Below, piece by piece: positions 1-48,225 of a stretch of 48,225 nt of DNA. The stretch covers positions 1 to 48,225 of the forward strand of contig JAJZTZ010000003.1 of NCBI GenBank assembly GCA_021847305.1, in the 5' to 3' direction. The first letter of the stretch is position 1; every line of letters begins with the position of its first letter. The position numbers and the translations under genes were made by a program. The DNA comes from Pseudomonadota bacterium (GTDB lineage: Bacteria; Pseudomonadota; Gammaproteobacteria; Burkholderiales; JAJZQI01). Below the pieces are notes generated by a model. The model did no database searches. It saw only the letters and a list, made by a program, of their open reading frames with translations, and was not told the DNA's origin.

Positions 1-2
1 TG

Positions 3-1190
3 TGCATTGCCACCGGTCTGATGAGTTTTCCACTTGCCAGCTGGGCGGCTACGAATACAGCGAATTACTGGCTGAGCGTTACAACAGACAGTGGCGGCAT
101 GGGCTCAGCCATGACCAAACAAGCCGCCACCGAGTCCGCCGGCGGTTTTCTGGGCGGCCTTTTTGGCAGCCTCAGCAGCAAGGTTTCCGGCCCGACGCGC
201 ACACTGAGTCTGCAACTGAATTCACCGCAAAGCTTGCCTGCCGGCCCCAATGCCCTGCACGACATCCCCAAGGGCATGTCAATGGGAGACAGTCTGCCGC
301 TTGTCATCCCCGAGTTTGTTACCAGCTCGGCGGAAAAAGAGGAACAAACGCCTTTTGAACGGGGTGAAAAGCCCAAAGGACGCCTGCTGATTTACTGGGG
401 CTGCGGCGACAAGACGGGCTCCGGCCAGCCCAAAGTGATCGACTTCGCCAAAGTCACGAGTATGGCCGGCATGCCCAGTCATCACGGCTCAGCCGTTTAC
501 CCGCCATCCCCCAGCCGCGGCAAAATCTACGCGGCCTGGCCAAACAAGGAAAACAGCAAGCGCATTCCGTCTGACGCCTCACTGGTCGGCGACCATTTTG
601 TTCACGGCAACTATACTCCGGACATCCGCTTCAGCATTGGCAAGCAGCAGGATTTCATGGCCCCGGTAGAATTGAGCAACAACGGCAACACACTGAAGTG
701 GAAAGACATTCCGACCTCAATCGGCTTTTTCATCATGGCAAGCGGCAGCAATGCCAACGGCGACATGATTGTCTGGACGTCCAGCCGCGAAGCCGACACG
801 GGCTGGGGCATGATGGATTTCATGCCCACACCTGACGTGCGCAAGTTCGTCAAAAACAAAGTCGTGCTGCCTGGCGACGCGAGCGAATGCACTGTGCCCG
901 CGGAAGTCGCCGATAAAAGTCAGGGCCTGATGGTGCAGATGATTGCCTACGGCGAAGACATGAACGCTGCCTGGCCGGCAAAACCGGAAAAACCCCAGGC
1001 CTATGTGAAAGTACGCCTCAAGTCGGTTGGCTCACTGATGCTGGGCGGCACAAGCGGTGCCGCCAAAGCCGGCGGCGGCAGTTACAGCGCAGCGGGTGGC
1101 CGCAGCTACAGTTCGCCCCCGAAAGAGAAAAGCGACAGCGAAAAAGCCATTGATGGCGTGAAATCGATCCGTGGCCTGTTCGGCTTCTGA
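3..1190 (+). CDS. Secreted/periplasmic protein of unknown function, 5' end outside the window
   Basis: The frame is open from the first base. The ORF-track ATG at 21 lies inside a hydrophobic stretch (CIATGLMSFPLASWA) that looks like the end of a signal peptide with an A-x-A type cleavage site, so the true start is probably upstream of the window. The mature part is Gly/Ser-rich near the N-terminus (GGFLGGLFGS). It contains a distinctive RLLIYWGCGDKTGSGQP segment and ends in a low-complexity GGGSYSAAGGRSYSSPPKEK tail. I recognise no catalytic motif or named family. The next gene overlaps its end or follows directly, suggesting co-transcription. Confidence 0.75.
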   Translation, partial: CIATGLMSFPLASWAATNTANYWLSVTTDSGGMGSAMTKQAATESAGGFLGGLFGSLSSKVSGPTRTLSLQLNSPQSLPAGPNALHDIPKGMSMGDSLPLVIPEFVTSSAEKEEQTPFERGEKPKGRLLIYWGCGDKTGSGQPKVIDFAKVTSMAGMPSHHGSAVYPPSPSRGKIYAAWPNKENSKRIPSDASLVGDHFVHGNYTPDIRFSIGKQQDFMAPVELSNNGNTLKWKDIPTSIGFFIMASGSNANGDMIVWTSSREADTGWGMMDFMPTPDVRKFVKNKVVLPGDASECTVPAEVADKSQGLMVQMIAYGEDMNAAWPAKPEKPQAYVKVRLKSVGSLMLGGTSGAAKAGGGSYSAAGGRSYSSPPKEKSDSEKAIDGVKSIRGLFGF

Positions 1191-2607
1191 TCAATTTGCT
1201 GATCCCGCCACGCGCAGGGATCAGCCCATTTCATTGCAGCGGCTGTTTTACCAGCCGCTGCCTCATCTTGTGCTGATTTTTGCCTGCGTACTGACGGTCT
1301 ATGCCAACAGCCTGCACGGCAGCTTTCAGTATGATGACTTCAATGTCATTGTCGACGAGCCCCGCGTTCACAGCTGGTCAGCCTGGCTGGCCTCAATGCC
1401 GGGCATCCGGCCTCTGCTCAAGGCCAGCTACGTATTCAGCTGGAAAACAGGCAGCGTCGTCGGATTTCATCTTTTCAATCTGGCCTGCCACCTGCTCAAC
1501 GCCTTGCTGGTCTACGTACTGGGCCGACTGTTTTTCGCCGGGTACAGCACGCTTTCAGATGACCGAATCAATCTCGCCGCTCTATTAGCAGCCTTGCTGT
1601 TTGCCCTCCACCCTGCCAACACGGAAGCAGTGACCTATATCAGCGGCCGCTCGCTCTCGCTTACCGCCAGCTTTTATCTTGCCGCCCTGACAGCTTATCT
1701 ATACGGCAAACAAAAAACCTGGCTGCGCTGGCTGGCATTATGGCTGTTTGCACTGGCTCTCGGCGTCAAGGAAGTTGCTGTCACTTTGCCCTTTGCGCTC
1801 TGGCTATGGCAAGCCGACGGTTCGGCCAGACTGGCCCGACTGTGGCCATTTTTTGCTTTGCTGGGTGCCGTCGCTTTGGTGCTGCTGCTCACCCCCGTCT
1901 ATGATGCGGTGGTGTTCCACAGCTTTTCCTACCGCAGCCTGCAGGACAATCTGTCTCCTGCCATGGCCGGGGTTGCGTATCTGTTTAAAACGCTGCTGTG
2001 GCCGATGCACCTGAGCATAGACCCGGCCATTGATGTGCGATCAACAGGCTCGCCCGTTCCATTCATCCAGTTCGCGGTTATTGTGCTACTGGCCGGACTG
2101 GCCGCCTGGCGAATTCGCAGACGCCCGGGCGCGCTAAAGATTCTGGCTTTTGCCCTGTTATGGTTTTTCCTGCACCTGTTACCCACCCACAGCCTGATCC
2201 CCCGACTTGATCCGGCCAATGACCGTCATCTCTATCTTGCGGCCATAGGCCCCTGTTTTGCCTTGGCCTATGTCCTGACTGCACCGGGTATGATGTCGCG
2301 GGCGCTTGCCGGCAGCCTCGCGGTCACCCTGCTGACAGTGCTTGCAGGGCTGACCCTGATGCGTAATGAGGCATACCGGAGCGAAATCAGCCTGTGGCAA
2401 GCCGCAGCACACGTCTCGCCGAACAAACCCCGGGTGCAGAACAATCTGGGTTATGCGCTGGCTTTGCAGGGGCGTTATGCCGAGGCAGAGCGGGCATACA
2501 GATACGCACTGCAGGAAGATCCGAATTTCAGCAAGGCAAAAGAAAATTTGCTCATCCTGCAGTCACAGACAAAGGAGACAAGGCGTGCCGCAATCGCCGA
2601 ACACTAG
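1171..2607 (+). CDS. Multi-spanning membrane protein with C-terminal TPR repeat, GT-C glycosyltransferase-like
   Basis: The protein has about ten hydrophobic segments. The first is followed by a periplasmic loop with an acidic FQYDDFNVIVDE motif, the position where GT-C enzymes that use polyprenyl-phosphate sugars carry catalytic Asp residues. The C-terminus (NNLGYALALQGRYAEAERAYRYALQEDPNF) is a TPR unit. This architecture resembles the TMTC/O-mannosyltransferase-like TPR membrane proteins; donor and acceptor cannot be read from sequence. The track start is GTG 1171, inside the preceding gene. No ATG lies in frame until well into the protein. TTG 1234 is an alternative, because a perfect 9-bp hairpin lies between the upstream stop and that codon. 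Confidence 0.7.
   Translation: MACSASDQFADPATRRDQPISLQRLFYQPLPHLVLIFACVLTVYANSLHGSFQYDDFNVIVDEPRVHSWSAWLASMPGIRPLLKASYVFSWKTGSVVGFHLFNLACHLLNALLVYVLGRLFFAGYSTLSDDRINLAALLAALLFALHPANTEAVTYISGRSLSLTASFYLAALTAYLYGKQKTWLRWLALWLFALALGVKEVAVTLPFALWLWQADGSARLARLWPFFALLGAVALVLLLTPVYDAVVFHSFSYRSLQDNLSPAMAGVAYLFKTLLWPMHLSIDPAIDVRSTGSPVPFIQFAVIVLLAGLAAWRIRRRPGALKILAFALLWFFLHLLPTHSLIPRLDPANDRHLYLAAIGPCFALAYVLTAPGMMSRALAGSLAVTLLTVLAGLTLMRNEAYRSEISLWQAAAHVSPNKPRVQNNLGYALALQGRYAEAERAYRYALQEDPNFSKAKENLLILQSQTKETRRAAIAEH
1198..1225 (+). other. Perfect 9-bp hairpin between two genes
   Basis: GCTGATCCC pairs with GGGATCAGC around a 10-nt loop, starting 8 nt after the first gene's TGA. No T-tract follows, so it is not a standard terminator. 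It could be an mRNA-processing or translational-coupling structure, and it argues that the second gene may start downstream of it. Confidence 0.5.
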
Positions 2608-2616
2608 CCTTTCGAT

Positions 2617-2645
2617 TTGCCCCCGGTATATTGTGTTTTTATGAT
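2617..2645 (+). promoter_or_regulatory. Putative sigma-70 promoter of the AurF-like gene
   Basis: TTGCCC and TATGAT are separated by exactly 17 bp in the AT-rich gap in front of the diiron protein gene. Spacing and the -10 match are good and the -35 is fair. Assigned by eye. Confidence 0.5.
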
Positions 2646-2689
2646 ATTATCAGCGGCTCGTTTGTTTCCCATAACGTGTTTCGCAGGAC

Positions 2690-3559
2690 ATGCCGCACGC
2701 CGAACTCTCGCTCATTGAGCAGCTCAACACCAACAGCGACCCGTATCACGACCCGCTCAAGCATCTGGACTGGAGCGAGTTGCGCACGGACGAGTTCTGG
2801 CTGCCCGAGTCGGCTGTGTCACTGGCTGGCGTGCCCGAATACGAGGCGCTGCCGGAAAGCACCCGCAAACGCCTGTCGCAGTACGAATTCATCGGTTTTA
2901 CCCAGGCCGGCCTGTGGCTGGAATCCATTTTCATGGAGCGGTTGGGACGCAGCCTGAAAAACACCCAGGCGCTGGCCGAACATGCTTATTATCTGCACGA
3001 AATCCGCGAAGAAGCCGGCCATAGCCTGATGTTCCTCAAGCTGATGGAAACCAGCGGCCTGCGCCTGCCGGGCATCTGGCAACGGCGGCCCAAATTCGCC
3101 GATTTCGTCGGTCGCAATACGCCGGTGTCCACCACGCTGTTCTGGCTGGCCGTTGTGGTTGGCGAAGAAGTGCCGGACAAGATGAACCGCCATGTGCGCG
3201 TGCACGGCGAAAAGTCGATCAATCCGCTGGTACGGCAGATGTGCACCCTGCACATCATCGACGAGGCCCGCCATATTGCCCATGCCCGCAGCGCCCTGGT
3301 GGACAGCCTGAAGGGAAAAGGTGCGCTGACCCGCATCATGCTGACTCCGGTGGTCAACTATCTGCTCAAGCAGTTCGTCAACACGTTCTACCTCCCCACT
3401 CCCGAAGTGTATGAACTGTCCGGCCTGACCCCCGGCAAGGACTGGGTGGGAAAAGCTCGGCGCAATCCGCAGCGCCAGGTCTTCATCGCCCAGTGCGTCA
3501 ACCCGACACTGAATTTCCTGCGCGAGCAGGGATTCAGGCTCGACGTTCCCAAGCTTTAA
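2690..3559 (+). CDS. AurF-like diiron oxygenase (ferritin-like fold)
   Basis: This 289-aa soluble protein keeps the full carboxylate/histidine set of the p-aminobenzoate N-oxygenase (AurF) family. E78 lies in LESIF, E108 and H111 in EEAGH, a Glu in the VVGEEVPDK segment (159/160), and H188/E192/H195 in the HxxxExxH pattern LHIIDEARH. Family members bind two irons and activate O2 to oxidise amines or other organic substrates. No biosynthetic cluster surrounds it, so the substrate is unknown. It has its own putative promoter upstream and a terminator hairpin immediately downstream. The AGGA before the ATG is unusually close (1 nt), but no better start is in frame. Confidence 0.82.
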   Translation: MPHAELSLIEQLNTNSDPYHDPLKHLDWSELRTDEFWLPESAVSLAGVPEYEALPESTRKRLSQYEFIGFTQAGLWLESIFMERLGRSLKNTQALAEHAYYLHEIREEAGHSLMFLKLMETSGLRLPGIWQRRPKFADFVGRNTPVSTTLFWLAVVVGEEVPDKMNRHVRVHGEKSINPLVRQMCTLHIIDEARHIAHARSALVDSLKGKGALTRIMLTPVVNYLLKQFVNTFYLPTPEVYELSGLTPGKDWVGKARRNPQRQVFIAQCVNPTLNFLREQGFRLDVPKL

Positions 3560-3579
3560 TCTCAAAGCGCCAGAAATGT

Positions 3580-3622
3580 GCAGCGGGCGCAGTCTGACTT
3601 GCGCCGGCTGCTATTTCTTTTT
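3580..3622 (+). terminator. Intrinsic terminator after the diiron gene
   Basis: GCAGCGGGCGCA pairs with TGCGCCGGCTGC (12 bp, one mismatch) around an 8-nt loop and is followed by TATTTCTTTTT. The T-rich part runs into the last codons of the convergent SulP gene. Confidence 0.65.
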
Positions 3623-5245
3623 CGCCACCTCGGCCAGCGTATTCACTGCAATCACGCAGTGACTGCCCACCTCGTCGATCAAACCGGCATTTTTGACTTT
3701 TTCCGCCACATTACTGCGCATGCCGCACAGAATCAGGCGCGTGCCGTTTTTGTCGCATGACTTGAGCAGGCTCGCCAACGAACGCAAGCCGGTGGCATCA
3801 ATGATCGGCACCGCATGCATGCGCAGCACCAGAGTCTTGGTATGGCTTTGCAGGCGCTCCAGTGTGGTTTCGATACGCTCGGCCACGCCAAAGAAATACG
3901 GCCCTTCCATCGAGTACACCACCGTACCGGCCGGCCATTCCATGTCCTGATCAGCCAATTCGCTTTTCAACGCCTCTTCCGACTGCTGCTCCAGCACCAC
4001 GGTTTCCGACATGCGCTTCATGAACAGCAATACCGCCAGCAACACGCCAATATTGACCGCAATCACCAGATCGGCAAATACCGTGAGAACAAACGTAATC
4101 AGCATCACGACGACGTCGGCACGCGGTGCAGTCAGCAGGGTATGGCGAAAATGCCGCCACTCGCTCATGTTGTAGGCCACCACAAAGAGAATGGCCGCCA
4201 GTGCCGCCAGAGGAATCTGCGATGCCAGGGGTGCGAGCAACAGCACGATGAGAATCAGCGTGATCGAGTGCACGATGCCGGCCAGCGGACTGGTGCCGCC
4301 GTTGCGGATATTGGTGGCGGTTCGGGCGATGGCGCCGGTGGCGGCAAACCCGCCGAACAGCGGCGAAACCATATTGGCCAGCCCCTGCCCGACCAGCTCC
4401 TGATTGGAATCATGCCGCGTGCCAGCCATGCTGTCGGCCACCACCGCGGACAGCAACGATTCGATGGCACCCAGCAAGGCAATGGTGAAAGCCGGGCCGA
4501 TCAGACGCAGGACATCGTCGAACTGCATGCTCGGCAGGGAAAATGATGGCAATTGCTGCGGCAAGCCGCCGAACGTGCTGCCCAGTGTGGCCACTTGCGG
4601 TGAGTCCCAGAAACTTTGCAGCAGCGTGGCCGCCACCATGGCCACCAGCGGTGCCGGTACGCGCCGCAGCACCTTGGGCGAAAGCAGCAGAACAGCCAGG
4701 GTAAACGCGCCTAACAGGGTCGTCGGCACATTCAGTTGCGGCAGACTCTGTAGCAGGTGCCAGAGTTTTTCGTGAAAATGTGCATTGGCGCCGCCAGCCG
4801 GGTGCAGACCGAAAAAGTCCTTCCACTGACCGACGAAGATAATCACCGCAATACCGGCGGTAAATCCGGTGATGACGGGATCGGGAATAAAGCGGATAAC
4901 GTTGCCGAGCCGTGCCAGTCCCATGGCAAGCAGCATGACACCGGCCATCAGCGTGGCGATTTGCAAGCCGCTGATGCCATATTTGGCGGTGATACCCGCA
5001 AGAATAACGATGAAGGCACCGGTAGGGCCGGAAATCTGCACCCGGCTGCCGCCGAACAGACTGGTCATGAAACCGGCAACGATGGCGGTGTACAGGCCCT
5101 GTTCGGGCTTGGCTCCGCTGGCTATGGCAAAGGCCATGGCCAGCGGCAAGGCAACCACGCCGACGATTACACCTGCCAGAAGATTGGTCATCCAGTGCTG
5201 TCTGGAAAACAGCCCTGCCCGTTTTGCTTCGAGAAATGCAATCAT
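3611..5245 (-). CDS. SulP family inorganic anion transporter with STAS domain
   Basis: SulP proteins move sulfate, bicarbonate or other anions across the inner membrane, usually with Na+ or H+ coupling or by exchange. Residues ~15-420 are strongly hydrophobic and include the family signature around LPLAMAFAIASGAKPEQGLYTAIVAGF...GGSRVQISGPTGAF. The cytoplasmic C-terminus (~435-540) is a STAS domain with the conserved loop IDATGLRSL around D483; the usual phosphorylatable Ser is replaced by Thr485. The length of 544 aa is normal. Convergent with the diiron gene. The substrate cannot be decided from sequence; bicarbonate and sulfate are both plausible. Confidence 0.9.
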   Translation of the reverse strand: MIAFLEAKRAGLFSRQHWMTNLLAGVIVGVVALPLAMAFAIASGAKPEQGLYTAIVAGFMTSLFGGSRVQISGPTGAFIVILAGITAKYGISGLQIATLMAGVMLLAMGLARLGNVIRFIPDPVITGFTAGIAVIIFVGQWKDFFGLHPAGGANAHFHEKLWHLLQSLPQLNVPTTLLGAFTLAVLLLSPKVLRRVPAPLVAMVAATLLQSFWDSPQVATLGSTFGGLPQQLPSFSLPSMQFDDVLRLIGPAFTIALLGAIESLLSAVVADSMAGTRHDSNQELVGQGLANMVSPLFGGFAATGAIARTATNIRNGGTSPLAGIVHSITLILIVLLLAPLASQIPLAALAAILFVVAYNMSEWRHFRHTLLTAPRADVVVMLITFVLTVFADLVIAVNIGVLLAVLLFMKRMSETVVLEQQSEEALKSELADQDMEWPAGTVVYSMEGPYFFGVAERIETTLERLQSHTKTLVLRMHAVPIIDATGLRSLASLLKSCDKNGTRLILCGMRSNVAEKVKNAGLIDEVGSHCVIAVNTLAEVAKKK

Positions 5246-5279
5246 CGCGCCTCACCACTGTATACACTGCAACATTACA

Positions 5280-5285
5280 ATTATA
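5280..5285 (-). promoter_or_regulatory. Putative -10 box of the SulP gene
   Basis: A consensus TATAAT on the minus strand lies about 35 bp upstream of the SulP ATG. A recognisable -35 at normal spacing is lacking; TTGCTG is present at 19 bp. Confidence 0.35.
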
Positions 5286-5345
5286 TAGGGCGAAAACACC
5301 CTGGCAGCAATATGGCTTTATGGCGGGCGAACGCCTGCCTCCCGA

Positions 5346-5378
5346 CAAAACAAAAAAGGGCTTCCACCGGAAGCCCTT
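5346..5378 (-). terminator. Intrinsic terminator closing the phosphate/TonB locus
   Basis: On the minus strand AAGGGCTTCC and GGAAGCCCTT form a perfect 10-bp stem with a 3-nt loop, followed by TTTTTTGTTTTG. It lies beyond repeat copy A, about 240 bp after the PhoX stop codon and before the SulP promoter. Confidence 0.85.
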
Positions 5379-5431
5379 GCACTGCCGCTGCAGACCGGAC
5401 AAATCCGGCCCCAGGGGCAAACACAGCATTC

Positions 5432-5591
5432 TTAAGCAAGCGCTGATTTATTCCATTTATGGAATAAATCAGCAGGGCGGCTGCGCGGCACATGTCCGCA
5501 CAGCCTCACACTTTCAATGACTTGCGTCATTGAGCGGCCGGGCGAGAAATCTGCCCGGCACGGAAACGCAAATAAATCAGCGTTTCCTTAA
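5432..5591 (-). repeat. Palindromic intergenic repeat, copy A (full length, inverted)
   Basis: Read on the minus strand it matches copy C (23567-23723) over the full ~157 bp with roughly 14 substitutions by hand alignment. Ends are inverted AAGGAAACGCTGATTTA / TAAATCAGCGCTTGCTT. Inside are GGAAACGC...GCGTTTCC, CCGGGC...GCCCGG, TCAATGAC-GCAA-GTCATTGA, GGCTGTGCGG...CCGCGCAGCC, and a 15-bp perfect stem GCTGATTTATTCCAT/ATGGAATAAATCAGC. No coding capacity. Confidence 0.85.
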
Positions 5592-5617
5592 AACACGCTA
5601 TTGCGGCGCTTGCGCAC

Positions 5618-7519
5618 TCAGTCCAGTTTACCCAGCGGGATATAGCCGACCATGCCGCGCTTGTCGACGTGGCTGGCCATATCCTCGCGGATTTCCACCG
5701 GATACTTGCTCAGATCGTCGTCCGCTCCCGGATGCTGCACATTGGCCATGAGGTAGGCATAACCATCCGCCGTGACCACCGGAGCAAGGCCGGTCCATTC
5801 CGCGCCGATGGGCGCCGTGGCAAGGCGGGTCAGCTGACCGGAAACGGTATTGTAGGCCCACAGCATGTTGTTGAGATGGTTGCCGCTGTCTTCGCCGATG
5901 AACAGAGTGCGCATTTGTGGCGAATACTTGATGTTGTCGGGATTGCCGATGCGCTCCGGATCGCACTTGTCGTGACTGTCAGCCACCGGGTTGGGCCTGC
6001 CGGTCAGCAACGCGCGGGTAGCGCCTGCCACCCAGCGGCTGTTGATCGGTTTGCCGAGCATGTCGCGCGCCTGCGGCTGCAACGAAGACGCGTAAACGAC
6101 GCCGCAGGCAAGCGCGCCATCCGGATCGGACAGGGAAATATCGTTCTGCGGCCGTTCGCCGTTCTTGCCGGTTGGCATACCGCCCTCGGCGTACGACACG
6201 GCAAAGTACAGCTGCCGGTCAGCCGGATTGGAGGTCAAGCCTTCCATTTTGCTGAATTCGGTCGTTGCACCCAGGTAGGCCGCATAACGACGGGTTTCCA
6301 GGAATGCGGCGGTTTTTTCCATACCGGGTTTGAGCTTCAGATATTCCAGACGGGTGACCCCGCCGGTGCCACCATAGACAAATACCGGGCGGTAGCCGGC
6401 AAAGCGCTGCGGATTCTGCTGATAGCCTTCGGCGGTAACGAAGTCGAAGATTTCAGAGAAGCGCAGCTTGCTGCGGATCATGGACCGCACCTCGGCATCG
6501 GTGGCGTGTCCCAGGCGAATCCACTGCAGATTAGCCTTGCCGCCGTTGCTGCCGTCAGTCTGGTTCCACTTGGCCGCGTACAGGGTACCCGAGGACAGGT
6601 CACCGGCACGATCAGCCACGTACATCCCCATCATCACATCACGCCCGTCGTCGCTCAGGTATACGGTACGCCGGTCAGGCATGACGGTGCCGAGTTCATG
6701 GGAAAAGCGCCCCATGGAATAGTGCTTGACGATGTGCCCTGCGCCCCGGCTATCGACCCGGACTTCGGTAATAAAGCCATAGGCGTAGGGATTGGCACCG
6801 CCATCGCGAGTCAGCTTGCCGGACGTGCCAAGATAGGCATTCATGGCTTCCAGCGGCACGCGTTCGAAATTGCGCGCATCCGGCTCATATTCCTCGCTGC
6901 CCAGGTGCGTATTCCAGGGAGTTTTCTCGCCGGCGCAAGGGGTCCACAGACCGTCCACCGATTTCATGTCGACATTTTTCAGGCTGACAGCCTGCAATGC
7001 GCCGCTGGCCGGGTCCTGCTTCAGTGTGGCTACGTTGATCGCCATGGGCAGCTTGCCGTACAGATTAACCCGGGCCGGTGCCGCGCCAGTAGCGGGAGCA
7101 TCGGTATCGTACTCGAAGTGCGTCACCAGATAGTAGGCCGACTGCTTGCCGTTGCGCTGCTCAATCAGCGAGTTGGAATCCGGTCCTTTGGCATAGAACG
7201 GCCCCTGCCCCTCATGCGCCGACTCATCATAGCTGGTCAGCATGAGCGGCTTGCCTTCCCGGTTGACGATCTGGCCGGCCGGCCAGCCGCCCACCACGTC
7301 GCCGGAGTGGTAGAGCACGTGATAGGCCAACGGCAGGCTGCGCGCTGCGCCGTCCGCTCCGGTCACGCTGACACTGGCGCTGCTGTGTACCCGGGTCATT
7401 TCACTGGCACCGCTGGGCAGGGATGAGGGGGCAAAGCTCACCTCGGCCCCCTGCGCTGTGACACTGCACAGGGCCAGCAGGGCGGCGGTCAGGGGCTTGA
7501 GCATGATGCGTGATTTCAT
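5618..7519 (-). CDS. PhoX-like (DUF839) exported phosphatase
   Basis: PhoX enzymes are Ca/Fe-dependent alkaline phosphatases that release phosphate from organic esters outside the cytoplasm. Here a Sec-type signal peptide (MKSRIMLKPLTAALLALCSVTAQGA) precedes a 600-aa mature protein. The family hallmark TPCAGEKTPWNTHLGSEEYE is at ~193-212, followed by beta-propeller-like segments (GRDVMMGMYVADRAGDLSSGTLYAAKW; LFIGEDSGNHLNNMLW). Canonical PhoX is exported by Tat; no twin-arginine motif is visible, so Sec export is inferred. It is the last gene of the exbD-tonB-receptor-exbB-phosphoesterase run, 30 bp after its neighbour. The substrate could be a phosphoester or another anionic ester. Confidence 0.85.
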   Translation of the reverse strand: MKSRIMLKPLTAALLALCSVTAQGAEVSFAPSSLPSGASEMTRVHSSASVSVTGADGAARSLPLAYHVLYHSGDVVGGWPAGQIVNREGKPLMLTSYDESAHEGQGPFYAKGPDSNSLIEQRNGKQSAYYLVTHFEYDTDAPATGAAPARVNLYGKLPMAINVATLKQDPASGALQAVSLKNVDMKSVDGLWTPCAGEKTPWNTHLGSEEYEPDARNFERVPLEAMNAYLGTSGKLTRDGGANPYAYGFITEVRVDSRGAGHIVKHYSMGRFSHELGTVMPDRRTVYLSDDGRDVMMGMYVADRAGDLSSGTLYAAKWNQTDGSNGGKANLQWIRLGHATDAEVRSMIRSKLRFSEIFDFVTAEGYQQNPQRFAGYRPVFVYGGTGGVTRLEYLKLKPGMEKTAAFLETRRYAAYLGATTEFSKMEGLTSNPADRQLYFAVSYAEGGMPTGKNGERPQNDISLSDPDGALACGVVYASSLQPQARDMLGKPINSRWVAGATRALLTGRPNPVADSHDKCDPERIGNPDNIKYSPQMRTLFIGEDSGNHLNNMLWAYNTVSGQLTRLATAPIGAEWTGLAPVVTADGYAYLMANVQHPGADDDLSKYPVEIREDMASHVDKRGMVGYIPLGKLD

Positions 7520-7549
7520 AAGGCAATACTTTCCAGACTGTCTTGTAGT

Positions 7550-9259
7550 TTACAACCCGCCCGCTGCCGGGCGGGAAAAATCGAACATATTCATCAGGTC
7601 ACCAATGGCCGGCCGATTCTCCGGCACATAAGGATTGGCTTTGCCATGCACCGGGTTGGGCAGATTGTCGCGGCTGCGCTGCGACAGGGTCGGCAAACCC
7701 CAGTTGCGTTCGATGAATTTAATGATCGAGGCATGATCGTAGTAGGTGTGGTCGATTTCGCCCTTGCGTGCGTAGGGCGATACAGCGATCAGCGGAATGC
7801 GTGTGCCGTCGCCGAAGAAATCGACGATCTGCACATAGCCGGAATCGTAGTAGCCGCCGCCTTCGTCAAAGGTCACGAGAATGGCGGTTTTCTTCCACAG
7901 TTCGGGATTGGACTGCACGCGCCGGACGATGTCCTGTACCAGCTCCTCGAAACCGGTTTCCATGGCATAACCGGGGTGACCGGATACGCTATCGTACGGG
8001 GCAATCACCGACACGGCCGGGAACGTTTTGGCGTTTTTCACATCGACATAGAAGCGTTGCAAATCCAGCAGTTTGCTCTTGTCCGGCCCGCTCATGGTGG
8101 AATGGAAGAACGTCTGCGTGTCACACATGCCACAGTATTCGCGGTCGGTCTTCTTGCCGTCATTGCGGCCACCGCTATACCACTTCCAGGACAGGCCGGC
8201 TTTGCTCATTGCATCGCCAATGCTGGGAATGATCTGCGGCGGCAGCAACCGGGTGCCCGGCCCCATCGGCAGCGAACGACCGTCTGCGGTATAGGATGGA
8301 TCGAGGTTGTTGACCATGTAATAGGCCCCCTCGGCACAGTTGCCGTTGTTGAACAGCTTGTACGGCAGAGTGCTGATATAGGCATTGATGGCCGATACGC
8401 CGGCGGCGTTGGGGTCGGCACAGTTGAGATAGCTGCCGCCATTTTCCACCAGTTGCTTGCCGCCCTTGAGCACATGCAGCTGAGTCACCAGGTTGGCCGG
8501 CGGCACGCCCATTTTGCCGTTTTCGGTATAGAAAGCGACATCGGCAGACGCCAGGGCAAAATAATTCTGCGCCGTGCCGCCCATGATGGACTGGTGGTAA
8601 TTGTCCGCAATCGAATACTGTTCAGCCAGCTTTTTGAAATACGGCGCGTCGCCCTGCGCCATGTTGTAAAAACCCATGGCAACGGCGCCCTGATAGGTCG
8701 GCACGGACTCCACCTGATCGACCTTATCGCCCAGATAAAAGCCGAAATGGTCGGCAGTCCAGACAAACAGATCGTTCTTACCGCCATTCACCTGCTGCCA
8801 CATCTGCAGGAAGCGGTGGATCGGATCCCCCGTATGCGCGCCATAGCTGACGTACTTGGTAATCTGGAACGGTCCGTTGGCAAGCTGCTGCGGGAATCGC
8901 GCATCCGGCACATCGTGCTGCTGGCCGAAAGCACCGGCGGCGTAGGGCTGCGGCAAAGATGCGTAATCGCCGGTAATGCGCGGCGTCGGACTGTAACCCT
9001 GGCTGGCATCGGCGGTGCGTTGCATGGCCAGATGATAGTTGGGCCCCGGTGTGCCATCGCTATTTACAATGCCGCGCGACAGGAGGTTCCATACTGTCTG
9101 CCCCTTGGGCGGCTGATACACGCCGTAGAGATTATCGAAGGTGCGGTTCTCCCCCACCACCACAATGACGTGTTCGATCGGCGTTTGCGCCTTGGGGGCG
9201 GCAAGCGCCACAAGCGGCGACAAAGCCAGGACAACAGCCGTTGCAATTCGTGACAGCAT
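7550..9259 (-). CDS. Secreted phosphoesterase, phospholipase C/acid phosphatase family (PF04185 type)
   Basis: The family hydrolyses phosphate mono- or diesters and includes bacterial phospholipases C and AcpA-type acid phosphatases. Motifs in order: VIVVVGENRTFDNLYGVY just after the signal peptide (MLSRIATAVVLALSPLVALA), then TFDEGGGYYD, RIPLIAVSPYA and YYDHASIIKFIERNWGLP near the end, all typical of the metal/phosphate site. The ORF-track TTG at 9280 is rejected: ATG 9259 is preceded by AAAGAGAGAG at good spacing and gives a clean signal peptide. It sits 30 bp downstream of exbB and 30 bp upstream of PhoX. Choosing between phospholipase and phosphatase needs biochemistry. Confidence 0.88.
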   Translation of the reverse strand: MLSRIATAVVLALSPLVALAAPKAQTPIEHVIVVVGENRTFDNLYGVYQPPKGQTVWNLLSRGIVNSDGTPGPNYHLAMQRTADASQGYSPTPRITGDYASLPQPYAAGAFGQQHDVPDARFPQQLANGPFQITKYVSYGAHTGDPIHRFLQMWQQVNGGKNDLFVWTADHFGFYLGDKVDQVESVPTYQGAVAMGFYNMAQGDAPYFKKLAEQYSIADNYHQSIMGGTAQNYFALASADVAFYTENGKMGVPPANLVTQLHVLKGGKQLVENGGSYLNCADPNAAGVSAINAYISTLPYKLFNNGNCAEGAYYMVNNLDPSYTADGRSLPMGPGTRLLPPQIIPSIGDAMSKAGLSWKWYSGGRNDGKKTDREYCGMCDTQTFFHSTMSGPDKSKLLDLQRFYVDVKNAKTFPAVSVIAPYDSVSGHPGYAMETGFEELVQDIVRRVQSNPELWKKTAILVTFDEGGGYYDSGYVQIVDFFGDGTRIPLIAVSPYARKGEIDHTYYDHASIIKFIERNWGLPTLSQRSRDNLPNPVHGKANPYVPENRPAIGDLMNMFDFSRPAAGGL

Positions 9260-9289
9260 GGACACTCTCTCTTTAGACAAAATTGACTG

Positions 9290-9892
9290 TTAACGCGCAC
9301 CCAGCAGAGTCAGCGTGATCAGCTTCATCTGATTGGTCACTTCTTCGGCTTTGCTGGTGAAATAGTTGAAGAACAACATGGCATACAGGGCAATAAAAAT
9401 ACCCACGCCGGTGGCGTACAGCGCCGTACCGATGCCGCGGCTCACCGCCGCCGGATCAGCTGCCACGCTGCCGGAAGACAGGCTGTAGAACGCGTCGATA
9501 ATACCGAGAATGGTGCCCATCAGGCCCAGCAACGGGGACAGGGTGACGATGGTATCGAGGATCCACAGCCGGGAGATCACTTTCGGCTGTTTGTCTACGT
9601 AAATCGATTGAGCGATGTATTCCATCTGCTCATGGCCATGGTTTTCCTTGGCCGCTTCAACCACCTCGCAGATCGCCTCGGCCTGCGGGCTTTTGTGTGA
9701 GCGGAACGCGTCGAGAATCTCGCCGTGCAAGGTCTTGTCGTGCAGGTGACTGCGCACGAAACTCACCACATCCTTGCCTTCACGCAGGATGGTGGAGAAA
9801 AAAATCATTCGTTCGATGATGAGATAAGTTGCGAGCAGAATTACTCCGCCCATGATGTACATCACGATGTCGTGAATCAGAGTGAACGTCAT
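9290..9892 (-). CDS. exbB: ExbB-like proton channel subunit (MotA/TolQ/ExbB family)
   Basis: ExbB forms the inner-membrane pentamer that, with ExbD, uses the proton gradient to drive TonB. The 200-aa protein has an N-terminal membrane segment (~8-28), a cytoplasmic loop, and two C-terminal helices including the family block LWILDTIVTLSPLLGLMGTILGIIDAF and the following GIGTALYATGVGIFIALYAMLFFNYF. Unusually it is separated from exbD by tonB and the receptor gene. An intrinsic terminator lies just before it. Its SD (AAGGA) follows the terminator's T-run directly. TolQ is unlikely because no tol genes are nearby. Confidence 0.88.
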   Translation of the reverse strand: MTFTLIHDIVMYIMGGVILLATYLIIERMIFFSTILREGKDVVSFVRSHLHDKTLHGEILDAFRSHKSPQAEAICEVVEAAKENHGHEQMEYIAQSIYVDKQPKVISRLWILDTIVTLSPLLGLMGTILGIIDAFYSLSSGSVAADPAAVSRGIGTALYATGVGIFIALYAMLFFNYFTSKAEEVTNQMKLITLTLLGAR

Positions 9893-9906
9893 GCCAAAAA
9901 TCCTTG

Positions 9907-9934
9907 AAAAAACCGGAACCCTTGCGGGTTCCGG
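9907..9934 (-). terminator. Intrinsic terminator inside the locus, between receptor and exbB
   Basis: On the minus strand CCGGAACCC and GGGTTCCGG form a perfect 9-bp stem with a 4-nt loop, followed by TTTTTTCAAGGA. It begins about 10 nt after the receptor stop codon (9944), and its tail merges with the exbB ribosome-binding site. Confidence 0.8.
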
Positions 9935-9943
9935 GCTGCTGCT

Positions 9944-12145
9944 TTAGAACTTGCCTGTTACGCTGAAGAACGCCATGCGGGGTGCGCCAGCCTGCAGGGT
10001 CTGGGTGGTGCCGTTCGGATCGGAGTAACCGTAGCCGTTGGTGCCCATGGAGGAGAAGTACTGCTTATTGAACAGGTTGTTCACGTTCAGCTGCGCTCTC
10101 ACTTCCTTGAACATGCCTACGTTGCGGGTCTTGTAGCCCACGCCCAGGTTCCAGATCCAGCGCGGATCAACGTAGTTGTCGTTGGAGTAGGTGTAGTAAC
10201 GCTTGGAGGTGTAGTCGCCACCCAGACGGGTGAACCAGGCACCATCGTCATACGCCAGTTCGGTCTTGAAGGTCTGCTCCGGCACGCCGACAACCTGCTT
10301 GCCACTCACATACTGCACAGTGGTACCGTTGAGGTAGTTGTCCTTGTACTGGGTGCTGTTTACGCTCAGGGCGTTGAACCACGACCAGTTGCGCGCCATC
10401 TTCCAGTTCAGGCCCAGATCGAAACCGTTGGACTCAACCTTGCCCACGTTGGCCAGCACGCTCGGGTTGCCGACGATACCGGCGCCGCTGCTGATGCTCA
10501 GCAGACGGTCGTAGAAGTCCACGTGGTACAAGGACAGCACACCGTCAAGCTTGTCGCCGTGGAAACGCCAGCCGCCTTCATAGGTAGTGGACGTTTCCGG
10601 GCGCAGATTGCCCTGAATGGCAGCAAAACCAGCCTGGGTAGTGCTGAACGGCTGGGTGTACAGCGCACGCATGTTCTGTGCGATACCGGCGAACAGTTCG
10701 TTGGACTGATCCAGCTTGTACACCATGCCCACCTGCGGCAGGAACGATTTCTTCGAGGTAATGGTACCGGACGGGTAGTTGGCACCGGTGGTTTCGTTGC
10801 CGGTCACATCAACGCGCGGCGACTTGAAGCCGACATTCACGGTCAGGCGCGGCGACACGGTGATGGTGTCCTGGGCAAACCACTGCAGGGTCTTTTCGGT
10901 GTAATTGAACGCCCAGTCGGTACGGAACGGATTGGACGGAATCACATACGGATCCAGCGCAGCAGCTGCCGTGTTCGCGTAGTAGCGACGGGCCTGATTG
11001 AATTTATCATTTTCATACCACAGGCCACCCTCGATCTTGTGCTTGTCCAGGGTATAGGTCAGTGTCGAGATCAAACCGCTGCGATTGATATCGTATTCGG
11101 TCGTACGGGTAGACGGAACGGTCGTGCCCGGGCTGAATACATACGGGGTCCACCACAAACCGGCACCGCGGTTGTTGTGGTTGTAAACAGTATTTTTCCA
11201 ACGCAGATGGTCGTTGATCTTGGCATCCAGGGTCACGCCGGACAGGTAATCGCGGCGCAGGCCAGAACCGGCATAGTAGGCATCATCCTTGGAGGTTTCG
11301 CCGCTGGTCCAGATACCGTTGGCGGAATCAATCGCCTTCTGCCAGTCCGGATAGTAGTTGTCCCAGTTGTAACCCAGACGGCTGGCCATTTCCTTGGACA
11401 GATCCTGGTAGTCGATTTCCTGACGGTCGGACCAGTTCAGGAAGGCGGACAGTTTGCTTTCACCGAAGAACTGCACGTATTTGGTGTTGATCTGCTTGTA
11501 ACGCTGCTCGCCGTGACCTTTCCACTTATCGGAATTCTGGTCCACGCCGCTGATGTAAAACTTGCCGCCGTTGCTCAGGCGACCGGTGTCCAGACGCACG
11601 AAGGTACGGCGTGCACTGTCGCTGCCCAGCATCTGGCTGGCGGTTACGCCAAACTCTTCTTCCGGATCGGTGGAGTAGAACTGCATGGTACCGCCCAGGT
11701 TACTGGTGGATGCGGTATCCAGCGAACCGGTACCCTGCGATACCTGCACGCGGCCGATGTTTTCGGAAGAAATCGCACGGGCAATGCTCAGACCGTTGTG
11801 GTTGCCGTAGCTCAGGTCACCCAGCGGAATATCGTCCAGGGTGTAACCAAGCTGGCTGGAACTGAAGCCGCGCACGCTCAGGTTGGTCGACCATTCATAG
11901 GCACCGTAGGTGTCGCTGGACTCGAAGTGCACACCCGGCACCTTGTCCAGCACTTTCAGCGGACTGCTGCCCGGTGCGGAATCCTCAATATCCTTTTTGG
12001 TGATGTTCTGCACCTGACGGGTCTGCCCCTGGCCGAACACGGTAATGTCTTCAGTCTGAACAGTATCGTCCTGCGCATAGGCGCTGCTGACCAGCGTGGC
12101 AGCGATCAGCACCGCCAGCGGACGTAAGCGAAACGCGTTACTCAT
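9944..12145 (-). CDS. TonB-dependent outer-membrane receptor
   Basis: A signal peptide (cleavage near AYA|QDD) is followed by a TonB-box-like EDITVFGQ at ~32-39. A plug domain follows (SPLKVLDKVPGVHFESSD...LSVRGFSSSQLGYTLDDIPL...IGRVQVSQGTGSLDTASTSNLGGTMQF), and then a long beta-barrel ending in an aromatic residue (FFSVTGKF). The length of 733 aa is typical. Such receptors import siderophores, vitamins, sugars or phosphorylated compounds with energy from TonB/ExbBD. Placed with two exported phosphoester hydrolases and behind a Pho-box-like promoter rather than a Fur box, it is inferred to take up a phosphate-containing compound or a product of the hydrolases. The ligand is unproven. Confidence 0.93.
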   Translation of the reverse strand: MSNAFRLRPLAVLIAATLVSSAYAQDDTVQTEDITVFGQGQTRQVQNITKKDIEDSAPGSSPLKVLDKVPGVHFESSDTYGAYEWSTNLSVRGFSSSQLGYTLDDIPLGDLSYGNHNGLSIARAISSENIGRVQVSQGTGSLDTASTSNLGGTMQFYSTDPEEEFGVTASQMLGSDSARRTFVRLDTGRLSNGGKFYISGVDQNSDKWKGHGEQRYKQINTKYVQFFGESKLSAFLNWSDRQEIDYQDLSKEMASRLGYNWDNYYPDWQKAIDSANGIWTSGETSKDDAYYAGSGLRRDYLSGVTLDAKINDHLRWKNTVYNHNNRGAGLWWTPYVFSPGTTVPSTRTTEYDINRSGLISTLTYTLDKHKIEGGLWYENDKFNQARRYYANTAAAALDPYVIPSNPFRTDWAFNYTEKTLQWFAQDTITVSPRLTVNVGFKSPRVDVTGNETTGANYPSGTITSKKSFLPQVGMVYKLDQSNELFAGIAQNMRALYTQPFSTTQAGFAAIQGNLRPETSTTYEGGWRFHGDKLDGVLSLYHVDFYDRLLSISSGAGIVGNPSVLANVGKVESNGFDLGLNWKMARNWSWFNALSVNSTQYKDNYLNGTTVQYVSGKQVVGVPEQTFKTELAYDDGAWFTRLGGDYTSKRYYTYSNDNYVDPRWIWNLGVGYKTRNVGMFKEVRAQLNVNNLFNKQYFSSMGTNGYGYSDPNGTTQTLQAGAPRMAFFSVTGKF

Positions 12146-12201
12146 CTAAAACCCCCTGATTAATTGGCACTTTTATAAATAAACCGGCATATGGCCGCCG
12201 G

Positions 12202-12900
12202 CTAGTAGTTGATGGAGAAGACCAGTTTGGTACGGAACTCTTTCTGGTTTTCACCAACCCAGGCGTCTGCCGGAAATGCAGCAAAAGAGGCAGAACGAAC
12301 GGCACGCAAAGCCGCCTGATCGAGCAGCGGATAACCCGATGACTTGGTTACTTCCGCGGAAACAAGTTTGCCGGTGCGATCCAGCACATAGAGAATCTCG
12401 ACCGCGCCGGCCATCCCCAGGTCGCGGGCGCTGTCGGGATATACCTTGTTGTGTTCGATTTGCGCGCGCACATCCTTGGCGAAGCGCCCCTCCGCGGCTG
12501 CATTACTCTGCGGCGGGCTGGGCGGTGCCGGCGGGATGGTTTTGGCTTCTGCGGCAACCGGCGCCACGGGCACGCTCACCGGGTTCGATTCCGGCACCGG
12601 TGAAGGCTTGGCCGCCACCGGAGTCACCGGTGTTTGCTTTACCGGTTCGGGCTTGCTTTCGTGATGCACAGGCTGGGGCGGTTTGGGCGGTTCAATTGGC
12701 TTGGGTGGCTCGACCGGTTTGGGCTGCTCTACCGGCGGTTCGGCCAGCGTGACCTCAATCGGCGTCTCCGGCGGCAAGGGATCATGGCGGATCGCCAAAT
12801 GGGTGATGGCGAACGCCAGCATGATCCCTGCCAGCATGGCGCCACCCTGGGCAAACCACTCGCGCTTGTCGTAAACCAGCGGAATTGCAACGGCTGTCAT
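12202..12900 (-). CDS. tonB: TonB energy transducer
   Basis: TonB spans the periplasm and transmits energy from ExbB/ExbD to receptors. The 232-aa protein has one N-terminal membrane helix (~19-38) with a THLA sequence resembling the conserved SHLS histidine site. A Pro/Glu/Lys-rich stretch (~42-130, PPKPIEPPKPPQP) follows, then a C-terminal domain with YPDSARDLGMAGAVEILYVLDRTGKL...SSGYPLLDQAALRAV. It lies 15 bp after exbD and 56 bp before the receptor, so it is probably dedicated to that receptor. A weak hairpin (CCGGC...GCCGG) follows the stop codon. Confidence 0.92.
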   Translation of the reverse strand: MTAVAIPLVYDKREWFAQGGAMLAGIMLAFAITHLAIRHDPLPPETPIEVTLAEPPVEQPKPVEPPKPIEPPKPPQPVHHESKPEPVKQTPVTPVAAKPSPVPESNPVSVPVAPVAAEAKTIPPAPPSPPQSNAAAEGRFAKDVRAQIEHNKVYPDSARDLGMAGAVEILYVLDRTGKLVSAEVTKSSGYPLLDQAALRAVRSASFAAFPADAWVGENQKEFRTKLVFSINY

Positions 12901-12915
12901 ATTCCCTCCTGTCCC

Positions 12916-13323
12916 TTATTTCCGGGCAGAAGCGATGGCAATGGAGGTAATGCCGGACGACTTGACCGTATCCATCACATCCACCAGTTGCTGTACCGAA
13001 GCATCGCGATCGCTGTTGACTACAACGTCTATGTCCTTGCCGCTTTGCTTGAGTTTCACCAGTTCCGCCTTAAGCGAGACCAGCGTCTGGTTCTGGCCGT
13101 CCAGCTGGATCACACCGCTCTTGCTCACGGTGACCACCACATGGACCCGCACATCGAGCTTTTCCGGCTGGCCAGCGGTCGGCAATTTGGTTTTGATTCC
13201 CAGCGCAGGTATCACGTGCAGACTGATCAGCACAAAGAACACCAGGAGAAACATCATCACGTCGATCATCGGGATGATTTCGATACGGGCCTTGCGGCGA
13301 GGCTCTTCGTGCCAGAACAACAT
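12916..13323 (-). CDS. exbD: ExbD-like biopolymer transport protein
   Basis: Partner of ExbB in proton-driven energisation of TonB. The 135-aa protein has a short cytoplasmic N-terminus, one membrane helix with the essential proton-path Asp in IPMIDVMMFLLVFFVL (D21), and a periplasmic domain with VVNSDRDASVQQLVDVMDTVKSSGITSIAIA. It is the first gene of the phosphate/TonB locus and has a good SD (AAGGA, 7 nt before ATG). Confidence 0.92.
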   Translation of the reverse strand: MLFWHEEPRRKARIEIIPMIDVMMFLLVFFVLISLHVIPALGIKTKLPTAGQPEKLDVRVHVVVTVSKSGVIQLDGQNQTLVSLKAELVKLKQSGKDIDVVVNSDRDASVQQLVDVMDTVKSSGITSIAIASARK

Positions 13324-13355
13324 TGCTGTTTCCTTAAAACTCTTAATTAAATCGG

Positions 13356-13370
13356 TTAGATCAAATCTAA
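13356..13370. promoter_or_regulatory. 15-bp dyad in the exbD leader
   Basis: TTAGAT-caa-ATCTAA is a perfect 6+6 inverted repeat 33-47 bp upstream of the exbD ATG. A transcription-factor operator is possible; no factor is assigned. Confidence 0.3.
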
Positions 13371-13423
13371 GAGCGGCACTATATAAGCAAGTAATTACAT
13401 ACCGATTAACCTTTTATTTCATT

Positions 13424-13462
13424 TATTTACTCCGTTACAAAACGATGCAAATGGTGTTACAG
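13424..13462 (-). promoter_or_regulatory. Pho-box-like array and -10 region for the exbD-phoX locus
   Basis: On the minus strand three heptamers begin exactly 11 bp apart: CTGTAAC, TTTGCAT and TTGTAAC, compared with the PhoB repeat CTGTCAT. The matches are 5/7, 4/7 and 4/7. An AT-rich TAAATA follows five bases after the array, roughly where a PhoB-dependent -10 would sit. No Fur-box-like sequence is visible. The function of the downstream genes makes PhoB control plausible; the individual matches are only moderate. Confidence 0.45.
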
Positions 13463-13496
13463 GCTGAAGGGTTTTAGCCGGACAAAGCAGAAATAA

Positions 13497-13631
13497 TTAA
13501 GGAAGCACTGATTTAATCGCGCTTCCGTGCCGGGCAGATTTTTCGCCCGGTCGCTCAATGGCATTAGTCATTGAAAGCGTGAGGCCGTACGGACATGCGC
13601 CGCGCAGCCGCCTTAATCAGCACTTTCTTAA
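13497..13631 (+). repeat. Palindromic intergenic repeat, copy B (degenerate, shortened)
   Basis: Same element and orientation as copy C, inverted relative to copy A. The left end TTAAGGAAGCACTGATTTAATCGCGCTTCC is intact. The TCAATGgcattaGTCATTGA stem has decayed. The right-end 15-bp palindrome is missing, leaving CTTAATCAGCACTTTCTTAA. Confidence 0.8.
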
Positions 13632-13765
13632 GGGTACGATTGCGTGTAACAGCGCACCGGACAACAGATGCGGTCAATGTTTTCCTGTCACAGCAAATTC
13701 ATTGGAAATTCATGGACAAACCGGCAAGACTTGCCATCTGCAGGACCGACTTGCGGCGCATTTTT

Positions 13766-13774
13766 TGTTATGAT
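13766..13774 (+). promoter_or_regulatory. Putative extended -10 promoter of cstA
   Basis: TGTTATGAT fits an extended -10 (TGn-TATGAT) 44 bp upstream of the cstA ATG. No good -35 hexamer precedes it, which is usual for extended -10 promoters. Confidence 0.4.
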
Positions 13775-13817
13775 GTGCAACACCTAAAACGAGACCAAAT
13801 AGCGAGACTCCACAATC

Positions 13818-15896
13818 ATGATGCCAGAACCACGAATCATGTCCCTGATCGGCTGGGTGCTGATTTCCCTCATCGGCGCATCGGCGCTGGGCGGCATTGC
13901 CTTGCATCGCGGCGAAGAAATCAATTCCCTCTGGTTCATCACCGCCGCCATCTGCGTCTACGCCATCGGCTACCGTCTGTACGCCGCCTGGATTGCAGCC
14001 AAGGTGCTGGTTCTGGATGAAACCCGCGCTACTCCGGCAGAGCGCCTTAACAATGGCCGCGACTTCATCCCCACCAACAAATGGATCGTCTTCGGCCATC
14101 ACTTTGCTGCCATTGCCGGCCCCGGCCCGCTGGTCGGCCCCACTCTGGCGGCACAGTTCGGCTATCTGCCGGGTACGCTGTGGATTCTGATCGGCGGCGT
14201 GCTGGGTGGCGCAGTGCAGGATATGGTCACGCTATTCTTCTCCGTTCGCCGTAACGGCCGCAGCCTGGGCCAGATGGCCCGCGACGAACTCGGCCCAATC
14301 GGCGGTAGCGCGGCGCTGATCGGCACGCTGATGATCATGATCATCCTTATCGCCGTGCTCGGTCTGGTGGTGGTTAATGCCATGAAGCACAGCCCCTGGG
14401 CCACATCCACCGTTTTCGCCACCATTCCCATTGCCATGTTTGTCGGCCTGTATATGCGTAACATCCGCCCCGGCCGCGTTCTCGAAGGTTCGCTGATCGG
14501 TGCGGCGCTGCTGCTGCTTGCCGTAGTGGGCGGCGGCTGGGTCGACCACAACGCCTCGCTGCGCGGTCTGTTTGACCACGAAGGCCTGACACTGGCCTGG
14601 TTCGTCATCGGTTACGGTTTCCTGGCCGCCATCATGCCGGTTTGGCTGCTGCTGGCGCCGCGCGATTACCTGTCCACCTTCATGAAACTCGGCACCATCG
14701 CCCTGCTGGCCATCGCAATTCTGCTGCTGCAACCGATGATCAAAATGCCGGCCGTCACCCAGTTCATCGACGGCAGCGGACCAATTTTCGGCGGCAAGCT
14801 GTTCCCCTTCGTATTCATCACCATCGCCTGTGGCGCGATATCCGGCTTCCATGCCCTGATTTCCTCCGGCACTACGCCCAAACTGCTGGCCAACGAGCGG
14901 GATATTCCCCTGATCGGTTATGGCAGCATGCTGCTGGAATCCTTTGTTGCCCTGATGGCCATGATTGCCGCGAGCGTACTGGAACCCGGCGTGTTTTTTG
15001 CCATCAACAGCCCGGCCGGCGTGGTTGGTAAGGAAGCCGCCGATGCTGTAGCCATGATCTCCTCCTGGGGCTTTCCGGTTAGCGTCGAACAGATGCAGGG
15101 GCTGGCCAGGGAAATGGGCGAAGCCACCCTGTTTGCCCGTACCGGCGGGGCGCCGTCGCTGGCAGTCGGCATGGCCTCGATCTTCGGCAGTGCTTTCGGT
15201 CAGGGACTGCTGGCCATGTGGTATCACTTTGCCATCATGTTCGAGGCCATTTTCATCCTCACCACTCTCGATGCCGGCACCCGTGTTGGCCGCTTCATGC
15301 TGCAGGACATGCTTGGCAACGTCTACAAGCCGCTCGGTCAGACCTCCTGGTATCCCTCGGTCATTCTCACCAGCGCACTGGTGGTGGCGGCCTGGGGCTA
15401 CTTCCTCTACATTGGTGTGATTGACCCGAACGGCGGCGTCAACCTGCTGTGGCCGCTGTTCGGCATTTCCAACCAGATGCTCGCCGCCATCGCCCTGTCG
15501 GTGGGGACCGCAATCATTATCAAGTCCGGCAAGCTGAAATACGCCTGGGTGACCGGCGTACCGCTGGCCTGGCTGGCCGTCATCACCACCACAGCATCGT
15601 GGCAAAAACTGATGAGCGATGATGTCCGGGTCGGTTTTCTCTCTGCCGCCGACGCCATGGCGCACAAACTCGCCAGCGGTACCCTGCCGCCGGAGAAGGC
15701 CGCTGTCGCGCCGCAGCTGATCTTCAACCTGCAGCTGGATGCAGCGCTCACCCTGTTTTTTGTCGCGGTGCTGTGGATCGTGATCCTCGACATGCTGCGT
15801 ATGGCCAGCCGCCATCTTGCCGGCAAGCCGGTTCTGCCCCTGGCAGAAGCGCCGCATGAACCGAGCCGGCTGGTGGAAGACTGGGTACGCGACTGA
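13818..15896 (+). CDS. cstA: CstA-family (carbon starvation) pyruvate/peptide transporter
   Basis: CstA/BtsT proteins are multi-spanning inner-membrane carriers for pyruvate or peptides, induced under nutrient limitation. The 692-aa length is normal. Family segments are visible: [107 protein letters not shown], and [19 protein letters not shown]. Tandem ATG codons leave a small start ambiguity, and the SD is weak. The following ybdD-type gene overlaps the stop codon, the usual cstA-ybdD arrangement. Confidence 0.93.
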
Positions 15897-16075
15897 TGCG
15901 CACCTGGCTGACACGTTTATGGCGTTACCTGCGGGAAGTCTCCGGAGACGACGCCTATGAACGCTACCTGAAACACCATGCGGAGGCCCACCCTGACGAG
16001 CCTCCGCTCTCCTGCAAGGCGTTCTACCAGCGCGAACTGGAACGCAAATGGAGTGGCGTTAAACGCTGCTGCTGA
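15896..16075 (+). CDS. YbdD/YjiX-family small protein (DUF466), too short for the ORF track
   Basis: ATG overlaps the last base of the cstA TGA stop. The 59-aa product [33 protein letters not shown]...CKAFYQRELERKW has the family pattern: basic N-terminus, SGDDAYERYL, HP, FYQRELERKW. Family members accompany CstA/BtsT transporters and are thought to be accessory to them. It ends in two cysteines (RCC), a slightly unusual tail. Translational coupling with cstA is expected. Confidence 0.9.
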   Translation: MRTWLTRLWRYLREVSGDDAYERYLKHHAEAHPDEPPLSCKAFYQRELERKWSGVKRCC

Positions 16076-16227
16076 CTTCGCTTACCTCCCTGTGCGCTTT
16101 CGCGTACTTCTTTATCGCCTCACACCAATTCCCCGCCGGCATCGCTAAAATCAGCTTCTTCGCCCTGGCCCGCATTCAGCTTAATAATGTTCTACTATTA
16201 AACGGTTAACCTTCATAAGCTGCGGCA

Positions 16228-18231
16228 ATGAATCCAGCGAAGATCAAAGAGTGGGCATCACGCGCAACGAACCAGTCCATTACCGGTAAGGTCGTCCTGA
16301 TTATCGGCCTGTTCGTATTCATTGCCATCGTGCTGGGGGGCATGATCTATCTGCAAGGCCGCATTTTCGACGGTGTGCGCGTGTATGTGCGCGGTGAGGG
16401 CCTGTGGGCCAAAGGACAGAAAGACGCGGTAATTTATCTTGAGCGGTACTCTCACAGCCATGCCGAGGACGACTACCGCGCCTTTCTCCAGGCAGTGGAA
16501 ACCAACCTGGGTGATCATGCCGCGCGGAAGGCCCTGCTGGCCACGCCACCCGACTTGCAAGCTGCCGCCACCGGCTTTGCCCATGGGCAGAACGACCCAG
16601 AGGACATTGACGCACTTATCTGGTTTTTCCAGCACTTCCAGTCGATCTCCTATATGCACCAGGCCATTGCCATCTGGACCGATGCCGACCAAAAAATTAA
16701 GGAACTGCTAGAAGTCGGCCAGGCAATCCGCCAGGAAATTCAGTCCGGCGCACATGATACCGAGAAGCTGAACAGCCTGCGCAGCCGGGTGAATTCCCTC
16801 AATATCGAGCTCCTCACGCTGGAAAACCGTTTCTCCTCGGTTCTCGGAGAAGGAGCCCGCTGGGTGAAACAAGCCACCCTGATTGCCAGCCTGACGCTGC
16901 TGCTGCTGTTTGTCAGCCTGGCCATGATCATCAGCCGCCAGCTTATTGCGGTGATTGCCCAAACCGAACGCGAACTGAAAATCAGCGAATCCCGTTTTCG
17001 CAGCCTCAAGGAATCCAACACCATCGGCATTCTTTCCTGGCGCATGGACGGTACGCTTGACGAGGCCAACAAACATTTTCTCGATATGCTGGGCTACAGC
17101 GAAGTCGAATTCAGGGAAGGCCGACTCAACTGGCGGGACCTGACACCCGCGGCGTTTCGCGCCCGCGATGAACAGACTATTGCCGAACTGCTGGAACACG
17201 GCAGTTGCACGCCCTTCGAAAAGGCCTTTCTGCACAAGGACGGCCACCCGGTGCCGGTCTATATCGGCGCCGCACTGCTCAATGGCGAGGTAAACCAGGG
17301 TATCGCCTACATCATGGATCTGACGGAGCGCAAGCAAACCGAAAAGCAGCTGCGCCTGGCCGCTGTTGTGTTCGACTCCAGCCATGACGGAATTTTGGTC
17401 ACTGATGCCGACATGCGTATTGTTTCCGTCAACCAGGCCTTATGCGAAATGAGCGGATATACGGAAAGCGAGCTGATCGGGCAAATACCTTCCATTCTTC
17501 AATCCGGCTACACCACGGTGGAGCAATATCATGAAATGCTCACAGCCCTGTACGGCCCGGGACACTGGCAGGGCGACATTGTCGATCGCAAGAAGCACGG
17601 CGCTCTTTTGCCGGTGCATATCAGCATCAGCGCGGTGAGAAATGAGGAACAGCAGGTCAGCCACTATGTAGCCATTATTTCCGACAACGCCGAACGCAAG
17701 GCGGAAGAAGAGCATCTGCGCCATATTGCGCATCACGATACACTGACGGGGCTGCCCAACCGCGTCCTGTTCAATGACCGTATTGAGCAGCTGATCAAGC
17801 GCAGCGAACGCAACGGCGGACGGTTTGCCATTCTGTTCTTCGACCTGGACAATTTCAAACCGGTAAATGACAATTTCGGCCACGCAGTGGGCGACAAATT
17901 GCTCCAGACCGTTGCCAACCGTCTGACCCAGCATGTACGCGGCACCGACACGGTAACCAGACTGGGCGGGGATGAATTCGTTATCCTGCTGGAAGAGGTG
18001 GCCAACCGGGATAGCGCAGAGAAACTGCTGCAAAATACCGTGGCTTCGGTCAGTGCCCCGTGCACCATCAACGGCCACGACCTCACCATCAGTGTCAGTG
18101 CCGGTATCAGCCTGTATCCGGATGACGGCACTGATATCAAGGCGCTCATGCACCATGCCGACCAGGCAATGTATCACATGAAACAGAAAAGTCGCCCGAA
18201 GCAGTTGCAGACGACAGCCCCACGCGCCTGA
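16228..18231 (+). CDS. Membrane-bound PAS-PAS-GGDEF diguanylate cyclase
   Basis: Makes c-di-GMP from two GTP. Layout: membrane helix ~20-42, a largely helical periplasmic sensor domain ~43-210, second helix ~213-240, PAS 1 ~255-365, PAS 2 ~370-490 (SSHDGILVTDADMRIVSVNQALCEMSGYTESELIG), and GGDEF ~495-655. The active site GGDEF is at ~580-584. An RxxD inhibitory site (RGTD, ~571-574) lies at the canonical five-residue distance, so activity and product inhibition are predicted. No EAL domain. The gene stands alone, in the same direction as cstA-ybdD but 152 bp away. The signal sensed is unknown. Confidence 0.92.
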   Translation: MNPAKIKEWASRATNQSITGKVVLIIGLFVFIAIVLGGMIYLQGRIFDGVRVYVRGEGLWAKGQKDAVIYLERYSHSHAEDDYRAFLQAVETNLGDHAARKALLATPPDLQAAATGFAHGQNDPEDIDALIWFFQHFQSISYMHQAIAIWTDADQKIKELLEVGQAIRQEIQSGAHDTEKLNSLRSRVNSLNIELLTLENRFSSVLGEGARWVKQATLIASLTLLLLFVSLAMIISRQLIAVIAQTERELKISESRFRSLKESNTIGILSWRMDGTLDEANKHFLDMLGYSEVEFREGRLNWRDLTPAAFRARDEQTIAELLEHGSCTPFEKAFLHKDGHPVPVYIGAALLNGEVNQGIAYIMDLTERKQTEKQLRLAAVVFDSSHDGILVTDADMRIVSVNQALCEMSGYTESELIGQIPSILQSGYTTVEQYHEMLTALYGPGHWQGDIVDRKKHGALLPVHISISAVRNEEQQVSHYVAIISDNAERKAEEEHLRHIAHHDTLTGLPNRVLFNDRIEQLIKRSERNGGRFAILFFDLDNFKPVNDNFGHAVGDKLLQTVANRLTQHVRGTDTVTRLGGDEFVILLEEVANRDSAEKLLQNTVASVSAPCTINGHDLTISVSAGISLYPDDGTDIKALMHHADQAMYHMKQKSRPKQLQTTAPRA

Positions 18232-18300
18232 AACATTACGTTACAAATTACCTACATTCCGGAACAGATCATCAATACACAGGTCTGATAGGATATCCCC

Positions 18301-18324
18301 ATGCATTTCAGCTCTGGAATGCAT
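18301..18324. promoter_or_regulatory. Inverted repeat upstream of the small secreted protein
   Basis: ATGCATTTC-agctct-GGAATGCAT is an 8/9-matched inverted repeat 28-51 bp upstream of the start codon. It could be an operator or a leader hairpin. The ORF-track start at 18301 lies inside it and is not supported. Confidence 0.4.
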
Positions 18325-18351
18325 ACCGCAGACACGTTATGGAGGTTAATT

Positions 18352-18618
18352 ATGTCTAAACACATTCATCTCGCTCTTGCCGCCGCCCTGGCAGTGCTGG
18401 TTTCCGCCCCGGCCATGGCCGATATGGAGTCTGCCAAGAAAGCCACTGTTCACGGACTGGAAAAGGCTCAGGATTTCGTTGTAACCGGTGTCAGAAAAGG
18501 CGCATCCGGAGTTGAATATGGTGCCGAAAAAGCCAGCGAAGGCGTGGAACACGCCGCCAAATGGGTAGGCTTGCCGCCCAAGCCGGAAAAAAATCAGTGG
18601 AAAAACCCGGACATGTAA
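18352..18618 (+). CDS. Small secreted amphipathic helical protein, unknown function
   Basis: A strong SD (GGAGG, 7 nt before ATG 18352) fixes the start and removes 17 residues from the ORF-track version. The 88-aa product has a Sec signal peptide (MSKHIHLALAAALAVLVSAPAMA|D). Its ~45-residue helical region alternates Lys and Glu with Ala/Gly/Val faces (VRKGASGVEYGAEKASEGVEHAAKWVG), and the tail is PPKPEKNQWKNPDM. It looks like an exported amphipathic-helix protein, perhaps membrane- or lipid-associated. No named family is recognised. A perfect hairpin follows the gene. Confidence 0.75.
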   Translation: MSKHIHLALAAALAVLVSAPAMADMESAKKATVHGLEKAQDFVVTGVRKGASGVEYGAEKASEGVEHAAKWVGLPPKPEKNQWKNPDM

Positions 18619-18626
18619 AGCGGGTG

Positions 18627-18659
18627 GACATGGTTTGCCTGCGTACGGCAAACCATGTC
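18627..18659 (+). terminator. Perfect 13-bp hairpin without U-tract
   Basis: GACATGGTTTGCC and GGCAAACCATGTC form a perfect stem with a 7-nt loop, 9 nt after the stop codon. No T-run follows, so it may be a weak terminator, a 3'-protecting structure or a bidirectional element. Confidence 0.55.
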
Positions 18660-18742
18660 AGCACAAGCCGTTTGCATTCACCAAACTGCAATAACAACGT
18701 GCTAATCTGCCCAGCACACGCAAATCCAATAAGGATACGGTT

Positions 18743-18886
18743 ATGAATATCACCGAATGGTTCCATGCCACTTTGCTCGTTGTCAGCGCCATTGCCTCCG
18801 CCACCGTGCTTACCCTGCTGCTCAACTCTATTGTTGACGCCATGCGGCCGCTCATCCGCCGCTTTAGCGAGACACCCGAGGCGTAA
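18743..18886 (+). CDS. 47-aa single-span membrane protein, too short for the ORF track
   Basis: ATG 18743 is preceded by AAGGATAC. The product MNITEWFHATLLVVSAIASATVLTLLLNSIVDAMRPLIRRFSETPEA has one hydrophobic helix (~9-28) and a basic/acidic cytoplasmic tail. This is the layout of small bacterial membrane regulators, but no family is recognised. Evidence is SD, composition and position only. Confidence 0.55.
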   Translation: MNITEWFHATLLVVSAIASATVLTLLLNSIVDAMRPLIRRFSETPEA

Positions 18887-18941
18887 TCTCCTGCGCCGGC
18901 CTGCGGCAAAAACACGCGCAGCGGCGCATCAGCATTCCGCA

Positions 18942-19298
18942 TCACAGGACATAATGCGCAAACGAACGCGTTACTTTTCCCTGTGAATTGAACAGAAAAA
19001 CTTCCGCCGCGAGCTGTCCGCTCACACTGGTGTAGTACAGCACCAGGCTGTCTATTCCCACCAGGATGTTGTGCAGTTCGAAATGCAGGTCCGGCAGCAT
19101 CTGCAGTGCCTTGGCCCAATAGGCCCGCACAGCCTGCTTGCCGCTCAGAGTGCCGCTGGGCTCATTGGCAATGCGAACGATTTTCGGCGAAGACATGACA
19201 AAATCGTCAGTGTAGTGCATCAGTACCCGATCCAGATCATGGGCATTCCATGCCCCCACCCATTCAGCCGCAAACGCGGCGGCAAACTGCTGGTCCAT
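18942..19298 (-). CDS. NTF2-like/SnoaL-fold protein
   Basis: The 118-aa protein has the NTF2-like cone-fold pattern: WVGAWNAHDLDRVLMHYTDDFVMSSP at the start, GKQAVRAYWAKALQMLPDLHFELH in the middle, and AAEVFLFNSQGKVTRSFAHY at the end. Family members are small isomerases, lyases or binding proteins; no specific activity can be assigned. The SD GGAG is well placed. It is the third gene of a minus-strand run after the acidic protein and PhzF, about 20 bp after phzF. Confidence 0.75.
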   Translation of the reverse strand: MDQQFAAAFAAEWVGAWNAHDLDRVLMHYTDDFVMSSPKIVRIANEPSGTLSGKQAVRAYWAKALQMLPDLHFELHNILVGIDSLVLYYTSVSGQLAAEVFLFNSQGKVTRSFAHYVL

Positions 19299-19317
19299 CT
19301 TTGTCTCCGGGTTGTTA

Positions 19318-20097
19318 TCAGAAATTGATTTCCGCGCGCATGAAGGTGACGGCCTGCCCCGACAGCAATACCCGTTCCCCCTGTGTGCGACAGATCAGTT
19401 CACCGCCGCGCCGGGAAAGCTGACGCGCCTGCAGCTCGGTCTTGCCCAGCCGCTCGGCCCAGTACGGCGCCATGGCGCAGTGCGCGGAACCGGTCACCGG
19501 GTCCTCGGCGATGCCATAGCGCGGGGCAAAAAAACGGCTGACGAAATCCACCGTGTCTCCCTTGGCCATCACGATCACACCGCGCCGGTCCAGACGGGAT
19601 AACTGGGCAAAATCCGGTGCCAGATTACGCACCGTTGCCTCACTGTCACACAACACCATGTAATCGTCGCCGCCCCATACCCCAAGCGGGGTGATCCCCA
19701 GGCCGGCCAGCAGCACCGCAGGTGCCGCGCAGGCCTGCATGGGCAGAGCGGGAAAATCCATGGTCAGCCGGTCGCTGTCGCGCTCCACCCGCAATACGCC
19801 GCTGCGGCTGGCAAAACGGATGCGGGGCGCGGCAACATGCATTTCTTCAAACAGCACATGCGCAGTCGCCAGCGTGGCGTGACCGCACAAATCCACCTCA
19901 GCCAGCGGGGTGAACCAGCGCAGTTGATAGCCGTCTTCCTGCGGGACGAAAAACGCTGTCTCAGACAGGTTATTCTCCGCCGCGATGGCCTGCATGACAG
20001 CATCGTCAAGCCAATACTCCAGCGGGCACACGGCGGCCGGGTTGCCCCCGAACACCCGGTCGGTAAAGGCATCGACCTGATACTGCATCAGCTTCAT
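19318..20097 (-). CDS. PhzF-family isomerase/epimerase-like protein
   Basis: The fold is that of PhzF and diaminopimelate epimerase. Recognisable parts are YQVDAFTDRVFGGNPAAVCPLEYWLDDAVMQAIAAENNLSETAFFVP (N-terminal half, with the Glu of the SETAF motif that is catalytic in PhzF), EVDLCGHATLATAHVLFE, and EDPVTGSAHCAMAPYWAERLGK (second half). ATG 20097 replaces the ORF-track TTG at 20103 and gives MKLMQYQVDAF. No phenazine genes are present, so it is probably one of the many PhzF-like proteins with unknown substrates. Confidence 0.9.
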   Translation of the reverse strand: MKLMQYQVDAFTDRVFGGNPAAVCPLEYWLDDAVMQAIAAENNLSETAFFVPQEDGYQLRWFTPLAEVDLCGHATLATAHVLFEEMHVAAPRIRFASRSGVLRVERDSDRLTMDFPALPMQACAAPAVLLAGLGITPLGVWGGDDYMVLCDSEATVRNLAPDFAQLSRLDRRGVIVMAKGDTVDFVSRFFAPRYGIAEDPVTGSAHCAMAPYWAERLGKTELQARQLSRRGGELICRTQGERVLLSGQAVTFMRAEINF

Positions 20098-20113
20098 CGG
20101 CAAGCCACTCCGC

Positions 20114-20548
20114 TCAGGTCATCAGGGGATACATCCACACGAAAATCACCTGGCCCTGCGACTCCGCCAGCTGCGCCAGTTCACCCAGTTCCAGCACCAG
20201 CTCTTCCACCTCTTCCGTCTCCCAGCCTTCGTACTCGAAGGTGTCGGTAGCAGCCAGCTCCATCCCGGTCCGCTCCAGCCCTTCCTCGTCAAGCGCCGCC
20301 AGGCGCTCCAGCAATTCATCGGCAAAGCGCAGCACCAGCCCGCCGTCGCTGTTGACGTAAACCGGCTCGTAGTAAGTGGTCGCGAGGTCGAAATCATCGC
20401 CCACCAGCAGGCAATGCAGCATCACCACCTTGGCGATATCAATGCCGCGCCGTTCGATACCACTCCACTCGTCAATCGGATGCAGCGACTCGCCCACCGC
20501 TTCCAGTTCATCTTCTTCCGCCGCCACAAAATTCGTCAGTAAAGCCAA
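20114..20548 (-). CDS. Acidic protein of unknown function with TTG start
   Basis: The 144-aa protein is very rich in Glu, Asp and Leu (ELLERLAALDEEGLERTGMELAA; WETEEVEELVLELGELAQLAESQ) and probably mostly helical. It shows a faint likeness to YfbM/DUF1877 proteins (HCLLVGDDFDL; QGQVIFVWMY at the end), which I do not treat as an assignment. The start TTG 20548 is supported by AAGAGGG six bases upstream. It is the first gene of the run with phzF, 16 bp apart, and divergent from phhB. Confidence 0.7.
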   Translation of the reverse strand: MALLTNFVAAEEDELEAVGESLHPIDEWSGIERRGIDIAKVVMLHCLLVGDDFDLATTYYEPVYVNSDGGLVLRFADELLERLAALDEEGLERTGMELAATDTFEYEGWETEEVEELVLELGELAQLAESQGQVIFVWMYPLMT

Positions 20549-20674
20549 AATAACCCTCTTGTTTTCATCACATTCCTATATCGACTTTACTGGCTATTGC
20601 GTCGCGGTTCAACACAAAACCGAGCGTGAATGCCGGCACCGAGGTAACATTAAATGGCATAAGGAAAGACCGGC

Positions 20675-21013
20675 ATGACCACACACTGCGATCTGACGAC
20701 AAAAAATTGCAAACCCTGCGAAGGCGGCGTGCCGCCCCTGGAACAAAGCGAAATTGCCCGCCTGCTGCAAGCGCTCAACGGCTGGGAACAACACGGCAGT
20801 ACAATCGCCAAGACCTTCACTTTCAAGAACTATTACCACACCATGGCGTTCGTCAATGCGACCGCCTGGATTTCCCATCGCGAAGATCATCACCCCGATC
20901 TGGAGGTTGGCTACAACACCTGCCGCGTGTGCTATACCACCCATGCCATCAACGGCTTATCGGAAAATGACTTTATCTGCGCCGCGAAAATCGATGCCCT
21001 GTTGGCTCTGTAA
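20675..21013 (+). CDS. phhB: Pterin-4a-carbinolamine dehydratase
   Basis: Dehydrates 4a-hydroxytetrahydrobiopterin so that the cofactor of aromatic amino acid hydroxylases can be recycled. The 112-aa length fits, and the catalytic block WISHREDHHPDLEVGYNTCRVCYTTHAINGLSENDF is clear. A good SD (AAGGAA) precedes the ATG. No phenylalanine hydroxylase gene is in the window, so the partner must be elsewhere. The N-terminus is Cys-rich (CDLTTKNCKPCEGG), as in many bacterial members. Confidence 0.93.
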   Translation: MTTHCDLTTKNCKPCEGGVPPLEQSEIARLLQALNGWEQHGSTIAKTFTFKNYYHTMAFVNATAWISHREDHHPDLEVGYNTCRVCYTTHAINGLSENDFICAAKIDALLAL

Positions 21014-21034
21014 ATTCCTGCCCGGCCCATCCCC

Positions 21035-21553
21035 ATGCTGATCCGCCACCTGCAGCCCACCGACCAGCCGGCTTATGCCGCGCTGTGGCATGACATGCTC
21101 TCCGACCAGGGCGATTATTTTCGCATCGCCCTGGCAGATGAGCCGGAACCGCGCATTCCTACCGGCTACTCCGCCGGCAGCTTTACGCTTGGTGCATTTG
21201 ACCCTTGTGGCGAGCTGCTTGGCAGCGTCAGCCTGGATCGCAACAGGCAGACAAAATTGCGCCACAAGGCGCTGTTGTTCCGCATGGGCGTACGTCGCTC
21301 AGCGGCAGGACAGGGCGTGGGCAGAGCTCTTCTGCAACAAGCGCTGGCATCCGCCGCGCAAGAGTCCGGCCTGCATCACATCATGCTCACGGTACTGGCG
21401 AACAATTCGCGGGCCATCCGACTCTACACCTCGGCAGGTTTCCGCTTAAGCGGCAGCGAACCCTATTCCGTCAACATCAACGGCAACCTCATCGAAGAAT
21501 TGCACATGACTTGCCACCTTCCCTTGACGCCTGGCAACCAAAGCGGTTTTTAA
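21035..21553 (+). CDS. GNAT-family N-acetyltransferase
   Basis: Transfers acetyl from acetyl-CoA to an unknown amine. The 172-aa protein has the pyrophosphate-binding motif A region (MGVRRSAAGQGVGRALLQQALASAAQ) and the C-terminal motif B (NNSRAIRLYTSAGFRLSGSEPYSV). It lies 21 bp after phhB and 13 bp before the FMN reductase, so it is probably co-transcribed. Its SD is poor. Confidence 0.88.
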   Translation: MLIRHLQPTDQPAYAALWHDMLSDQGDYFRIALADEPEPRIPTGYSAGSFTLGAFDPCGELLGSVSLDRNRQTKLRHKALLFRMGVRRSAAGQGVGRALLQQALASAAQESGLHHIMLTVLANNSRAIRLYTSAGFRLSGSEPYSVNINGNLIEELHMTCHLPLTPGNQSGF

Positions 21554-21566
21554 CACTCCAACACGC

Positions 21567-22100
21567 ATGAAAGTGCTTGCGCTATCCGGCAGCTTGCGCG
21601 CCGCCTCCAACAACACCGCTCTGCTACGGGCCGCCGCACGCCTTGCGCCACCGGGCATGCGGATTGAGCTGTTCGGCGAACTGGGCCAGTTTCCCTTATT
21701 CAACCCGGATTACGGCGACATTTTCCCTCCACCTGTCAGGCGCCTGTATGAATGCCTGACCACAGCGGATGCCGTGCTCATCGCCAGCCCGGAATACGCG
21801 CATGGCGTCACCGGCACGATCAAAAATGCACTGGACTGGATGGTCGGCTGCGAAGTGTTTGTCAATAAACCCGTCGCCCTGCTTAATGCCTCACCGCGCG
21901 CCATCCACGCCCACGCCGCGCTGCGCGAAACGCTTTCGGTCATGTCCGCCCACTTGATCGAGGCCGCTTCCATCACCCTGCCCCTGCTCGGTTCCGGCCT
22001 GAACGAGGACGGCATCGTGACCCACCCGGCAATTTCTGCCGCGTTGAGTAACGCGCTCAGCGTGCTCGCAACCACGGCCAGCATCTCCCCCTCTACCTGA
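21567..22100 (+). CDS. NAD(P)H-dependent FMN reductase-like flavoprotein
   Basis: Flavodoxin-like fold. The phosphate-binding loop GSLRAASNN is at 8-16, and the flavin-ring loop SPEYAHGVTGTIKNALDWM is at ~73-91. The 177-aa length is typical. Relatives reduce quinones, chromate or azo compounds with NAD(P)H; the true substrate cannot be told. It is in tandem with the acetyltransferase. Confidence 0.88.
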   Translation: MKVLALSGSLRAASNNTALLRAAARLAPPGMRIELFGELGQFPLFNPDYGDIFPPPVRRLYECLTTADAVLIASPEYAHGVTGTIKNALDWMVGCEVFVNKPVALLNASPRAIHAHAALRETLSVMSAHLIEAASITLPLLGSGLNEDGIVTHPAISAALSNALSVLATTASISPST

Positions 22101-22166
22101 GCGCGAGCCATTTCGCTAAAATCCGGCTCAGTTGAACCGTTTTTGTCATCCTCTGCCAAACACGCC

Positions 22167-22493
22167 ATGAGTCAGGTTTGCCTTGCTTGCGGTGCCTGCT
22201 GCGCCACCTTCCGCGTCTCTTTTTACTGGGCGGAGACCGATGCCCATCCCAACGGCACGGTGCCGGATCATCTGACCGTTCCTGTCGGCCCCCATCACGT
22301 ATGTATGAAAGGTACGGAGAAACAGCCGCCACGCTGTACTGCCCTGACGGGCGAAATCGGCAAACATGCCGCCTGCGCGCTCTACCCTCTGCGCCCCAGC
22401 ACCTGTCGGGAGTTCACAGCCGGCGATGAGCGCTGCGCCGCCGCACGGCAGAAGCATGGCTTACCTCCTCTCGCGCGGCAAAACCCGCCTTGA
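22167..22493 (+). CDS. YkgJ-type cysteine-cluster protein
   Basis: The 108-aa protein starts MSQVCLACGACCATFRVSFYW, with the CxxCxxCC cluster that defines the family and may bind zinc or iron-sulfur. Further cysteines follow in CTAL, CALYPLRPSTCREF and RCAAAR, a family arrangement. ATG 22167 is preferred over the track's TTG 22143 because the cluster then begins near the N-terminus. The function of the family is unsettled. Confidence 0.82.
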   Translation: MSQVCLACGACCATFRVSFYWAETDAHPNGTVPDHLTVPVGPHHVCMKGTEKQPPRCTALTGEIGKHAACALYPLRPSTCREFTAGDERCAAARQKHGLPPLARQNPP

Positions 22494-22622
22494 AATCACC
22501 CGGCATCCCCGAGCCGTTCCGTCAACAATTTCCGCTGGCAACGGAGTTGTTACGGTAAAATGGACAGCTGATGGCGGCCGCATCTGTACCCGTCGGCTTC
22601 CCCTACCCTCTTAGCGTAAGCA

Positions 22623-23120
22623 ATGATGAGTGATACAAAAGGCATAAGATTGTGCCAGCCATGCACGGCATGCTGCGACGGCTGGGTTCAGATGGTGATC
22701 AACGGCACACCGGTCTACCCAGGCCACCCTTGCCCGCACAGCACTGGTAAGGGCTGTAACGACTATCACAACCGCCCGATTGACCCTTGCGGCAACTTTA
22801 ATTGCGGCTGGGTATTACCCAATAGCCCCCTGCCTGATTGGATGAAGCCGAACGAAGGCAAAGTGATCGTGATTTTCAGCAAATTACACTGGCGTGGTCT
22901 GCCGGTTGATCTGGCTGTTCCGGTGGGTAAACAGATCCCGTCACGCTCGCTGCAATGGCTGAAGGAATTTTCCGCCAAGCACGCCCGCCCGCTGATTTAC
23001 ACCGAACAGAACGTGGAACACGGCGTTTTTCAGAAGCAGCAGCAGGCATTTGCCTATGGTCCGCCCGCCTTTCAGCAAGAAATGCAGCAGAAACAGCAGG
23101 AAGGGAAAAAGCTGTGGTAG
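22623..23120 (+). CDS. Second cysteine-cluster protein, divergent YkgJ-like
   Basis: The 165-aa protein carries CQPCTACCDGWVQM near the N-terminus, the same CxxCxxCC pattern as its upstream neighbour. It continues with CPHSTGKGCNDYHNRPIDPCGNFNCGW, so at least eight cysteines lie in the first 60 residues. The C-terminal third is Gln-rich and charged (FQKQQQAFAY...QQEMQQKQQEGKKLW) and lacks further motifs. Metal binding is likely; the role is unknown. A gap of 129 bp separates it from the first cluster gene. Confidence 0.75.
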   Translation: MMSDTKGIRLCQPCTACCDGWVQMVINGTPVYPGHPCPHSTGKGCNDYHNRPIDPCGNFNCGWVLPNSPLPDWMKPNEGKVIVIFSKLHWRGLPVDLAVPVGKQIPSRSLQWLKEFSAKHARPLIYTEQNVEHGVFQKQQQAFAYGPPAFQQEMQQKQQEGKKLW

Positions 23121-23158
23121 GCAGGAATACACTGTTCTGACTTTGACCACCCTGAACC

Positions 23159-23584
23159 ATGTCCATCCACTGCAAAATCAACCACCCCGTCAGCACCGAG
23201 TCGTTCGTCGATCTGTTGCATGCATCAGGTCTGGCAGCGCGCCGACCGGTGCATGACCGGGACTGCATGGAAGGCATGGTGAAAAACGCCAATCTGACCG
23301 TGACGGCATGGGATGGGGACAGACTGGTGGGAGTGGCACGGTCGCTGACCGACTTCCATTATGCCTGCTATCTATCCGACCTGGCCGTGCATGCCGATTA
23401 TCAGCAACAGGGCATTGGCAAACTGTTGCTGCGCACAACCCGGCAGCAACTGGGCCAGAAATGTAAACTGATCCTGATCGCCGCCCCGGCCGCCAACGAT
23501 TATTACGAACACCTGGGTTTTGCCAGCAATCCGCGGTGCTGGGTGCTGGACAGCGACAGTCCGCTCAAGGAAACGCTGATTTAA
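23159..23584 (+). CDS. GNAT-family N-acetyltransferase ending inside repeat copy C
   Basis: The 141-aa protein has the acetyl-CoA loop LSDLAVHADYQQQGIGKLLLRTTRQQLG and the C-terminal YYEHLGFASNPRCW, as in small GNAT proteins. Its last residues (KETLI) and the TAA stop are encoded by the left end of the palindromic repeat (AAGGAAACGCTGATTTAA). The native C-terminus was therefore probably altered or extended by repeat insertion. The substrate is unknown. Confidence 0.87.
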   Translation: MSIHCKINHPVSTESFVDLLHASGLAARRPVHDRDCMEGMVKNANLTVTAWDGDRLVGVARSLTDFHYACYLSDLAVHADYQQQGIGKLLLRTTRQQLGQKCKLILIAAPAANDYYEHLGFASNPRCWVLDSDSPLKETLI

Positions 23585-23723
23585 TCGCGTTTCCGTGCCG
23601 GGCAGGGTTTTCGTCCGGCCGCTCAATGACGCAAGTCATTGAAGGCGTGAGGTTGTGCGGACAGGTGCCGCGCAACCGACCCGCTGATTTATTCCATAAA
23701 TGGAATAAATCAGCGCTTCCTTA
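23567..23723 (+). repeat. Palindromic intergenic repeat, copy C (full length)
   Basis: 157 bp between two convergent genes with inverted ends AAGGAAACGCTGATTTA / TAAATCAGCGCTTCCTTA. Internal stems: GGAAACGC/GCGTTTCC; CCGGGC/GTCCGG with one G-T; TCAATGAC-GCAA-GTCATTGA (perfect 8 bp, GNRA loop); GGTTGTGCGG/CCGCGCAACC with one G-T; and GCTGATTTATTCCAT/ATGGAATAAATCAGC (perfect 15 bp). It provides the TAA of the acetyltransferase at its left end and the TAA of the cyclase at its right end. Confidence 0.88.
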
Positions 23724-24623
23724 CGGACTGACCGCCATGGATGGCTCCCAGATAAGGGTTGTGTTGCGTCCAGCCCTTTTGGCAGCGTACATGGCCTGAT
23801 CGGCCTCCTCAATGCTGCGCTCGACTGATATATCGGCTGCCAGCTGCGCCACGCCGAATGACATGGCGATATGCAATTCAACGCCATTGCCGGCATCGAT
23901 CGGCAGCGCCGCCAGACCGATACGCAAGCGTTCGACCACTTCATAGGCTGTCTTGACGTCGGTATTCTGCATACACAGCAGGAATTCCTCTCCGCCATAA
24001 CGAAACAGTTTGTCGTAGGGGCGGATATGCTCCAGCATGAAACGCGCTACGGCTGACAGCACTTTGTCACCGCTTGCATGCCCGTAAGTATCGTTGACCG
24101 TCTTGAAGCAATCGATGTCCATCATCGACACGCAACTGGGCTGGACGTTGCGCCTGACCAGTTCATGCTGCTCGCGCAAGCGGGTCAGCATGCCGATGCG
24201 GCTATATGCGCCGGTCAGTCCATCCAGGTTGTAGAGCTCGCTTTCCAGTTCGCGCTTGATTGTTGCCATTTCCAGGCGCATGCGTCCAAGCGCGGCAGCA
24301 AAGGCGTCGTACTCTTCAGCGGGCACAGGGTGGCAGGCTTCCGTCTTCACCAACAGATCGGCCGCCAGGCGGTGCATGGATTTGTGATCTTCTTCCATGG
24401 CGATGAAACCAGGATGCTGGCGCAGCTTGTCCGGCACGGTGCTGTAGTACCACTGCCCCAGGCGACACAAGCGGTGTGCGTCTTCTGCCACATCGTTCTT
24501 GCTGTACGGCAAATGGCAAACCATGGTGCGCGTAATGGCGTCAAACCATTCGGTGTGACTGGCAATCGCCAGGTCCAGCTGCTTGATGATTTCCAGCATT
24601 TCGCTCTGTCGAGCATTATCCAC
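23721..24623 (-). CDS. dgcZ: DgcZ-like diguanylate cyclase (CZB zinc sensor + GGDEF)
   Basis: Makes c-di-GMP under control of an N-terminal CZB zinc-sensing domain. I place the start at GTG 24623: AGGAG lies 7-8 bp before it, inside the ORF-track N-terminus (MNRRRR). The zinc ligands then become H23, C53, H80 and H84, one residue off those reported for E. coli DgcZ (H22, C52, H79, H83). The CZB signature CRLGQWYYSTVPDKL...MEEDHKSMH is clear. The cyclase site GGEEF is at ~210-214, with an RxxD inhibitory site (RPYD) five residues before it. The stop codon TAA lies in the repeat's right end. Confidence 0.88.
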   Translation of the reverse strand: MDNARQSEMLEIIKQLDLAIASHTEWFDAITRTMVCHLPYSKNDVAEDAHRLCRLGQWYYSTVPDKLRQHPGFIAMEEDHKSMHRLAADLLVKTEACHPVPAEEYDAFAAALGRMRLEMATIKRELESELYNLDGLTGAYSRIGMLTRLREQHELVRRNVQPSCVSMMDIDCFKTVNDTYGHASGDKVLSAVARFMLEHIRPYDKLFRYGGEEFLLCMQNTDVKTAYEVVERLRIGLAALPIDAGNGVELHIAMSFGVAQLAADISVERSIEEADQAMYAAKRAGRNTTLIWEPSMAVSP

Positions 24624-24652
24624 GCGCCGTCTCCTGTTCATTTATTATTAGG

Positions 24653-24668
24653 GCGTGTTAACACGCCT
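24653..24668. promoter_or_regulatory. 16-bp perfect palindrome upstream of dgcZ
   Basis: GGCGTGTTAACACGCC, 30-45 bp upstream of the proposed GTG start. No T-tract follows on either strand. It may be an operator or the remnant of a mobile-element end. Confidence 0.4.
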
Positions 24669-24786
24669 TAACCCGTTGTAGTACAGATAACAGGTTTGCA
24701 CTACATAATTATGGCGCTGCCCTAGCGTGAGCGGCGCCTTGCACAGGAAACTGGCCGTGGCGACAGCCAGAAAGGAATCGGAGCGG

Positions 24787-25593
24787 TCAGCGCTCCGTGG
24801 AACGGCGGTTGATATCCTGCCTGAGGCTGTCCATTTCTTCGCGCAAGGTTTGAATTTCGGTACGCAGCGCGCGGATATCCTGGTGCATTTCCTGCCGCAG
24901 CCGGGTCTCATCCTTGCCGATGAAAAAGGCCGTGATACTGGCAGTCACCAGCGACAGCATGGCAAAACCGATAACCACGACGATAACCGCGAAAAAACGC
25001 GATGCCTCGGTAGTCGGAACCACATCGCCGTAACCGACCGTGGCGCCGCTTTCAAAAGCCAGCCACAGCCCCTCGGCATAGCTGTGCACGGATGGCTCCA
25101 GCCAGTAGAAACCGGCCCCGGCAAGCGCCATAAGGGCAATACCGAGTACCAGCAGAAAAGGCGTGGTGCGCGGAGTGATGGTGCTGAGCGAGCCGAGCAC
25201 CCGGGTAAACAGCAGCGCAATGGTCGCTATGCGCAGCAAACGGGCCAACGCCAGCAATTGCGCGTCTTCCACCCCCAGCAGACTGATGACTGATGCCAGG
25301 ATAATGAGCAGATTGAGCCAATTGCCGATCAGGTAATGCCATTTATCGCGGCACAACCAGGTCATCAGAACAGTTTCCAGGGTGAAACCCACCACGACAA
25401 TCCAGTCGAGGTAAGCGCCAATGCGCCGCAACAGCGGGTGATCGCTCACAGCATGCAGATAAAAAGCCGGAATGACCAGAATGGCCAGGGACAGCATCAC
25501 CCAGTGCAGGCGGCGCTGCCACTGGTGCGCTGCGTGGGTTTCATTCTGGGATACCCCGGCCATGCCCAGCAGAGGAAGCAGGTGCGCCATCAT
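24787..25593 (-). CDS. Voltage-gated-like potassium channel subunit
   Basis: Single-subunit ion channel of the inner membrane, expected to work as a tetramer. The layout is six helices: S1-S3 (~28-115); a weakly charged S4-like segment LLALARLLRIATIALLFTRVL with fewer regularly spaced Arg than true Kv sensors; S5; the pore helix with filter TVGYGD; and S6. A C-terminal coiled coil follows (RLRQEMHQDIRALRTEIQTLREEMDSLRQDI). The TVGYGD filter makes K+ selectivity very likely. It lies 13 bp downstream of pmbA on the same strand. Confidence 0.92.
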   Translation of the reverse strand: MMAHLLPLLGMAGVSQNETHAAHQWQRRLHWVMLSLAILVIPAFYLHAVSDHPLLRRIGAYLDWIVVVGFTLETVLMTWLCRDKWHYLIGNWLNLLIILASVISLLGVEDAQLLALARLLRIATIALLFTRVLGSLSTITPRTTPFLLVLGIALMALAGAGFYWLEPSVHSYAEGLWLAFESGATVGYGDVVPTTEASRFFAVIVVVIGFAMLSLVTASITAFFIGKDETRLRQEMHQDIRALRTEIQTLREEMDSLRQDINRRSTER

Positions 25594-25606
25594 GGTCGTG
25601 GCCGCC

Positions 25607-26950
25607 TCAGTTGCCTGCCACCGTCATGCGTTCCACCAGAATCGATCCGCACTGTTTGGAGCCGCGCACCAGCACATCGGTGCCGATCGCGACAATATTG
25701 CGGAACATGTCCTTGAGATTGCCGGCAATGGTGATTTCTTCCACCGGGTACTGGATGATGCCGTTCTCCACCCAGAATCCGGCCGCGCCGCGCGAATAAT
25801 CACCGGTGACGGCATTGACGCCGTGACCAAGCAATTCCGTCACCAGCAGGCCGCGGTCCATTTTTTTCAGCAAGGCGGCAAAATCCTCACCGGTGGAGTC
25901 CAGCACCAGATTGTGGTTACCGCCGGCATTGCCGGTAGAACGCATGCCCAGCTTGCGCGCAGAATAGGTGGAAAGAAAATAGCCCTGCACCACACCATTT
26001 CTGACGATGTCGCGATCACGCGTGGCCACGCCATCGTTATCGAACATGCAGCTGGACAAGCCTTTTTTCAGATGCGGCCGTTCGTGCAGATTAATCAATG
26101 GAGAAAACACTTCCTTGCCCAGGCTGTCAGGCAGGAAAGTGGATTTGCGATACAGACTGCCGCCGCTGACCGCGGAAACAAAATGCGAAATCAGGCCGGA
26201 AGCAATCGCCGCCTCAAACAGCACCGGCACCTCCATGGTATCGAGTTTACGCGCATCCAGTCGGCGCACCGTACGCTCGCCAGCCAGCTTGCCCACCTTT
26301 GTTTCGCTGTCCAGATCACGCCAGTCGCGCGCGGTGGTGTACCAGTAATCGCGTTGCATGCCGTTGTCCGACTCGGCGATAACGGCGCAGGAAATCCCGT
26401 GGCGCGATACCGGGTAGCCGGCCATGAAGCCCAGGCTGTTGGCGTAGATAAAATGCGACTCGTTGGTGTTGACGCTGGCGCCTTCGGAATTGTTGATGCG
26501 TTCATCCACGTCCAGGGCGGCGCTTTCGCATGCCTGCGCCAGTTCGATGGCGCGGTCCACGCTCAGATCCCACGGGGTGTACAGCTCGAGGTCGGGGAAA
26601 TCCCGTGCCAGCAGATCTTCGTCGGCCAGGCCGGAATAATCATCGCTGGCAGTATAGCTGGCAATCGACAGCGCTGCCTTGACGGTATCGCGCACTGCCT
26701 GCGGCGTCATATCCGATGTGCTGGCATGGCCGCGTTTCTTGCCGACATAGACGGTCACGCCAATACCCTTGTCGCGGTTGTATTCGATGGTTTCCACTTC
26801 GCCTTCGCGCACCGTCACGCTCTGCCCGAACCCTTCCGACACCTCCGCCTCGCAAGCGGTTGCACCCTGCGTTTTGGCCTGTGCCAAGATATCGGCAGCC
26901 AGTTCGCGCAGCTGATCGGGTGAATAATTGAAGCGTTCTGTTGATTTCAT
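25607..26950 (-). CDS. pmbA: PmbA/TldE subunit of the TldD/E protease
   Basis: TldD and TldE (PmbA) form a cytoplasmic protease that degrades unfolded peptides and matures some ribosomal peptides; only TldD carries the zinc site. The 447-aa protein matches TldE in length and in segments such as CEAEVSEGFGQSVTVREGEVETIEYNRDKGIGVTVYVG, the central SALVSGGSLYRKSTFL-like region, and TGDYSRGAAGFWVENGIIQYPVEEITIAGNLKDM near the end. ATG 26950 (MKSTERF) is chosen over the track start. The divergent darP neighbour is a conserved pairing. Confidence 0.94.
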   Translation of the reverse strand: MKSTERFNYSPDQLRELAADILAQAKTQGATACEAEVSEGFGQSVTVREGEVETIEYNRDKGIGVTVYVGKKRGHASTSDMTPQAVRDTVKAALSIASYTASDDYSGLADEDLLARDFPDLELYTPWDLSVDRAIELAQACESAALDVDERINNSEGASVNTNESHFIYANSLGFMAGYPVSRHGISCAVIAESDNGMQRDYWYTTARDWRDLDSETKVGKLAGERTVRRLDARKLDTMEVPVLFEAAIASGLISHFVSAVSGGSLYRKSTFLPDSLGKEVFSPLINLHERPHLKKGLSSCMFDNDGVATRDRDIVRNGVVQGYFLSTYSARKLGMRSTGNAGGNHNLVLDSTGEDFAALLKKMDRGLLVTELLGHGVNAVTGDYSRGAAGFWVENGIIQYPVEEITIAGNLKDMFRNIVAIGTDVLVRGSKQCGSILVERMTVAGN

Positions 26951-27012
26951 GGTTGTCCCGGCTACTCGATCGCGGCAAAATTGCAATGATAACAATTTTG
27001 CGAGTATTGGCG

Positions 27013-27678
27013 ATGCCGGAACACAAATCTATCCATAAACCCCATCATGACGAAGATGATGAAGTGGAAATCATCTACACCTATGAGCACGACGGGGTGA
27101 CCGAGCATCACGTCGAGCACGAGGAAGAGGAAGAGCCTCGCTACAGCGGCCCGAGCAAAAGCCAGCTCAAGCGTGAAATGCTGGCCCTGCAGGACCTCGG
27201 CGCGCAGCTGGTCAAGCTGAACAAGGAGCGTCTGGCTCAGATCGACATTCCCGACGACTTGCGCAATGCCGTCAAGGAAGCGCAGAAAATCCGCAGCCAC
27301 GGCGCACTGCGCCGGCAGATGCAGTATATCGGCAAACTCATGCGTGAAGTCGACCCGGCGCCGATCCAGGCCAAGCTGGATGCCTGGGAAGGCAAATCCA
27401 ACGAAGAAAATGCCCGCTTCCATGCGATGGAACGCTGGCGCGACCGGCTGATCGGCGACGACCAGGCCTTCGGCCAGTTCATGGACGAACATCCGCACAG
27501 CGACACCCAGCAGCTGCGCGCCCTGATCCGCAATGCGCGCAAGGAACAGCTGAATAATCAGCCGCCGAAAAGCAGCCGTGCGCTGTTCCGTCTGATCCGC
27601 GAGATCATGGAAAGCGGCAACCAGGAACCGGACGACGCCACCAACAACGCCGACGACATGGACGAAGCGGAAGACTGA
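27013..27678 (+). CDS. darP: Ribosome-associated protein DarP (YjgA)
   Basis: DarP binds late 50S precursors and helps their assembly. The conserved core begins at PSKSQLKREMLALQDLGAQLVKLNKERL and continues through HGALRRQMQYIGKLMREVDPAPIQAKLD and RWRDRLIGDD...LRALIRNARKE, as in YjgA. The start MPEHKS at 27013 gives 221 aa, longer than E. coli (183) because of an N-terminal His/Asp/Glu-rich extension and an acidic tail. It is divergent from pmbA with a 62-bp gap that must hold both promoters. Confidence 0.93.
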   Translation: MPEHKSIHKPHHDEDDEVEIIYTYEHDGVTEHHVEHEEEEEPRYSGPSKSQLKREMLALQDLGAQLVKLNKERLAQIDIPDDLRNAVKEAQKIRSHGALRRQMQYIGKLMREVDPAPIQAKLDAWEGKSNEENARFHAMERWRDRLIGDDQAFGQFMDEHPHSDTQQLRALIRNARKEQLNNQPPKSSRALFRLIREIMESGNQEPDDATNNADDMDEAED

Positions 27679-27752
27679 CCCACGCGGTCAGGCCGGTCAG
27701 GGTCTGTCAGGTATTGCCCCACCCGGCGGAGACTGACGGCAATTGGGCCGGC

Positions 27753-29141
27753 TTACTGACGTGCGTCGTGCTGACCTGTGCCGGGATGGACGCCTGCCTG
27801 CTCTGGCGGAACCGGGGCCGCATCCGGCATTGTCGTCACGACCCGCTGCCGTTCCAGAAAACCAACCGCCAGGGCCTTATACAGCGGCTTGCGGCAAACC
27901 AGGCGGGAACTGACCGAACCCAGAATCGCGGCGGCCATGAGCGGAAGCAGCAAATTATGGTTGTCGGTCATTTCCATCACGATAACAAACGCCGTGATTG
28001 GTGCCTGTACCACCCCGGAAAAATACGCCACCATCCCCAGAATCACCACCGCACCCGCCGGAGCATAGGGCATCCAGTCGGCCATATTGGAGCCAAAACC
28101 CGCGCCAATGGCCAGCGAAGGCGCGAAAATGCCGCCCGGAATCCCGCTCAGATAGGACACAACGGTGGCCAGCATTTTCAGTATTCCATAACTGGCCGGC
28201 ATGGGATCGGTTTCCGACAGCAGTGCTTTTGCTTCCGTGTAGCCGGTCCCGTAGGTGGTATGACCGGAAACCAGCCCGATAAGCGCCAGGACCAGACCAC
28301 ACAGCGCAGCCATGGTCACCGGATGCTGTCTGAGCCAGGCGCCCCAGCGCCCCGGCAAACCACTCCGGGTTTCCAGCAGCACACGGCTGAACAGGCCGCC
28401 CAGCAAACCGCCGGCAATGCCACACGCCAGTACGGCCAGCCAGCCCTCATTGAAACCGAGTTCCGCCGAGGTATGGCCGAAATACGAATAATTACCGCTC
28501 ATTGCCAACGAAGTCATACCGGCCAGAATCACGGCGGTCAGGATAATACCGTTGGTACGTTGCTCGAATGATTTGCTCATCTCTTCGATGGCAAACACTA
28601 CGCCGGCCAGCGGCGTGTTGAAAGCGGCTGCCACGCCGGCAGCGCCGCCAGCCAGAATCAGCCCCTTTTCCAGTTCCGGGCGGGGAAAATTGGCCAGCCG
28701 GCTAAGCGAATGCATAATCGACGCGCCGACCTGGACTGTCGGGCCTTCACGCCCGACCGAAGCGCCCGAGAGCAAGGCCAGCAGAGTCAGGAACACCTTG
28801 CCGATACCGATACGCAAGGACAACACCGCTCCGCGCGCAGCATGATCGGTGATCTGCAATGCCGCGATGGTCTGGGGAATACCGCTGCCCTGAGAGCCGG
28901 GGAAGTAGCGCCGCGTAATCCAGGCCACCAGTGCCAGCCCGGCCGGGGAAAGCAATAACGGCCAATACGGCGAGGCCGTCAGCAGTTTTTCAAACAGCCG
29001 GTTGGCAGCTTCAGCACCCTCGGCAAACAGTACCGCAGTCGCACCCAGCGCGATGGCTCCGCCCCAGAACACCAGCCGCCTCTTCCAGTGACGTACAGAC
29101 AGCCAGACTGAACGGGAGCGACGCAGAAATCGTTTAGGCAC
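27753..29141 (-). CDS. ClC-family chloride channel/antiporter
   Basis: Membrane protein moving Cl- (usually in exchange for H+) as a dimer. The ClC signatures are visible: GSGIPQT near residue 84, GREGPTVQVG with the gating glutamate, and a GIPGGIFAPSLAIGAGFG block. The GTG start (MPKRFLRR) has no clear SD, but no ATG is in frame nearby. There is no C-terminal CBS domain pair. It is convergent with darP; the 74-bp gap has no clear terminator. Ion specificity and coupling cannot be decided here. Confidence 0.92.
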   Translation of the reverse strand: MPKRFLRRSRSVWLSVRHWKRRLVFWGGAIALGATAVLFAEGAEAANRLFEKLLTASPYWPLLLSPAGLALVAWITRRYFPGSQGSGIPQTIAALQITDHAARGAVLSLRIGIGKVFLTLLALLSGASVGREGPTVQVGASIMHSLSRLANFPRPELEKGLILAGGAAGVAAAFNTPLAGVVFAIEEMSKSFEQRTNGIILTAVILAGMTSLAMSGNYSYFGHTSAELGFNEGWLAVLACGIAGGLLGGLFSRVLLETRSGLPGRWGAWLRQHPVTMAALCGLVLALIGLVSGHTTYGTGYTEAKALLSETDPMPASYGILKMLATVVSYLSGIPGGIFAPSLAIGAGFGSNMADWMPYAPAGAVVILGMVAYFSGVVQAPITAFVIVMEMTDNHNLLLPLMAAAILGSVSSRLVCRKPLYKALAVGFLERQRVVTTMPDAAPVPPEQAGVHPGTGQHDARQ

Positions 29142-29220
29142 TTGGAACCCGGGGGTGTTAAAAGGTTGGTAGGCGAGATTTTAAGCCCCGGGCCAACGCC
29201 GGACAACCTATTGTACAGAA

Positions 29221-32200
29221 TTATTTTGCAGAAACATTTTCCGCAGCCGACACATCCTCACTTCCACCAAACAGAAATTGCTCAATGACCGTATAAAATC
29301 GCTCAATATTCAGCGGCTTGACCAGATAATCGGCAAATCCGGCCGCCTTGCCATGAGCAATATCGCTCGGCATGGCATTGGCGGTTACCGCCACCACCGG
29401 CACCTGTTGCAACGCGGCATCGTCGCGGAATATTTGCAGCACCTGGTAACCGTTCATGCCCGGCAGATTGATGTCCAGCAGAATCAGATCCGGCTTGTGC
29501 AGGCGCGCGAGTTCGATGCCCAACGAGGGGTCAAATGCGGTCCGCAGCAGAATATTCGCTTTGCGCGCCAGCAACTGGCTGACCAGTTTCAGATTGGCCG
29601 GATTGTCTTCGATATACAGCACCGATTTTCTCGCACTGTCGACCGGAGTAAGCACCATATCCCCTGTCTGGCTGCGCTCATCTTCGCCCGCAGGCACAGC
29701 TTCCGCCATGGGCAGGCTCACCTTAAACAGGCTGCCGCGCCCCAGTACGCTTTCGGGTTCGATTTGGCCGCCCATCATTTCCACCAGGCGCTTGGTAATG
29801 GTCAGGCCGATGCCCGTCCCCTCAATTCCGCTGGATTCCGCTCCCAAACGGTTAAACGGCTGGAACAGCTCCTCCAGTTTGGCCACGTCAAAGCCTTTAC
29901 CGGTATCGGCCACGCTGATTACCACCCGATCTTTCTCTCGCCTGGCTTCAAAGCGGATACTGCCGCCCTCGGTGTTGTACTTGACTGCATTGGACAGCAG
30001 ATTCAGCAGCACCTGCTTAAGTCGCAGGCGATCAGCCACCACGACCAGACCGGCAAAGTCGCCCATCGTGAATGACAAACCGTGCCGTCCGGCAATCGGT
30101 TCAATCAACGAGGCACATTCCTCCGCCACTTCGGCAAGCAATACCGGCCCCAGCGACAGATTGAGCTGGCCGGACTCGATCTTGGACAAATCCAGCACAT
30201 CGTTGATCAGCTCGAGCAAATGTCGCCCGGCACCGAGAATTTCCTGCACGCTGTCTTTCTGATCCTGATCCAGCGAAGCGTCATACTCCAGAATCTGGGC
30301 GAAACCGAGAATGGCATTCATCGGTGTGCGCAATTCATGGCTCATGCTGGAGAGAAATTCCGACTTTGCCTGGCTGGCCTGTTCCGCCTGTTCGCGGGCA
30401 CGACGGAGCTGGAATTGGCGCTCCAGTTCGTCGCTATAGTCGCTCAGCACATTGAAGATATACTGCAACTCGCCATGTTCGTTGTGCACAAATGCGACAT
30501 TGGACTTGGACACGAACTCACTGCCGTCCTTGCGCTGTACCGGCAGCAGGCCCGACCACGGCTGCCCGGTCTTCGCCGCATGCAGAATCACCTGCAGCGA
30601 CCAGGTACGGACACTCTCGGGCATGAATGCGGCAATCTCTTCACCGAGCAGTTCGTCTTGCTCGCTTCCCACCATGCGCTCGAATGCCGCATTGGTATAG
30701 ACCACCAACCCCTCGGGCGTGGTCACGACGATGCCCTGATCGGTCGCATCGAAAATGCTGCGGAAAATCTGCAGATCCTGCTCGGCCTGTTTGATACTGG
30801 TGATGTCCTGCACCGTGCCAAGCATGCGTATCACCTTGCCGTTGGCGTCGAATTCGCCGGAACCGCGCTCATGCACAAAGCAGATCTTGCCATCCGGACG
30901 GATAATCCGGTGGATCACATCATACTGGCCGGAGGCAAATGCGACGGCTTCGCTGGCATGCACGCGCGGCAGGTCATCCGGATGCACCATCGCATAGAAA
31001 CCTTCGAGCGTGGGGACAAAATGATCCGGATTTTGGCCAAAAATCTCATAAATGATTTCCGACCAGTACAATTCGCCGGTTTCCAGGTCCGTTTCCCAGT
31101 TGCCGAGACGTGCCAGCTCCTGGGCTTGCATCAGACGTCTGCGCTCGCGCGACAGCGTACGCTCATGGCGTTTGCGCTCGGCAATGTTCTGCACAATGGT
31201 CCAGATAAAGGCATTGCCGCTCTCGTCCTGCACCACTACGCCGTTCACCAGCACCGGAATGCGCGTACCGTTCTTGTGCAGCAACTCCTTTTCAAACGGC
31301 CCGAACCGGCCGAGTTTGAGCAGTTTGTCCATGTAGCCCTGCTCGGCCTTGAGGTATTTTTCCGCCGTCAGCTGCCAGAAATCCAGCTGGTGATACTCTT
31401 CCTCGGTATGGCCGGTCAGCTGCAGCATGGCCTCATTCACTTCCAGGAAATGACCGTCCAGCGTACTGCGTGTCACCCCTACCGGGGCAATCTCAAACAA
31501 ACTGCGGAAGCGTTTTTCCAGCAGGCCCAAGGACAGCTCGGCCATTTTCCGTTCATGGATGTCAATGACCACACCCAGCATCTGAACCGGCGTGCCGTCG
31601 GCTGCGCGCACGACGTCGCCTTTACCCTGTAGCCAACGAATCTGCCCATCTGGCCAGATCACGCGATGCTCAATGTTGTATTCCGTTCCCTCCTCAACAC
31701 AGGCATTGACGGCTTGCACCAGCCTATTCCTGTCGTCCGGATGAAGCGCGGCCAGGTAGTTTTCATAGGTCGTCTCAAGCTCGCCAGCCTGATGTCCAAA
31801 CAATGGAGCAACAGACTCGGACCAGTAAACCATCCCGGTGAGGATATTCCAGTCCCAGGTACCGATATTGGCAAATGCCTGGCTGCGGCGCAGTCGTTCA
31901 GCATTGGCGGACGCCGTCTGCTCAAGAATCTTAAGTCGGGTGACATCGGTACGGATTGACACATACTGGTAGGGTACGCCGTTCTCGTCCATAAACGGCA
32001 CAATCGTGGAGTCGACCCAGTAAAGACCACCGCTCTTCGACCGGTTGCAGACCTCACCCCGCCACACCTTGCCCTGCGATATGGTCTGCCATAATCCCTG
32101 AAAAAATTGCCGGTCATGCAAACCGGAATTGACGATGCGATGGTTCTGTCCCACCAGCTCTTCGCGCTTGTAGCCACTGACTTCACAGAACTTGTCGTTG

Positions 32201-33456
32201 GCATAGAGAATGGTACCGGCGGCGTCGGTGGTACTGACAATCGCATGCCGGTTAAGCGCAAAGTGTTCCCGCTCGCGCTCGTAAAAATTGCGTTTAAATA
32301 TCCCCATCAGATCATGAAATGCCCGGCTGCGACGGGCCCGTGCACTAACCAGAGCAACCAGATAAGCCGGCTCGACCGGCTTGGTAATAAAATCATCCGC
32401 CCCCAGACCGAGTGCCAGCAACTGCTTGGCGATGTTGCGTTCAGAAGACAGGAACAGGATGGGCAACGACGCCCATTTCTCGTCTTCGCGCAAAATGGCG
32501 GCCACTTCCGGACCACTCACTTCCGGCATATTGACATCCAGCACCAGGACATCCGGCGGGAAAGCCTGCAGCATGTCCAGCACCTGCATCGGCTGCGTCG
32601 TGCTGCTCACTTCCATGCCGGCACGCTGGAGAATTTCCGTGGCGAAAAGCAGATATAACGGGTCGTCGTCCACCAGCATCACCCGGTAAGGCTTTTCCGA
32701 TGGGCGCCTCACCAGCCGACCAAGCAGCCCGGGCAAACGCTCCGGCACCAGCTGCTTGCGCAGACAATGGCTGGCGCCGCCGCGATATGCCGCCAGACGC
32801 GAGGCCATATCGTCGTTATCGGACAGGAAAATAACCGGTGGACAAGCAACGCAGCGCGATTGCATCGCAGCAATCGCCTTCTTGCCATTTGGCACCGATT
32901 GAATCAGCGTCTTGTCGATCAGCACCGCCGCCGGCTGCAGCTGCCCATCGCCAATCCGCTGCAGGGCGGACAGATCGTCAAAACACTCCAGCTGATAGCT
33001 GGCAGCCGCAAGAATCGCCCGCAGCTGAGCCTCCAATTCGGCATCGGCCATCAGCAACAGGATAAGTGGATGCTCCTCGGATGCAGCAGGCGAAGCAGTT
33101 GGAATAGCCTCGCTCCCCGGCAAGGGCAGCGAGGCACCGGTATAAAGTTCATCCAGCAGGTGTTCTGTTTCATACCAGAAGGCGTCGGCGACAGGAGCGG
33201 TGCTCTCGCGCAGACCGGCCAGGTGACCACCAAGCACAGAGACCGCCTGGCTCAGTGCGGCAAAGCCGAACACCTCGGCTGCCGGCCCGATCTTGCGCAG
33301 CAGCGTATCGATTTCCTGTAGCAAATGGGATGGCGGGCGCTTGGCCGCCTTTAAGCGTGCCACCAGATGCCGCAACGTCCCCAGCCGCTCCGGTAATTCG
33401 GCGATGTAAGTCCTGCGCAAGGCAGTAAATCTGCCGTTAGGTCCATTCATTGGCAT
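29221..33456 (-). CDS. Very large hybrid sensor kinase: HPt-like, 2 REC, 5 PAS, HisKA/HATPase, REC
   Basis: The 1411-aa protein has no membrane helices, so it is cytoplasmic. Order: an HPt-like bundle (~10-105; ...LRKIGPAAEVFGFAALSQ) without the phosphorylatable His; a divergent REC (~130-245, possible D181, one acidic-pocket residue missing); a canonical REC (D263-265, D307, K359); five PAS/PAC units (~390-1010); HisKA with H1040 in SHELRTPMN; HATPase (~1150-1265); and a C-terminal REC with LLDINLPGMNG and K in DYLVKP. The input signals are unknown. The divergent REC-PP2C gene next door is a likely partner. Confidence 0.93.
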   Translation of the reverse strand: MPMNGPNGRFTALRRTYIAELPERLGTLRHLVARLKAAKRPPSHLLQEIDTLLRKIGPAAEVFGFAALSQAVSVLGGHLAGLRESTAPVADAFWYETEHLLDELYTGASLPLPGSEAIPTASPAASEEHPLILLLMADAELEAQLRAILAAASYQLECFDDLSALQRIGDGQLQPAAVLIDKTLIQSVPNGKKAIAAMQSRCVACPPVIFLSDNDDMASRLAAYRGGASHCLRKQLVPERLPGLLGRLVRRPSEKPYRVMLVDDDPLYLLFATEILQRAGMEVSSTTQPMQVLDMLQAFPPDVLVLDVNMPEVSGPEVAAILREDEKWASLPILFLSSERNIAKQLLALGLGADDFITKPVEPAYLVALVSARARRSRAFHDLMGIFKRNFYEREREHFALNRHAIVSTTDAAGTILYANDKFCEVSGYKREELVGQNHRIVNSGLHDRQFFQGLWQTISQGKVWRGEVCNRSKSGGLYWVDSTIVPFMDENGVPYQYVSIRTDVTRLKILEQTASANAERLRRSQAFANIGTWDWNILTGMVYWSESVAPLFGHQAGELETTYENYLAALHPDDRNRLVQAVNACVEEGTEYNIEHRVIWPDGQIRWLQGKGDVVRAADGTPVQMLGVVIDIHERKMAELSLGLLEKRFRSLFEIAPVGVTRSTLDGHFLEVNEAMLQLTGHTEEEYHQLDFWQLTAEKYLKAEQGYMDKLLKLGRFGPFEKELLHKNGTRIPVLVNGVVVQDESGNAFIWTIVQNIAERKRHERTLSRERRRLMQAQELARLGNWETDLETGELYWSEIIYEIFGQNPDHFVPTLEGFYAMVHPDDLPRVHASEAVAFASGQYDVIHRIIRPDGKICFVHERGSGEFDANGKVIRMLGTVQDITSIKQAEQDLQIFRSIFDATDQGIVVTTPEGLVVYTNAAFERMVGSEQDELLGEEIAAFMPESVRTWSLQVILHAAKTGQPWSGLLPVQRKDGSEFVSKSNVAFVHNEHGELQYIFNVLSDYSDELERQFQLRRAREQAEQASQAKSEFLSSMSHELRTPMNAILGFAQILEYDASLDQDQKDSVQEILGAGRHLLELINDVLDLSKIESGQLNLSLGPVLLAEVAEECASLIEPIAGRHGLSFTMGDFAGLVVVADRLRLKQVLLNLLSNAVKYNTEGGSIRFEARREKDRVVISVADTGKGFDVAKLEELFQPFNRLGAESSGIEGTGIGLTITKRLVEMMGGQIEPESVLGRGSLFKVSLPMAEAVPAGEDERSQTGDMVLTPVDSARKSVLYIEDNPANLKLVSQLLARKANILLRTAFDPSLGIELARLHKPDLILLDINLPGMNGYQVLQIFRDDAALQQVPVVAVTANAMPSDIAHGKAAGFADYLVKPLNIERFYTVIEQFLFGGSEDVSAAENVSAK

Positions 33457-33747
33457 GTATCGCCCCCCCAGAATGGTTCTATTTTTTTAGACTGTTGACC
33501 AACCGCTTCCGTGCCGCCTGCAAGGCCGGGCATAGCCCGACCATTAATGCAATCACATGATTTTGCAATCTGCTTTCATATCCCCCCCTATTCCTGCCCG
33601 GTGGACGGAGGAGGTACAGATTGACGACTTTGGCAGCAATCGATACTTTTTCTTCATGTATGACAATTCAGCTACGTCTTGCATAAACACTTATAATTAT
33701 TCTAAGTTAAGCATATCATATGCCCTTATTATAAACATGGATTTTCG
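33457..33747. other. AT-rich divergent promoter region
   Basis: About 291 bp between the hybrid kinase and the REC-PP2C gene. It contains an imperfect hairpin (CGGGC-ata-GCCCG), several TATAAT/TTATAA-like sequences towards the + gene, and a 13-bp odd palindrome GCATATcATATGC at 33711-33723, about 25 bp upstream of the + start codon. No gene is supported. Confidence 0.5.
33711..33723. promoter_or_regulatory. 13-bp palindrome upstream of the REC-PP2C gene
   Basis: GCATAT-c-ATATGC is perfectly symmetric and lies between the likely -10 region (TATAAT) and the start codon, a position suited to an operator. The binding factor is unknown. Confidence 0.3.
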
Positions 33748-34887
33748 ATGTTTACACTTCCCCTGGACATTTTGATTGTCGATGACACTCCGGCCAACCA
33801 GCGCATGCTGAAAAAGGCCCTGGAGGATTGGGGACATCACACGCGCTTGGCCGAAAACGGCAAGCTGGCGATTGATGAAGTCAAGCACAAGCTCCCCGAC
33901 CTGATTCTCATGGATGTACGCATGGACGTCATGGACGGGCTGGAGGCCACACGTCAAATCCGCCAGCATTGCGGCAGCCGCTGGGTACCGATCATTTTCC
34001 TCAGCGCGCTGAGCAAGATTGATGACATCGAAATGGGCCTCCAGGCAGGCGGCGACGATTACCTGCCAAAACCGGTCGATTTGCGCCTGCTCAAGATCAA
34101 AATCGGCGCCATGCAGCGTATTGCCGCGCTGCAACAGGCAAACGAGGAAAAATCCGCCTGGATTGAGGAAGAAAACCGCTCGGCGTCGGACCTGCTGGAA
34201 CGTCTGGCCCGCGAGCTTTACCAGCCGCCAGCCAGTCTGCAGCACATGCTGATACCGGTCGGCAACGTCTCCGGCGATCTGCCCGTCGCACTCCGGACCG
34301 CATCGGGGAAATGGCTGATGGGCCTCGCCGATGCCGCCGGGCACGGCCTGGCGGCCGCCGTGACGCTGGTGCCATTCAATAAAATCCTGCACCAGGCCGC
34401 CAAAGACGACATGCCGCTGCTTACACTCGGACACACTGTCAGCCAACGCCTGAACCAGTTGTTTCCGATCAACCGCTTTATCGCGGTGCTGCTGACCCTG
34501 TATGACCCGGCCAGCGGCACAGTGGAAGTCCTCAATGCGGGCCTGCCGGATGCCTATCTGCTGGACCGGCAGAACCGCGTGCACCGAAATTTCCCCTCGA
34601 ATTATCCGCCGCTGGGCTTGTGGTCGCCGGATACGCCGCTGCCCGCGCCGGAAGCATGCAGTCTGGCGGAAGGCGACATGCTGATGCTGTGCTCGGACGG
34701 GCTGACCGAAGCCTGCAACAGCAGCGAGCAGATGTTCGGCCATGAAGGCGTTTTGCAGCATCTAGACTGGCACGACCTGAACAGCGGCGCGCCGCGCATG
34801 AAAAACGCCATTGCAACACACTGCGACACGCAGGCGCCGCACGACGATATCTCGCTGCTGCTGTTGCGGCATAATCACAGTATCTGA
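33748..34887 (+). CDS. Response regulator with PP2C/SpoIIE-type phosphatase output
   Basis: An N-terminal REC domain (acidic pocket VDDTP, phosphoacceptor D56 in LILMDVRMD, K108 in YLPKPVD) is joined by a short coiled linker to a PP2C-like serine phosphatase. The metal-site motifs are intact: VSGDLP, GLADAAGHGLAAAV, LCSDGLTEA and HDDISLLLL. Such RsbU/HsbR-like proteins usually dephosphorylate an anti-anti-sigma (STAS) protein in partner-switching control. No anti-sigma or STAS-only gene is adjacent. It is divergent from the hybrid kinase, which probably controls its phosphorylation. Confidence 0.92.
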   Translation: MFTLPLDILIVDDTPANQRMLKKALEDWGHHTRLAENGKLAIDEVKHKLPDLILMDVRMDVMDGLEATRQIRQHCGSRWVPIIFLSALSKIDDIEMGLQAGGDDYLPKPVDLRLLKIKIGAMQRIAALQQANEEKSAWIEEENRSASDLLERLARELYQPPASLQHMLIPVGNVSGDLPVALRTASGKWLMGLADAAGHGLAAAVTLVPFNKILHQAAKDDMPLLTLGHTVSQRLNQLFPINRFIAVLLTLYDPASGTVEVLNAGLPDAYLLDRQNRVHRNFPSNYPPLGLWSPDTPLPAPEACSLAEGDMLMLCSDGLTEACNSSEQMFGHEGVLQHLDWHDLNSGAPRMKNAIATHCDTQAPHDDISLLLLRHNHSI

Positions 34888-34903
34888 ACGACAGACATAA
34901 ATT

Positions 34904-34931
34904 AAAAAAGGCCGCTTACGCGGCCTTTTTT
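34904..34931. terminator. Bidirectional intrinsic terminator
   Basis: AAAAAAGGCCGC-ttac-GCGGCCTTTTTT is a perfect 12-bp stem with a T-run on each strand, serving the convergent REC-PP2C gene (+) and slyD (-). Confidence 0.93.
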
Positions 34932-34953
34932 ATTTACTTCGCAGCAATCACTC

Positions 34954-35436
34954 TCAGTGATGATGGCCGCCGGCACCGTGCACGTGTTCGTGCTCGATTT
35001 CTTCCTTGGTGGCCGGACGCACCTCAGTGATGGTGCAGGAGAATTTCAGGCGCTGGCCGGCCCAGGGATGGTTGCCGTCCACGGCCACTTTATCCGGGGT
35101 CACATCGGTCACGGTGTAGAGAATGTAGTCTTCGTCATCGCCTTCCGGGCTGCCCTCGAACTGCATGCCGACTTCAACATTGTCCGGGAACAGATGACGC
35201 GGCTCGATGCGCACCAGTTCCGGATCATATTCGCCGAACGCCATGTCCGGTTCCAGAATCAGATCCACGGTGTCGCCCACACTCTTGTTGTGCAGTTGCT
35301 CTTCCACGATCGGGAAGATGCCGTCGTAACCGCCATGCAGATAGCTCACCGGTTCGTCGGTTTTTTCCAGCAGCTGACCGTCCATGTCATGCAGCTGGTA
35401 GTTGATGGAGACTACGGTATCTTTTACGACTTGCAT
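34954..35436 (-). CDS. slyD: FKBP-type peptidyl-prolyl isomerase SlyD
   Basis: Cytoplasmic proline isomerase and chaperone; SlyD also supplies nickel for hydrogenase in some bacteria. ATG 35436 (MQVVKDTVVSINYQLHD, SD AAGGG) is chosen; the first 53 residues of the track ORF are antisense noise. FKBP and inserted-flap segments are visible: EPVSYLHGGYDGIFPIVEEQLHNKSVGD and FGEYDPELVRIEPRHLF. The tail EHEHVHGAGGHHH is a short His-rich metal-binding end. It lies 5 bp after bcp, so they form an operon. Confidence 0.94.
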   Translation of the reverse strand: MQVVKDTVVSINYQLHDMDGQLLEKTDEPVSYLHGGYDGIFPIVEEQLHNKSVGDTVDLILEPDMAFGEYDPELVRIEPRHLFPDNVEVGMQFEGSPEGDDEDYILYTVTDVTPDKVAVDGNHPWAGQRLKFSCTITEVRPATKEEIEHEHVHGAGGHHH

Positions 35437-35441
35437 GGCAT

Positions 35442-35906
35442 TTACCCTTGTTTGATGAATTGAAGAATTTCGTTGGCATGCCCCTTGGCGGTCACGCCGT
35501 ACTGGGCGTACGTGAGCACGCCATCTTTGCCGATAATGAACGTGGAACGCACGATGCCCATGCGCTTGACCCCGTCTTTTTCCTTTTCCTGCCACACGCC
35601 GTAAGCGGCGCAGGCTTCGCCGTCAACATCCGCCAGCAGGCGCACGGACAGACCGTGCTTGTCGCGGAAAGCCGCGTGGGACATACAGTCATCCTTGCTC
35701 ACGCCGAGTACCACAGCCTCCTGCGCGGCGAACTCCGCTTCCAGATCACTGAACTCGATACCCTCAAGCGTACAGCCCGGCGTATCGTCCTTGGGGTAGA
35801 AATACAGGATCACCTGCTTCTTGCCGAGAAAATCCGCCAGTTTGATTTCTTCCATATCAGCGTCGGGCAGGTTGAAATCCGGCGCCTTATCACCTGTTTT
35901 TAGCAT
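35442..35906 (-). CDS. bcp: Thioredoxin-dependent thiol peroxidase (Bcp/PrxQ type)
   Basis: Reduces hydrogen peroxide and organic hydroperoxides. The 154-aa protein has the peroxidatic Cys in YFYPKDDTPGCTLEG. The PrxQ-type resolving Cys five residues later is absent here (Glu), so this is a 1-Cys-like or alternative-Cys variant; C74 or C93 could resolve. Other segments (VVLGVSKDD, FRDKHGLSVRLLAD, RSTFIIGKDG) are normal. SD GAGG precedes the ATG. First gene of a pair with slyD. Confidence 0.92.
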   Translation of the reverse strand: MLKTGDKAPDFNLPDADMEEIKLADFLGKKQVILYFYPKDDTPGCTLEGIEFSDLEAEFAAQEAVVLGVSKDDCMSHAAFRDKHGLSVRLLADVDGEACAAYGVWQEKEKDGVKRMGIVRSTFIIGKDGVLTYAQYGVTAKGHANEILQFIKQG

Positions 35907-36068
35907 TGTTAACCTCGTTTCTGTATGCTTCTTTTGAGAGTGTCTTTGAGTTCACGCGGAGGTTGATTCAGCTTAATCAATCACCACGCCGAATACAACC
36001 GTAATTTGATTACACCGCCGATATGCGCAGTGTATCGGGGCATGTTTTTACGTCCTGATGCCGCTTGG

Positions 36069-37361
36069 TTAGCGTTCGAACACAGCAATCGACTCGACAT
36101 GCGCCGTGTGCGGAAACATGTTGAGAATGCCGGCGGCGCGCATGGTATACCCTTTTGTATGGGTAAGTACAGCGGCGTCGCGTGCCAGTGTTGACGGGTT
36201 GCACGATACATAGACAATGCGCTGCGGCGCGCCGCTGTCCGGCAGCGATTTCACCACTTCCACCGCACCGTCGCGCGGCGGGTCGATCAGCCACTTGTCG
36301 AACTCGCCCAGCGCTGCCAGGCTCTCTGGCGTGGCTTCAAACAGATTGGCCATTTCGAAACGGGCATTGCTGATGCCGTTGCGCTCGGCATTCTCTTTGG
36401 CGCGCGCCACCAGCCCCGGGTGCCCTTCCACCCCGACCACCTCGGCCGCCTGGCGGGCGATGGGCAGGGTAAAGTTACCCAGACCGCAAAACAGGTCCAG
36501 CACTTTTTCGTGCGGCCGGGCGTCCAGCAGTTTCAGTGCGCGCCGCACCATGATCTGGTTCACGCCGCTGTTTACCTGGGTAAATTCGGTCGGCTTGAAA
36601 GGCATGTAAATATCGAATTCCGGCAGACGGTAAGCCAGTTCGGGGGCATTTTCCGGATAGAACGGCTGCGCTGTGTCTGGCCCTTTCGTCTGCAACCAGA
36701 ACTGGATATGGTGGGTGTCGGCAAAGGCTCTGAGCAGGGCTTCGTCGTTGCTGTTGAGCGGCTCCATGACACGCAGCACCAGCACATCCACCGCGTCGCC
36801 CACCGCCAGCTCGATCTGCGGCAACCGCTCGCGGATCGACAGCTGCATCACCAGTTCGCGCAACGGCACGATCAGGTCGGAAATACGCCTGGGCAGCACA
36901 CGGCATTCGCGCATGTCGGCAATGAAGCTGCTGCGCTTTTCATGAAAGCCCACCAGCACGCCGCCCTTCTTTTCCACATAACGCACCGACAGGCGCGCCC
37001 GGCCGCGATAGCCCCACACCGGACCCTGCACCGGCGGCAGCCACTGCTGCGGCTGCACCTTGCCGATATGGGTCAGGTTGTCTTCCAGAATGCGCTGTTT
37101 GACCGCTACCTGGGTGGAAAACTCGACATGCTGCATGGAACAGCCACCGCACACGCCAAAATGCGGGCAGGCCGGCGTGGTACGGCGGAAACTTTCCTTT
37201 TCCACCCGCACCGTCTCGGCAAATTCATAACTGGGCTTTTTCTTGAACGAGCGGTATTCCACCCGTTCGCCCGGCAGCGCGCCTTCGATGAAAATGGTTT
37301 TACCTTCGACGTGGGTAACGCCGCGGCCTTCCTGATCCAGCGATTCGATGACAGCTTTCAT
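36069..37361 (-). CDS. rlmD: 23S rRNA (uracil-C5) methyltransferase RlmD
   Basis: Methylates U1939 of 23S rRNA using S-adenosylmethionine (E. coli numbering). An N-terminal TRAM-like domain is followed by three iron-sulfur ligands in [10 protein letters not shown] (C65, C71, C74); a fourth is probably in MRECRVLP. The SAM-binding motif [15 protein letters not shown] and the nucleophilic Cys in [12 protein letters not shown] follow. The 430-aa length fits RlmD better than RlmC. Its ATG overlaps the vanZ stop by 4 bp. No terminator is obvious downstream. Confidence 0.95.
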
Positions 37362-37705
37362 TTCTTTTCCAGCATTTGCAACACCCGGCCGAGCGGGCTC
37401 AACAACAACAGCGACGCAACACTCACACCCAGGGTATTGGCGAGCATGTCGTGCACATCAAAACTGCGGTACGGCGTCAGCCCCTGGGCAAATTCAATGC
37501 CAATACCCATGGCAATCAGCGCCAGGCCCACCCGCATGGGCGGGAAACCCAGCTGCCCCCACCAGAGCATCAGTAAGGCGTAGGTGGTGGCGTGCTCGAT
37601 CTTGTCATTCACTTCCTGGGCAAGCGGCGGCACGGGAATCAGCGACAGCACCCAGACAGCCAGCAGCCAGGCGATGCCCAGCGCCAGCCAGACCTTACGC
37701 AGCAT
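37358..37705 (-). CDS. VanZ-like membrane protein
   Basis: The 115-aa protein has about four hydrophobic helices and the VanZ-type pattern [18 protein letters not shown]...[26 protein letters not shown]. The role of stand-alone VanZ-like proteins is not established. ATG 37705 (SD CAGG) is preferred over the track's TTG 37711. It overlaps the exonuclease gene upstream by 11 bp and rlmD downstream by 4 bp, a tightly coupled three-gene run. Confidence 0.87.
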
Positions 37706-38486
37706 GGTCAACCTGCCAATGCTGTTCGAAGGTGCGCCAGTGCTCGCCCGGCAACTCCGCCAGATGAGTGCGCACCAGCGCCAGTTCGCGGATATACTGC
37801 TCCTGCGTCAGCCAGCCGCGGATCAACTGAAAGCGCAGGAACATCAGATAGGTGTTCACCACGTCGGTTTCGCAGTAGTTGCGAATGGCGCTGATTTCGC
37901 CATTCTGAAACGCGCCCCACACCTGCGAGCCATCCATGCCCTGCTTGCCGGGGAAGCCGCACAGCTGCGCCAGATCATCCAGTCCGACAAAGGCGCGTGG
38001 CTGATACATTGCCAGCACGTCCATCAGATCAAGATGGCGGGTGTGATAACGGGACTGGTAATTGTTGAACTTGAAATCGCGGTCGTCTTCGCCGGTATCC
38101 CAGTAGCGCGGCGCGACAATACCATGCACCAGCGAACGGTAGTGCAGCACCGGCAGATCGAAGCCGCCGCCGTTCCACGACACCAGCTGCGGGGTGTAGC
38201 GAGCAATACCGTCGAAAAAGCGGCGAATGATCTCGGCCTCGCCGTCTTCCGGCGTTCCCAGTGACCAGACCTTGAAATTGCCTTCGCCTTCGCGCAGTAC
38301 GCAGGAAATCGCCACCACACGTTGCTGGTGCAAGGGCAGAAAATCGCTGCCGGTAGCCTGGCGGCGACGCTGGAACGCCATGTCGGCAACAGCGGCATCG
38401 CTCACTTCGTCTCCGATGCTGAGCAGCTTGCGAATCCCGCGCACATCAGGCACGGTTTCGATATCGAACACCAGAGTGGGAGTCAT
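37695..38486 (-). CDS. PolB-like 3'-5' exonuclease (DnaQ/DEDD fold)
   Basis: DEDD exonuclease motifs are visible: Exo I FDIETVPD (D8, E10), Exo II SWNGGGFDLPVL, and Exo III YCETDVVNTYLMF with the final Asp. The 263-aa length and the RHLDLMDVLA segment match the predicted PolB-related 3'-5' exonucleases found in many betaproteobacteria. It degrades DNA or RNA from the 3' end; the biological substrate is unknown. First gene of exonuclease-vanZ-rlmD; SD weak. Confidence 0.9.
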   Translation of the reverse strand: MTPTLVFDIETVPDVRGIRKLLSIGDEVSDAAVADMAFQRRRQATGSDFLPLHQQRVVAISCVLREGEGNFKVWSLGTPEDGEAEIIRRFFDGIARYTPQLVSWNGGGFDLPVLHYRSLVHGIVAPRYWDTGEDDRDFKFNNYQSRYHTRHLDLMDVLAMYQPRAFVGLDDLAQLCGFPGKQGMDGSQVWGAFQNGEISAIRNYCETDVVNTYLMFLRFQLIRGWLTQEQYIRELALVRTHLAELPGEHWRTFEQHWQVDHAA

Positions 38487-38589
38487 GAAGGGGTGGCCAG
38501 CAGGAAAAATGGCAATTTTAACAGCCTGCCGAAGTTAAAGGAATGAGATAAAACGACGTGTTGCAAGCCAGCGCATTTGCAAAAATATG

Positions 38590-38674
38590 TAAACAGGAAA
38601 TGAAACAGACTGAAACAGGTGTGGGCGCGGAATCGGACTACACTGAAAGCCGAATCAAGCAAGCCGAATCAAGC
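38590..38674 (+). repeat. Short direct repeats upstream of the Gcr-type gene
   Basis: AAACAG occurs at 38591, 38603 and 38613, the last two within a TGAAACAG pair exactly 10 bp apart. AAGCCGAATCAAGC is duplicated exactly in tandem (38647-38660 and 38661-38674), and a partial AAGCCGAA appears again just before the start codon. A -10-like TACACT (38639-38644) lies between the two sets. A regulatory role is possible. Confidence 0.5.
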
Positions 38675-38730
38675 GGATGAGGCGTACAATGCCACTCGCC
38701 GCAACCCAATATTAAAACCAAGCCGAACTT

Positions 38731-40767
38731 ATGCGATTTCTACGCCCGACGGATAAACGCGCCGAACTGGAAGAAGCGTTGCGCTGGCTGGTCGGCAGCG
38801 AAAACAATTCCGTTTCCCTGCTGGCTGCCCTGGTGGACCGGCTGCGCCCGCGCAAACTCGACAATATCGAACAAGCCCGCGCCAACCTCGCCCTGCTGGT
38901 GCAGTTGCTGCACAGCCGCGACCAGTACAGGGACGCACTGCGACAACACATCCTGGCAGTGCTGTCCACGCGCAACCAGACGCGGTTCTTCAGCGACGGC
39001 GGCATTCTGCCGGCAACCGGCTTTTTCACCGAGCTGCGCAATAATCTGATCAACCGGCTGCTGCCTGATGTCATTGACAGCAACAGCCTGCAGGATGAAA
39101 TCAAACAGATATTCCGCCACCCCAAGGACCATGTGTGGCTGGATGAACTGGAAGCGGAAGACCTGGCCCCGCTGCTGAAAACGCTGCAGCTCGGCACTCC
39201 GGCAAGCAATGCTGCGCTGCAACACAGCGAACAGGAAATGTTCGACGCGGTACTGCTGCTGTCGCACCGTATCAGCGCGCTGGGCATGCAACCCGAATTG
39301 CTGCGCCTGTGCCCGCATATTGAAGATTATGACTCGCCGTTTTTTGCCCAGGCAACGGAAACCGGCCTGCTGGTCAAACAGGTGCTGCACAGCGGCTGGA
39401 CCGAGCAGGCCGTCGCAGACAGCCGGCACATTCGCGTCCTGCTGCAGCAGTGCAGCGACATTCTCCGCGAAGCGCGCGGTATTTCCCGTGCCACCGGCAC
39501 CAGCCTGTCGCTCACCTATCTGCTGGCACGGCTGGAGCAGCAGCTCACCCGGCTGGATGAATTGCTGGCCATCCTGGGAGAACGCTGCGACAGCACGCCG
39601 CAGGCACAGCAGGAGCAGAGCTGGCACGGCAGCCTCGCCCGTATCGCCGTGGCCGACAATCAGCGCCGCAGCCTGTCGCTGCTGATCGCCAACATTACCC
39701 GCCTGCTGGCCCTGCGCGTGACCGAAAATGCCGGTAAAACCGGCGAGCACTACATTACCGACGACCGGAGCGGCTATTTCGGCATGTGGCGTTCCGCCGC
39801 AGGGGCGGGGGTGCTGATCGGCATGCTGGCGCTGATCAAGATCGGCATTACCAAGCTGTCGCTGGCACCCCTGAACATGGCTTTTTTACTCAGCCTCAAC
39901 TACGGTCTGGGATTTGTGCTGGTCTATCTGCTGCATTTCACCATCGCCACCAAGCAGCCGGCCATGACCGCCGCCACGCTGGCCGGCGCCATCAGCCAGA
40001 CGCGCGGCCGTATCAGCGACCTGGAACCGCTGGCGCGCATGGTGATCGACGTGCTGCGCAGCCAGCTGGCTGCCATTGGCGGCAATGTGCTGGTGGCGGT
40101 GGCCACCTCGGTCGGCATTGCAACGCTCTACGCCCTGGCTACAGGCAACGCCATTATCACTGCCGAAAAAAGCGACCATCTGCTGCACGACCTGTCGCCG
40201 CTAGACAGCCCCGCCCTGTTCCATGCCGCCATTGCCGGCGTCTATCTCTTCCTTGCCGGCCTGATCACCGGTTATTTCGACAACCTGGCGTCACACACCC
40301 GGCTATCCGAACGCATCCAGCAACTGCGCTGGCTGCGCTATGTTGCCGGCAGCAATGGCGCGAAACGGGTCGGCGACTTCTTCGGCAACCATCTCGGCGG
40401 TCTGGGCGGTAATTTCCTGTTTGGCTGCATGCTCGGCTCCACAGCGACACTCGGCTTCCTGTTCGGCCTGCCGCTGGATATCCGTCACATCGCCTTTTCC
40501 TCGGCCAACTTCGGTTATGCGCTGGCAGCCATGCAATTTCAATTGCCGCTGGAATGGTGGATCAAAGGCATTGTCGGCATTGCGCTGATCGGCATGGTCA
40601 ATCTGGCGGTGAGTTTCTGGCTGGCGCTGTGGCTGGCGATGCGCTCCCGCGGCGTGCCCCTCACGCGTGCCCGGGCCCTGGTGCCGGCGGTCGTACGCCT
40701 GGCCATACAGCGCCCTGCCGCGCTTTTTCTCCCGCCGCCGGACAAGCCGCGCGACCAGGCGGCCTGA
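38731..40767 (+). CDS. Gcr-type 'site-specific recombinase' family membrane protein
   Basis: This 678-aa protein matches the family annotated from the gonococcal Gcr protein (N-terminus LEEALRWLVGSENN...DRLRPRK; later YRDALRQHILAVLSTRNQTRFFSDGGILPATGFFTELRNNLINRLLPD). The second half has at least seven hydrophobic helices (MWRSAAGAGVLIGMLALIKIGI; MAFLLSLNYGLGFVLVYLLHFTIATKQPAMTAATLAGAI). No serine- or tyrosine-recombinase motif is visible. The sequence reads as an inner-membrane protein with a soluble helical N-terminus, and the recombinase name should be treated with caution. Confidence 0.85.
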   Translation: MRFLRPTDKRAELEEALRWLVGSENNSVSLLAALVDRLRPRKLDNIEQARANLALLVQLLHSRDQYRDALRQHILAVLSTRNQTRFFSDGGILPATGFFTELRNNLINRLLPDVIDSNSLQDEIKQIFRHPKDHVWLDELEAEDLAPLLKTLQLGTPASNAALQHSEQEMFDAVLLLSHRISALGMQPELLRLCPHIEDYDSPFFAQATETGLLVKQVLHSGWTEQAVADSRHIRVLLQQCSDILREARGISRATGTSLSLTYLLARLEQQLTRLDELLAILGERCDSTPQAQQEQSWHGSLARIAVADNQRRSLSLLIANITRLLALRVTENAGKTGEHYITDDRSGYFGMWRSAAGAGVLIGMLALIKIGITKLSLAPLNMAFLLSLNYGLGFVLVYLLHFTIATKQPAMTAATLAGAISQTRGRISDLEPLARMVIDVLRSQLAAIGGNVLVAVATSVGIATLYALATGNAIITAEKSDHLLHDLSPLDSPALFHAAIAGVYLFLAGLITGYFDNLASHTRLSERIQQLRWLRYVAGSNGAKRVGDFFGNHLGGLGGNFLFGCMLGSTATLGFLFGLPLDIRHIAFSSANFGYALAAMQFQLPLEWWIKGIVGIALIGMVNLAVSFWLALWLAMRSRGVPLTRARALVPAVVRLAIQRPAALFLPPPDKPRDQAA

Positions 40768-40802
40768 CAGCTTTCCCGCACCCTGTACGGCGCTACAGTG
40801 CG

Positions 40803-41693
40803 CTACCGCCGGGCCTTTTCCAGATCCGCACACATCATCTGTGCACCCTGCAGAATGCGTGGCGTAGGACGCTGAATCAGATCCGGCGGCAGCTCGTACA
40901 ACTGGTGCTGCTGTACCGCGCGAATCGGCAAACCCTGCCAGGCCGTCCACTGCCCCGGATCACCGGTATACGCCCCACTGGCGACAATGACCTGCGGGTT
41001 GCGCTGCACCACAGCCTCGACGCTTACCGTGGGCGTCAGTACCGGCAGATTGGCAAAAATATTCCGCCCGCCACAGGCGCTGATCACATCGCTGATGAAA
41101 TGCTTGCCGTTGACGGTCATCGGCGGTGCTGGCCACACCTGATAAAACACGCTCACCGGCTGGCGCAACTGGTAGCGCTGCTGCAGGGCATGCCACCGCT
41201 GCTCGAACTGCGCAGCGGCCGCATCTGCCTGCGCCGGCGTCCCCGCCAGTTGCCCCAACTGGCGCAACTGGCGGGCAATGTCATCCACACGGGGGGCTTC
41301 GGTGAGCCAGACGGGTATACCCAGCTGGCGAATCTGCTGCACCATCAGCGGCGAAGTACCGCTGGCCCAGCCAATTACCAGATCGGGTTTCAGGCGTACC
41401 AGGGTTTCGAGATCGACGCGATTGGCGTCGCCAATGAGAGGCAGCTGTTTTGCCGCAGGCGGGAAATCGCTGAAAGCACTCACTCCCACCACCTTACTGC
41501 CGGCACCGGCGGCAAACAGCAGCTCGGTGACATGAGGCGTCAATGCAACGATGCGCTGCGCCGGCTGAGCCAGTTTGACCACCCGGCCGGCATCGTCAGT
41601 CATTGTCAGCGCCGCCTGCGCCGGGAACGCCAGCCAGGCCAGCAAAACCGGCAGCAGAACAAGCCTGCGCGCGTACCGGACCTTACTCGGCAT
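40803..41693 (-). CDS. btuF: BtuF-like cobalamin/metal-complex binding protein
   Basis: Periplasmic solute-binding component of a cobalamin-type ABC importer. A signal peptide (ARRLVLLPVLLAWLAFPAQAA) leads into DDAGRVVKLAQPAQRIVALTPHVTELLFAAGAGSKVVGVS and LVRLKPDLVIGW, typical of the BtuF/FhuD class III fold. ATG 41693 overlaps the 3' end of the phosphatase gene by 11 bp. No BtuC or BtuD gene follows. The adjacent CobC-like phosphatase favours cobalamin as ligand, but heme or siderophore relatives exist. Confidence 0.85.
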   Translation of the reverse strand: MPSKVRYARRLVLLPVLLAWLAFPAQAALTMTDDAGRVVKLAQPAQRIVALTPHVTELLFAAGAGSKVVGVSAFSDFPPAAKQLPLIGDANRVDLETLVRLKPDLVIGWASGTSPLMVQQIRQLGIPVWLTEAPRVDDIARQLRQLGQLAGTPAQADAAAAQFEQRWHALQQRYQLRQPVSVFYQVWPAPPMTVNGKHFISDVISACGGRNIFANLPVLTPTVSVEAVVQRNPQVIVASGAYTGDPGQWTAWQGLPIRAVQQHQLYELPPDLIQRPTPRILQGAQMMCADLEKARR

Positions 41694-42306
41694 TGCCCAG
41701 CGGCGCATCCACCCGGCCGTCAAGAAAACGCAGCTGCCACAACACGCCCTGACCGGCCGGCTGCGCCACCAGACGGGTCAGCGCGGCGCTGGCGACATGA
41801 ATACGGTAGGCATTGGCCAGCGGCATGGACAGGGCATGCGCCAGCACCATGCGAATCACACCGGCGTGGCACACCACCAGCACATGCTGACCGGCATGGT
41901 GTGCCAGCACGGAATCGAGCGCTTCACCGACCCGGCGGTGAAAATCCTCCAGCGGTTCGGCTCCGGCCGGACGGGAACCCACCGGATCGAGCTTGAAACG
42001 GGTCAGCGTATCCGGGTCGCTGGCCTTCAGTTCCGCCGGCGTTTTGCCTTCCCATTCGCCGAAACCGACTTCCTTGAGACGCGGGTCCAGATGCAGAGGT
42101 TTGTGCAAACGCCCCGCCAGCTCTTCGGCAAAGGCGTGGCAGCGCGTCAGCGGCGAGCTGATAACGGCGTCCCAGCCGGCAAAATCACCCACCGTGGCGC
42201 GCATCTGGTGCCAGCCTTTTTCACTCAGCGGATCATCAATCTGGCCGCGGTATTTGCGCCCGCCCACCGGTTCGCCATGGCGCATGAAATCAAGTACGGT
42301 GGTCAT
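41683..42306 (-). CDS. cobC: Histidine phosphatase, alpha-ribazole phosphatase-like
   Basis: The branch-2-type phosphohistidine motif RHGEP at 9-13 and the second catalytic His in VCHAGVIRM define the family. SSPLTRCHAFAEELAG and EVGFGEWEGKT match CobC-type alpha-ribazole-5'-phosphate phosphatases, which act in the lower-ligand step of cobalamin assembly. The overlapping btuF supports a cobalamin role, although generic phosphatases share these motifs. Its ATG overlaps the M48 protease stop by 4 bp. Confidence 0.82.
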   Translation of the reverse strand: MTTVLDFMRHGEPVGGRKYRGQIDDPLSEKGWHQMRATVGDFAGWDAVISSPLTRCHAFAEELAGRLHKPLHLDPRLKEVGFGEWEGKTPAELKASDPDTLTRFKLDPVGSRPAGAEPLEDFHRRVGEALDSVLAHHAGQHVLVVCHAGVIRMVLAHALSMPLANAYRIHVASAALTRLVAQPAGQGVLWQLRFLDGRVDAPLGNAE

Positions 42307-43397
42307 CGCATATCCTTCAGGCTCTGCTTCACCGCGGGCCAGTTGTACTGCAAGGGCTGGGCGGGCCAGCTGCCCATTTGCCGGACGCGCTGCTCCAGCG
42401 CCTGCTCGCGGTTGTCGCTGGCAGGGTGGGACGACAGCAGTTCGATATTGCCACCGTCCTGTTTGGACAGTTTGTCGAAAAAGTGGATCATGCCCTGCGG
42501 ACTGATGCCGGCGCGCTTGAGCGCTTCCAGCCCGCCCAGGTCGGCTTGCGACTCCTGATCACGGCTGAATTTCAGTCCGCCCAGCTGCTGCGCCATGTTC
42601 GCCAGCACAGTGCCGCTCATGTCTCCCAGCGCCAGACTCATCAGCGCGGACAGGCCGATGTTGTGGACCATGCCCTTCAGACTGTGGCGTTGCTCGACGT
42701 GCTGCACTTCATGCGCCAGTACGCCAGCCAGCTCCTCGGGGTTATCAGTCGCCTTGATCAGACCGCTGTGCACCACCACGAAACCGCCGGGAATGGCAAA
42801 AGCGTTGATGGTCGGATCATCTGCGACATACCACTGGTAGTGATAGCGCGAACCCTGCGTCAGCCGCTGGCCGATGTCGCGTACAACACGGGCGGCCTCG
42901 CCCTGCTGGGTCAGTTTCATCTGCGCGCGCACCTGCGCCAGCGACATCTCGCCCAGCTTCACCTCTTCCGCTTGGGGAATGCGCTGCGCCACCCAGCCGG
43001 CAATCCGGTCGGCATTCAGCCAGAACAGCAGCAAGGCGAGCAACGGCAAGGCGAAGAACGTACCCAGCACCAGCCAGCCGAAATGAAACCCTGCCCGGGT
43101 GCGGCCCACCCGCTTGCGCCAGCGGGCAAGCTGGCTGCCCAGCGTATCCGGCGCAGCGGCGAGGAACTGCTGCTGGTCGGCAGCGCTGACCGGGCTGCAC
43201 GACCAGCGCCCGGCCGCATCCTGCCAGTGCACGATCATCTGCTGGCCGTCAAACCCGCCGGCAGTTACCGTCACCTGCGCGGCCGGCACCGTCACACTGC
43301 CACCGGGCAAATCCAGCTGCAGCGAATCATCCACCCAGCGGCCGGAACACGGGCTGCCGCCGTCCGGCAACCCCGGGCCGAAACACAGCAGATTCAT
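42303..43397 (-). CDS. M48-family zinc metalloprotease, membrane-anchored
   Basis: An N-terminal ~80-residue beta-rich domain (DDSLQLDLPGGSVTVPAAQVTVTAGGFDG) is followed by one membrane helix (GWLVLGTFFALPLLALLLFWL) and the M48 protease domain. The zinc motif HEVQH lies in VLAHEVQHVEQRHSLKG, with a third-ligand Glu in QESQADLGGLEALKRAG. Family members process or clear membrane and periplasmic proteins. ATG 43397 is preferred; ATG 43415 overlaps the upstream gene and neither has a strong SD. It overlaps cobC by 4 bp. Confidence 0.88.
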   Translation of the reverse strand: MNLLCFGPGLPDGGSPCSGRWVDDSLQLDLPGGSVTVPAAQVTVTAGGFDGQQMIVHWQDAAGRWSCSPVSAADQQQFLAAAPDTLGSQLARWRKRVGRTRAGFHFGWLVLGTFFALPLLALLLFWLNADRIAGWVAQRIPQAEEVKLGEMSLAQVRAQMKLTQQGEAARVVRDIGQRLTQGSRYHYQWYVADDPTINAFAIPGGFVVVHSGLIKATDNPEELAGVLAHEVQHVEQRHSLKGMVHNIGLSALMSLALGDMSGTVLANMAQQLGGLKFSRDQESQADLGGLEALKRAGISPQGMIHFFDKLSKQDGGNIELLSSHPASDNREQALEQRVRQMGSWPAQPLQYNWPAVKQSLKDMR

Positions 43398-43401
43398 CAA
43401 A

Positions 43402-44196
43402 TCAGTTGTCACCATCCAGCAAGCCGCCCAGACCGCCCAGCACTGAGCCTTCGCCCACACTGCGGCCGCCGGCTACCGGCGCAGCCATGACGATGCGGTT
43501 GGCCAGACGCGACAGCGGCAGCGATTGCAGCCAGACCTTGCCCGGACCCTGCAGCGTAGCGAAGAACAGACCTTCGCCGCCGAACATGGCGGTCTTGATG
43601 CCGCCGACGAACTGAATGTCGAAGGACACCGAGGGCTGCATCGCCACTACACAACCGGTGTCGATACGAATCACCTCGCCCGGTGCCAGGGTGCGCTCTT
43701 TCAGCGTGCCGCCGGCATGGAAAAAGGCCATGCCGTCGCCGTCCAGACGCTGCATGATGAAGCCCTCACCGCCGAACAGGCCGGCACCCAGCTTCTTCTG
43801 GAAAGCAATGCCCAGCGATACGCCCTTGGCGGCGCACAGGAAAGAGTCTTTCTGACAAATCAGCGTGCCGCCCATCTGCGACAGATCCACCGGAATGATC
43901 TTGCCCGGATACGGTGCGGCAAAGCCCACGCGCTTCTTGCCGCTGCCCTGGTTGACAAACACGGTGGTAAACAGCGATTCGCCGGTGAGCAAACGCTTGC
44001 CGGCGCCGACCAGCTTGCTGAGAAAACCGGACTGGCTGGCCGAGCCGTCGCCAAACACGGTTTCCATCTGAATGCCGTCATCCATGAACATCATGGCGCC
44101 CGCCTCGGCAATCGCCGCCTCGCCCGGATCGAGCTCGATCTCGACAAACTGCATTTCCGCACCAAAAATTTCGTAATCGACGACGTCCATACCCAT
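43402..44196 (-). CDS. AIM24/TIGR00266-family protein
   Basis: The 264-aa protein is a beta-rich double-stranded helix type protein. Recognisable family blocks are VEIELDPGEAAIAEAGAMMFMDDGIQMET, LTGESLFTTVFVN, GKIIPVDLSQMGGTLICQKDSFLCAAKGV and GGEGLFFATLQGPGKVWLQSLPLSRLA. It is Gly-rich at the C-terminus. The molecular function of the family is not established. It is the first of four minus-strand genes with tiny gaps or overlaps (AIM24, M48, CobC, BtuF). Confidence 0.88.
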   Translation of the reverse strand: MGMDVVDYEIFGAEMQFVEIELDPGEAAIAEAGAMMFMDDGIQMETVFGDGSASQSGFLSKLVGAGKRLLTGESLFTTVFVNQGSGKKRVGFAAPYPGKIIPVDLSQMGGTLICQKDSFLCAAKGVSLGIAFQKKLGAGLFGGEGFIMQRLDGDGMAFFHAGGTLKERTLAPGEVIRIDTGCVVAMQPSVSFDIQFVGGIKTAMFGGEGLFFATLQGPGKVWLQSLPLSRLANRIVMAAPVAGGRSVGEGSVLGGLGGLLDGDN

Positions 44197-44229
44197 GTTT
44201 ATTACTCCATGTCAGAAATAGCATTTGCA

Positions 44230-44294
44230 TGGTGAACAGTGAACGGAAACCGCAAGCAGAAACTGCCCCACAATTCACTCATCATTGTTCACCA
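44230..44294. other. Distant inverted repeat in the cysS/AIM24 gap
   Basis: TGGTGAACA (44230-44238) and TGTTCACCA (44286-44294) are perfect 9-bp inverted repeats about 47 bp apart in the 107-bp gap after cysS. No T-tract follows. The meaning is uncertain. Confidence 0.25.
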
Positions 44295-44303
44295 CTTCCC
44301 AGT

Positions 44304-45674
44304 TTACCCGCGCCGCCAGGTTGTCCCTTGCGGCCCGTCTTCCAGCACAATGCCGGCCGCCGTCAGCTCGTTGCGGATACGGTCGGCTTCGGCAAAATTC
44401 TTGGCTTTTTTCGCGGCGGCGCGGTCGGCAATCAGCTGTTCGATAGCGGCGGCGCTCAGCCCTTCTTCGCCGGCGCCGGCCTGCAGAAAATCTTCCGGCT
44501 GGCGCTGCAACAGGCCGAGAATACCAGCCAATTGTTGCAGCTGTCCTGCCAGCTGCGGGCTCTTGCTTTTGTTGACCTCTTTCGCCAGTTCAAACAGCAC
44601 GGTGATGGCGCCGTGGCTGTCGAAATCGTCATCCATGGCGGCCTTGAAGCGGGCCGGGTATTCCGCCGTCCAGTCGAGCGGCGACAAATCCACATCCACA
44701 CCGCGCAACGCCGTGTACAGGCCGGTCAGTGCGTTTTTGGCGTCATCCAGATGCGCGTCGGAATAGTTCAGCGGGCTGCGGTAATGCGCGCGCAGAATAA
44801 AGAAGCGCACCACTTCGGCGTCGTACTTCTGCAATACGTCGCGAATGGTAAAGAAATTGCCCAGCGATTTGGACATCTTCTCGTTATCCACGCGGATAAA
44901 GCCGTTGTGCATCCAGTAATTCACAAAGGCGTGGTCATGCGCGCCTTCGGATTGGGCAATCTCGTTTTCGTGGTGAGGGAACTGCAGATCCTGGCCGCCG
45001 CCGTGAATATCAAAATGCTCGCCCAGATAATGCTCGCTCATCACCGAGCACTCGATATGCCAACCCGGTCGGCCCTTGCCCCAGGGCGAATCCCACGCCG
45101 GTTCACCCGGCTTGGCCGCTTTCCACAGTACGAAGTCGAGCGGATCGCGCTTGTTCGGGTCCACATCCACGCGCTCGCCGGCGCGCAGGTCTTCCAGCGA
45201 TTTGCCGGACAGCTTGCCGTAACCGGCAAAGTCATGCACCGAGTAATACACGTCGCCGTTGGGCGCCGGGTATGCCAGGCCCTTATCAATGAGCGTCTGG
45301 ATCATCCGCACCATGCCCGGCACGAACTCGGTCGCGCGCGGCTCGATATCAGGCGACTGCACGCCCAGTTGCGCGGCATCCTCATTCATGGCGGCAATGA
45401 AGCGGCCAGTCAGGACGTCAATCGGTTCCCGGTTTTCCGCAGCACGTTTGATGATTTTGTCGTCAATATCGGTGATATTGCGCACATATGTCAGATCGTA
45501 GCCGCTGTCCCGCAGCCACCGCGCCACCATATCAAACACCACCATCACGCGGGCATGTCCCAGGTGACAGAAGTCATACACGGTCATGCCGCAAACGTAC
45601 ATGCGGGCCTTGCCCGGTTCAATAGGAGTGAATACCTGCTTTTCGCGCGCGAGGGTGTTGTAGATCTTCAGCAT
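44304..45674 (-). CDS. cysS: Cysteinyl-tRNA synthetase
   Basis: Charges tRNA-Cys. The class I HIGH motif is present as HLGH at 37-40 after the zinc-ligand C28 ([15 protein letters not shown]). Further zinc-site residues lie in [39 protein letters not shown], and KMSKS appears in [11 protein letters not shown]. The 456-aa length is normal. The C-terminus is [32 protein letters not shown], a standard family ending. It is probably a single-gene unit. Confidence 0.97.
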
Positions 45675-45777
45675 GGCAGCAACAAAATGGACAAAGTCTT
45701 AATCTTACCATGCCTGAACAAACGCTGATCTATCGGCGGTTCGCGCCGCATCGGATTGGCAGACCCCAAACAGCGCC

Positions 45778-46872
45778 TCAGCCCGGCGTACTCTCGATCA
45801 TGCGCCGGACCACGCGATTGAACGGCTCCACCCAGGCGCGGTCGAACTGCCCCTCGCAGGCATTGATCTCGGCAATGGCACGCAGCATGGAGCGGCCATG
45901 ACCGCGCTGGGCGTGCTTGAGCATGACCGCCTCAAACGCATCAAGAATGGCAATCAGGCGTGCACCGTCACAGATCTGCTCCAGCTTCAGACCAGCCGGG
46001 TAGCCGCTGCCGTCCGGCATTTCGTGGTGCTGGCGCACCATCTCCACCGCACCGCTCCAGACTTCCATGCATTCAAGCAGGCCGGCGGCATATTGCGGGT
46101 GTTTGTGCAGCACTTCGATATCCGCCGGCTCCAGTTGTCCCGGCTTGAGCCAGGCCGAATCGGGCAGAAACATCATGCCGATATCGTGCATGTAAATGGC
46201 CGCCTCCAGCTGCAGCGCATCAACCAGGCCGCCGGCCTCCTGATTGGTGCGCTGCGCCAGATCGGCCAGCCGCCCGGTACGACCGGAAAACAGCGGCGAA
46301 CGCCGCTCCAGCTGCAAAGCCAGGGTGCGGAAAAAATTCAGCTGCTGGGTGTGGTCATGCATCACCTCGGGGGCCGGCATCACCGCTGTGGGTGCCGGCG
46401 TTACGGCCGGCCAGAAGCCGGTTACCTGATAGATCAGCTTGCGCGCCATGGTTTCGGCGTTGCTTTCAGAAGCACGGCTGATGGCGGTCAACTCATTCAC
46501 CAGCACGTTCAGCCGCAAGGGCTCCAGACTGCGCCCGGTGCGCAGGGCCTCGATGGTCATTTCCAGGCGATCCACCGTCAGCAGCACCACCTCGCCCAGC
46601 ACGTTGCTGAAGCGCAATTTACCGCTGCGCACCTTATCCAGCAGACTTTCCAGCGGATGGATCAGACGCACCGCCACCTCCAGATGGCACAGTGCGGCAT
46701 CCCCCTTGAGGTTATGCAGGGCACGGAACAGGCTGGCAATGCGCTCGGCGTCGCCCGGCTGCTTGCGCAATGCCGCCACGTCAGCCTCGATTTGCGGCAC
46801 CCGATCAGACAGCGTATCGGTGTATTCGCTCAACCCCTCGTCATCCCTGCGTATCGACGCGCTGCGTGCCAT
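45778..46872 (-). CDS. HPt / HD-GYP fusion protein, probably altered phosphodiesterase
   Basis: HD-GYP proteins normally hydrolyse c-di-GMP. Here an N-terminal HPt-like domain with His53 in ALHNLKGDAALCHL is joined by a Pro/Ala linker to an HD-GYP domain. Retained are H219-D220, H248 (HKHPQYAAG), H272-H273 with HHEMPDGSGYP, and D301. Two key positions differ: the first metal His before the domain core is Arg (R198 in GRTGRLADLA), and HDIGK is HDIGM. Catalysis may be weak, altered or lost. The HPt domain suggests control by a phosphorelay. A good promoter lies just upstream. Confidence 0.88.
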   Translation of the reverse strand: MARSASIRRDDEGLSEYTDTLSDRVPQIEADVAALRKQPGDAERIASLFRALHNLKGDAALCHLEVAVRLIHPLESLLDKVRSGKLRFSNVLGEVVLLTVDRLEMTIEALRTGRSLEPLRLNVLVNELTAISRASESNAETMARKLIYQVTGFWPAVTPAPTAVMPAPEVMHDHTQQLNFFRTLALQLERRSPLFSGRTGRLADLAQRTNQEAGGLVDALQLEAAIYMHDIGMMFLPDSAWLKPGQLEPADIEVLHKHPQYAAGLLECMEVWSGAVEMVRQHHEMPDGSGYPAGLKLEQICDGARLIAILDAFEAVMLKHAQRGHGRSMLRAIAEINACEGQFDRAWVEPFNRVVRRMIESTPG

Positions 46873-46919
46873 GACTCTTTAATCTCCCTGTTTTATTTTG
46901 ATTTACACACCGAACTCTA

Positions 46920-46947
46920 ATTATAGGCAGCCGCTCCTCCGCCACAA
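46920..46947 (-). promoter_or_regulatory. Putative sigma-70 promoter of the HPt/HD-GYP gene
   Basis: TTGTGG and a perfect TATAAT on the minus strand are separated by 16 bp. The -10 lies about 48 bp upstream of the ATG. Confidence 0.55.
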
Positions 46948-46991
46948 ATCAATTCTGCTACCATGAAAGCGTCTTTGTCCCGGCCGCTGCC

Positions 46992-48225
46992 ATGCCTGAC
47001 GATTTTCCCCTGACACAAGGCCTGCTTGATCTGGTTCGCCAGCGCAACGGCACCCTGCTGCAAACGCACATTTCCTGGGTTGTGCTGCTGGACGATCATG
47101 CCTACAAGATCAAAAAGCCCGTCAATTTCGGCTTTCTCGATTTTTCCACCCTGCCGGACCGCCTGCACGCCTGCCAGGAAGAACTGCGCCTCAACCGCCG
47201 ACTGGCCGCAGACTGGTATCTTGCCGTTGTGCCGGTCTGCGGCACACCCGCCGCCCCAGAGCTGGACGGGGCCGGCGAAGCATTCGACTACGCCGTAAAA
47301 ATGCGCCGCTTTCCGCCGCACGCCCTGCTGGACGAACTGCTTGAGGCCGGCGCGGTAAACACCGCCATGATCGAACAGCTGGCCGATAACGTGGCCGACT
47401 TCCACCAACGCTGCCCTGTCAGCCCGACAGGCAGCCGCTATGCCGCGTTCGACGCCATTCTGGCGCCGGCACGACAAAACTTTGCCCAACTCACCCCGTT
47501 TACCGCCGCCATTGATCTGCCCGGCATACTCGCGGAGCTGGCTGCCTGGACCGAACATACCGCCCAGCGTCTGCAGCCGGTTTTTTATCAGCGCGCCCAA
47601 CAAGGGCATGTCCGCGAATGCCATGGCGATCTGCATGCCGGCAATATCGCCTGGATCGACAACAAGCCGGTCATTTTCGACGCCATCGAATTCAACGCCG
47701 CGTTCCGCTGGATCGACACGATCAGCGAGTTGGCCTTCCTCGTCATGGACCTGTTTGCCCGGCAGCAAGCGGAGCTGGCCCAGTGCGCCCTCAATCGCTA
47801 TCTGGAGCAAAGCGGCGATTACCAGGGCGTAGCGGTGCTCGACTTTTATCTGGTTTACCGCGCCGTCGTACGCGCCAAAATTGCCGCCTTTGAGGCCAAC
47901 TGGCCACGCTGCCGCGACTACCTGCAACTGGCACTGTCGTTTACCCGCCCGCCGCCGGCCAGACTCATGATCACGCACGGCCTGTCAGGCAGCGGCAAAA
48001 GCACCGTCAGCCGAAACCTGGCCGCCACGCAAGCGCGCCTGATCCGGATTCGTTCCGACGTTGAGCGCAAGCGCCTTCATGGTCTGGGCGCGCTGGAAAC
48101 CAGCCACGAAAAAATGAACATTTACACCGCGTCAGCCACCCGACTGACCTACCGGCTCATCATGGATGCCGCACGCGCCTGTATTGCGGGCGGCTACAGC
48201 TGCATCGTCGACGCGGCCTTTCTGC
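46992..48225 (+). CDS. APH-like kinase domain fused to P-loop ATPase, truncated by window end
   Basis: Open to the last base and therefore absent from the ORF track as one frame. The N-terminal half is aminoglycoside-phosphotransferase-like, with a substrate-lid region KIKKPVNFGFLDFSTLPDRLHACQEELRLNRRL, catalytic loop CHGDLHAGNIAW (HGDLH ~211-215) and metal loop IFDAIEFN. The second half starts a P-loop kinase domain with Walker A GLSGSGKST (~329-337) and a following RSDVERKRLHGL. This bifunctional architecture is widespread in proteobacteria and its substrate is unknown. It is divergent from the HD-GYP gene. Confidence 0.88.
   Translation, partial: MPDDFPLTQGLLDLVRQRNGTLLQTHISWVVLLDDHAYKIKKPVNFGFLDFSTLPDRLHACQEELRLNRRLAADWYLAVVPVCGTPAAPELDGAGEAFDYAVKMRRFPPHALLDELLEAGAVNTAMIEQLADNVADFHQRCPVSPTGSRYAAFDAILAPARQNFAQLTPFTAAIDLPGILAELAAWTEHTAQRLQPVFYQRAQQGHVRECHGDLHAGNIAWIDNKPVIFDAIEFNAAFRWIDTISELAFLVMDLFARQQAELAQCALNRYLEQSGDYQGVAVLDFYLVYRAVVRAKIAAFEANWPRCRDYLQLALSFTRPPPARLMITHGLSGSGKSTVSRNLAATQARLIRIRSDVERKRLHGLGALETSHEKMNIYTASATRLTYRLIMDAARACIAGGYSCIVDAAFL

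Follow-up and report, generated by a model that had tools for sequence, protein, structure and literature searches.

What does a TonB-dependent outer-membrane receptor import when it is encoded together with its own energising proteins and two predicted exported phosphoesterases? The question is raised by a run of six genes on the minus strand (5618-13323) of the window, the whole 48,225-nt stretch of betaproteobacterial DNA that was analysed.

The six genes and their products

ORFs and Pfam matches, with each of the six products scoring over its Pfam cut-off, place the genes in the transcription order exbD, tonB, receptor, exbB, PF04185 phosphoesterase and PhoX-like phosphatase, confirming the content, order and positions given in an initial annotation of the stretch. 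The run begins with exbD (12916..13323; PF02472, 97 bits), encoding a proton-channel partner, followed by tonB (12202..12900; PF03544, 58 bits), encoding an energy transducer with a proline-rich linker and a TonB_C domain, the receptor gene (9944..12145; PF07715 plug, 53 bits, and PF00593 barrel, 153 bits) and exbB (9290..9892; MotA_ExbB PF01618, 92 bits), encoding the proton-channel subunit. The last two genes encode the predicted exported enzymes, a PF04185 phosphoesterase of the acid phosphatase/phospholipase C superfamily (7550..9280; 206 bits) and the PhoX-like phosphatase (5618..7519; PF05787, 84 bits against a cut-off of 24). The spacing from each stop to the next start is ~9-56 bp, making co-transcription of the six genes plausible, and all six are under purifying selection relative to the same-genus genome G414 (dN/dS 0.029-0.118; exbD, 0.029; exbB, 0.041). 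NCBIfam provided at most broader or sub-threshold names, so that none of the products is a textbook equivalog, and no tRNA or Rfam family was detected in the window.

The MotA_ExbB, ExbD and TonB_C domains encoded together constitute an ExbB-ExbD-TonB energising set. Elsewhere the genome encodes two further TonB proteins over the cut-off (C114 and C84) and two receptors; the set in the operon is therefore an extra copy and, judging from its co-location, may serve the co-encoded receptor exclusively. The locus had been described as self-contained, which applies to the energisation of outer-membrane transport but not to Pi uptake, as pstS is located elsewhere in the genome. Another receptor of the same genome (L180 5026-10554, on contig C40) is followed by a PepSY-like membrane protein and a type I phosphodiesterase-like protein, both assigned by eye.

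A strong, terminator-like hairpin with a T run (9913..9934, minus strand) lies between the receptor gene and exbB and, with differing stems, recurs at this place in all seven operons compared (the window, L065, L066, L067, L003, L071 and L073). The hairpin may lower the expression of exbB and the enzyme genes relative to the receptor, though damping of exbB would be unexpected, as ExbB normally outnumbers the other subunits of the complex.

Both enzymes start with a Sec-type signal sequence, as read by eye. The EN, H and D(D/E) motifs of the PF04185 protein align with those of AcpA (2d1g) and a phospholipase C (9gye), matching the catalytic E43-N44, H350 and D386 of AcpA with a glutamate in place of D387; the protein also aligns with phospholipase C at the Thr that follows the YHQSxMG motif of that enzyme. 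The protein thus has its fold family and active-site motifs in common with the AcpA/phospholipase C superfamily but falls below the NCBIfam cut-offs for both the phosphocholine-specific phospholipase C (TIGR03396; 128.6 bits, cut-off 580.25) and the Burkholderia-type acid phosphatase (TIGR03397; 194.6 bits, cut-off 362.75). Within PF05787 the PhoX-like protein is divergent (nearest solved PhoX, 3zwu/4amf, at E 2e-8), and it has no NCBIfam match. It shares CA..KTPW.T.L..EE and GRF.HE with PhoX 3zwu, and the region around Cys179 is retained, as are the paired Glu and the HE motif; Cys179 and the acidic motifs are presumably metal ligands in 3zwu. Characterised PhoX members carry a twin-arginine leader, whereas the leader here, MKSRIMLKPLTAALLALCSVTAQGAEV, is Sec-type without an RR motif. 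With these active-site motifs aligned, phosphoesterase activity is plausible for both proteins.

The receptor N-terminus, ...AYAQDDTVQTEDITVFGQG, reads directly as a signal peptide and TonB box, conserved in the family consensus; the likely TonB box is EDITVFG and there is no N-terminal signalling domain. An AlphaFold model built from 20 relatives (pLDDT 77.6, pTM 0.83) is closest to PiuA, PqqU/YncD and FecA in Foldseek, at 15-17% identity, so that the fold does not identify the ligand, and no sequence relative occurs in the PDB at E<=0.001. Siderophore receptors make up most of the top Foldseek matches, where PqqU/YncD also appears, and the best NCBIfam match is the TonB-dependent siderophore receptor (TIGR01783) at 123.7 bits, below the cut-off of 223.5. 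These likenesses would fit a siderophore or metal receptor importing an iron chelate, with phosphatases that either profit from the iron (PhoX and PhoD use Fe and Ca) or are chance neighbours.

Gene order and hydrolase neighbours in relatives

The identical six-gene order, for which the initial annotation had suggested searching, is present in the same-genus G414 (L002/L065) and in G546 (L067). L003 (Sulfurimicrobium), L071 and L073 have exbD-tonB-receptor-exbB-PF04185 with no PhoX gene; in L066 exbD, receptor, exbB and PF04185 gene are matched and a TonB domain lies upstream of the receptor. With the order conserved in these six loci besides the window, the arrangement is not due to chance. 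The core is exbD-tonB-receptor-exbB-PF04185, and the PhoX gene, missing from most orthologous operons, is a variable accessory; the pair of hydrolases had previously been taken as a fixed feature of the system and is not one. Directly upstream of exbD, G414 possesses a further set (L002 3050-7627) behind a Pho-box-like promoter (score 9.7 in the model described below), which comprises a second TonB, a PhoD-type phosphatase and a second, distantly related receptor (27% identity); the PhoD gene had no match in the window's genome, which is 85% complete.

A first search of sequenced species returned 19 loci with receptor relatives at 45-91% identity, and later searches added further loci. In a survey of the genes adjoining 35 members of the receptor family, a phosphoester hydrolase was present no more than two genes away in 19 (18 by phmmer and one, phytase-like, by Pfam). 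These hydrolases span eight Pfam families: PF04185, PF05787 (PhoX), PF09423 (PhoD), PF00245 (PhoA), PF00149 (calcineurin-like), PF03009 (GDPD), PF01663 (type I phosphodiesterase) and PF13449 (phytase-like). Beside 18 distant control receptors these probes detected no such enzyme, a comparison that favours the test set because the probes were derived from the test loci; no phosphoesterase was among the 25 commonest Pfam families of 53 control neighbours. On a maximum-likelihood tree of the receptors the type of neighbour is clustered yet labile, with 12 changes between four labels (shuffled mean, 19.1), and the many changes indicate that the linkage to hydrolases was gained or lost repeatedly. 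Frequent receptors without phosphatases, named at the outset as evidence against the system, are not seen in the close clade (0/5), but ~16/35 of the wider relatives lack a phosphoester hydrolase next to them.

Viewed from the enzyme side, the link between receptor and hydrolase is weaker. Of 300 genomes of the order, 20 have relatives of the PF04185 protein and 28 have PhoX relatives, in most cases with the receptor not nearby. Such receptor-free homologues are what would be expected if receptor and enzymes were uncoupled, the receptor doing something else within a Pho-regulated cluster, an explanation rendered highly improbable by the PF04185 gene adjoining exbB in 5/5 of the closest receptor loci (receptors 71-100% identical) and by the independent, repeated pairing of the receptor family with other hydrolases.

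Beyond the phosphoester hydrolases, several receptor relatives have other kinds of neighbours. In a sister clade (L005, L006 7456-13089 and L070 7468-12385, the L070 genes assigned by eye) they lie between a choline sulfatase (PF12411) and OpuAC-type (betaine/choline) ABC genes, a setting that suggests a choline-sulfate TonB receptor. Relatives in two Zoogloeaceae MAGs (L017 1348-7409 and L020 591-9353) are accompanied by peptide-type ABC genes and no phosphatase, with an ExbD-TonB-ExbB set of the same type as in the window operon, while others neighbour polyamine-type ABC binding proteins. Two relatives are located close to a gene for an OprO/OprP-type phosphate-selective porin (PF07396; tested in L081 13610-14746, and in L082 12810-13913 assigned by sequence similarity).

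This diversity of neighbours, including choline sulfatase, the OpuAC-type, polyamine-type and peptide-type binding proteins and GDPD, and the kinship of the PF04185 enzyme to phospholipase C are the grounds for supposing that the receptor imports small charged compounds, phosphate or sulfate esters of choline, glycerol and other such head groups, and that these serve chiefly as sources of carbon, nitrogen or osmolytes, liberated phosphate being a side benefit. We consider this unlikely for the window operon, in which Pfam detects no choline, polyamine or peptide transporter and whose clade has Pho boxes that are absent from the choline sulfatase and peptide-ABC loci. A broader and rather speculative possibility, to which we give low credence, is that the whole family consists of proteobacterial TonB receptors that scavenge phospholipid-type head-group esters (glycerophosphodiesters, phosphocholine, choline sulfate) with fitting phospho- or sulfo-esterase partners, one lineage of which gained ExbBD-TonB and Pho-box control.

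Predicted Pho boxes upstream of the operon

A predicted Pho box with a -10 element (13378..13411, minus strand; GGTTAAT CGGT ATGTAAT TACTTGCTTA TATAGT) lies 88 bp upstream of exbD. It was scored with a 34-bp model of two 7-bp half sites, a 4-bp gap, a 10-bp spacer and the -10, trained on eight pstS promoters, with sites picked by eye, from seven of the genomes in the operon survey, all seven of which possess pstS. The local pstS-trained model performed better than an unmodified E. coli Pho-box consensus, which was dropped as too degenerate. Left-out pstS promoters were recovered at p <= 0.03. The exbD promoter of the window scores 7.6 (shuffle p 0.053) and ranks first among the 32 window promoters. 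Among relatives, exbD promoters score 15.7 (L077), 15.3 (L071), 12.0 (L003), 8.0 (L067), 5.2 (L073) and 3.4 (L065), in addition to a doubtful, AT-rich 9.3 in L066; the box is positioned as in the window in G546 (8.0) and, weakly, in G414 (3.4). Outside exbD, high scores were obtained at the receptor promoter of L004 (15.2) and at the PF04185 gene of L068 and L069 (9.0 and 12.4). Elsewhere 14 of 211 promoters score >=7.6, including six training pstS promoters and five of phosphatases. Neither the loci with choline sulfatase or peptide-ABC genes nor the SulP, CstA and AurF neighbours in the window scored in the model. A search for Fur boxes returned none that was convincing, the best matches to the consensus covering 9-13 of 19 positions.

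Based on these promoter sequences, Pho control of the operon is likely, though the window's own box is weak. Phosphate is the likelier inducer than iron, given the repeated linkage of the receptor family to hydrolases and the pstS-type Pho boxes before several of the operons. The import of an iron chelate, despite the resemblance of the receptor to siderophore receptors, is accordingly a distinctly unlikely function: predicted Pho boxes are present where a convincing Fur box is not, and the neighbours of the family include PhoA and GDPD, which are not known to need iron, as well as choline sulfatase.

The locus is probably a PhoB-controlled phosphorus-scavenging operon. In outline this is how it had first been interpreted, and the hydrolase linkage (19/35 against 0/18) and the Pho boxes uphold that outline without two hydrolases as a constant feature. 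A large substrate such as phytate or polyphosphate, also suggested at the outset, is a speculative extension of it. When Pi is scarce, PhoB would bind its box ahead of exbD and turn on transcription of the operon; at the cell surface the receptor would capture an organic phosphoester present at low concentration and, as predicted from family membership, be opened by the co-encoded ExbB-ExbD-TonB set and the proton motive force, admitting the compound to the periplasm. Hydrolysis there of phosphodiester or phosphomonoester bonds may fall to the PF04185 enzyme, and removal of the terminal phosphate to the PhoX-like enzyme where present, with the freed Pi presumably entering through the PstSCAB encoded elsewhere.

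Known systems and flanking repeats

Several bacteria have been reported to combine TonB-dependent transport with phosphoester hydrolysis. The PUS (PusCD) of Flavobacterium and other Bacteroidetes are Pi-repressed TonB transporters beside phosphomono- and diesterases, with a proposed role in the import of organic phosphorus (PMC8115612). The window operon likewise pairs a TonB-dependent transporter with phosphoesterases. PUS I and II are SusC/SusD pairs, whereas none of the six genes encodes a SusD-type partner; unlike PUS, the window operon includes ExbD, TonB and ExbB, and its host is a betaproteobacterium. The PhoB regulon of Caulobacter comprises TonB receptors, phosphatases and phospholipase C, the receptors being suggested to serve alternative phosphate donors (PMC11208175); the likeness to the window operon, for which PhoB control is predicted, is drawn from that regulon-level description. 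In Xanthomonas, XanT-XanP, a TonB-dependent transporter and a phosphodiesterase on one transcript, imports and hydrolyses a sugar phosphodiester (PMC12807533), which is made through an effector. Compared by description, XanP is a 2H phosphoesterase, in contrast to the PF04185 and PhoX-like enzymes of the window operon.

The operon is a betaproteobacterial variant of an organophosphate-scavenging strategy already reported in other bacteria. The initial annotation considered the system little-described; the concept has been published in other phyla, while for the exbD-tonB-receptor-exbB-PF04185 form of the operon in Betaproteobacteria no description was found in the open-licence literature. For phosphorus-starved Proteobacteria, the way in which organic phosphorus crosses the outer membrane is mostly a matter of inference, and a substrate has been assigned to few organophosphate TonB receptors. 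Packing a receptor, its engine, the enzymes and a switch into 7.7 kb, the operon offers a compact test case, and the lineage-varying hydrolase partners of the receptor family could aid in mapping its substrate range.

A dispersed repeat of ~157 bp, ending in CGCTGATTTATTCC palindromes, occurs in the window at 5433-5591, 13497-13612 and 23567-23723, the first two copies of which happen to flank the operon. A composite transposon bounded by inverted repeats was considered and rejected: the window genome contains about 40 matches to the repeat, the same-genus genome contains 8, and relatives keep the gene order without repeats there, so that the repeats are no marker of a mobile operon. The repeat looks like a MITE/REP-type element.
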